Positions 1-39,491 of a stretch of DNA of 39,491 nt are shown piece by piece. The notes under the pieces are model-generated. The model was not told where the DNA came from. It did not search any database and saw only the letters and a program-made list of their open reading frames with translations. The translations under genes and the position numbers were made by a program. How positions within the stretch are numbered: the first letter of the stretch is position 1; every line of letters begins with the position of its first letter. This stretch comes from Alphaproteobacteria bacterium PA4 (GTDB lineage: Bacteria > Pseudomonadota > Alphaproteobacteria > Sphingomonadales > Sphingomonadaceae). The DNA lies in contig NKIQ01000026.1 in assembly GCA_002256005.1 (NCBI GenBank), positions 1 through 39,491 on the forward strand. Direction: 5' to 3'.

Positions 1-462
1 GAGGCCGGGCGGCGGCGCGCCGTGCAGGCTGAGCCGTACCAGCGCGCCGCCGGTATCAGGCGCGACCAACAGGCGATATTGGTCGCGATCCGGCCGGTTT
101 TCGAGCGCGCTGACTGTTCCCGCAACACCGGCAATCGTTCGCGCCGCCAGCACGGGATGCGCCACCCGCGCCGACCGCCATTCCGCCGCGCCCATGCCGG
201 CCAGCACCAGCAGCGCCGCCGCCAGCAGCGGCCGCCAGCGCAGCAGCAGCCCGGCCAGTGCCAGCCCGGCCATCGCCACGGCCAGCGCCAGCCGCTGCTC
301 GGCCCAGGGCAGCAGGAACCAGCCGCCGACCCCCGCTGCAAACGCCACCGGCAGCCACAGCGCCAGCGACTCGCGCTCCGCCTCGACCAGCGCCCACCAG
401 CGCCGTTCGGTTTGAACCCGCCAATCGCTTCTGCTAGTCAGCCCGCCAATCGGCACATCCAT
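1..462 (-). CDS. comEC: ComEC/Rec2-family DNA-uptake channel protein, N-terminal part (cut by window edge)
   Basis: Only the first 154 codons are present; the gene runs off the left edge. The ATG is at 460-462. After about 30 polar residues the translation shows hydrophobic runs (residues about 33-51, 57-70 and 74-86) and then a soluble segment containing [12 protein letters not shown] and ALVRLSLHG. This is the layout of the ComEC N-terminus: membrane helices followed by the DUF4131 OB-like domain. ComEC forms the inner-membrane channel for single-stranded DNA uptake in natural transformation. It is divergent from gltX with about 61 bp between starts, a neighbourhood I know from sphingomonads. 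The membrane channel core and the metallo-beta-lactamase domain lie outside the window, so whether the gene is intact cannot be judged. Confidence 0.8.
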
Positions 463-523
463 GCCGCATACGCCCCGTTTCCCTCCTGCCTCGACCCCGC
501 ACACAGCATTGGACAATCATCGC

Positions 524-1969
524 ATGGGCGCAAGCCATAGCCCCGCTGGAACCACCAAGGTGGTCACCCGCTTTGCCCCCTCCCCCACCGGCTTCCTGCA
601 CATCGGCGGCGCCCGCACGGCGCTGTTCAACCTGCTCTTTGCCCGCCACCATGGCGGCGAATTCCGCCTGCGCATCGAAGATACCGATCGCGCCCGCTCC
701 ACCGAGCCGGCGATTGCCGCCATCCTCGATGGCATGTCCTGGCTCGGCTTCGATCATGATGGCGAGGTCGTCTACCAGTTCGCCCGCGCTGCCCGCCATG
801 CCGAAGTGGCGCACCAGCTGCTCAGCCTTGGCCATGCCTATCGCTGCTATGCTACGCCTGCGGAGCTGGAGGCGATGCGCGCCGAACAGCGCGCGGCGAA
901 GCAGCCGATGCGCTATGACGGCCGCTGGCGCGATCGCAGCGACTGGCCCAACGACCAGCCCTATGTGATCCGGCTGAAGGCACCGCGCGAAGGCAGCGTC
1001 ACCATCGACGATCTGGTGCAGGGGCCGGTGACGGTCGCCAATGCCGAGCTGGACGACATGGTGCTGCTGCGCTCCGACGGCACGCCGACCTATATGCTCG
1101 CCGTCGTTGTCGATGATCATGACATGGGCGTGACGCATGTCATCCGCGGCGACGATCATCTGAACAACGCCTTCCGTCAGCTGGCGCTGATCCGCGCCAT
1201 GGGCTGGCCCGAGCCATTCTACGCGCACATCCCGCTGATCCATGGCGCCGATGGCGCCAAGCTGTCGAAGCGGCACGGCGCGCTGGGCGTCGATGCCTAT
1301 CGCGACGAGATGGGCCTGTTGCCGGAAGCGGTGGAAAACTATCTGCTCCGCCTCGGCTGGGGCCATGGCGATGACGAGATCATTTCGCGCAAACAGGCGA
1401 TCGAGTGGTTCGATCTGGCCGGTGTCGGCCGCGGCCCGGCCCGCTTCGACATGAAGAAGCTGGAATCGGTCAACGGCCATTATCTGCGCGCCGCCGACGA
1501 TGCCCGGCTGGTCGATCTGATCGCTGGCCGTGTCGCGGCCGGTCTCGGCCGCAACCTGACCGATGGCGACCGCAATATCTTGCAGCGCAGCATGCCCGAA
1601 TTGAAGAAACGCGCGCCCAATCTCAATGAGTTGGCGAGCGGCAGCCTGTTCTTCCTTCGCAGTCGCCCAATTCCGATGGACGATGGCGCGACAAAGCTGC
1701 TAGCGTCGGCACCGCCGGGTTTGCTGGCGACGGCAGCGACCGCGCTGGGCGCGGCAACCGACTGGTCGGCGCCGACGCTGGAGGCTGTGGCGCGGGGGCT
1801 GGCGGAAACGCTGGGCCTGAAACTCGGTCAGGTGGCGCAGCCGTTGCGCGCCGCCATGACCGGGGCCGCGCAGTCACCCGGCCTGTTCGATGTCATGGCC
1901 ATATTGGGCCGTGACGAAAGCCTGGGGCGCATCGCCGATGCGCAAGAGATGATGGAAGAAGGTCGATAA
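524..1969 (+). CDS. gltX: Glutamate--tRNA ligase
   Basis: A class I aminoacyl-tRNA synthetase that charges tRNA-Glu (and in many alphaproteobacteria also tRNA-Gln, later amidated by GatCAB). The N-terminus carries [20 protein letters not shown], including the HIGH-type motif (HIGG). The KMSKS equivalent is KLSKRHGA near residue 250. The anticodon-binding region follows. From the ATG at 524 the protein is 481 aa, close to the usual 470. An upstream in-frame ATG at 461 would add 21 poorly conserved residues and overlap the comEC start, so 524 is preferred; no strong ribosome-binding site separates the two. gltA begins 2 nt after the stop codon, so the two genes are almost certainly cotranscribed. 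Confidence 0.95.
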
Positions 1970-1971
1970 CG

Positions 1972-3258
1972 ATGACGGACGCCGCAACGATCACCCTGGA
2001 TGACAACAGCAAGGACTATCCGGTCCTGGCCGGCACCGTCGGCCCGGAGGTCATCGACATCCGCAAGCTCTACGCCAACACCGGCCGCTTCACCTTCGAT
2101 CCCGGCTTCACCAGCACGGCCGCCTGCGAATCGAAGATCACCTATATCGATGGCGATGTCGGCACCCTGCTGTATCGCGGCTATCCGATCGACGAACTCG
2201 CCGAAAAGTCGAATTTTCTGGAAGTGGCCCATCTGCTGCTGAACGGCAATCTGCCGAATGCTGCCGAATATGCGCAGTTTTCGCACGACATCACCCGCCA
2301 CACGATGATCCACGAACAGCTGGCGCAATTCTATCGTGGTTTCCGCCGCGACGCGCACCCGATGGCCATCATGTGCGGCATCGTCGGCGCGATGGCAGCC
2401 TTTTACCACGATTCGACCGACATCCATGATCCGCAGCAGCGCATGATCGCCAGCCACCGACTGATCGCCAAGATGCCGACGCTGGCGGCCATGGCCTATA
2501 AATATTCGATCGGGCAGCCCTTCGTTTACCCGGACAATTCCCTGTCCTTTGCCGGCAATTTCCTGCGCATGACGTTCAGCGTGCCGGCCGAGCCTTATGT
2601 GATCAACCCCGTCGTCGAAGACGCGATGGAAAAGCTGCTGATCCTGCAGGCCGATCACGAACAGAATGCCTCGACCTCGACGGTGCGGCTGGCCGGTTCC
2701 TCGGGCGCCAATCCCTTTGCCTGCATTTCGGCGGGCATCGCCTGCCTGTGGGGCCCGGCGCACGGCGGCGCCAACGAGGCCGCACTGAACATGCTGCGCG
2801 AAATCGGCCGTCCGGAGCGGATTCCCGAATTCATCGCCCGCGCCAAGAACAAGGACGATCCGTTCCGCCTGATGGGCTTTGGTCACCGCGTCTACAAGAA
2901 TTACGACCCGCGCGCCAAGGTGATGGCCAAGGTGGCGAAGAACGTCCTCGACAATCTGGGCATCAGCGATCCGATCTTCGACGTCGCGCGCGAGCTGGAG
3001 CATATCGCGCTGAACGACCCCTATTTCATCGACAAGAAGCTGTATCCCAACGTCGATTTCTATTCGGGCGTCGTCATGTCGGCGATCGGCTTCCCGACGT
3101 CGATGTTCACCGTGCTGTTCGCCATTTCGCGCACCGTCGGCTGGATCGCGCAATGGACCGAGATGATGGAAGACCCCGACCAGAAGATCGGCCGTCCGCG
3201 CCAGCTCTACACCGGCCCGACGCAGCGCGACTATGTCCCGCTCGCACTGCGCGGCTGA
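1972..3258 (+). CDS. gltA: Citrate synthase (type II, hexameric class)
   Basis: Condenses oxaloacetate and acetyl-CoA to citrate, the first step of the TCA cycle, in the cytoplasm. The 428-aa protein is full length. All three catalytic residues are visible and fall at Escherichia coli numbering: His264 in [10 protein letters not shown], His305 in [15 protein letters not shown] and Asp362 in NVDFYSG. The N-terminal beta-rich extension typical of the NADH-regulated Gram-negative type is present. The ATG lies 2 nt after the gltX stop, and an AGAAGG sequence inside the gltX 3' end serves as ribosome-binding site. Translation is therefore probably linked to gltX. I see no sign of disruption. Confidence 0.97.
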
Positions 3259-3271
3259 TTGAGGCATTGGC

Positions 3272-3296
3272 GGCGGGGGCGGTAACGCGCCCCGCC
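3272..3296 (+). terminator. Hairpin between gltA and the Wzi-like gene
   Basis: GGCGGGG (3272-3278) pairs with CCCCGCC (3290-3296). After a one-base bulge a further GCG/CGC pairs around a GTAA tetraloop. There is no T-tract, so it may be a weak terminator, an attenuator or a message-stabilising structure between gltA and the next gene. This is inference from sequence only. Confidence 0.3.
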
Positions 3297-3312
3297 ATCA
3301 AGGGGTGATGTG

Positions 3313-4872
3313 ATGCGTACAACCGGCCTGCTGGTCGCGGCACTGCTGGGGCTGGCGAGCCCGGCGCTGGCTGGCCCCTTTGCCGAGGTCGGCGATCGCC
3401 AGTTGCGCCAGGATGTCGAGCTGCTGAGCGCCGCCGGCCTGATCGAGGGGCCGGTGAACAGCTGGCCCCTGCCCTGGGCGCAGATCGATGCCGGCCTCAA
3501 TCGCGCGCATGATGGCCGGGCGCTCGACCCCTATGTGCAGGCCGCCGTCAACCGGCTCGACCGGCTCGCGGATTTCGCCGCTCAGCGCATCGCGGTCGAT
3601 GCCCGGCTGTCCGCCACCAACAGCGTCGCGGTTGCCCGCGATTTCGGCAGCCAGGCGCGGGCGCGCGGCGATGTCGCTGGCCGGGTGGAGTTCAACGGCG
3701 ACACCGTCAGCATCGCCATCGGCGCCGGCCTGCGCAGCGGCCAGGGCGGCAAGGCCTATAATTTCGAACCGTCGCAGATTGCCGTGAAGCTGGGCAATTG
3801 GGCGCTGTATGCCGGGCTGACCGAACAATGGTACGGGCCCGGCCAGGATGGCGCATTGCTCTGGTCGAACAGCACGCGACCGATGCCCAAGATCGGCCTG
3901 AAGCGGCTGATGCCTGATCCCGTCGATTTTCCGGTGCTGCGCTGGCTGGGGCCGATGCGTTTCGAAATCTTCGGCGGCGTGCTCGATGAACAACGCGATT
4001 TTCGCAACACGCTGGTTTTCGGCACGCGCATCAGTTTCATGCCGGCGAAGAACCTCGAAATCGGCCTCAACCGCACGCAGATGCTCTGCGGCCAGGGCCG
4101 TCCCTGCGGGCTGAAACAGATCGCGCAAAGCTTCATCGGGATTGGCAACGCCGACAATTCCAAGCCGGGCGACCTGGAGGCCTTTCTCGCGCAACCGGGC
4201 AACCAGATTGCCGGCTTCGATGTCAGCTATACCCACCGCTTCGGTCCCGTGGCAGCGAAATTCTATTTCGAGGGCGAGGCCGAGGATTTCGACAATATCA
4301 TTCTCGAGCAATGGGCGCGGTTGATCGGCACCACCCTGTCCGGCCCCTGGGGCAAGAAGGGCGCAGGCTGGACCGCGACGCTGGAATATGCCGATACGCG
4401 CGCCGCCAGCTTCTTCAATGGCACGCCGCTCGAAAAATTGACGGGCGGCGAAACGACCTATCCCTTCTCGATGTACAACAATGGCGTCTACACCGACGGC
4501 TATACCTATAATGGTCTGCCCATCGGGCATTGGGCGGATGGCGACAGCCGCAACCTGTCGTTCAGTGCGGCGCTGACCGACACGCGCAACCGGCGCTGGT
4601 ATGCGTCCGTGCGTTCCGTGCACCTCAATATCGGCGATCTCGGCAATCCACCAAAGTTTGTGCTGCCGCGACCGGGGAGTCCGGGCCCGGCGGTCAGCTA
4701 TCGCACCTCGACCTCATCCGAAAAATTCGCCATCCTGACCGCCGGTGGTGAAATCCCCACGCGCTACGGCGATATCCGCATCGAAGGCCGCTACCAGACC
4801 GACAGCCCGAGCACGCCGGGCGTGACGCGGGCGCGCGCGGCCATCGAATTGCAGCTGCGGCAGCGGTTCTGA
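3313..4872 (+). CDS. Capsule assembly Wzi-family outer-membrane barrel protein
   Basis: A 519-aa exported protein. Residues 1-20 form a clean signal peptide ending ASPALA. The mature part has Wzi-family hallmarks: a YGPGQDGALLWSNSTRPMP segment (compare the WWGPG..GSL..SNNARP block of Wzi), a following WLGPMRFEIFGG, then alternating amphipathic strands and a C-terminal strand ending in aromatic LRQRF, as expected of a beta-barrel. Wzi anchors capsule or exopolysaccharide at the outer membrane; in sphingomonads relatives occur without capsule genes nearby, so the ligand is unknown. The ATG at 3313 is preceded by AAGGGG at 7 nt; an adjacent GTG at 3310 is the alternative. It is probably transcribed after gltA (54 nt gap with a hairpin). 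Confidence 0.85.
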   Translation: MRTTGLLVAALLGLASPALAGPFAEVGDRQLRQDVELLSAAGLIEGPVNSWPLPWAQIDAGLNRAHDGRALDPYVQAAVNRLDRLADFAAQRIAVDARLSATNSVAVARDFGSQARARGDVAGRVEFNGDTVSIAIGAGLRSGQGGKAYNFEPSQIAVKLGNWALYAGLTEQWYGPGQDGALLWSNSTRPMPKIGLKRLMPDPVDFPVLRWLGPMRFEIFGGVLDEQRDFRNTLVFGTRISFMPAKNLEIGLNRTQMLCGQGRPCGLKQIAQSFIGIGNADNSKPGDLEAFLAQPGNQIAGFDVSYTHRFGPVAAKFYFEGEAEDFDNIILEQWARLIGTTLSGPWGKKGAGWTATLEYADTRAASFFNGTPLEKLTGGETTYPFSMYNNGVYTDGYTYNGLPIGHWADGDSRNLSFSAALTDTRNRRWYASVRSVHLNIGDLGNPPKFVLPRPGSPGPAVSYRTSTSSEKFAILTAGGEIPTRYGDIRIEGRYQTDSPSTPGVTRARAAIELQLRQRF

Positions 4873-4884
4873 AGCCAGCCCCGC

Positions 4885-4916
4885 CGGCGGCATCGCATCA
4901 GCGCCGGATGTCGCCG
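4885..4916. terminator. Weak stem-loop between convergent genes
   Basis: GGCGGCATC (4886-4894) pairs with GATGTCGCC (4907-4915) with one mismatch, and one more C-G pair extends the stem. It sits in the 54-bp gap between the convergent Wzi-like gene and dps. There is no T-tract on either strand, so its role as a bidirectional terminator is only a guess. Confidence 0.3.
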
Positions 4917-4926
4917 CGCGCCGCCC

Positions 4927-5415
4927 TCAGGCCAGATTGGCGCGCAACATCCAGGCGGTCTTTTCATGCACATGCATGCGCTGGGTGAGCAGGTCGGCAG
5001 TCGGTTCATCATGCGCGGCATCGGCGAGCGGAAAAACCGCGCGTGCGGTGCGGACGACGGCGAGCTGGTCTTCGGCCAGGATGCGCACCATGTCCTCGGC
5101 GGCCGGATTGCCATCGGCTTCCTTGATGCTCGACAGTTTCGCAAAGGCCGAATAGCTGCCCGGCGCCAGTTCGCCGAGGGCGCGGATGCGTTCGGCGATC
5201 AGATCGACGGCGAGCGCCAGCTCGGTATACTGGCCTTCGAACATCAGGTGCAGCGAATTGAACTGCGGCCCGGTGACATTCCAGTGGAAATTATGGGTTT
5301 TCAGATAAAGGGTGTAGGTATCGGCGAGCAGGCGCGACAGGCCCTCGGCGATGGCGCGGCGCTGTTTGCTGTCGAACCCCAGGTTGACCTCTTCGGTCTT
5401 CTTGGCCTTGGCCAT
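4927..5415 (-). CDS. dps: Dps-family DNA-protecting ferritin-like protein
   Basis: A 162-aa protein that forms a dodecameric shell, oxidises Fe(II) with hydrogen peroxide and shields DNA in starvation or oxidative stress. The intersubunit ferroxidase ligands are in order: His44 (NFHWNVTG), His56 and Glu60 (LHLMFEGQ), Asp71 and Glu75 ([12 protein letters not shown]). Glu60 replaces the Asp of E. coli Dps, a common variant. The lysine-rich N-terminus (AKAKK) could bind DNA. The ATG at 5413-5415 follows GGAGAT at a 6-nt spacing, which rules out the longer in-frame start. Long palindromic DNA lies upstream (5459-5539). No OxyR site was recognised. Confidence 0.95.
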
Positions 5416-5458
5416 GGCGTATCTCCATTTGCTAGAGTCTATTGCGTTAAATTGACGT

Positions 5459-5539
5459 CGGCACCGGCCCGCACCCCCGCCCGGCCACCCATATCGTACA
5501 ATGACGTGGGTGGCCGGGCGGGGGAGCGGGCCGGTGCCG
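5459..5539. repeat. Long near-perfect palindrome (family C), arms of about 32 bp
   Basis: 5459-5490 is the reverse complement of 5508-5539 with a single mismatch; one further A-T pair (5491/5507) closes the loop side. The loop is about 15 nt. The arms are built of G/C blocks such as GGGTGGCCGGGCGGGGGAGC. It lies between the end of the glycine-zipper gene and the start of dps, both on the minus strand. The size and arm perfection far exceed a terminator, and the separate hairpin at 5589-5616 already serves that gene. It is probably a dispersed palindromic repeat, although only one copy was noticed here. Confidence 0.85.
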
Positions 5540-5588
5540 TCCGACGGCAATCGACACTAAGGCCAGAGGATGAAGGCGCCGCGCAACA

Positions 5589-5616
5589 ACGTCCAGTGAA
5601 TTTCGCCACTGGACGT
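5589..5616 (-). terminator. Stem-loop downstream of the glycine-zipper gene
   Basis: ACGTCCAGTG (5589-5598) and CACTGGACGT (5607-5616) form a perfect 10-bp stem with an 8-nt loop, 22 nt beyond the stop codon of the minus-strand glycine-zipper gene. On the minus strand it is followed by TGTTG rather than a clean T-run, so termination efficiency is uncertain. Confidence 0.55.
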
Positions 5617-5638
5617 CATCGCTTTCATCATTGCCGGA

Positions 5639-6199
5639 TCAGCGGCAGGTGACGTTGCCACGGTCGATGGAACTGCCGAGGACGGCGCCAAGACCGCCGC
5701 CGAGGATCGCGCCCAGCGTCTTCGAACCGCCTGGCGCGATGACATTGCCGAGCACGCCGCCACCAATGGCACCGATCACCAGCCCGGTGGTGCCATCGCT
5801 GCGGCGGCAGTAATAGCGATTGTCACGGCCGCGATAGATGCGGTCATTGGCGCCGAGGCGATAGGGGCGATAGGCGCCGCCGCCACGATAATATTGATCG
5901 GCATAATAGCCGCCGTAGCGCGGATCGGGTCGATTATGGCTGTAGCGCTGGCCACGTTGCCAGTCGCGGGCATCCTCGCGATATTCCCTTTCGGCGTGGC
6001 GCACATCGTTGCGCTCGTCGCGCACGTCGCGGCGGTCGCCAAAGCGCTGCGCCTGGGCATATTCGAAGCGTTCGCGCTCCAGCCGATTGCGGCTCTGCTG
6101 GACCTCGCGGCGGTCGCCCCGCCAATCGTTCTGGGCCAGTGCCGGCATGGCCGTGGCGGCCAGCACCAGTGCGGCGATGGGGGTGAAGATGATACGCAT
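5639..6199 (-). CDS. Exported glycine-zipper (RcnB/17-kDa antigen-like) small envelope protein
   Basis: A 186-aa protein. Residues 1-22 are a signal peptide (IAALVLAATAMPALA, then QN). Residues about 25-90 are very rich in Arg, Asp, Glu, Gln and Tyr with RERxEY and RRDVRDER repeats, probably an extended charged helix. Residues about 135-178 hold a glycine zipper of two hydrophobic Gly-rich helices (VIGAIGGGVLGNVI and AILGGGLGAVLGSSI), typical of Rickettsia 17-kDa antigen-type proteins that associate with the outer membrane. The mature start has no lipobox cysteine. The ATG is preceded by AGGAG at about 7 nt. Function is unknown; a structural envelope role is an inference from the family. Confidence 0.75.
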   Translation of the reverse strand: MRIIFTPIAALVLAATAMPALAQNDWRGDRREVQQSRNRLERERFEYAQAQRFGDRRDVRDERNDVRHAEREYREDARDWQRGQRYSHNRPDPRYGGYYADQYYRGGGAYRPYRLGANDRIYRGRDNRYYCRRSDGTTGLVIGAIGGGVLGNVIAPGGSKTLGAILGGGLGAVLGSSIDRGNVTCR

Positions 6200-6232
6200 G
6201 AAGCAACTCCTGCTGTGTCGATGGGGGGAGAA

Positions 6233-6250
6233 TGCACGAAGCGTCGTGCA
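6233..6250. promoter_or_regulatory. Perfect inverted repeat in a divergent promoter region
   Basis: TGCACGA (6233-6239), AGCG, TCGTGCA (6244-6250). It lies in the 235-bp gap between the divergent glycine-zipper gene and the deacylase gene, next to a GGTT/AACC imperfect repeat at 6251-6263. It could be an operator or, if transcribed, a 5' UTR hairpin 34-51 nt before the glycine-zipper start. No regulator is identified. Confidence 0.35.
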
Positions 6251-6434
6251 GGTTTCATGAACCGAAACGTCAGCCGCTGTTCATGTGGTGGCGGGCGCGT
6301 GTCGCGCGGCGGCGCCGCACCCTGCGCCGATACGATGGCCGCAACCGACAGGCAGGTTTTGACGATCCCGCCGGCATGGGCTGTAATGGCGGCCGACCAG
6401 CCAATTTGCGGCGGCACATCTGTGAGAATCTACC

Positions 6435-8084
6435 ATGGCCCCTGCCCTCTCCCCCGCTGCCCTCTCCCCCGATGCCCCGCGGCCGCTGCGACGGGCCTGG
6501 TGCCTGCTCGTGACGACAGCCGGCCTGATGGTCGCCGCGGCGGCGCCGAAACCGGCCGATGTGCTGATCCGCGGCGGCACCATCCATGATGGCAGCACCG
6601 GCAAGGCGTTTGTCGGCGATGTCGCGATCAGCGGCGACCGCATCGTCTATGTCGGCAAGCGCGCGCCGATGCCGGCCCTGCGGACCATCGACGCCCGCGG
6701 CCTGCTGGTGACCCCCGGTTTCATCGATCCCCACACCCATGCCGATGGCTTTCTGCGCGCGCCCGACGCGGCCACACGAACCAACGCGGCCTGGCTGAAC
6801 CAGGGCGTCACCACCGTGATGATCGGCGTCGATGGCGGCGGCACCCCGGATGTCGGCGATGACGCCCGCGCCCTGACGACAGCCGGGGTCGGCACCAATA
6901 TCGTGCCCTTTGTCGGTTTCGGCGCGGTGCGCCAGCGCGTGCTGGGCCAGGCCGCGCGCGCGCCGGACGCGGCCGAACTGGCCCGCATGCAGACGCTGGT
7001 CGCCAAGGGCATGTGCGAAGGCGCCACCGGCCTGTCGACCGGGCTGTTCTATGCCCCGCAAAGCTTTGCCAAAACGGGCGAAGTCATCAGCGTGGCCCGC
7101 GAGGCGGCGAAGCGCGGCGGCATCTACGACACCCATCAGCGCGACGAATCGAGCTATTCCATCGGCTTGCTCGAATCGATCCGCGAGGTGCTGACCATCG
7201 GCCGCGACGCCGGCATGCCGGTGCATTTCGCCCATATCAAGGCGCTGGGCGTCGATGTCCACGGCCAGGCGCAGGCGGTGATCACGCTGATCGATGCGGC
7301 GCGCGCCGCCGGCCAGGAGGTGACGGCCGACCAATATCCCTGGCTGGCATCGGGATCGAGCCTTGATGCCGCGCTGCTGCCGCGCTGGGCGGTGGACGGC
7401 GGCGACAGCGCCCTGCTGAAACGGCTGGACGACCCGGCGACGCTGGCGCGCATCCGCGACGAGATGGCGGAAAACATGCGCCGGCGCGGCGGCGCCGCCT
7501 CGCTGCTGCTCATCGCGCAAGGGTTTGAATGGACGGGCAAGACGCTGGCCGACATGGCGCGCCTCTGGGCGATCGATCCGCGCGACGCGGCGCTGCGCAT
7601 CATCCGTGACAGCATCACCGGTCGCGAGGCCGGGCGGCAGGGCCGGGGCACATCGGTCGCGTCGTTCAATATGGCGCAGGCCGATGTCGACCTGTTCATG
7701 CGCCAGCCCTGGGTGGTCACATCATCCGACGGGTCGGACGGTCATCCGCGCATGTTCGCGACCTTCCCGGAAAAATATGTCCGCTACGTCAAGGATCGCC
7801 CGGTCATCAGCCTCGGCGACTTCATCCACGGCTCGACCGGGCGCAGCGCCGACATCTACAGGCTCGACCGGCGCGGCTATCTGCGGCCGGGCTATTTCGC
7901 CGATGTGGCGGTGATCGATCCGGCGCGCTTCGCGCCGCGCGCCGATTATGTGCATCCGCGCGAACTGAGCGTCGGGGTGGCGCAACTCTACGTCAATGGC
8001 ACGCTGGCGCTGGCAGACGGAAAAGCCACCGGCGCGCTGCCGGGCCGGGTGCTGCTGCGGCCGACGCCCGCACACTGTTCCTGA
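6435..8084 (+). CDS. Amidohydrolase, N-acyl-D-amino-acid deacylase (D-aminoacylase) family, probably exported
   Basis: A 549-aa metal-dependent amidohydrolase of the D-aminoacylase group, which hydrolyses N-acyl-D-amino acids to D-amino acid and fatty or acetic acid. Residues 19-38 (RRAWCLLVTTAGLMVAAAA) look like a signal or anchor sequence. The composite domain starts at ADVLIRGGTIHDGSTG. Metal ligands His100 and His102 sit in PGFIDPHTHADG. Further signatures are HFAHIKALG and SSDGSDGHPR near the C-terminus. The position that reads GNCG in classical D-aminoacylases reads GVDGG here (around residue 133), so the canonical bridging Cys is absent and true substrate specificity is open. It is convergent with the TonB receptor gene. 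The start codon has only a weak ribosome-binding site. Confidence 0.8.
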   Translation: MAPALSPAALSPDAPRPLRRAWCLLVTTAGLMVAAAAPKPADVLIRGGTIHDGSTGKAFVGDVAISGDRIVYVGKRAPMPALRTIDARGLLVTPGFIDPHTHADGFLRAPDAATRTNAAWLNQGVTTVMIGVDGGGTPDVGDDARALTTAGVGTNIVPFVGFGAVRQRVLGQAARAPDAAELARMQTLVAKGMCEGATGLSTGLFYAPQSFAKTGEVISVAREAAKRGGIYDTHQRDESSYSIGLLESIREVLTIGRDAGMPVHFAHIKALGVDVHGQAQAVITLIDAARAAGQEVTADQYPWLASGSSLDAALLPRWAVDGGDSALLKRLDDPATLARIRDEMAENMRRRGGAASLLLIAQGFEWTGKTLADMARLWAIDPRDAALRIIRDSITGREAGRQGRGTSVASFNMAQADVDLFMRQPWVVTSSDGSDGHPRMFATFPEKYVRYVKDRPVISLGDFIHGSTGRSADIYRLDRRGYLRPGYFADVAVIDPARFAPRADYVHPRELSVGVAQLYVNGTLALADGKATGALPGRVLLRPTPAHCS

Positions 8085-8095
8085 TCGGGCATGCA

Positions 8096-8121
8096 GGCGG
8101 GCAACCCCGAGGTCGCCCGCC
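8096..8121. terminator. Hairpin between convergent deacylase and TonB-receptor genes
   Basis: GGCGGGCAACC (8096-8106) pairs with GGTCGCCCGCC (8111-8121) with one mismatch, leaving a 4-nt CCGA loop. It is centred in the 54-bp gap between two convergent stop codons, so a bidirectional terminator is plausible although there is no T-tract. Confidence 0.5.
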
Positions 8122-8138
8122 GGCAAGGCCCTGATCGA

Positions 8139-11018
8139 TCAGTTCATCCGGAAGCGCACGCCGACGCGGAAGCTGCGGCCCAGAATGTCGCTGAACGTCG
8201 GGTTGGCCGACAGGCCGCCTTCCGGCAGCAGGATCGGATCCCGGTCGAACAGGTTGGTGATGTTGAAGAACATCTGCGCGTCCGAATTGCCCACCTTGAT
8301 CTTCGCCGTGAAGTTCAGGTCGGCGTAAAAGGCGCCCGAGATGGAATTGTTGTCGACGGTGGGTGCGGCGGCGGTGCTGGCCGGGCAGGCCGTTGTGCAG
8401 ACCACATAGATGTTGCTGTAGGTGCCGGCGCTGACGCCGCGACCGACGGCGGTGATCGCATAGTGCGGCGTGTCGAAGGTCAGCGAGGCGCGGTAGATCC
8501 ACTTCGGCGTCCCGCTCTGGGTGCCGCTGTTCTGGCCGACGGAGTTGATCGGTATCGAAATGCCGTTGTTGACGGTATTTTCCAGATAGTTGGTGGCGGT
8601 GCCGCGCAGCAGCAATGAACTGGAGCTGCCCTTGAACCATTGATCGAGCGCCATCGCATAACGGGCTTCATAATCGATGCCGCGCACCGTCACCCGCGCA
8701 AAGTTGAACGGGCTGGCCGAGACGACGAAATCGCGAACGCCGCTGGTATCGACGACGATGGCGTCGCAGAATTCCTGCCGGCCTTCCGTGCAGCGCTGGG
8801 CAATGTCATTGGCGAAGAACTGGTTGATGGCGTCCTTGACCTTGAAACGGAACCAGTCGACGGACAGGGAGAAGCCGGGGAGGAAGCGTGGCTGCAACAC
8901 GCCGCCCAGCGTCAGCGCATCCGATATTTCCGGCTTCAGCGCGCGATTGCCGCGGGTGATTTCCAGGAAGGTGCGACCGGCATATTGGCCATAGGCGCTG
9001 CCGGTGCTGAAGTTGTTGCTGCGCGACGTGCCCGACTGGAACAGCTCGTTGAGGTTGGGCGCCCGGATATCGCGCGACACGACACCGCGCAGCCGGATAT
9101 CGTCGATCAGCTGCCAGGTCATCCCGGCCTTCCAGGTGGTGACATAGCCCGAGGTGGAATAATCGGTGGCGCGCACCGCGCCGTTGAATTCGAAGCCGAG
9201 ACCGAGCGGGACGACGGTTTCGAGATAGGCTTCCTTGACGTTGTAACTGCCAAAGGTCGGCAGGAAGTTGCCGACAGCCCAGCCGGTCTGGAATTCGGTC
9301 GGCACAAAGCCCGAGACTTCCTCCTTGCGATATTCGCCGCCGATGGCGACGCTGACATCGCCGGCCCAGGTGGCAAAGGGAATGGTTGACAGGTTGATGC
9401 CGGCAACCGTCTGCTTGAAGCGCTGGTTGCGGTACGGATCGCCCAGCACATTGGCGAAGGCCGCCGGGTTGGCGACGTTGATGCCGAGGCGATTGAGCGG
9501 GACACAGCCATTGGTCGGCGCGGTCAGCGTCGACCGGCAGACGATGGTGCCGGCCGGCACGCCCAGCGCATTGCCGGCCGGGGCGAACACGGCATCGGTG
9601 GCCTGCGCCATCCGCGTGTTGTTCATGATGTCGCGCAGCTGTTCGTTGGTGTCGGTCTGGCCATATTGCGCATAGGCGCTCCACACCGCCTTGTTGCCGA
9701 ACAGGTCGAAATTCCCGCCGGCACCGATCGTGTAGCGCTGCACCTCGCGGTCGCTGTTGTTCTTGCGGAACGGCAGGTCCTGCGCCGATGTGCCGACCGT
9801 GACCGAGGTGACGTTGGTCAGCGCGGCGCTGCCCAGCGCGTTGATCAGATAGGGATTGTCACGCGTCAGCGTGAAGGTGGCGGCCTGCGGCCCCGAATTG
9901 AAAAAGGTCTTGTTCCAGTTGTACGACGCTTCGCCATAGACCTCCAGCCAGTCGGCGATTTCATAGCTGGCCCGGCCGAAGATGCCGCGCCGGTCGTCCG
10001 CGGCATCGAGGCCGATGCGCCGCGACTGGTCGTTCAATTCCCAATCGCCGCCCTGCGTCTGGGTGGCATCGGTCAGCGCGCCGAAGCGATAGGCCTTGGG
10101 GGCGCCGCCGACATCGAAATAGATGCCGCGCAGGGCCGCGCCACCGCTGCCCACCGCCGACCGGATGATGCCGCCGGGCAGCGTGTTCCAGGTGGCAGCG
10201 CCCTTCACCACCAGATTCTGCGGCTGGCCGTTGGTGGCGGTGTAGTTGGGGTTGACCAGCGTGCGGAAGCCGATCTGGTTCCAGGCCCGGTCGGTGTAGA
10301 GAATGGCATCGCGATGGGCATATTCGCCGGCGAACAGCACATGGCCGCGGCCACCGGCAAAGGATGTCCCGACGGCAGCGGAAAAGCTGTAGTTGAAGCC
10401 ATCGCCCTGGCCGGTGAGGCCGGAATCGGCGTCGACCTTGATGCCGGTGAACTTCTTGTCGAGGATGAAGTTGGCGACACCGGCCACAGCGTCCGAGCCA
10501 TAGGCCGCCGAGGCGCCGCCGGTGACGATTTCGACGCTCTTCACCAGCGCCTGCGGGAAGGTGTTGATGTCGACAAGGCCGGTGATGGTCGAGCCGACCG
10601 AGCGACGGCCATCGAGCAGGACCAGCGTGCGCACTTCGCCGAGGTTGCGCAGGTTGAGCGTGTTGACGCCGGCAAGCCCCGAGCTGATCGCCAGCCGCGA
10701 GTTGGCCGGGCGGGTGCTGCCCGCCAGCGCCGGCTGCTGGTTGACGAAGTCGGCGAGGTTGTTGGTGGGCGACTGGTTGAGAATTTCCTGCTGCGACAGG
10801 ATGTTGAGCGGCGTCGGCGATTTGAAGCCATCGCGCACGACGCGGCTGCCGGTGATGACGATCTGTTCGGCGGTTTCGGCGTCGGTGGCTGTCGCCGTAC
10901 TGGCGGGTGCGCTCTGGGCGAGCGCCGGCGCGGCCCCCAACAGCCCCAGCGTCGCCAGCGCCAGCACAAAGCCGCTGCCATCGCCCAGCGACCGACGAAT
11001 TTTGCCACAATCCCGCAT
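8139..11018 (-). CDS. TonB-dependent outer-membrane receptor
   Basis: A 959-aa ligand-gated outer-membrane transporter energised by TonB-ExbBD. The N-terminus has a signal peptide ending APALAQ (residue 35). A TonB box, EQIVITG, is at residues 51-57, and the plug domain follows (residues about 63-180, with LLDGRRSVGS and VEIVTGGASAAYGSDAVAGVANFIL). The rest is a 22-strand barrel with an ARYAMALDQW-type late barrel segment, ending GRSFRVGVRFRMN. It belongs to the large sphingomonad type with no N-terminal signalling extension, so it is not a FecA-like transducer. The ATG is preceded by AGGGGG. It is divergent from a penicillin-acylase-family gene, which suggests uptake of an amide or peptide-like compound, but the substrate cannot be read from sequence. 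Confidence 0.95.
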   Translation of the reverse strand: MRDCGKIRRSLGDGSGFVLALATLGLLGAAPALAQSAPASTATATDAETAEQIVITGSRVVRDGFKSPTPLNILSQQEILNQSPTNNLADFVNQQPALAGSTRPANSRLAISSGLAGVNTLNLRNLGEVRTLVLLDGRRSVGSTITGLVDINTFPQALVKSVEIVTGGASAAYGSDAVAGVANFILDKKFTGIKVDADSGLTGQGDGFNYSFSAAVGTSFAGGRGHVLFAGEYAHRDAILYTDRAWNQIGFRTLVNPNYTATNGQPQNLVVKGAATWNTLPGGIIRSAVGSGGAALRGIYFDVGGAPKAYRFGALTDATQTQGGDWELNDQSRRIGLDAADDRRGIFGRASYEIADWLEVYGEASYNWNKTFFNSGPQAATFTLTRDNPYLINALGSAALTNVTSVTVGTSAQDLPFRKNNSDREVQRYTIGAGGNFDLFGNKAVWSAYAQYGQTDTNEQLRDIMNNTRMAQATDAVFAPAGNALGVPAGTIVCRSTLTAPTNGCVPLNRLGINVANPAAFANVLGDPYRNQRFKQTVAGINLSTIPFATWAGDVSVAIGGEYRKEEVSGFVPTEFQTGWAVGNFLPTFGSYNVKEAYLETVVPLGLGFEFNGAVRATDYSTSGYVTTWKAGMTWQLIDDIRLRGVVSRDIRAPNLNELFQSGTSRSNNFSTGSAYGQYAGRTFLEITRGNRALKPEISDALTLGGVLQPRFLPGFSLSVDWFRFKVKDAINQFFANDIAQRCTEGRQEFCDAIVVDTSGVRDFVVSASPFNFARVTVRGIDYEARYAMALDQWFKGSSSSLLLRGTATNYLENTVNNGISIPINSVGQNSGTQSGTPKWIYRASLTFDTPHYAITAVGRGVSAGTYSNIYVVCTTACPASTAAAPTVDNNSISGAFYADLNFTAKIKVGNSDAQMFFNITNLFDRDPILLPEGGLSANPTFSDILGRSFRVGVRFRMN

Positions 11019-11124
11019 CGAAACCCCCTAGACCTGATTTTGGGCGCAGCACCACGCGACCGCAATTGTGCCTGCCCGACCCCCGAAACCAACCCGCTCG
11101 CACCGACGAGACGCGCACCGGCTG

Positions 11125-11140
11125 TGTTGCGTTAACAACA
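11125..11140. promoter_or_regulatory. Candidate operator in the TonB-receptor/acylase divergent promoter region
   Basis: TGTTG (11125-11129), six bases, CAACA (11136-11140), centred on a GTTAAC palindrome. It sits in the 216-bp intergenic region that must hold both promoters. The size resembles sites for dimeric repressors, but no regulator gene is adjacent. This is a low-confidence inference. Confidence 0.25.
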
Positions 11141-11234
11141 TTGCAGGCCGGGTTCATGTGGTCAATAGTTCGCACCAGCGGCGTTTGAGCAACATAATCA
11201 ACCGCTAATTTGGCGCGGACGACGGGGGGCCTTG

Positions 11235-13616
11235 GTGATCCAGCGACGAGCATTTCTGTTGGCGTCGGTCGCGGCACTGGCCCTGCCGGGGCGCACCGCC
11301 GCCGGGGCAAGCGCCGTGCCGGGCGGTGTGACCGGGGTTCGCCTTGCGGGCGCTGAGGCGCCCATCGAAATCATCGAGGATGCGCTCGGCATCCCCCATG
11401 TCCGGGCACAGTCGCTGCACGACGCCTTTTTCGGCCAGGGCTATCTGGTGGCGCGGGATCGGCTGTTCCAGATCGACCAGCAGTATCGGCGCGAGCAGGG
11501 GCGGATGGCGGAAGCCTTTGGCCCCGGCTTTGTCGCCGCCGACACGGCCGCGCGGCTGTTCCACTATCGCGGCGATATCGATGCCGAACTGGCGGCGATG
11601 CCGGCCGGCGTGCTCGAGTCTGCAAAGGGCTATGTCGCCGGCATCAACGCCCGCATCGCCGAGCTGGAGGCCGACCCGGCGCAACTGCCCCCCGAATATC
11701 CGGCGCTCGGCCTGCGGCCCCTGCGCTGGGACCTGCGCGATCTGGCGCGGGCGCGCGGAGTCGAAACCGGCGATGCGGAAGACGAGATCCGCCGGGCCCG
11801 GCTGGCGGCGCTGGGCCTGTTGGAGGTCGACCGGCTGATGTCGCCGTTGCGCCCGGCCTGGGATTTCAGGCTGCCGGACGGTCTCGATGTCGCCGCCGTC
11901 AGCGATGCCGATCTCGGCCTGCTGGCGGCCTCGGCGCGGCCGCAACCCTTTGGCGCGCTGGAACTGGCCGGGGCCGACCCCGAGGAGCGCCGTGCCGGCC
12001 GCCTCGCGCAGGGCAGCAATGCCTGGACGATTGCCGCCAGCCGCAGCGCCACCGGCCGGCCCATCTTGGCCAACGACCCGCATCTCGGCATCGGCAGCTT
12101 CAGCCCGCGGCACATCGTGCATCTGACGGCCCCCGGACTGGACGTGATCGGCGCCGGCGCGCCCGGCCAGCCCGGCATCATGCAGGGCCATACCGACCGC
12201 TTCGCCTTTGGCCGCACCAATTCGCACATCGACCAGACCGACCTGTTCATCCTGAAGACCGCGGCGGATGACCCCGACCGCTATTGGCACAAGGGCGAAT
12301 GGCAGCGCTTCGAGATCTTCGACGAGACGATCACGGTGAAGGGGGGCGCGGCACAGCCGGTGCGGCTGCGCTATGCCGGCGGTCGGCCGATCGTGGCGCA
12401 AGATCCGGCCCGCCAGCGCGCCACGGCCTTTGCCACCTGCGACATGCTGCCCGGCGCGCTGATGCGCTTTGCCATCATCGCCATCAATCTGGCGACCGGC
12501 TGGCCGTCGCTGATGGAGGCTTTCCGGCTGCACGTCTCGCCGACCAATTTCCATTATGCCGATATCGACGGCAACACCGGCTGGCAGATCATCGGCTTTG
12601 CGCCGCGCCGGCCCCGGCATGATGGCCTGTTGCCCGCCCCCGGCGATGGCGACCATGATTGGAATGGCCTGATCCCGGTCAGCGAGCTGCCGCATCTCGA
12701 CAATCCGAAACAGGGCTGGTTCGCCTCGGCCAACCAGCTCAACCTGCCGGCGGACTATCCCCACGCCAGAAAGATCATCGGCTTCGAATGGAGCGACCCC
12801 TTCCGGCACGACCGGATCTGCGAGGTGCTGAAGGCGCAGCCCCGGCACGGCATCGCCGACAGCATCGCGCTGCAGCATGATGTCCAGTCGCTGCCGGCGC
12901 GGGCGCTGCTGAGGCTGATCCCGGCCAATGTCTCGGCAGCGGCGGCCCCGGCGGCGGCGCTGATGCGCGGCTGGGATGGCGCGATGACCGCCGACAGCGC
13001 GGCGGCGCTGCTCTACCAGATGGTGCTGCCCGAACTGCTCGCCGCCTATCGCCTGGCGGTGGTGCCTGCAGCGGCGCGTGACCTGATCCCGTCGGTCAAT
13101 CTGCACGACATGCTGCAGGCGCTGGCGGCGCCCGATGCGCGGCTCGGCCCGCAGCCCGCCGCCGCCCGCGATGCGATGATCGATGCGGCGCTGGCGGCGG
13201 GGTGGCAGACGGCGTTGGCGCGCGGCGGCGCCGATCCGGCCGGCTGGCGCTGGGGCGATCTGCACCGCGTTGCCATCACCCATCCCCTGGCGATGCTGCC
13301 GCGCATCGCGGCGGCCTTCCCCGCCATCGACGGCGGCCGCTCTGGCGGTGACGGCTCGACGCCCATGGCGCGCGGCCTCAACGTCAGGCGCGGCTATGGC
13401 GTCACCCATGGCGCCAGCTATCTGCAGGTCATCGATGTCGGCGGCTGGGACAACAGCCGCTTCCTGCTGCTGCCCGGCCAGTCCGCCGATCCGCGCTCCC
13501 CCCAATATCGGGACTTCTACGACCGCTGGCTGGCCGGGGACATGCAGCCCTTGTGGTTCAGCCGGGCGGCGGTCGATGCGCATGCGGCGCGGCGGCTGTT
13601 GTTGACGCCGGCCTGA
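11235..13616 (+). CDS. Penicillin acylase-family N-terminal nucleophile amidase, probably Tat-exported
   Basis: A 793-aa precursor of the penicillin G acylase/acyl-homoserine-lactone acylase family. Such enzymes self-cleave into alpha and beta subunits; the new N-terminal Ser of the beta subunit is the nucleophile. Here that is Ser261 in the QGSNAW motif, followed by the family block GRPILANDPHLGI. The N-terminus (QRRAFLLASVAALALPG) looks like a twin-arginine signal, fitting a periplasmic enzyme. The GTG at 11235 is chosen because GGGGGG lies 5 nt upstream; TTG at 11232 is the alternative. It is divergent from a TonB receptor and nearly abuts dacB (12-bp gap, convergent). Possible substrates include acyl-homoserine lactones, N-acyl amino acids or beta-lactams; the sequence does not decide between them. 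Confidence 0.88.
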   Translation: MIQRRAFLLASVAALALPGRTAAGASAVPGGVTGVRLAGAEAPIEIIEDALGIPHVRAQSLHDAFFGQGYLVARDRLFQIDQQYRREQGRMAEAFGPGFVAADTAARLFHYRGDIDAELAAMPAGVLESAKGYVAGINARIAELEADPAQLPPEYPALGLRPLRWDLRDLARARGVETGDAEDEIRRARLAALGLLEVDRLMSPLRPAWDFRLPDGLDVAAVSDADLGLLAASARPQPFGALELAGADPEERRAGRLAQGSNAWTIAASRSATGRPILANDPHLGIGSFSPRHIVHLTAPGLDVIGAGAPGQPGIMQGHTDRFAFGRTNSHIDQTDLFILKTAADDPDRYWHKGEWQRFEIFDETITVKGGAAQPVRLRYAGGRPIVAQDPARQRATAFATCDMLPGALMRFAIIAINLATGWPSLMEAFRLHVSPTNFHYADIDGNTGWQIIGFAPRRPRHDGLLPAPGDGDHDWNGLIPVSELPHLDNPKQGWFASANQLNLPADYPHARKIIGFEWSDPFRHDRICEVLKAQPRHGIADSIALQHDVQSLPARALLRLIPANVSAAAAPAAALMRGWDGAMTADSAAALLYQMVLPELLAAYRLAVVPAAARDLIPSVNLHDMLQALAAPDARLGPQPAAARDAMIDAALAAGWQTALARGGADPAGWRWGDLHRVAITHPLAMLPRIAAAFPAIDGGRSGGDGSTPMARGLNVRRGYGVTHGASYLQVIDVGGWDNSRFLLLPGQSADPRSPQYRDFYDRWLAGDMQPLWFSRAAVDAHAARRLLLTPA

Positions 13617-13628
13617 GCCGGCGGCGCG

Positions 13629-15080
13629 TCAATTGGCTTCGGCGATGGCGACCAGCGCCTTGTCGACGACTGCGGTGGCACGCGCGTCGCTACCTTCGGG
13701 CATGTCGTTGGCCAGCATCGAGAAGGCCAGCGTGCGGCCGCTGCGGGTGACGAGATAGCCCGACAGCGCACGCGTCGCGTTGAGCGAGCCGGTCTTGGCG
13801 AACAGCTTGCCCTGCAGCAGCGTGCCCTTGAAGCGGTTGCGCAGCGTGCCATCGACACCGGCAACCGACAGCGTGTCGCGCCACGCCGCGCCCCAGGGTT
13901 GCCCGGCCGCCCAGACCAGCAGGCGCGTGGCGGCGCGCGGCGTGATGCGGTTGTACGAGGACATGCCCGCGCCATCGGCAAAGGTGAAGCTGGCGGCGGG
14001 GAGCTGCGCCGCTGTCATGACGGCGCGCAGTGCCGCCTGCCCGTCGGCAATCGAGCCGCTGCCCGCCTGCCGGCCGATGCGGCGCAGCATCAGATCGGCA
14101 TAGAGATTCTGGCTGATCTTGTTGATGATCGCCATGTCGGCGGCGAGATCGGGCGGCGGCAATTCGGCCAGCATCTCGGGCTGCGGCGGCCGCGGCGGTG
14201 GCGCGCTGCCCCGCACCGCCGGATCGTCAGCCGGTGATAGCGGCCGGTGCCGCGTGCCGATAGCGCCGGTCACCGTGACGCCCTGTGCCTGCAACAGCCG
14301 GCGCAGCGACCAGGCGGCATAGTCCGCCGGATCATCGATGCCGAACTCCAGCTTCACGGGCCTTGCCGCCGCGCCGATGGTGCCGGTCAGCCGGATCAGC
14401 CTGCTGTTGGGCGCGCGCGCGGCGACAATGGCGTCACCGTCTCCGGCCACCGTCACGATGCGGTTGTCGACCTCGAAATAGGGGGCGATGGCCAGCGCCG
14501 GCGTCGCGCCCGGGGCCGCCGGCGTGACCATGGCGATGATCATATTGTCATCGAGGCTGAGCGCCGAAATGCCGGTGCCGGATTCGGTCTGGATATTGTT
14601 CCAGCTCATCCCCGGTCCCCAGGGTTCGGCCGGAAACCAGCTGTCATCGCCGATGACATGGCGGACGCGCCGGGTCCTGGCCGCCACCGCCTCGGCCAGC
14701 ACCTGCAAACAGCTGGTGCAATCGGCACCGGACGACAGGCGGGCCTGGCCCCGGCCATGCAGGATGACATCGACCTGCCCCGGCCCGGCCGGCTCCAGCC
14801 GCACGCCGGTGCCGGTGGCGGCCGCCTGCAGTGCCGCCAGATCGGCAAAGGCCGTGGCGGTGACGAACATCTTGGTATTGGACGCCGGAATGAACCGGCC
14901 ATCGGGGTTGATGGCGAGCAGCGGTTTGCCATCCAATGCCGTCACCATCACGCCATAGCGCGTCCCGCCGGGGCCCTGCGCCAGAATGGCCTCCACCATG
15001 GGCTGCAACGACGGTGCCGGCTGCGCAGCGGCGATCGTGCCGGACAGGGCGAGAGCAACAAGCAGGGCGAAGCGGCGCAT
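13629..15080 (-). CDS. dacB: D-alanyl-D-alanine carboxypeptidase/endopeptidase (PBP4 type, peptidase S13)
   Basis: A 483-aa periplasmic penicillin-binding protein that trims or cleaves peptidoglycan peptide crosslinks. The signal peptide is residues 1-20 (ends TIAAAQ). The three active-site motifs are in order: SxxK at Ser67-Lys70 (PASNTKMF), SxN at Ser323-Asn325 (KISQNLYAD) and KTG at 429-431 (LFAKTGSLN). The long insertion between the first two motifs is characteristic of PBP4. The ATG at 15078-15080 is preceded by AAGGTGGG; a longer in-frame start at 15155 would add 25 residues ahead of the signal peptide and run into a repeat element. The neighbouring ampG-like and AmiE-like genes on the same strand suggest a cell-wall turnover locus, although a 217-bp repeat separates them. 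Confidence 0.93.
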   Translation of the reverse strand: MRRFALLVALALSGTIAAAQPAPSLQPMVEAILAQGPGGTRYGVMVTALDGKPLLAINPDGRFIPASNTKMFVTATAFADLAALQAAATGTGVRLEPAGPGQVDVILHGRGQARLSSGADCTSCLQVLAEAVAARTRRVRHVIGDDSWFPAEPWGPGMSWNNIQTESGTGISALSLDDNMIIAMVTPAAPGATPALAIAPYFEVDNRIVTVAGDGDAIVAARAPNSRLIRLTGTIGAAARPVKLEFGIDDPADYAAWSLRRLLQAQGVTVTGAIGTRHRPLSPADDPAVRGSAPPPRPPQPEMLAELPPPDLAADMAIINKISQNLYADLMLRRIGRQAGSGSIADGQAALRAVMTAAQLPAASFTFADGAGMSSYNRITPRAATRLLVWAAGQPWGAAWRDTLSVAGVDGTLRNRFKGTLLQGKLFAKTGSLNATRALSGYLVTRSGRTLAFSMLANDMPEGSDARATAVVDKALVAIAEAN

Positions 15081-15139
15081 GCCCCACCTTAGCCCGAAAC
15101 AACCGCAGCCTGGCAAGTGACGGCGTGTCGGGGTTGTCG

Positions 15140-15356
15140 TGGGGGGTATCGACATTCAAGTTTTCAAGAGCCTCCGGCGGCTGGGGCCGCAGGCCCCAGA
15201 CCCCATTTCGCTTTGATTTGGTCTCGAAAGCCGCCTGCGGTGCCGTGCAGTAGCCAGTAAATGGGGTCTGGGGCCAAGGCCCCAGCCGCCGGAGGCTCCA
15301 TTGTCATTGCAATCAGCGTTCAGCACGTCCGAAATGCTGACTGTCGATACCCCCTA
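15140..15356. repeat. Family A palindromic element, copy 1 (MITE-like)
   Basis: Non-coding element of 217 bp. Terminal inverted repeats of 15 bp (15140-15154 and 15342-15356, 14/15 paired) have the inward sequence TRGGGGGTATCGACA. An internal palindrome pairs 15170-15207 with 15260-15296 (GCCTCCGGCGGCTGGGGCC...). The right part carries GCAATCAGCGTTCAGCAC, shared with copy 2. The right terminus reads CTA on the plus strand at 15354-15356, which is the TAG stop of the minus-strand hydrolase gene. The left terminus has TGG in place of TAG and lies upstream of dacB. It has the architecture of a non-autonomous mobile or dispersed repeat; no transposase is encoded. Confidence 0.85.
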
Positions 15357-16364
15357 GCCCAGCGCCGCGCTCAGCGCGTCGCCCACTGCCGGGCGCAGCG
15401 TGAAGATGCCGCTGTCCCTGTGGCGGCTCGGGTGGACGCGATTGGTCAGCAGGGTCCAGGCCAGCCCGCACTCGAAATCGATCCACAGGCCGGTGCCGGT
15501 AAAGCCGGTGTGGCCGATGGTGTCAGGCGAGCAGGCGTCGCCTCCGGACCAGCCGGGAAAGGCGCGTTCCCAGCCGCAGGTGCGGTGGCCGAACTGGGCG
15601 GTGCGGATTTGCGCCAGCATCGCCGGCGACAGAAGTTCGCCGCGCAGCAGCGCGTGCGCAAAGTCCAGCACGCCATCGACGGTGCCGAACAGCCCGGCAT
15701 GCCCCGCCGCGCCGCCCAGGGCATGGGCATTTTCGTCATGCACCTCGCCTTGCAGCAGCCGGCCGCGCCATTGGCAGACTTCGGTGGCGACCGAAGGGCC
15801 GGGCGGCGGCCCATAGCCGAGCCCGGCGCCGAGCGGCCACGCCGACAGCGGCGCGCCGGTCAGCCGTTCGATGGCGATGCCGAGCAGGATGAAATTGATG
15901 TCGGAATAGACCGGCGGACCCGGCCGCCATTCGCGTTGCAGGACAAAGGCACGCAGCCGGGCCGGATCATCGCCATAGGTATAGATCGGCGCGACAGCCG
16001 GCAGGAAGGTGCGATGCGCGAGGCAATCCCGGAAGGTCAGCCGGCGTTCGGCGGCATTGGCGACATCATATTGGCGCAGGTCGGGGATGGCATCGGTCAG
16101 CGGGCGGTCGAGGTCGAGCCGGCCCTGTTCCGCCAGTTGCAGGATGATCGTCGTAGTGGCGATGACCTTGGAAACCGAAGCCAGGTCGAACCAGTGATCG
16201 CGGGTCAGCGGCTCCGGCGCCGGCAGCAGCGCCGCCGCCCCGGCCAGTCGCACCGCGCGCGCGCCATTGGCGCGGACCACCCCCAGGGTCGCACCGGGGA
16301 TGTCGCCGCGCGCGACCGCGGCCCGGGCGGGGGCAAAGGCCGTTTCACAGGCGTGTTCCAGCAT
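15354..16364 (-). CDS. Beta-lactamase-fold serine hydrolase, cytoplasmic; AmiE/YbbE-like candidate
   Basis: A 336-aa serine hydrolase of the class C beta-lactamase family (PF00144). Active-site motifs: Ser63-Lys66 (LASVSKVIAT), Tyr153-Ser-Asp155 (VYSDINFILLG) at the YxN position, and His285-Thr-Gly (GHTGFTGTG). The block GEVHDENAHALGGAAGHAGL resembles the subgroup of Bacillus subtilis AmiE (YbbE), a MurNAc-L-alanine amidase in muropeptide recycling. There is no signal peptide, so the enzyme is probably cytoplasmic, unlike true beta-lactamases. The gene starts 7 nt after the stop of the AmpG-like permease and is surely cotranscribed with it. Its TAG stop is formed by the end of repeat A. Amidase activity is inference; an esterase role is the alternative. 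Confidence 0.8.
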   Translation of the reverse strand: MLEHACETAFAPARAAVARGDIPGATLGVVRANGARAVRLAGAAALLPAPEPLTRDHWFDLASVSKVIATTTIILQLAEQGRLDLDRPLTDAIPDLRQYDVANAAERRLTFRDCLAHRTFLPAVAPIYTYGDDPARLRAFVLQREWRPGPPVYSDINFILLGIAIERLTGAPLSAWPLGAGLGYGPPPGPSVATEVCQWRGRLLQGEVHDENAHALGGAAGHAGLFGTVDGVLDFAHALLRGELLSPAMLAQIRTAQFGHRTCGWERAFPGWSGGDACSPDTIGHTGFTGTGLWIDFECGLAWTLLTNRVHPSRHRDSGIFTLRPAVGDALSAALG

Positions 16365-16371
16365 CAGGGCC

Positions 16372-17841
16372 TCAGATCGTGCGCGGCCGCAGCTTCATCA
16401 CCAGCGGCAACAGCAGGATCGCCGCCAGGCTGAGCGCGCCCGACATCAGGAAAAAGCCGTCATAGCCGATCTGTTTCTGGATTGCCCCCGAGGCGCCGCC
16501 GATCAGCCGCGGCAGCAGAAAGGCAAAGCCCGACAGAAAGGCGAACTGGGCGCCGGGATGGCGCGGGCTGACCAGCATCGACAGATAGACGACGAACACC
16601 GCCCCGGCGAGGCCATGGCCGAACTGATCGACGCCGGCGGCGACATACAGCACCAGCGCCGAAGGCTCGGCGAACCACAGCCAGACGAACACCCAATTGC
16701 CGATGGCGGAGGCGGTGGCCCCGATGACCAGCGCCACTGCCAGCGGCAGCCGCGCCGCGCACAGCCCGCCGAGCGCGACGCCGGCCATGCTGCTGGCGAG
16801 CGCCACCAGCCCATCGGCCATGCTGATCTGTTCGAGGCTGTAGCCGGCGGCGTTCCACAAGGGGTGGGACAGGGTGAGCGTCAGCACATCGCCCATCCGG
16901 TAGATCGAGACAAAGGCGAGCAACGGCAGCACGCCATAGCCGAAGCGCCAGAACAGCTCGATATAGGGGGCGAGCATCCGCGGCATGGCCGCCGATGCAG
17001 CGGCGGGCAGCCGGTTGATGCGCGGCAAGGCGATGGCGAGCGCGACGAACGGCAGCAGCGCGATGCCGAGCACGATCGGCGTGATATTGGTCTGGGCCGA
17101 AAAGCCGGCGCCGCGCAGCCCCGACAACAGGCCAGCGCCGATGAGCGCGATGGCCAGCGCGCTTGCCGTGATGATGGCGAGGCTGACCAGCACGCCCTGC
17201 GCCAGCGCCGCGGCGCGGCCCCGCGTTCCCGCAAATTCCGGCCGCATCGCCGCCAGAATCGGAAACGGCAGAAAGGCCGCAGCGGCGATGACCAGATAGG
17301 CCCAGGTCCAGTCCGCCCGCGCCGCGACCAGCGCCGCACCGCTGCCCGCCGCCACCATCGCGCTGCGATAGCCCCAGAGATTGGCCGACACCAGCGGCGC
17401 CTGGTCCGCCTGCGTCGGCGCCAGCTCGATGCGCCAACCATCGGCCGCGACCTCCAGCGTCGTTGTCCAGAACGCCAGCAACAGCGCGAACAGCGCCGTC
17501 AACGGCAGGTTGCTGTCGTCGGCGGTGAACGCCATCGCCACCATTGCCAGAAAGATCCCGAGCTGGGACAGCATGATCCAGCCCTGCCGCCGCCCCCAGA
17601 AGCGCGCAAAGCCCGGCACGCGATAATGATCGAGCAGCGGCGCCCAGGCGAATTTGAAGGTCGGCAGCAAGGCGATCCAGGCGAAAAAGCCGATGACGAC
17701 GATATCGACATCATGGCGCGCCAGCCGCAGCAGCAGCACGGCGTTGAACATGTAGAAGGGCAAGCCGGCGGAAAAACCCAGCAGCAGATAGAGCCGCATC
17801 CGGTTTGCCGGCGCCGGCACGACCGGCAGCGCCGCCGTCAT
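16372..17841 (-). CDS. ampG: AmpG-like muropeptide permease (major facilitator family)
   Basis: A 489-aa inner-membrane protein with about 12 hydrophobic helices. AmpG imports GlcNAc-anhydroMurNAc peptides released by lytic transglycosylases. Family marks: LLLGFSAGLPFYMFNAVLLLR in the first helix, FKFAWAPLLDHYRVPGF after helix 2, RRQGWIMLSQLGIF, and VSPRHPGAQFAFLSGFAFLLPR near the C-terminus, matching the HPAYTATQYALLSS segment of AmpG. The ATG at 17839-17841 gives a normal AmpG N-terminus; a longer in-frame start at 17979 adds 46 unlikely residues. It is followed at 7 nt by the AmiE-like hydrolase gene, which could process the imported muropeptides. The exact substrate is inferred from family membership. 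Confidence 0.85.
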   Translation of the reverse strand: MTAALPVVPAPANRMRLYLLLGFSAGLPFYMFNAVLLLRLARHDVDIVVIGFFAWIALLPTFKFAWAPLLDHYRVPGFARFWGRRQGWIMLSQLGIFLAMVAMAFTADDSNLPLTALFALLLAFWTTTLEVAADGWRIELAPTQADQAPLVSANLWGYRSAMVAAGSGAALVAARADWTWAYLVIAAAAFLPFPILAAMRPEFAGTRGRAAALAQGVLVSLAIITASALAIALIGAGLLSGLRGAGFSAQTNITPIVLGIALLPFVALAIALPRINRLPAAASAAMPRMLAPYIELFWRFGYGVLPLLAFVSIYRMGDVLTLTLSHPLWNAAGYSLEQISMADGLVALASSMAGVALGGLCAARLPLAVALVIGATASAIGNWVFVWLWFAEPSALVLYVAAGVDQFGHGLAGAVFVVYLSMLVSPRHPGAQFAFLSGFAFLLPRLIGGASGAIQKQIGYDGFFLMSGALSLAAILLLPLVMKLRPRTI

Positions 17842-18124
17842 CGCGGACCCGGCAGCGGCCAGCGATTGCGCCGCCTGTTGCCATCCCGATCGAGCGTTTG
17901 CGTCTGTTCCATCACATCCTGCTGCCATCCGGCGGCGTCGCCAGACGCTGTTTGTGCGGCGCGAGCCCGCCGAACGCAACTCGGATCCGGATACGGGCTA
18001 TCGGGCTCCGGTTTCCAGGCGGCGGTCGTCTTGGTGCCAGGGGGATCAGCGCAAGCCTGGGGTGATCATCCTGTCGGGACCACAAGCTGCCCCGCTTGCG
18101 ACAGCAGGAACGACCGGATGTGAA
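17842..18124. other. Intergenic region without a recognisable gene
   Basis: It lies between the AmpG-like gene start and the tRNA-Val 3' end. Short open frames here have no recognisable motifs, and one runs into the tRNA. A bulged stem-loop (TGTCG...CAAGC/GCTTGCGACA, 18072-18103) lies 22 nt past the tRNA 3' end and could help end its transcript. The ampG promoter should be here, but no convincing boxes were seen. Confidence 0.5.
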
Positions 18125-18199
18125 TGGTGGGCGCGACAGGGTTTGAACCTGTGACCCCTGCCGTGTGAAGGCAGTGCTCTACCGCTGAGCTACGCGCCC
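18125..18199 (-). tRNA. tRNA-Val, anticodon CAC, with encoded CCA end
   Basis: The minus strand folds as a full cloverleaf of 75 nt. The acceptor stem is GGGCGCG/CGCGCCC and the D-arm is GCTC/GAGC. The anticodon stem CTGCC/GGCAG encloses the loop TTCACAC, giving anticodon CAC (Val, GTG codons). The T-arm is ACAGG/CCTGT with the TTCAAAC loop. Discriminator A and the CCA tail are encoded (18125-18128). Confidence 0.97.
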
Positions 18200-18298
18200 G
18201 CAGCCGTTTCGACGGCGGAGGCGCTGGTTAGGCGAGGCCGACGCGCAAGTAAAGCCCATCTTGCGGTCGGCCGGGCTTTGCGGCATCGCCGCCCGGCC

Positions 18299-18742
18299 AT
18301 GACGCTGCACTATCCCGATGACGCTGCCCTCGCCCGCATCGCTGCCGGCATTCGGGATCACAGCCTGCCCAAGCTGGAGTGGACGCATGCGGCGCATTTC
18401 GGTGCGGCGCTGTGGCTGTTGCGGCACCAGCCCGGCTTTGACGGTGAACGCGACATGCCGGGCATCATCCGCGCCTATAATCGCGCCTGCGGTACGGAAA
18501 ACACCGACAGCAGCGGTTATCATGAAACGATCACGCGGGCATCGCTACAGGCTGCGCGGCTGGCCCTGGCGGCGGCACCCGAGGCACCATTGCACGCGCT
18601 TCTCGATGAGCTGATGGCGGGGCCGCACGGCCGATCCGACTGGCTGTTGCGCCATTGGCGGCGGGAAACCCTGTTCAGCGTGGCTGCGCGGCGCGACTGG
18701 GTGCCGCCGGATCTGGAACCGTTGCCGGACAGGCCGCGATAG
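18299..18742 (+). CDS. Conserved hypothetical protein of unknown function
   Basis: A 147-aa, mostly alpha-helical soluble protein with no signal peptide or membrane segment. Visible landmarks are LPKLEWTHAAHFGAALWLLR (residues about 21-40), GIIRAYNRACGTENTDSSGYHET and a C-terminal LLRHWRRETLFSVAARRDWVPPDLEPLP. The conserved-looking His, Trp, Glu and Asn clusters (WTHAAH, GYHET) suggest a defined fold and perhaps a metal or substrate site, but I cannot assign a function. I have the impression of similar uncharacterised proteins in many proteobacteria. The ATG at 18299 is preferred over an in-frame start at 18278 because conservation seems to begin there. It is convergent with HU, with an 8-bp gap. 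Confidence 0.7.
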   Translation: MTLHYPDDAALARIAAGIRDHSLPKLEWTHAAHFGAALWLLRHQPGFDGERDMPGIIRAYNRACGTENTDSSGYHETITRASLQAARLALAAAPEAPLHALLDELMAGPHGRSDWLLRHWRRETLFSVAARRDWVPPDLEPLPDRPR

Positions 18743-18750
18743 CGTCGCGT

Positions 18751-19038
18751 TCAGGCGTCGCCACGGCCGTTGCAGGCTTCCTTCAGATTCCGGCCGACCC
18801 GGAATTTCGGCATGACGCTTTCGGCGAGATCCATCGGCTCGCCGGTGCGCGGGTTGCGGCCGGTCGAGGCCTTGCGGGTCCCGGCGACAAAATTGCCGAA
18901 GCCGACGAGGCGCACTTCCTCGCCGCGCGCCAGTGATTCGGTGATGATGTCGAGCATCGTATCGATGGTGTTGAGCGCCTCCAGGCGCGTCACGCCGGTT
19001 GCCTCCGCAACGCGTATGGCGAGATCCTGCTTGTTCAT
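18751..19038 (-). CDS. hup: DNA-binding protein HU
   Basis: A 95-aa nucleoid protein that bends and compacts DNA as a dimer. It begins MNKQDLAIRVAEATGVTRLEA with the usual helical dimerisation region (residues 1-45). The beta-arm carries the family signature VGFGNFVAGTRKASTGRNPRTGEPM. It has a slightly longer C-terminus (CNGRGDA) than the usual 90 aa. The ATG at 19036-19038 is chosen over an in-frame start 39 nt upstream because HU proteins start at MNK and AGGGGTGGA lies upstream. A strong terminator separates it from lon, so it should have its own promoter (see 19076-19103). A second family member, IHF alpha, is at 27825-28127. Confidence 0.95.
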   Translation of the reverse strand: MNKQDLAIRVAEATGVTRLEALNTIDTMLDIITESLARGEEVRLVGFGNFVAGTRKASTGRNPRTGEPMDLAESVMPKFRVGRNLKEACNGRGDA

Positions 19039-19075
19039 CGATTCGTCCACCCCTGCACGCACTGCCCAAGGAACC

Positions 19076-19103
19076 ATCTTGTCCCGGGGAGCGCGCCTGT
19101 CAA
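19076..19103 (-). promoter_or_regulatory. Candidate sigma-70-type promoter for hup
   Basis: On the minus strand, TTGACA (19103-19098) is followed after 16 nt by CAAGAT (19081-19076), a poor -10. It lies 38 nt upstream of the HU start and just beyond the lon terminator. The perfect -35 supports it and the weak -10 limits confidence. Confidence 0.35.
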
Positions 19104-19116
19104 AGTCCCCCTTGTC

Positions 19117-19153
19117 AAAAAAACGCCACGAACCGGTCAGTCCGTGGCGTTTT
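19117..19153 (-). terminator. Rho-independent terminator of lon
   Basis: AAAACGCCACG (19120-19130) and CGTGGCGTTTT (19143-19153) form a perfect 11-bp stem with a 12-nt loop. On the minus strand the stem leads into seven T residues (complement of 19117-19123). It starts 28 nt after the lon stop codon. Confidence 0.9.
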
Positions 19154-19181
19154 CGCGATTATGTCGCAGGTTTAAGGACGA

Positions 19182-21575
<2,394 letters not shown>

Positions 21576-21629
21576 CTTCATCACTCCCATCCCAGCCCCC
21601 ATCAGGCAGGCCGGACATTCACCACGGGC

Positions 21630-21659
21630 ATATGGGAAGCCATAACGTCGGCATCAATG
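21630..21659 (-). promoter_or_regulatory. Candidate RpoH (sigma-32) heat-shock promoter of lon
   Basis: On the minus strand, CATTGAT (21659-21653) is followed after 16 nt by CCCATAT (21636-21630). This resembles the sigma-32 pattern CTTGAA...CCCCATNT. It lies 55 nt upstream of the lon start. lon is a classical heat-shock gene, which supports the reading, but the -35 box is imperfect. Confidence 0.45.
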
Positions 21660-21780
21660 CATCTCTGCAGACTATGACGAGCGCCAGCCGCCCCGCCTAG
21701 GGGGAGATTGCACCAAAGCGGTGCACCAGCGTCGCAGGCGGCGACGTTGTGCCGACCCATTGATCTGGTAGACAAGGCGC

Positions 21781-22572
21781 ATGGCAATCACCGTCAGACA
21801 GGCAATGGCGACCCCCGGCCTGCGCGGCCTGGTGCGCGGCTATCAGCAGCGCAGCGGCACGCTGGCCGGCGCCGGCATCGTGCTGCCATTGCCGGCGCGG
21901 CCCAACAGCTTCATCGAATTCTATTTTGCCGAGCCCTATCGCGCCCGCAGCGGCAGCAGCGGCTTTGCGACGACGCCCGACATGATGGTGGTCGGCGCCA
22001 TGACCGGCCGCCACACGGATCTGCTGATGCAGGGCGATGTCGGCGCCTTCAACATCCAGTTCGAAGCGAGCGGGCTGGAACGGCTGCTCGGCACGCCGAT
22101 GATCGACGAGGCCGCGCCGGCCGGCGCCGTCGACACAGCGCTGCACGGCCTGCGCGACGCGGTGTTGTGCGCCGGCGATTTCGAAGGGCGGATCGCCGCC
22201 GCCGAACGCTGGCTGGCGGCGCAGCTGGACAGCGTCCGGCGTTATGACGGTGTCGACCATGCCGCCCGCCTGCTGCGCCGCGCGCGCGGCACGCTGGGGC
22301 TGGATGCGCTGGCGACGGCGTCGGGCCTCGGCCGGCGGCAGTTGCAGCGGCGGTTCATCGCCCAGGTCGGCCTGACCCCGAAACTCTATGCCCGCATCCT
22401 GCGCTTCGATGCGCTGCTCGCCGCCCGCGATGCCCGGCCGGCGCGCAGCTGGACCGACCTGGCCCATGCCCATGGCTATTTCGACCAGGCGCATCTGCAA
22501 CGCGATTTCCACAGTTTTGCGGGTTCCGCGCCGGGCGGCTTTGCAACGCCGCTGCCGATTGTCAGGGCATGA
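21781..22572 (+). CDS. AraC-family transcriptional regulator
   Basis: A 263-aa regulator. The N-terminal half (residues about 20-120) is a sensor-like domain with PNSFIEFYFAEPY and MTGRHTDLLMQGDVGAFNIQFEASGLERLLG, resembling the DUF6597-type domain of sphingomonad AraC proteins. The C-terminal half (about 158-255) has two helix-turn-helix units: LDALATASGLGRRQLQRRFIAQVGLTPKLYARILRF, then WTDLAHAHGYFDQAHLQRDFHSFAGSAPGGF, the typical AraC signature. It is divergent from lon and followed at 76 bp by the NTF2-fold gene, a possible target. Ligand and targets are unknown. Confidence 0.85.
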   Translation: MAITVRQAMATPGLRGLVRGYQQRSGTLAGAGIVLPLPARPNSFIEFYFAEPYRARSGSSGFATTPDMMVVGAMTGRHTDLLMQGDVGAFNIQFEASGLERLLGTPMIDEAAPAGAVDTALHGLRDAVLCAGDFEGRIAAAERWLAAQLDSVRRYDGVDHAARLLRRARGTLGLDALATASGLGRRQLQRRFIAQVGLTPKLYARILRFDALLAARDARPARSWTDLAHAHGYFDQAHLQRDFHSFAGSAPGGFATPLPIVRA

Positions 22573-22648
22573 CCGATTTTTCCTAGGCGGCGGACCGTTC
22601 GGGATGCTTTGACGGTCCCCGCAACGCCGACAAGGGGACCCGCCTGCC

Positions 22649-23086
22649 ATGACTGCCGACGCCGACATCGCCCAATGGCTCGCCGAGCATGCCGCCGCCT
22701 GGAATGCCAATGACGTGCCGGCGATGTTCGCGCGCGCCGCGCCCGACCTGCACTGGGTAAATGTCGTCGGTATGCACTGGCAGGGCCGCGACGCCACGGT
22801 GACGGCGCATGACATCTTCTTCCGGCTGATGTTCGACGATGTGCCGCTGACCCTGCTCGGCATCGAAAGCATTGTCGCCATCACCCCCGATGTGCGCATC
22901 TGCGTCGCCCGGTGGCGACTGGGCGAATATACGACGCCCGAAGGCCATGTCGTCAGCGACGAGACCAACCGCATGACGCTGGTGTTCAGCGGCGCCGAAG
23001 ACGGGTTGCAACTGCGCCACGTCGCCAATCTGCGCATCGCCGCCAATGCGGCGCCGCACGATCCGATGGCGCGGCGCACCGCCTGA
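22649..23086 (+). CDS. NTF2-fold protein of the SgcJ/EcaC type
   Basis: A 145-aa cytoplasmic protein with the cone-shaped NTF2-like fold pattern: an N-terminal helix with WLAEHAAAWNANDVPAMFARAAPDLHWVNVVG, then WQGRDA, a helix (TAHDIFFRLMF), and strands with the RMTLVFS and LRHVANLRI blocks. The SgcJ/EcaC group resembles SnoaL-like isomerases and hydrolases, but most members have no proven reaction. Catalytic residues cannot be assigned. A purine-rich ribosome-binding site (AAGGGG) precedes the ATG. It is between an AraC-type regulator and a surface-sorted protein on the same strand; a shared transcript with either is possible. Confidence 0.75.
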   Translation: MTADADIAQWLAEHAAAWNANDVPAMFARAAPDLHWVNVVGMHWQGRDATVTAHDIFFRLMFDDVPLTLLGIESIVAITPDVRICVARWRLGEYTTPEGHVVSDETNRMTLVFSGAEDGLQLRHVANLRIAANAAPHDPMARRTA

Positions 23087-23118
23087 AATCCTGAGCTTCC
23101 GACTGAAAGGACTGCAAC

Positions 23119-23781
23119 ATGTCATTGCTGAAACACGTCTGTATCGCATCGCTGCTCGCGCTGGCCGCGCCCCTCCACGCCGCCGATATCGACAACACGC
23201 TTGGCGGCCTCAACGGCGACATCAGCTATTTCGGCACGCCCGGCGTGGCGACCTTTGGCCAGACGTTCGTCGCCGGCGGCAATCGGCTGACCGGCTTTTC
23301 GCTGTTCCTGATGGATCGCGTCGATGGCTTTCCCGATGTGCCGCTGGCCTTCCGCGGCTATATCGGCAGCTGGGACGGCAGCAAGGTCAGCACGCTGCTC
23401 TATCGCAGCGGCGACCGCAGCCGCGCCGGCAACGGCCTGATGGAATTCGCCTTCAGCACCGGCGCCATCGCCGTAACAGCGGGCAGCACTTACGTCGCTT
23501 TTCTAAGCGTCGCCGAAATGCCGGCGCAGGCCGACAGCCGCTTCACCATGCCGACAGCGCGCGATGCCATCCCCGGCACCTTCGTCTATCAGGACAGCTT
23601 CCACGACGCGTCGAAACTGACCAGCGAAGCCTGGCGCACGCAGAATGAAGACGCCTGGCTGAAGGTGCAGTTCAGCAACGCCGCCGCCGTGCCGGAGCCG
23701 GCGAGCTGGGCGCTGCTGCTGACCGGCTTTGCCGCCACCGGCGCTGCCCTGCGGCGGCGGCGGCGGGCGGTTGCGGCTTAG
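23119..23781 (+). CDS. PEPxxWA-CTERM sorting-signal protein (exported)
   Basis: A 220-aa secreted protein. Residues 1-21 are a signal peptide (SLLALAAPLHAA). The middle is a beta-rich domain with a TFVAGGNRLTGFSLFLMDR segment, resembling a carbohydrate-binding-type sandwich, without catalytic motifs. The C-terminus has the tripartite sorting signal: VPEPASWALLLTGF, a hydrophobic helix, then the basic tail RRRRRA. Such signals are recognised by an exosortase, which is not in this window; they occur on secreted proteins in exopolysaccharide-producing bacteria. The TAG stop (23779-23781) is the terminal TAG of repeat A copy 2. AAAGGA precedes the start. Its specific role is unknown. Confidence 0.85.
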   Translation: MSLLKHVCIASLLALAAPLHAADIDNTLGGLNGDISYFGTPGVATFGQTFVAGGNRLTGFSLFLMDRVDGFPDVPLAFRGYIGSWDGSKVSTLLYRSGDRSRAGNGLMEFAFSTGAIAVTAGSTYVAFLSVAEMPAQADSRFTMPTARDAIPGTFVYQDSFHDASKLTSEAWRTQNEDAWLKVQFSNAAAVPEPASWALLLTGFAATGAALRRRRRAVAA

Positions 23782-23996
23782 GCTGTATCGACATTCAAGG
23801 TTGAAGCGGCCTCCGGCGGCTGGGGCCGCAGGCCCCAGACCCCATTTCGCTTTGATATTGCCTGAAAACCCGCCTGCGTCGCTGTGCGGCAGCCAGTTAA
23901 TGGGGTCTGGGGCCTGCGGCCCCAGCCGGCGGAGGCTCTACGTCCTTCGCAATCAGCGTTCAGCACGGCTGACAAGCCGACTGTCGATACGCCCTA
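23779..23996. repeat. Family A palindromic element, copy 2 (MITE-like)
   Basis: A 218-bp element in the same orientation as copy 1. The ends are TAGGCTGTATCGACA (23779-23793) and TGTCGATACGCCCTA (23982-23996). Internal arms 23809-23846 and 23899-23936 are 38 bp with one mismatch. The core CTTTGAT and the right-hand GCAATCAGCGTTCAGCAC are shared with copy 1. Both terminal TAGs serve as stop codons: the left one for the PEPxxWA protein gene, the right one for the minus-strand CoA-transferase gene. TAGGC occurs in direct orientation at 23779-23783 and 23995-23999, which could be a target-site duplication. No coding capacity. Confidence 0.88.
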
Positions 23997-25181
23997 GGCG
24001 ACGCCCTTCAGCGCGCCATCGGCCGCAAAGGCCGCGATTGCTGCTGCATCGAAACCCAGTTCCGCCAGCACCGCCGCGCCATGTTCGCCGAGGTGCGGCG
24101 CCGGGCCGGCGATGCCGGCGGGTGTGGCCGAGAACAGCGCGGCCGGGCGGGCGGCGCGGACGCGGCCGGCGTCACCCTGCGGCACGGTGACGATGCTGCC
24201 ATTGTGCTGCACCTGCGGATCGTCGCCGACATTGGCGCTGGTGTTGACGCGGCCACCGACGGCGCCTTCGCGGATGAAGCCGGCCATCAGTTCGTCCATG
24301 GTGCGCGCGGCGATGGCGGCGGCGACGCGCGGCGCCCATTCGGACTGGCGCTTCATGCGGCCGCGCACGCTGTGCAATTCGGTGTCGGCGGCGAGATCGG
24401 CGAGCTCCAGCGCCCGCATCAGCGCGACGAACTCGACATCCTGCATCATGCCGATCGCCACCTGGCCATCGGCGCAGGGCCACAGCCGCGACAGCGCGCC
24501 ATATTCGGGGAACGGCGGCGGTGGCGCGTCGAGGAAGCTGTGGTTGTACATGCCTTCCGGCCAGTTGAAGGCGATGGCGGCATCGACCATGGCGACGTCG
24601 ATGCGCTGCGCCTCGCCGGTGCGTTCGCGGTGGAACAGCGCCGCGGTGATCGCCTGCGCCATGGTCAGCGCCGTCACCTTGTCGGCGACCAATGTGCGCA
24701 CCAGCTGCGGCCGGCCTTCCTTGTCGATCTGCGTTGCGGCAATGCCGCTCACCGCCTGCACCACCGGATCATAGACGCGGATATTGCTGTAGGGGCCGTC
24801 GCTGCCGAAACCGGTGATGCTGGCATAGATGAGGCGCGGGTTGAGCGCGGCACAGCGTTCATAGTCAAAGCCCAGCCGTTCCATCGTGCCGGGGCGGAAA
24901 TTGTCGATCAGCACATCGGCCCAGCCGATCAGCCGTTCGAGGATGGTGCGGCCGCCGCGCGTCTTCAGATCGATGGACAGCCCGCGCTTGCCGCGATTGA
25001 CGGCGATGAACATGGCCGACACATCGCCCTTGGCCGGCCCCAAGGTGCGCACCGGGTCGCCATGCGGACTTTCGACCTTGATGACATCGGCGCCCTGATC
25101 GGCGAGCATGGTCGCCGCCATCGGCCCCGACACGATCTGCGACAGATCGACGATCTTCACGCCCGCCAAAGCTCCGGCCAT
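23994..25181 (-). CDS. CaiB/BaiF-family (class III) acyl-CoA transferase
   Basis: A 395-aa enzyme of the formyl-CoA transferase family that moves CoA between carboxylic acids. The N-terminal Rossmann segment reads LAGVKIVDLSQIVSGPMAATMLADQGADVIKVE. NRGKRGLSIDLK and DVLIDNFRPGTMERLG are family hallmarks. The catalytic Asp is probably Asp167 in LVADKVTAL, aligning with Asp169 of formyl-CoA transferase, and is followed by ALFHRERTGEAQRIDVAM. The fold (interlocked dimer) fits the full length. The substrate is unknown; neighbours give little guidance. The final TAG stop belongs to repeat A. It is divergent from the PLP-enzyme gene across 118 bp. Confidence 0.9.
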   Translation of the reverse strand: MAGALAGVKIVDLSQIVSGPMAATMLADQGADVIKVESPHGDPVRTLGPAKGDVSAMFIAVNRGKRGLSIDLKTRGGRTILERLIGWADVLIDNFRPGTMERLGFDYERCAALNPRLIYASITGFGSDGPYSNIRVYDPVVQAVSGIAATQIDKEGRPQLVRTLVADKVTALTMAQAITAALFHRERTGEAQRIDVAMVDAAIAFNWPEGMYNHSFLDAPPPPFPEYGALSRLWPCADGQVAIGMMQDVEFVALMRALELADLAADTELHSVRGRMKRQSEWAPRVAAAIAARTMDELMAGFIREGAVGGRVNTSANVGDDPQVQHNGSIVTVPQGDAGRVRAARPAALFSATPAGIAGPAPHLGEHGAAVLAELGFDAAAIAAFAADGALKGVA

Positions 25182-25299
25182 GCCTCGTTCCCTTCATATC
25201 CGGCCCCCAGCATAGGCAGGGCGGCCACAACGGCAATGCTTGACGCTGCCGATGCCACCGTGTCGTCTGGCCAAAGCGACAGGCAGGGGATTCGAAGGC

Positions 25300-26565
25300 A
25301 TGGCGATCACACGGCGCACGGCATTGATCGGCGCGGCGGCGCTGGCGGGCGTGCCGGCAGGCGCGGCGCCACCCCTGCCCCGCACGCTGGCGCCCGATGA
25401 CGATACCGGCTGGGCGGCGATCGGCGCGCAATATCCGGTGACGCGGCAGATCACCCAGCTGGAGAATGGCTATTGGGGCAGCATGGCGGCGCCGGTGGTG
25501 GCGGCGCACCGCGCCATCCTCGACAAGCTCAACCGCGACAACAGCTGGTATGCGCGCCGGGCGATGGTCAAGGACCAGGAGGTGGCCCTCGCCCGCGCCG
25601 CCGAGGTGATGGGCGTCAATCCCGAGGATATCGGCCTCACCCGCAACGCCGCCGAAGGGCTTTCCGCGCTGATCAGCCAGTTCCGCAACGTCGGGCCGGG
25701 CGACCGCATCCTCTATTCCGACACGGATTATGAGGCGATGCAGGGCGCCATGGTCTCGCTGGCCCGCGCCCGCGGCGCCGAAGCGGTGAAGCTGACGCTG
25801 CCGCGCGTGCTGAGCCACGACAATGCCATCGCCGCCTATCGCGACGCCATCGCCGCCACGCCGCGGCTGAAGCTCGTCCTCCTCACCCATATGAGCCATC
25901 GCCACGGGCTGGTGCTGCCGGTCGCCGACATCGTGCCGCTGGTGAAGGCCGCCGGCGCCGATGCCATCGTCGACATTGCGCAAAGCTTCTACCAGGTCGA
26001 TTTCCGCCTGCCCGACCTCGGCGCCGATTTCATCGGCATGAACTTCCACAAATGGGTCGGCGCGCCGCTGGGTGTCGCCGCCATCTGGATCCGCCCCGGC
26101 CGGCTGGACGCCATCGCCCCCTCCCCCGCCGAACCCGATGGCAGGACCGTGCAGTCGCGCGTGCACCAGGGCACCGTTGAATATTCGGCGCAACTGACGA
26201 TTCCGGCGGCATTGGACTTTCAAAAGCAGATCGGCGTCGCCGCCAAGCGCGCCCGGCTGCAATATCTGCGGAACCGCTGGGTGCAACCGCTGCGGGGCCT
26301 TGCCGGCCTCGAAATCCTGCTGCCCGACGATCCCCGCCTCTACGCCAGCTCGACCTCGTTCCGCATCGCCGGCAACACCAGCGTCGCCGACAATATCGCC
26401 ATCACCGACGCGCTGCTCGACCGCTTCGGCATCATGACCGTGCACCGCTCCGGTCTCGCCGACGGCGCCTGCATCCGGGTGACACCGTCGCTGTTCACGA
26501 CGCCAGCGGAGGTCGACCGGCTGGCGCCGGCGTTGCGGACGCTGGTTGCGGAGCGGGCAAAATAG
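25300..26565 (+). CDS. Aminotransferase class V-fold PLP enzyme with Tat-type signal
   Basis: A 421-aa PLP-dependent enzyme of the isopenicillin N epimerase/cysteine desulfurase-like fold. The N-terminus MAITRRTALIGAAALAGVPAGAA is a twin-arginine signal, so the folded holoenzyme is probably exported. The PLP Lys is Lys251 in MNFHKWVGAPLG; Asp225 in VDIAQSF should bind the pyridine nitrogen. Other class V marks are LENGYWGS near the N-terminus and LTHMSHRHGLVLPV. The ATG at 25300 is preferred over 25240 because the signal peptide begins there and AAGG lies just upstream. The reaction (epimerase, lyase or transaminase) is unknown. It ends in family B repeat DNA. Confidence 0.85.
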   Translation: MAITRRTALIGAAALAGVPAGAAPPLPRTLAPDDDTGWAAIGAQYPVTRQITQLENGYWGSMAAPVVAAHRAILDKLNRDNSWYARRAMVKDQEVALARAAEVMGVNPEDIGLTRNAAEGLSALISQFRNVGPGDRILYSDTDYEAMQGAMVSLARARGAEAVKLTLPRVLSHDNAIAAYRDAIAATPRLKLVLLTHMSHRHGLVLPVADIVPLVKAAGADAIVDIAQSFYQVDFRLPDLGADFIGMNFHKWVGAPLGVAAIWIRPGRLDAIAPSPAEPDGRTVQSRVHQGTVEYSAQLTIPAALDFQKQIGVAAKRARLQYLRNRWVQPLRGLAGLEILLPDDPRLYASSTSFRIAGNTSVADNIAITDALLDRFGIMTVHRSGLADGACIRVTPSLFTTPAEVDRLAPALRTLVAERAK

Positions 26566-26577
26566 GGGGTTCCCCCC

Positions 26578-26704
26578 TCCCTCCCCCTTGCGGGGAGGGC
26601 GACTCACCGAAGGTGAGCGGGGTGGGGGTCCCCATGTGGCAACAGACAGGAACCCCCACCCCGCTCGGCTGGCGCCGAGTCGCCCTCCCCGCAAGGGGGA
26701 GGGA
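26578..26704. repeat. Family B nested palindrome, copy 1
   Basis: Outer arms 26578-26605 and 26677-26704 are perfectly complementary (28 bp, containing CTCCCCCTTGCGGGGAGGGC). Inner arms 26615-26629 and 26652-26666 are perfect (15 bp). Between outer and inner arms are side hairpins: CTCACC gaa GGTGAG (26603-26617) and CTCGGC tggc GCCGAG (26664-26679). The fold is a four-way junction. It lies between the convergent PLP-enzyme and parA genes and may act as a terminator as well as a repeat. Confidence 0.9.
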
Positions 26705-26709
26705 TATCC

Positions 26710-27441
26710 TCACGCCACCCGCGTCAGCAGCCGTTCCACATCCGTCCACAGCGCCCGGAACGCCGCCGCGGCCGGGCTTTTCGGCGCCTTGACCAGCACC
26801 GGCAGCTGGGTGGCCGCCATGGCCTCGACAGCGGCGGCATAGGGGATGGTGGCGCGCTCGGGGGCTGCGGCGATGGTGGCGGCGTGCAGGGCCTTGCGGC
26901 GGTCGACCATGGTGAACACCGGCAGGATCGCCGGGGCGCTGCCCTTGTGGTGCTTCGCCAGATGGTCGACGAGCTGGTCATAGGCGCGCATCGACAGCGG
27001 TGACGGCAGCATCGGCACGACCAGCAGATCGACGGCGCGGAACACCTGGTCGGCGAGCTCGGTCAGGCCGGGCGGGCAATCGAGGATGACGCGATCATAA
27101 TCCTGATCCAGCGATTTCACCAGTTTCTTCAGCCGCTTGGCCTTGTCGTCCGCCAATTGCTTTTCGAGCTGTCGCAGTGATTTGTCGGCGGCGAGCACAT
27201 CGAGGCCGGGAAAATCCGACGCCTGGATCAGCGGCCCGAGCTCACCTTCGGCAATGCCCTTGCGTGCCGAAGCATCGGGCCGCGCCGACAGGCGCAGCGT
27301 ATAGGTGGCGGCCCCTTGCGTATCGAGGTCCCAGAGCAGGGTGCGCCGCGCCGACAGTGTCGCGGCGGCATGGGCGAGATTGACCGCCAGCGCCGATTTG
27401 CCGACACCGCCCTTCACGCTGAACACCGCCAGGCTGCGCAT
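26710..27441 (-). CDS. ParA/MinD-family ATPase
   Basis: A 243-aa deviant Walker-A ATPase. The N-terminal motif FSVKGGVGKSALAVNLAHAA carries the signature Lys10 and the P-loop Lys15. Walker A' is LLWDLDTQGA and Walker B is VILDCPPGL. These proteins switch between monomer and DNA- or membrane-bound dimer to position cargo such as plasmids, chromosomes or chemotaxis clusters. No ParB or parS was seen nearby, and the protein lacks an N-terminal HTH, so it is an orphan type. It begins 6 nt after merR and ends the rpmF-plsX-fabH-ihfA-merR operon. Its cargo is unknown. A family B palindrome directly follows the stop. Confidence 0.88.
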   Translation of the reverse strand: MRSLAVFSVKGGVGKSALAVNLAHAAATLSARRTLLWDLDTQGAATYTLRLSARPDASARKGIAEGELGPLIQASDFPGLDVLAADKSLRQLEKQLADDKAKRLKKLVKSLDQDYDRVILDCPPGLTELADQVFRAVDLLVVPMLPSPLSMRAYDQLVDHLAKHHKGSAPAILPVFTMVDRRKALHAATIAAAPERATIPYAAAVEAMAATQLPVLVKAPKSPAAAAFRALWTDVERLLTRVA

Positions 27442-27447
27442 GGCGGA

Positions 27448-27807
27448 TCAGGCCGCGAGCGCGGCGCGCAGCTGGTCGCGGACGGCCAGCAGCCGGGTGA
27501 AATCGGGCGAAAAAGGGAGGGCGGGGGCTGCGGCGGGGGCGGTCGGCGGCGCCACGGCAGGCGCTTTCGCTGCCAGCGCCTGTTGCGCGCCGCGAATGGT
27601 CAGCCCCTGATCCTGCAGCAGGCCGCGGATGCGTTCCAGCAGCGCCATGTCGGCCGGGCGATAATAGCGGCGGTTGCCGGCGCGCTTCAGCGGTTGCAGT
27701 TGCGGAAAGCGGGTTTCCCAGAAACGCAGCACATGCTGGGGCACGCCGATGGCGTCCGCAGCTTCGCTGATGGTGCGAAACGCGGTGTCGGATTTGCCGC
27801 CGGCCAT
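27448..27807 (-). CDS. MerR-family transcriptional regulator
   Basis: A 119-aa protein. The N-terminal winged-helix domain (residues 10-80) reads [28 protein letters not shown]...[30 protein letters not shown], a clear MerR DNA-binding domain. The C-terminal part is a low-complexity Ala/Pro linker and a short helix, without effector-binding cysteines, so it is not a metal sensor. In many alphaproteobacteria a MerR gene of this type follows ihfA downstream of plsX-fabH, as here. Whether it regulates the operon is unknown. The ribosome-binding site is weak; it is 17 nt from the ihfA stop. Confidence 0.9.
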
Positions 27808-27824
27808 GGTTCAGGCGCGCCGCA

Positions 27825-28127
27825 TCATGACTTGTTGATCGCCTCGCGCAGCAGCTGGCTGGGCCGGAACGTCAGCACGGTGCGCGGCTCGATCGGCACT
27901 TCCACGCCGGTCTTGGGATTGCGGCCGATGCGCAGCCCCTTGCTGCGCAGGATGAAGCTGCCGAACGAGGAAATCTTGACATTGTTGCCGGCGACCAGCG
28001 CGTCGCTGATCCGATCGAGCACGGTTTCGACAAGCTGCGCCGATTCCGCCCGCGACAGGCCGATCTGGTCGTGCACCGCATCGGCAAGATCCGCACGTGT
28101 CAGGCTTGTTACGTCCGTCTTGGCCAT
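27825..28127 (-). CDS. ihfA: Integration host factor subunit alpha
   Basis: A 100-aa sequence-specific DNA-bending protein, the alpha partner of the IHF heterodimer (ihfB is not in this window). It begins [34 protein letters not shown], as IHF alpha does. The body holds [30 protein letters not shown], with the proline-containing beta-arm, then [19 protein letters not shown]. The N-terminal TRADLADAV and the GRNPKTG motif separate it from the HU paralogue at 18751-19038. It is cotranscribed with fabH upstream (79-nt gap) and merR downstream, an arrangement conserved in alphaproteobacteria. Confidence 0.95.
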
Positions 28128-28206
28128 TTGCCCCCTCGCCTTCCCCGAACAAAAGTAGCAGCGGCATCATGACGCGTTAAGGTGCAGCAATCAAGCTGCC
28201 ATCGAG

Positions 28207-29178
28207 TTACCAGCGAACGGCGGATGCGCCCCAGGTGAAGCCGCCGCCCATCGCCTCCAGCAGCAGCAGATCACCGGGCTTGACCCGGCCATCGCGCACC
28301 GCGGTATCGAGCGCCAGCGGCACCGAGGCCGCAGACGTGTTGGCGTGCTGATCGACGGTCACCACCACCTGATCCATGCTCAGCCCCAGCTTCTTCGCCG
28401 TGCCTTCGAGGATGCGCAGATTGGCCTGGTGCGGCACCACCCAGGCGACATCGGCGGCGCTGAGCCCGGCGGCGGCCAGGGTTTCGGTCATCACACTGGC
28501 AAGGTTGGTGACGGCGTGGCGGAACACTTCCTTGCCCTTCATGCGCAGCTTGCCGGTCGTGCCCGTCGAACCCGGCCCGCCATCGACATAGAGCAGGTCG
28601 TTGTAGCGGCCATCGGAGTGCAGCCGGCTGGCGAGGATGCCATGGTCGCTGGCCAGCCCTGCGCCGGTTTCGGCGCGCAGCACCACGGCGCCGGCGCCAT
28701 CGCCGAACAGCACGCAGGTGGCGCGATCCTCCCAATCGAGAATCCGCGAAAAGGTTTCGGCGCCGATGACCAGCGCCGTCCTGTGCGCGCCCGACACCAG
28801 CATCGCGTCCGCCACCGACAGGGCGTAGAGGAAGCCCGAGCAGACGGCGGCGACATCGAAGGCGACGCCGTGCACCATGCCCAATTTGTGCTGGATGACG
28901 GTGGCGCAGGCCGGAAAGGTCTGATCGGGCGTCGCCGTCGCCACGATGATGAGGTCGATGTCCTGCGGCGTCAGCCCGGCGGCGGCGAGCGCGGCGGTGG
29001 CGGCGGCAGTGCCGAGATCGGAGGTGAATTCGCCGGCGGCAGCGATATGGCGCTTGGCGATGCCGGTGCGCTCGACGATCCAGTCATCGCTGGTGTCGAC
29101 GCGCGCCGCCAGTTCGGCATTGGTCAGGATGGTTTGCGGCAGATAGCTGCCGGTGCCGATGATCCGCGACCGGATCAT
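28207..29178 (-). CDS. fabH: Beta-ketoacyl-ACP synthase III
   Basis: A 323-aa thiolase-fold enzyme that starts fatty-acid synthesis by condensing acetyl-CoA with malonyl-ACP. The catalytic triad is visible: Cys113 ([13 protein letters not shown]), His250 ([10 protein letters not shown]) and Asn280 ([10 protein letters not shown]). Other family marks are [11 protein letters not shown] near the N-terminus and a C-terminal [13 protein letters not shown]. Length is standard. Its ATG overlaps the plsX stop by 4 nt (ATGA), so translation is coupled to plsX. It feeds acyl-ACP to the PlsX step encoded just upstream. Confidence 0.97.
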
Positions 29179-30236
29179 GCGCCGGCGGCTTCCACTGCCG
29201 GCGCGCGATGCGCCGAAAAATTCGCCATGTCTTCGGCGATGCGTTCGTTCACCCGGCCGACGATCAGATCATGCGCCACGCCGATGGCATTGGCGATACC
29301 GCGCACATTGGCCGAACCATGGCTTTTGACGACGATGCCGTTCAGCCCCAGGAACACCGCGCCATTATGGGCATTGGGATCGAGATGGGCGCGCAGCGCC
29401 CTGAGCGCGCCGCGCGACAGCAGATAGCCCAGCCGCGTCAGCCAGGATGTCTCGAACGCCTTGGCCAGCAGGCCGGTCACCAGCTTGCCGGTGCCTTCCG
29501 CCGTCTTCAGCGCGATATTGCCGGAAAAGCCGTCGGTGACGATGACATCGACATTGCCCTGGCCGATCTTGTCGCCTTCGACAAAGCCTTCGAAATGCAT
29601 CGGCAGGCTGGCGCCGCGCAGCAGGGCGGCGGCGTCCTTGATCTCGTCGGTGCCCTTCAGCTCTTCCTCGCCGATGTTGAGCAGCGCGACGCGCGGGCGA
29701 TCGAGGCCGAGCACGGTGCGCGCGAACACCGCGCCCATCACCGCGAACTGGACCAGGTTTTCGGCATCGCATTCGGTGTTGGCGCCCAGATCGAGCACCA
29801 CCGAATCATTCTTGAGCGTGGGCAGCAGCGCCGCCAGCGCCGGGCGATCGATGCCCGGCATGGTGCGCAGCGCGAACAGCGCCATCGCCATCAGTGCGCC
29901 GGTGTTGCCGGCGGACACGGCGGCATGCGCCTCGCCGTCCTTCACCGCCTGGATGGCCATGCCCATCGACGAGGTGCGCGAGCGGCGCAGCGCCTGGCTC
30001 GGCTTGTCGGTGCCCAGCACCACATCATCGGTGTGGACGATGGTGGCGCACTTGGCCAGCCGCGGGCAATTGGCCAGCTCGGCGGTGATGCGCGCTTCCG
30101 GTCCGTGCAGGCGGAAGCGCAGTTTCGGATAGCGTTCGGAAGCGATTTCGGCCGCCGCCATGACATCGGCCAGCCCGGCGTCGCCGCCCATGACATCGAT
30201 GGCGATGACGGGTGCGGAGACGGTTGCGCTGGTCAT
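29175..30236 (-). CDS. plsX: Phosphate acyltransferase PlsX
   Basis: A 353-aa peripheral membrane enzyme that converts acyl-ACP and phosphate to acyl-phosphate for PlsY in phospholipid synthesis. It opens with [12 protein letters not shown], the hallmark N-terminus. Further marks are [50 protein letters not shown] and [13 protein letters not shown]. The ATG at 30234-30236 is preferred to one 78 nt upstream that would overlap rpmF, because the extension is not PlsX-like. It lies 34 nt after the rpmF stop and overlaps fabH by 4 nt. Confidence 0.96.
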
Positions 30237-30270
30237 GCGGTCGGCTGGCGCCACCCGGATCCCGGGGCGA

Positions 30271-30450
30271 TCAGGCCTGGATCTCGACGACTTCGCGGCC
30301 GTTGTAATGGCCACAGGCGCCGCACAGATTGTGCGGCAGCTTCAGTTCGCCACAGTTCGGGCATTCCTGGAACGACACCGGGGTCAGCGCGTGATGGCTG
30401 CGGCGCATGTTGCGCTTGGAAGGCGAAGTCTTGCGTTTGGGAACGGCCAT
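30271..30450 (-). CDS. rpmF: 50S ribosomal protein L32
   Basis: A 59-aa ribosomal protein. The sequence starts [20 protein letters not shown] and has a zinc ribbon with Cys30, Cys33, Cys43 and Cys46 ([20 protein letters not shown]). Length and N-terminus are standard for alphaproteobacterial L32. ACAGGTG lies 5 nt before the ATG. It is the first gene of the rpmF-plsX-fabH-ihfA-merR-parA series, and a promoter is proposed at 30563-30590. The retained Cys ligands mark it as the zinc-binding form rather than a C-minus paralogue. Confidence 0.95.
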
Positions 30451-30562
30451 GCGGCACCTGTCATCTTTGGCGTTGGTCGCCTTGGCCCGTTGGGCGTCGG
30501 CGTCGGGGTATCATTTGGCACAGGCGTGCCGCCGGAAACCCCGGGGTTGAGCGAAGCAGCGG

Positions 30563-30590
30563 CGTATAGGGATTTTCGGGTGAAGCGCAA
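30563..30590 (-). promoter_or_regulatory. Candidate promoter of the rpmF operon
   Basis: On the minus strand, TTGCGC (30590-30585) and TATACG (30568-30563) are separated by 16 nt, a plausible housekeeping -35/-10 pair. It is 112 nt upstream of the L32 start, in the 291-bp region divergent from the PEPxxWA gene. Nothing else gene-like is seen in that region. Confidence 0.5.
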
Positions 30591-30741
30591 GGGAAAAGGC
30601 ACGGAACCGGAGGCTGTCGCCAATGGCGCACCACGGCAGACAGTGCCGAAGTTCATCCAGGTTGCCGCGCCCATTTTCGATTTGTCATTGCCGGCCCACT
30701 CGATTACGTTTTGTCAATATTTTGTGGTGGAGTTGTCCTGC

Positions 30742-31509
30742 ATGCCGAACGCGTTGCGCCTTGCCCTGTCGGCTGCGGCGATCATGTCTGCGCCGACGCT
30801 GGCCGCCACCTATGTGCCGCCGCAAGACTATACCAACTATCTGCAGGACCGCTATTTCCAGGCCTATGGCAGTGCCGGTTATTTCGGCGTGATGGACCCG
30901 GCCGGCAACCGCCTGCCGCTCAACGCGGAAGCGATTTACGGCTTCAGCGGGGTGCGCTCCACCTTTGATCCGTCCAGCGGCGGTGGGGTGATCATCAACT
31001 ATTCTTCCTTCCCGCGCATCTCCGGCAATGCCAATCTGAAGCCCTATGCCGACAAGGAAGTGGTCCTGCGCACCGGCTTCCAGCGCCGGGTCTATGCCAA
31101 TCTCACTGCCGGCTATGGCGGCGTCGACGAATTCGTCACCATCCGGTTCGGCCTGGCCAGTACGACGCCGACAAGCATGGGCTATGGCCTGTTCTACCAG
31201 AGCCAGACCGGCGTCACCTTGCTGACCAGCGGCGTGCTGACCGCCGCCAATCCGGATTTCAGCTTTGCCCAGGCCTTCGACATGACCGACTATGATTCGA
31301 TCGGCATGGTCTTCGATTACCGCGGAAACAATCCCAATGAAGCCGTCTATGTCTATGCGGCCCTCGACTATACAATTCCGGGCTACACCATCCCCGATCC
31401 GCCGCCCCCGCCGCCGCCGACCGTGCCGGAGCCGGCGATTTGGGCCCAGCTGCTGCTGGGCTTCTTCGCCAGCGGCGCGCTGTTGCGGCGCCGGGCGCTG
31501 CCGGCCTGA
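30742..31509 (+). CDS. PEPxxWA-CTERM sorting-signal protein (exported)
   Basis: A 255-aa secreted protein. The signal peptide is residues 1-22 (ALSAAAIMSAPTLAA). The mature domain is beta-rich and Tyr/Gly/Ser-rich with no catalytic motif recognised. A Pro-rich linker, PDPPPPPPPTVPEP, leads to the sorting signal VPEPAIWAQLLLGFFASGALL and the basic tail RRRALPA. It shares only the C-terminal signal with the protein at 23119-23781. The ATG at 30742 is chosen because the signal peptide starts there; TGGAG precedes it. A possible promoter (TTGTCA 30682-30687, TACGTT 30705-30710, 17-nt spacing) lies upstream. recN follows after 59 bp. Function is unknown. Confidence 0.85.
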   Translation: MPNALRLALSAAAIMSAPTLAATYVPPQDYTNYLQDRYFQAYGSAGYFGVMDPAGNRLPLNAEAIYGFSGVRSTFDPSSGGGVIINYSSFPRISGNANLKPYADKEVVLRTGFQRRVYANLTAGYGGVDEFVTIRFGLASTTPTSMGYGLFYQSQTGVTLLTSGVLTAANPDFSFAQAFDMTDYDSIGMVFDYRGNNPNEAVYVYAALDYTIPGYTIPDPPPPPPPTVPEPAIWAQLLLGFFASGALLRRRALPA

Positions 31510-31568
31510 TTTCCGCCATCGCATTTCGGGGGGCAGACGCCCGCGCTCACCTGCGCTAGAACCCGGTC

Positions 31569-33221
31569 GTGCTCACCCTGCTCGACATTCGCAACATCGT
31601 GCTGATCGAGGCGCTGGCGCTGGATTTCGCGCCGGGCCTTTCGGTGCTGACCGGCGAGACCGGTGCCGGCAAATCCATCCTGCTCGATGCGCTGGGGCTG
31701 GCGCTGGGCGGCCGCGGCGATGCAGCGCTGGTGCGTGCCGGCACCGATACGGCGCGGGTGACGGCAGAATTCAGCATCGGCCCGACCCACCCGGCCCGCG
31801 CACTGCTGGCGGCCAATGACATCGAGGCGGAGGCCGGGACCGCCATCATCGTGCGCCGCCAGCTAAAGGCCGATGGCGGCAGCCGCGCCTATGTCAATGA
31901 TGCGCCCGTCTCCGCCACGCTGCTGCGCGAACTCGGCGCGCTGCTCGTCGAGATCCATGGCCAGTCCGATGATCGCGGCCTGCTCGCGGCGCGCGGCCAT
32001 CGCGCTCTGCTCGACAGCTTCGCCGGCCTCGCCCCGCAGCTGGCGGCGGTGCGCGGCGCCTGGAGCGCCTGGCAGGCGGCGCGGGCCGCCGAGGCCGAGG
32101 CTGCCGAGCGGCTGGAGGCAGACAATCGCGACCGCGAATGGCTGGAGCATGCCGTCGCCGAGCTGACCGCGCTGGCGGCCCAGCCCGGCGAGGAGGCCGA
32201 GCTCGCCGAGGCCCGCGCCGCCATGCAGAAGGGCGCGCGGCTGACCGATGATCTCGCCGCCGTCGATGCGCTGCTCTCGGGCCGTGACGGCGGCACCGAC
32301 AGGCTGGCGCAGGCGGCGCGGCGGCTCGACCGCATCGGCGCCGAGCATCCGCTGCTCGGTGAGGCGGTGGAAGCGCTCGACCGCGCGCTCATCGAGGCCG
32401 GTGAGGCCGAAGCGAAGCTGGCCGCCGCCGTGCAGGCGCTCGATGCCGATCCGGCGCGGCTGGAGGCGACGGAGACGCGGCTGTTCGAACTGCGCGCCAT
32501 GGCCCGCAAGCACCGGGTGGAGGCCGACGCCCTTGCCGACCTCGCCGAGACGCTGAAGGCACGCGCGGCAGCGCTCGTGGCCGGCAAGACCGGCCTGAAG
32601 GCGCTGGCGGCCGCAACGGCGGCGGCGGGCAAGGCCTATGCCGCGGCAGCCGCCGATCTGGGCGCGGCGCGACGGGCGGCGGCGACGCGGCTCGATGCGG
32701 CGGTGGCCGGCGAACTGGCGCCGCTGAAGCTCGATGCCGCGCGCTTCCGCACCGCCATCGCCGCCGCCGAGCCGGGGCCAGAGGGCAGCGAGCGCGTCGA
32801 ATTCGAGATCGCCACCAACCCCGGCGCGCCGTTCGGCCCGCTGATCAAGATCGCGTCCGGCGGCGAACTTTCCCGCTTCGTGCTGGCGCTGAAGGTGGCG
32901 CTGGCCGCGACCGGCAGCGCCGGCACCATCATCTTTGACGAGATCGACCGCGGCGTCGGCGGCGCCGTCGCCAGCGCCATCGGCGAACGGCTGGCGCGGC
33001 TGGCCGAGGCCACCCAGGTGCTGGTGGTGACGCACAGCCCGCAGGTGGCGGCGCGCGGCGCCCACCAATGGCGCATTGCCAAGGCGGCAGCGGACGGCGT
33101 CACCCGCACCGCCGTCGTGCCGCTGTCCCCCGCCGAACGCCGCGAGGAAATCGCCCGCATGCTGTCGGGCGCGGATGTGACGGACGAAGCGCGGGCGCAG
33201 GCGGCAAGGCTGCTGGACTGA
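31569..33221 (+). CDS. recN: DNA repair protein RecN
   Basis: A 550-aa SMC-like ATPase that acts at DNA double-strand breaks. Residues 1-40 contain the N-terminal lobe with Walker A GETGAGKS (residues 29-36). A long Ala/Glu/Arg-rich coiled coil occupies about residues 150-370. The C-terminal lobe has the ABC signature ASGGELSRFVLALK, then Walker B TIIFDEIDRGVGGAVASAIGERL and the VTHSPQVAARG H-loop. The start is GTG at 31569; LTLLDIRNIVLIEAL matches the RecN N-terminus. No LexA box of the GTTC-N7-GTTC type was found upstream, so SOS control is not shown. Confidence 0.95.
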   Translation: MLTLLDIRNIVLIEALALDFAPGLSVLTGETGAGKSILLDALGLALGGRGDAALVRAGTDTARVTAEFSIGPTHPARALLAANDIEAEAGTAIIVRRQLKADGGSRAYVNDAPVSATLLRELGALLVEIHGQSDDRGLLAARGHRALLDSFAGLAPQLAAVRGAWSAWQAARAAEAEAAERLEADNRDREWLEHAVAELTALAAQPGEEAELAEARAAMQKGARLTDDLAAVDALLSGRDGGTDRLAQAARRLDRIGAEHPLLGEAVEALDRALIEAGEAEAKLAAAVQALDADPARLEATETRLFELRAMARKHRVEADALADLAETLKARAAALVAGKTGLKALAAATAAAGKAYAAAAADLGAARRAAATRLDAAVAGELAPLKLDAARFRTAIAAAEPGPEGSERVEFEIATNPGAPFGPLIKIASGGELSRFVLALKVALAATGSAGTIIFDEIDRGVGGAVASAIGERLARLAEATQVLVVTHSPQVAARGAHQWRIAKAAADGVTRTAVVPLSPAERREEIARMLSGADVTDEARAQAARLLD

Positions 33222-33245
33222 CATGCGCCTGACAGGACCCCGCCC

Positions 33246-33662
33246 ATGACGCTGTCCCCCTATCGCCGCGAACAGCTGCGCACCGGGCTGCGCTGGCTGC
33301 TGGCGCTGGCCTATTTCGTGGTCGGTGTCGTGCACCTGCGCTCGCCGGACGCGTTTCTGCCGATCGTGCCCGACTGGGTGCCGTTCCCTCGCAATGTGGT
33401 GCTGGTCACCGGCGTCTGCGAAATCCTGGGCGCCATCGCGCTGTTCGTGCCGCGCCTGCGCTGGCTCGCCGGCGTGGCGCTCGCCGCCTATGCGGTGGCG
33501 GTCTATCCGGCCAACATCAAGCACGCCATCGAAGGTGTGAAGCTGGGCGGCACGGCGCTGGGCTGGGGCTATCATGCGCCGCGGCTGGCGTTCCAGCCGG
33601 TGTTCGTGTGGTGGGCGCTGTTCGCCGGCGGGGTGATCGACTGGCCGTGGCGGCGGCGGTGA
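33246..33662 (+). CDS. DoxX-like integral membrane protein
   Basis: A 138-aa inner-membrane protein with four predicted helices (about residues 15-32, 51-68, 74-89 and 115-130). The motif YFVVGVVHLRSPDAFLPIVPDWVPFPRNVVLVTGVCEILGAIALF belongs to the DoxX-like/YqjF-like group, which includes uncharacterised and redox-related membrane proteins. The role of this subgroup is not established. It is 24 nt after recN on the same strand, so it may share the transcript. It ends before a family B palindrome. Confidence 0.8.
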   Translation: MTLSPYRREQLRTGLRWLLALAYFVVGVVHLRSPDAFLPIVPDWVPFPRNVVLVTGVCEILGAIALFVPRLRWLAGVALAAYAVAVYPANIKHAIEGVKLGGTALGWGYHAPRLAFQPVFVWWALFAGGVIDWPWRRR

Positions 33663-33690
33663 GGGGCTGTTGCGCTGCTGCGTGAACCTA

Positions 33691-33816
33691 CTCCCTCCCC
33701 CTTGCGGGGAGGGCGACTCGGCGAAACCGAGCGGGGTGGGGGTTACGCGTGTAGCCGAGTGAGTAACCCCCACCCCGCTCTCTTCGCGAGTCGCCCTCCC
33801 CGCAAGGGGGAGGGAG
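33691..33816. repeat. Family B nested palindrome, copy 2
   Basis: Outer arms 33691-33719 and 33788-33816 are perfect (29 bp) and nearly identical in sequence to copy 1. Inner arms 33729-33746 and 33763-33780 are perfect (18 bp). A side hairpin, CTCGG cgaaa CCGAG (33717-33731), replaces the CTCACC/GGTGAG hairpin of copy 1, so the pairing but not the sequence is kept. It lies between the convergent DoxX-like and RND-permease genes. Confidence 0.9.
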
Positions 33817-33823
33817 CAAGTCT

Positions 33824-36800
33824 CTACTCCGCCGCCACCCGCCCCGGCGTGCCCGGCGCTGCCACCGGCAGATCCTTGACCTCCGCGCCGCCCCGCCGCG
33901 CGCGCAGGCGGGCGTTGATACCTTCGATGCCGAGATAGACGACGGGCGTGATGAACAGCGTCAGCACCTGGCTGACGCAGAGGCCGCCCAGCACGGCGAT
34001 GCCGAGCGGCTGGCGCAGTTCGCCGCCGGCGCCGATGCCGAGCGCCAGCGGCAGCGCGCCGGCCATGGCGGCAAAGGTCGTCATCATGATCGGGCGGAAG
34101 CGCTTGGAGGCGGCCTCGCGGATGGCGTGCACCGGTGTCCAGCCATGCTCGCGCTGCCCGGCGAGCGCAAAGTCGATCATCATGATGGCGTTTTTCTTGA
34201 CAATGCCGATGAGCAGCACGACGCCGATGATGCCGATGACATCCAGCGGCATGCCGAACAGCCACAGGAACATGACCGCGCCGATGCCGGCCGCCGGCAG
34301 GCCGGACAGGATGGTGATCGGGTGCGCAAAGCTTTCATAGAGCACGCCGAGCACGATGTAGATGACGATGATGGCGGCAGCGAACAGGATCGGCATGGAA
34401 TCCGTCGACGATTCGAACTGTTGCGCATTGCCGCCGAACGCCCCGTTGATCGACGCCGGCTGGCCGAGATCGGTGGCGGCGGCATCGATCAGCGGCTTGA
34501 CCTGCGACAGGGCCACGCCCTTGGCGAGGTTGAAGGAGATGGTGACGGCGGGCAGCTGGCTCTGGTGCGAGACGACGAGCGGCGCGCCCTGGATGGTGAC
34601 CTTCGTCACCGCCGACAGCGGCACCAGTTCGCCCGCCATGCCGTTGCTGCCGTTGCCGCGCACCATCAGCCGGCCGATGCCATCGGGCGTCAGCTGGTCG
34701 GCCGCGGCGATTTCCATGATCACCTGATAGCTGTCGACATCGGTATAGACGGTGGAGATCTGCTGGTTGCCATAGGCGGCATAAAGGGTGGAGCGGATCG
34801 ACGCGACCGGCACGCCCAGTCGGGCGGCGGCATCGCGATCGATATCGACCATCACTTCACGCGCGCCGCGCTGATAATCGGAGGAGACATCCTCGAAGCC
34901 CGGCGTGCCGCGCAGCCGCTGTTCGAGCTGCGGCGCAAAGGCATAGAGCTGGTCCTTGTCGACAGCCGACAGCGTGTACTGGTAATTGGTCGGCGACTGG
35001 CGGCCACCCAGCTGCAGATTCTGCGGCACGTTGGGATAGATGGAAAAGCCCGGGATACTGGCCATCTTCTTCCTGAGCCGCGCCTGCACGACATCGATGG
35101 GATCACGCTGCGATTTCGGCTTCAGCGGCGCGAACATGCGGCCGCGGCTGGAGGAATCGCCGCCGCCGACGATGGAATTGACCTTCACCACCGCCGGATC
35201 GGCGAGCAGGATCTGTGCCACCCGATCCTGCTTGGCCACCATCTGGTCGAAACTGATGTCGGCGGCCGCCTCGGTACCGATGAAGATGGCGCCGGTGTCT
35301 TCGGTGGGGAAAAAGCCCTTGGGCACGACGGTGAAGCCCCAGACCGCCACGGCGATCGACGCGACGGTGAGGAAGCCCACCGCCTTCCGGTGCCGGAGCG
35401 TCGCATCGAAGCCGCGCATATAGGCGCCCTGCATGCGGCCAAAGGCGCGCGTGGAGGCGCGGGCGATGCGGCTGTTGGGTTCCTGATGGCCGGGTTTCAG
35501 CACGCGCGCCGCGATCATCGGGATCAGCGTCAGCGACAGCAGCGCCGATACCGCGATGGCGATGGTCATCGTCACGGCGAATTCGAAGAACAGCCGGCCG
35601 ATGACGCCGCCCATGAACAGCAGCGGGATGAACACCGCGACCAGCGACACCGAGATCGACAGCACGGTGAAGCTGATTTCATTGGCGCCGGTGACGGCAG
35701 CGGCGCGCGGTGCCTCGCCATCCTCGACATGGCGGACGATGTTTTCCAGCACCACGATGGCATCGTCGACGACGAAGCCGGTGGCCAGCGTCAGCGCCAG
35801 CAGCGACAGATTGTCGAGGTTGAAGCCGAACAGATACATGCCGGCAAAGGTGCCGACCGCGGCGATGGGCAGCACGATGGCCGGGATTGCGGTGGCGCGG
35901 GCATCACCCAGCACCAGATAGATGACCAGGATGACGAGCAGCGCCGTGCCGATCAGCGTATATTGCGCATCGGCCACCGAATGGCGCACCGAATCCGACC
36001 GGTCGATGATCGGGGTGATCTCGACCGATGGCGGCATCGCCTCGCTGATCGCCGGCAGCACCTTGTTCACTTCATCGACCAGCTTCACCACATTGCCGCC
36101 GGGCTGGCGGGCGATGGCGACGGTCAGCGATGGTTCGCCATTGTATTTGGCGACACCGCGCAGATTTTCATAGGAACTGAACACCTTGGCGAGATCGCCC
36201 AGCCGCACCGGCAGGCCGTTGCGGGTGGCGACGATGATGTTGGCGAATTCTTCCGGCCGCTCCAGATTGCCGCTGGCATCGAGGATATAGCTGCGCTCGC
36301 CACCGGTGATCGAGCCGACCGCGGCATTGCTGTTGGCGGCGGCGACGGCGGCGCGCACATCCTCCGTCGTCAGGCCGCGGCTGGACAGCGCATCGGGATC
36401 GAACTGGATGCGGATGGCATAGCGGCGGCTGCCATAGGTCTGCACCTGGCCGGCGCCGGGCAGCGTCGACAGGCGCGGCACCATCAGCGTGTCGACGAGC
36501 GTCTGCAGCTCATTGAGCGGCCGGGTCTTGTCGCGCACCGAGAACAGCAGCACCGGCTGGTCGGCGGGATTGACCTTCTGGAACGTCGGTGGCGACGGCA
36601 TCGCCGGCGGCAGGCGGCGGGCGACGGCGGACAGCGCCGATTGCACATCGAGCGCGGCGGAATCGATGTTGCGGTCCAGCGCGAACTGCACGGTGATGTT
36701 GGTGGAGCCGGTGGACGAGGTCGAGGTGATCTGGTCGATGCCGGCGATGGTCGACAGCTGCCGCTCGATGGGCGTCGCCACCGAAGAGGCCATGGTGGCG

Positions 36801-36967
36801 GGATTGGCACCGGGCAGCCGCGCCTCGACCTGGATGGTCGGCAGATCGACCTCGGGCAGCGCCGACACCGGCAGCTGGCGATAGCCGAAGAACCCGGCGA
36901 ACAGGATGGCGAAGCTCAACAACACGACCGCCACCGGCCGTTCGACGCAGAGGCGGACGAGGCTCAT
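33824..36967 (-). CDS. RND-type multidrug efflux permease (HAE1/MdtC-like)
   Basis: A 1047-aa inner-membrane proton antiporter. The first helix is VAVVLLSFAILFAGFFGY, and a large periplasmic loop follows (porter domain with the usual GANPATMASSVATPIERQL and STGSTNITVQF). The second helix set has LDNLSLLALTLATGFVVDDAIVVLENIVRH, where Asp401 and Asp402 are the proton-relay pair of TM4. The other permease half repeats the layout and ends IEGINARLRARR. The subgroup looks like MdtB/MdtC or MuxB/C, though only one permease gene is present. The ATG overlaps the adaptor stop by 1 nt, so the adaptor is translated first and coupled. No outer-membrane factor gene is in the window. Confidence 0.95.
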   Translation of the reverse strand: MSLVRLCVERPVAVVLLSFAILFAGFFGYRQLPVSALPEVDLPTIQVEARLPGANPATMASSVATPIERQLSTIAGIDQITSTSSTGSTNITVQFALDRNIDSAALDVQSALSAVARRLPPAMPSPPTFQKVNPADQPVLLFSVRDKTRPLNELQTLVDTLMVPRLSTLPGAGQVQTYGSRRYAIRIQFDPDALSSRGLTTEDVRAAVAAANSNAAVGSITGGERSYILDASGNLERPEEFANIIVATRNGLPVRLGDLAKVFSSYENLRGVAKYNGEPSLTVAIARQPGGNVVKLVDEVNKVLPAISEAMPPSVEITPIIDRSDSVRHSVADAQYTLIGTALLVILVIYLVLGDARATAIPAIVLPIAAVGTFAGMYLFGFNLDNLSLLALTLATGFVVDDAIVVLENIVRHVEDGEAPRAAAVTGANEISFTVLSISVSLVAVFIPLLFMGGVIGRLFFEFAVTMTIAIAVSALLSLTLIPMIAARVLKPGHQEPNSRIARASTRAFGRMQGAYMRGFDATLRHRKAVGFLTVASIAVAVWGFTVVPKGFFPTEDTGAIFIGTEAAADISFDQMVAKQDRVAQILLADPAVVKVNSIVGGGDSSSRGRMFAPLKPKSQRDPIDVVQARLRKKMASIPGFSIYPNVPQNLQLGGRQSPTNYQYTLSAVDKDQLYAFAPQLEQRLRGTPGFEDVSSDYQRGAREVMVDIDRDAAARLGVPVASIRSTLYAAYGNQQISTVYTDVDSYQVIMEIAAADQLTPDGIGRLMVRGNGSNGMAGELVPLSAVTKVTIQGAPLVVSHQSQLPAVTISFNLAKGVALSQVKPLIDAAATDLGQPASINGAFGGNAQQFESSTDSMPILFAAAIIVIYIVLGVLYESFAHPITILSGLPAAGIGAVMFLWLFGMPLDVIGIIGVVLLIGIVKKNAIMMIDFALAGQREHGWTPVHAIREAASKRFRPIMMTTFAAMAGALPLALGIGAGGELRQPLGIAVLGGLCVSQVLTLFITPVVYLGIEGINARLRARRGGAEVKDLPVAAPGTPGRVAAE

Positions 36968-38199
36968 CAGCCACCGACCCCGGGGGCCGGAGCAGAAGCG
37001 GTACGAGGCGGCGTGCCGGGACCGCCGGCACCGCCCTTCCCACCGGGCCGCCCGGCCCGCGTGCGCACCGTGTCACCGGGCTTCAGCTTCGACAGCGTGT
37101 CGACGATGATATTGTCCCCCGGCGCGACGCCGGTGGCGAGATAGACCTTGCCGCCCAGCCGGCCGGCCACCGTCACGTCGCGCATGGCGACCTTGCCATT
37201 GCCGGCGACGGCCCAGACGAAGGGGGCATCGCGGCCGGTCTGCACCGCCGATTCCGGTAGCACGATATGCGGCGCCGGCTGGCCCAGCGGCAGTTCGACG
37301 TTCAGCACGGCGCCCGGCCACAGCATGGCGTCGCGATTGGCGAATTCGGCCTTGGCCACCACCGCGCCATTGCCGGGATCGACATTGTTGTCGAGGAAGG
37401 CGAGCCGGCCGCTGCCCACCGGTGCACCACCGGCGCCAGCATCCTGCGCCCGCGCCGTCACCGTCAGCGGCCCCTTGGCCATGGCGGCGCGCACGCCGGA
37501 AATCTGGTCGGGCGGCACCAGGAAGCGCACCGAAATCGGCGACAATTGGTTGATCGTTACCAGCGGCAGCGCATCGCCGGGACGGACATTGGCGCCAAGG
37601 CGGAAGTTCAGCTCGCCGCTGCGGCCACTGACCGGCGCATGGATGGTGAGGAAGCTCAAGGCGGTTTCGGCGGCGGCGACCTGCGCCTCCGCCCCCTTGA
37701 TCGCCGCTTCGGCGCTGCCGGCGATGGCGCGGCGCTGGTCGAGCACGGCCTTCGACACAAAGCCCTGGCCGACAAGCTGCTGGGCGCGGTCATAATCGCC
37801 GCGCGCCTGCATCGCGGTCGCCCGCGCGCTGGCCAGCTGGGCGCGGGCCTGGGCGAGCTGGGCGCGGGCGGCGCGATCATCGAGCTGGAACAGCGGCTGG
37901 CCGGCCCGGACATTGTCGCCTTCGTTGAACAATATGGCGATGATCTCGCCTTCGGCGCGCGGGCGCACGGCGACGGTCTGCAACGGCGTGACCGTGCCCA
38001 GCGCCACCAGCTGCGGCGCGAAATCCTGGGTTCTGGCGATCATCGCGCCGACCATCTGCGGCGGCCGCTTGCGCTTGGCGGCGTCCTTGTCCTCGCCGCC
38101 GCCGCAGGCCGACACGGCAAGCGCCAGCGCGATCACGGCAAACCCGCCGGCCCTGGCCCTGAAGCCGTTAGAAGTCCGCACCACCATCACGCTCGTCAT
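36967..38199 (-). CDS. RND efflux periplasmic adaptor (MdtA/HlyD-like lipoprotein)
   Basis: A 410-aa membrane-fusion protein. The N-terminus has a lipoprotein signal with lipobox VSAC at about residue 31, followed by a Gly/Lys-rich linker. Order of domains: a barrel-sandwich hybrid start (VRPRAEGEIIAILFNEGDNVRAGQPLFQLDD), an alpha-helical hairpin (residues about 105-190, Ala/Gln/Arg-rich), the lipoyl return (FLTIHAPVSGRSGELNFRLGANVRPG), a beta-barrel and a membrane-proximal domain. The C-terminus is Gly/Pro-rich. The start could be 38199 or an in-frame ATG 12 nt later; AGGGGA lies very close to the first. It is the first gene of the pump operon, and palindromes lie upstream (38299-38335). Confidence 0.93.
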   Translation of the reverse strand: MTSVMVVRTSNGFRARAGGFAVIALALAVSACGGGEDKDAAKRKRPPQMVGAMIARTQDFAPQLVALGTVTPLQTVAVRPRAEGEIIAILFNEGDNVRAGQPLFQLDDRAARAQLAQARAQLASARATAMQARGDYDRAQQLVGQGFVSKAVLDQRRAIAGSAEAAIKGAEAQVAAAETALSFLTIHAPVSGRSGELNFRLGANVRPGDALPLVTINQLSPISVRFLVPPDQISGVRAAMAKGPLTVTARAQDAGAGGAPVGSGRLAFLDNNVDPGNGAVVAKAEFANRDAMLWPGAVLNVELPLGQPAPHIVLPESAVQTGRDAPFVWAVAGNGKVAMRDVTVAGRLGGKVYLATGVAPGDNIIVDTLSKLKPGDTVRTRAGRPGGKGGAGGPGTPPRTASAPAPGVGG

Positions 38200-38298
38200 T
38201 CCCCTACGACCATCGGGGCGAAATCCCTCGGCCGCCCTTTGGTTCCATGGCAAACCGCTGCCCGGCCATGGCACGCTGACACGCGGCTATCGTTACGC

Positions 38299-38335
38299 CA
38301 TTGTGCAGTGCAATGACAACGCTGCGATGTCGCAG
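38299..38335. promoter_or_regulatory. Candidate operator palindromes upstream of the efflux operon
   Basis: Two inverted repeats: CATTG-N7-CAATG (38299-38315) and the near-contiguous CTGCGA TG TCGCAG (38322-38335). They lie in the 147-bp gap between the ABC-permease stop and the adaptor start, where the efflux promoter should be. Efflux operons are often repressed by TetR- or MarR-type dimers, but no regulator gene is adjacent. Confidence 0.35.
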
Positions 38336-38346
38336 AATTGCGCCAA

Positions 38347-39186
38347 TCAGGCCTTTAACCGCCAGCCGGAGCGCAGAACGCGGTAGCAGATGCCCCACAG
38401 CGCGATATTGACAATCAACAGCAGCACGCCGCCCTGCAGCAACAGGCCATCCGACGTGCCGATGAAGCCGCTGCGAAAGCCATCGATGACATAGAAGAAG
38501 GGGTTGGCGTGGCTGATCGTCTTCATCAGCGGGTTGACGCGATCGATGGCGTAGAAGGTGCCGCTGAGCAGGGTCAGCGGCTGGATGACGAAATTGGTGA
38601 CGGCGGCGGCATGGTCGAACTTGTCGGCCCAGACGCCGGTCAGCACACCCAAGAGCGCCAGCATCACCGATCCCATGGTGCCGAAGTAGAACACCAGCCA
38701 GGGATCGCGGATCGGCACATCGACGCCGGGCGCGATCGCCATCACCGTCCACACCGCAAAGCCGACCAGCCAGGCCCGGGTCAGTGCACCGGCCACATAG
38801 GCGGCGAGCAGCTCACCGGCGGAGAGCGGCGGCATCAGCACATCGATGATCGAGCCCTGCACCTTGGCCACCAGCAGGGACGAGGAGGAATTGGCGAAAC
38901 TGTTCTGGATCATGCCCATCACGATCAGCCCCGGCCCCAGGAAATCGGCATAGGGCACGCCGAGCACGGCGGTGCGCGACCGGCCCAGCGCCAGCGCGAA
39001 AATGACGAGGAACAGCAGCGTGGTGATCGCCGGCGCCCAGATCGTCTGCAACTGCACCTTGAAAAAGCGGCGCACCTCTTTCAGATAGAGGGTTTGGAGC
39101 CCCTGCCAGTTCACCGACGGAATCACCACCACGCCCGGTTCGGGATGGTGGCGCACCGGCGTTTTTGGCGTTAGGGGGTCAGTCAT
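38347..39186 (-). CDS. ABC-2 type transporter permease
   Basis: A 279-aa inner-membrane protein with about six helices, of the ABC-2 (NodJ/drug or polysaccharide export) family. Typical segments: YLKEVRRFFKVQLQTIWAPAITTLLFLVIFALALG near the N-terminus; GLIVMGMIQNSFANSSSSLLVAKVQGSIIDVLMPPLSAGELL; FVIQPLTLLSGTFYAIDRVNPLMKTISHANPFFYVIDGFRSGFIG near the C-terminus. No ATPase gene lies next to it in this window, so it is an orphan permease or its partner is elsewhere. The ATG at 39184-39186 is chosen over a GTG 3 nt upstream. It is divergent from gcrA across 65 bp. Confidence 0.9.
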   Translation of the reverse strand: MTDPLTPKTPVRHHPEPGVVVIPSVNWQGLQTLYLKEVRRFFKVQLQTIWAPAITTLLFLVIFALALGRSRTAVLGVPYADFLGPGLIVMGMIQNSFANSSSSLLVAKVQGSIIDVLMPPLSAGELLAAYVAGALTRAWLVGFAVWTVMAIAPGVDVPIRDPWLVFYFGTMGSVMLALLGVLTGVWADKFDHAAAVTNFVIQPLTLLSGTFYAIDRVNPLMKTISHANPFFYVIDGFRSGFIGTSDGLLLQGGVLLLIVNIALWGICYRVLRSGWRLKA

Positions 39187-39251
39187 CACCCGGCTTTACC
39201 GCCGGGAGCGCACTTGCCGCAAGGCGCGCGCGACAAAAAGGAACGAATTGC

Positions 39252-39491
39252 ATGGCCTGGACCGAGGAACGCATTGCCCAGCTGAAAGCGGGCTGGGAAG
39301 GCGGCATGACCGCCAGCCAGATCGCCGAGCAATTGGGCGAAGGCGTCACCCGCAACGCCGTCATCGGCAAGGCCCACCGCCTCGGCCTCGAATCCCGCCC
39401 GTCGCCGGTGAAGGGTGGCGAAGAGGGCGAAGCCGCGCCCGCCGCCACCGCCGCACCGGCCGCCGCGCCCGCCGCCGCCCCGGTGGCCCCG
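39252..39491 (+). CDS. gcrA: GcrA cell-cycle regulator, N-terminal part (cut by window edge)
   Basis: The first 80 residues of GcrA, the alphaproteobacterial sigma-70 cofactor that binds methylated GANTC promoters. The HTH region is MAWTEERIAQLKAGWEGGM, then TASQIAEQLGEGVTRNAVIGK and AHRLGLESR. The sequence then enters an Ala/Pro-rich linker (residues about 56-80). AAGGAA lies 8 nt upstream of the ATG. The C-terminal sigma-interacting domain is beyond the right edge. It supports an alphaproteobacterial assignment. Confidence 0.93.
   Translation, partial: MAWTEERIAQLKAGWEGGMTASQIAEQLGEGVTRNAVIGKAHRLGLESRPSPVKGGEEGEAAPAATAAPAAAPAAAPVAP

Follow-up and report, generated by a model that had tools for sequence, protein, structure and literature searches.

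Which came first at a gene that ends on the edge of a repeat, the stop codon or the repeat? The question is raised by two palindromic elements in a 39,491-nt stretch of DNA from Alphaproteobacteria bacterium PA4 (the window), which forms contig C51 of a 3.0-Mb draft genome assembled into 53 contigs. Of 16 named relatives, Polymorphobacter multimanifer was the closest for one window protein (73% identity), which makes a Polymorphobacter-like sphingomonad the probable host. A first-pass annotation had proposed that a TAG in the terminal repeat of these elements serves as the stop codon of flanking genes. Here, we ask whether that codon is a gift of the element or the target into which it inserted.

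Results

Two elements in the window end on stop codons

Both copies, with their inverted-repeat ends and common interior, were present as first annotated (Table 1). From the outside in, the four ends read TGG GGG GTATCGACA, TAG GGG GTATCGACA, TAG GCT GTATCGACA and TAG GGC GTATCGACA, each triplet lying exactly 3 nt before GTATCGACA, as had been reported. Exact GTATCGACA occurs four times in the window, always at one of these ends, while 16 sites match it with at most one mismatch, against 3.8 expected. The 15-bp terminal repeat described earlier is present at all four ends, but the repeat of the family as a whole is longer, (C)TAGGCYGTATCGACATTCA. An internal palindrome of 37 to 38 bp had also been described; the palindrome arms measure 38 nt in copy 2 and 21 and 17 nt in copy 1, the latter each 100% complementary.

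The three TAGs are indeed the stop codons of flanking genes. Each coincides, at offset 0, with the stop of a predicted gene (genes here were called by a codon score of our own, not taken from annotation), encoding a PF00144 beta-lactamase-family protein, a PEP-CTERM protein and a family III CoA-transferase, respectively; the first had been named AmiE-like. The end with TGG, as annotated, faces the 5' side of dacB, a peptidase S13 gene. A search of the window at the Rfam gathering threshold returned a tRNA gene on the minus strand (18128–18199) as its sole match and nothing for the elements, and plasmid records searched with copy 1 gave no match.

Table 1. Locations of the elements, their parts and related insertion sequences
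Feature	Location	Strand	Remarks
MITE copy 1 with target slots	15140..15356	.	GTATCGACA-to-GTATCGACA length, 205 bp
Copy 1 left terminal repeat	15140..15159	+	TA slot reads TG (TGG); toward 5' side of peptidase S13 gene
Copy 1 right terminal repeat	15337..15356	-	TAG 15356-15354 is the stop of gene 15354-16364
Copy 1 GC-rich palindromic core	15168..15298	.	
MITE copy 2	23779..23996	.	both ends are stop codons of convergent genes
Copy 2 left terminal repeat	23779..23798	+	TAG 23779-23781 is the stop of PEP-CTERM gene 23119-23781
Copy 2 right terminal repeat	23977..23996	-	TAG 23996-23994 is the stop of CoA-transferase gene 23994-25181
Copy 2 palindromic core	23809..23936	.	38-nt arms, 97% complementary
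Element ends			GGCYGTATCGACA
IS copies or fragments, G268	L313/L349		
IS copies or fragments, G260	L315/L346, L321/L347, L325/L348		contig-end

The elements belong to a larger family

A profile of the terminal repeat, built from stretches of the host genome, found 61 ends. A wider scan gave 70 ends, of which 67, at 42 loci, scored at least 20, so that the host carries at least 42 loci with the repeat (C)TAGGCYGTATCGACATTCA; copy numbers here are lower bounds, as the first scans scored 40 candidates in the host and up to 19 per genome elsewhere. C17:35049, C27:63523 and C5:93121, three loci whose repeat scores are low, lie outside the counts of 42 loci and 67 ends and inside the Fisher tests below (45 loci). 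Family members are short, noncoding and GC-rich, about 217 bp including the terminal repeats. Measured from GTATCGACA to GTATCGACA, the outer length ranges from 96 to 228 bp, with most paired copies at 204 to 207 bp, and the length variants of 96, 112, 125, 139, 176 and 228 bp differ in the palindromic modules that they carry. Across the 61 ends, counting outward from GTATCGACA, G is conserved at −3 and −4 in 96%, A at −5 in 73%, T at −6 in 79% and C at −7 in 68%. This sharp drop outside the G at −4 fits a target boundary.

The palindromic core is also found without the terminal repeat, both in the host and in congeners. It is more widely spread than the terminal repeat: with the element as query, 18 of 41 genomes gave matches, every one of them from the host's genus, while among 24 genomes of the genus the terminal repeat (0–1 mismatch) was found only in the host, bar one isolated one-mismatch match in G005. 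Ten of the 40 host core copies scored had no terminal repeat by profile, although at least two of them (L126 and L108) retain decayed remnants by eye. The interiors also vary. At L107:2527–2754, L060:1510–1685 (the same locus as L219) and L114:2536–2741, the loop between the core palindrome arms has the opposite orientation to that in other copies, as though recombination had taken place between the core's long inverted arms. A second hairpin module, of the CCCCGGACTTGATCCGGGG type, replaces or joins one core arm at L107, L113, L117, L118, L119, L139, L142 and L144, and such modules seem to be exchangeable at the same point of the core.

Element ends hold stop codons in frame

The use of the element's TAG as a stop proved to be general. 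At 28/67 ends, belonging to 24/42 loci, the TAG slot holds the stop of a predicted gene, and four loci end genes on both sides. Twenty-five of the 28 stops are TAG in register, two are shifted by a one-base indel and one is TGA. The last, at L133:2827, has TGA in the TAG slot with the stop codon kept. Stop usage in the host, tallied in a nonrandom 389.5-kb sample described below, is dominated by TGA (240 TGA, 52 TAG and 41 TAA), so TAG at element ends lies far above the genome norm.

At the host loci, no gene reads into an element, against the 28 that stop in the slot. If a supplied stop met the upstream gene in a random frame, one-third would be in frame, and the observed 28:0 departs from this at p = 4e-14. 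Random insertion near the 3' ends of genes, with truncation, was rejected on the same grounds, as it would give genes that read in.

At the 39 ends without a stop, the slot has often changed: TAG is intact at 16, and the commonest alterations are CTGG (7) and CCAG (5). These changes resemble T-to-C substitutions on either strand. Very-short-patch repair makes such T-to-C changes at CTAG.

The stop codon was probably the target

In the first-pass reading, the element carries a complete stop codon, lands at or near gene ends and replaces the native stop. This would explain why the conserved end includes TAG and why that TAG stands in register at nearly all stop ends, and it accords with congener orthologues that mostly end in TGA. 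It does not explain why the stops are always in frame, and the flanking sequences point the other way. When the flanks of paired loci were joined at a single TA, 21/24 stop-using ends became TAG or TAA. The remaining three became TAC, among them window copy 1, whose TAC would need a later change; for copy 2, joining gives pre-insertion stops of TAG (PEP-CTERM gene) and TAA (CoA-transferase gene). Moreover, a stop codon directly beyond the far end of the element, as a displaced native stop would leave, was found at 0/24 stop-using ends, and insertion immediately ahead of the native stop was rejected on this ground. With their flanks joined, three of the four double-stop loci became two convergent stops that share 4 nt, the minimum overlap such stops can have. 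Together, the consistent frame, the restored TAR codons and the missing leftover stops suggest that the stop was probably there first, and we regard replacement of the native stop as improbable. Of the claim that the element brings its own stop codon, one base survives: only the G at the end probably comes from the element, and the TA, in most cases the whole stop, from the target.

The ends also bear on the size of the duplication. A TA-type slot is present at both element ends. T stands at −7 in nine ends (8 loci, one of them out of register by an indel), and in 9/9 the partner end has G, not A, at −4. This speaks against a 4-bp duplication, and a duplicated YTAR was rejected accordingly.

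For five elements, we looked for a base-exact empty site for comparison and found none among the congeners; for four of the five, no neighbor gene was found within 1.5 kb of the orthologue, although some of the loci stop at contig ends. Copy 1 was the exception, its downstream gene being retained in G017 and G021 with a drifted 3' end. The gene beside copy 1 has an orthologue in G017 whose TAG lies two codons earlier, and one in G021 that ends in TGA; an empty site whose gene already ended with the same TAG, which the annotation had named as evidence against an element-borne stop, was thus only half realized. For five flanking proteins, the orthologues mostly stop within a few residues of the host version, a few with longer tails, and most use TGA.

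Stop sites exceed the supply of CTAG

To what extent could target supply alone place elements on stops? In the 389.5-kb sample, CTAG occurs at 73 sites (8 stops, 49 intergenic and 16 coding), the sample being 20 nonrandomly chosen stretches (13 spanning bases 30001–50000 of a contig and 7 elsewhere) that contain 0/42 loci, since some of them were placed away from stretches already scanned. Elements lie on stops at 24/45 loci, the three weak ones included, compared with 8/57 stop plus intergenic CTAG sites (p = 3e-5, Fisher) or 8/34 when divergent and edge sites are omitted (p = 0.01, Fisher). To account for a stop share above the CTAG supply, one must invoke either selection or a longer target preference.

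Gene orientation is skewed as well. The 25 paired loci comprise 14 convergent, 10 codirectional and 1 divergent, while the 329 gene pairs of the sample comprise 48 convergent, 233 codirectional and 48 divergent. A 4-nt overlap was seen in 0/77 element-free convergent pairs (48 + 29); such overlaps are therefore rare, which makes their share among element sites surprising.

A role in transcription offers one account of this bias: the hairpins might be selected as bidirectional terminators or as protectors of mRNA 3' ends, so that copies at gene ends are kept as helpful. The predicted fold of copy 1 (−140 kcal/mol, z = −12.7), the number of convergent loci and the excess of stop sites over CTAG supply would all suit such a role. 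Termination does not, however, require exact placement on the stop codon, and a 96-bp copy at C25:450 sits on a stop without most of the palindromic core. We consider selection for termination or protection an unlikely explanation. Loss of insertions from coding and promoter sites accounts for much of the bias, perhaps not all of it, and the remainder may reflect a longer target preference or a benefit from termination.

An IS5-family transposase gene lies beside the same repeat

Exact matches to 15 bases of the repeat were present in 14 of the 396 genomes searched within the order, the host included. In eight of the non-host genomes, which represent five other genera of the same family, the repeat continues past the 15 bases, around interiors unlike the host's; single matches in G127, G351, G395, G144 and G361 were left out, as the sequence past the 15 bases was not the repeat. 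One of the eight, G268, carries the right-hand TAGGCYGTATCGACATTCA next to a transposase gene in two overlapping frames (PF13340 and PF01609), both of which score above cut-off for NCBIfam NF033580 (IS5 family); this copy has one end, the right, within its contig. In G260, TAGGCYGTATCGACATTCA lies at three contig-end fragments, and a 25-residue translated start there has no family match but agrees by eye with the G268 start at 17/25 residues. No gene stops on an end of the IS copies or fragments of these two genomes (0/4).

The transposase-less loci of the other six genomes (G217, G379, G375, G386, G376 and G145) show the association as well: a TAG stop lies on an end at 13/14, one of them by a one-base shift, a figure that should not be read as a rate, as an intact TAG was a condition of the search that found the loci, and such a condition favors stop sites. 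Both ends (≤3 mismatches) are seen at 11 of these 14 loci and one end only at L335, L342 and L345. Two, perhaps three, of the 14 appear to end two genes, although the flanking gene scores are weak in some (39 and 29 at L340; one of 27 at L343). In G217, G379, G375 and G386 (loci L332–L343), the repeat surrounds different GC-rich palindromes, for example CTCCCCCGCCAGGGGGAGG. Compared across genera, the sequences suggest that the same ends may have captured local repeats repeatedly.

No transposase of this kind was found in the host. One half of the IS transposase, used as a query, matched nothing there (E limit 1e-10), nor did PF13358 (DDE_3), the IS630 domain (0 matches in G000, E limit 0.001), and the element family therefore looks stranded there. 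The second search was also directed at a partner in the IS630/Tc1-mariner family, whose members likewise duplicate TA and favor CTAG; IS630 reportedly prefers the TA in CTAG (Tenzen and Ohtsubo 1991, cited in PMC2170065). Five of the 24 genomes of the genus do have PF13358 matches, none of them with a terminal-repeat match (0–1 mismatch). With no match to the domain in the host and the same terminal repeat adjoining an IS5-family transposase gene, we disfavored an IS630-type origin as very improbable.

A reported source of TAG stops at repeat ends is the GTAG superfamily of REP/BIME elements, moved by a REP-associated tyrosine transposase. REPs are described as using stop codons in the same way and as leaning similarly toward 3' ends (PMC3733652). 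The tetramer GTAG, however, occurs at only 2/28 stop ends and 1/39 others in the host, and the ends are 19- to 20-bp repeats common to a DDE insertion sequence. Descent from this superfamily is, in our view, highly unlikely.

Discussion

The host carries a family of elements whose terminal repeat is common to an IS5 insertion sequence and on whose ends genes stop in frame. We think it likely that these are nonautonomous MITEs of the IS5 family (IS427-like group) that inserted at TA, preferably in CTAG, restoring the stop on both sides, with selection keeping the survivors at stops. The elements would have been inserted in trans, preferably at a TA inside CTAG and with duplication of that TA, by a transposase that the assembly was not found to contain. 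As the element starts with G and ends with C, TAG would be read again on each side, on one from the target TA plus the element's G and on the other from the TA and the G that originally followed it. A TAG or TAA stop could then receive an insertion with the protein left unchanged, and insertion into the 4-nt stop-stop overlap of convergent genes (YTAR) would leave both unchanged. Coding and promoter insertions would be lost, so that survivors would accumulate at stops and 3' ends. At ends without a stop the TA would be free to decay, while purifying selection would retain it at stop ends. Past mobility, TA duplication, the preference for CTAG and purifying selection are deduced here from the shape of present-day sequences.

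Several features of this scheme are familiar. Published IS5/IS427 elements of Paracoccus mostly make 2-bp duplications, with repeats of 13 to 21 bp, and have two overlapping frames with a frameshift motif (PMC3281130). The insertion sequences of G268 and G260 share the repeat TAGGCYGTATCGACATTCA with the host elements and, in G268, the PF13340 and PF01609 halves in overlapping frames, and resemble the published group, most members of which make the 2-bp duplications. The host elements differ in holding palindromic repeats in place of a transposase and in lying on stops, where the IS copies do not. Correia/NEMIS and RUP MITEs are likewise short and noncoding, with terminal inverted repeats and TA termini, and an IS transposase is presumed to move them; they are mostly A+T-rich, whereas the host elements are GC-rich, and the available text does not describe them on stop codons (PMC2229807).

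The closest likeness in outcome is to the GTAG-type REPs. Their termini often supply the TAG stop of a flanking gene, and they crowd at 3' ends between convergent and codirectional pairs (PMC3733652), so stops supplied by repeat ends are already published, and this was the one clear precedent returned by our literature search for stop-codon use by repeats. REPs are, however, 20- to 40-bp palindromes tagged with GTAG (PMC3733652), whereas the host elements are about 217 bp, with terminal repeats, CTAG and a DDE-type relative. A single REP that ends two genes is absent from the accessible part of the description (PMC3733652). Within the literature searched, an IS5-type MITE that shows this stop-codon outcome, the TA-plus-G rule behind it and single elements that end two genes seem to be new.

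A bolder view, which we offer tentatively and judge unlikely in its full form, is that stop codons, above all the 4-nt convergent overlaps, are the niche of a transposon lineage whose ends remake a single TAR stop as two TAGs, so that one element can end two genes, lineage-specific hairpins are kept as bidirectional terminators, and docking modules were built independently in each genus from IS5 ends and its own palindromes.

The proposed mechanism provides a rule for repeats that end genes: a TA-duplicating element that starts with G remakes TAG on both sides and would be silent in a stop. In GC-rich genomes, rare CTAG stops would thereby become safe harbors. Insertion would place a large hairpin directly after the stop and would part overlapping convergent genes. 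For annotation, such stops call for caution, as they may be the boundaries of mobile elements. The TA-plus-G rule may be applied for testing to other IS427-type and TA-targeting elements.
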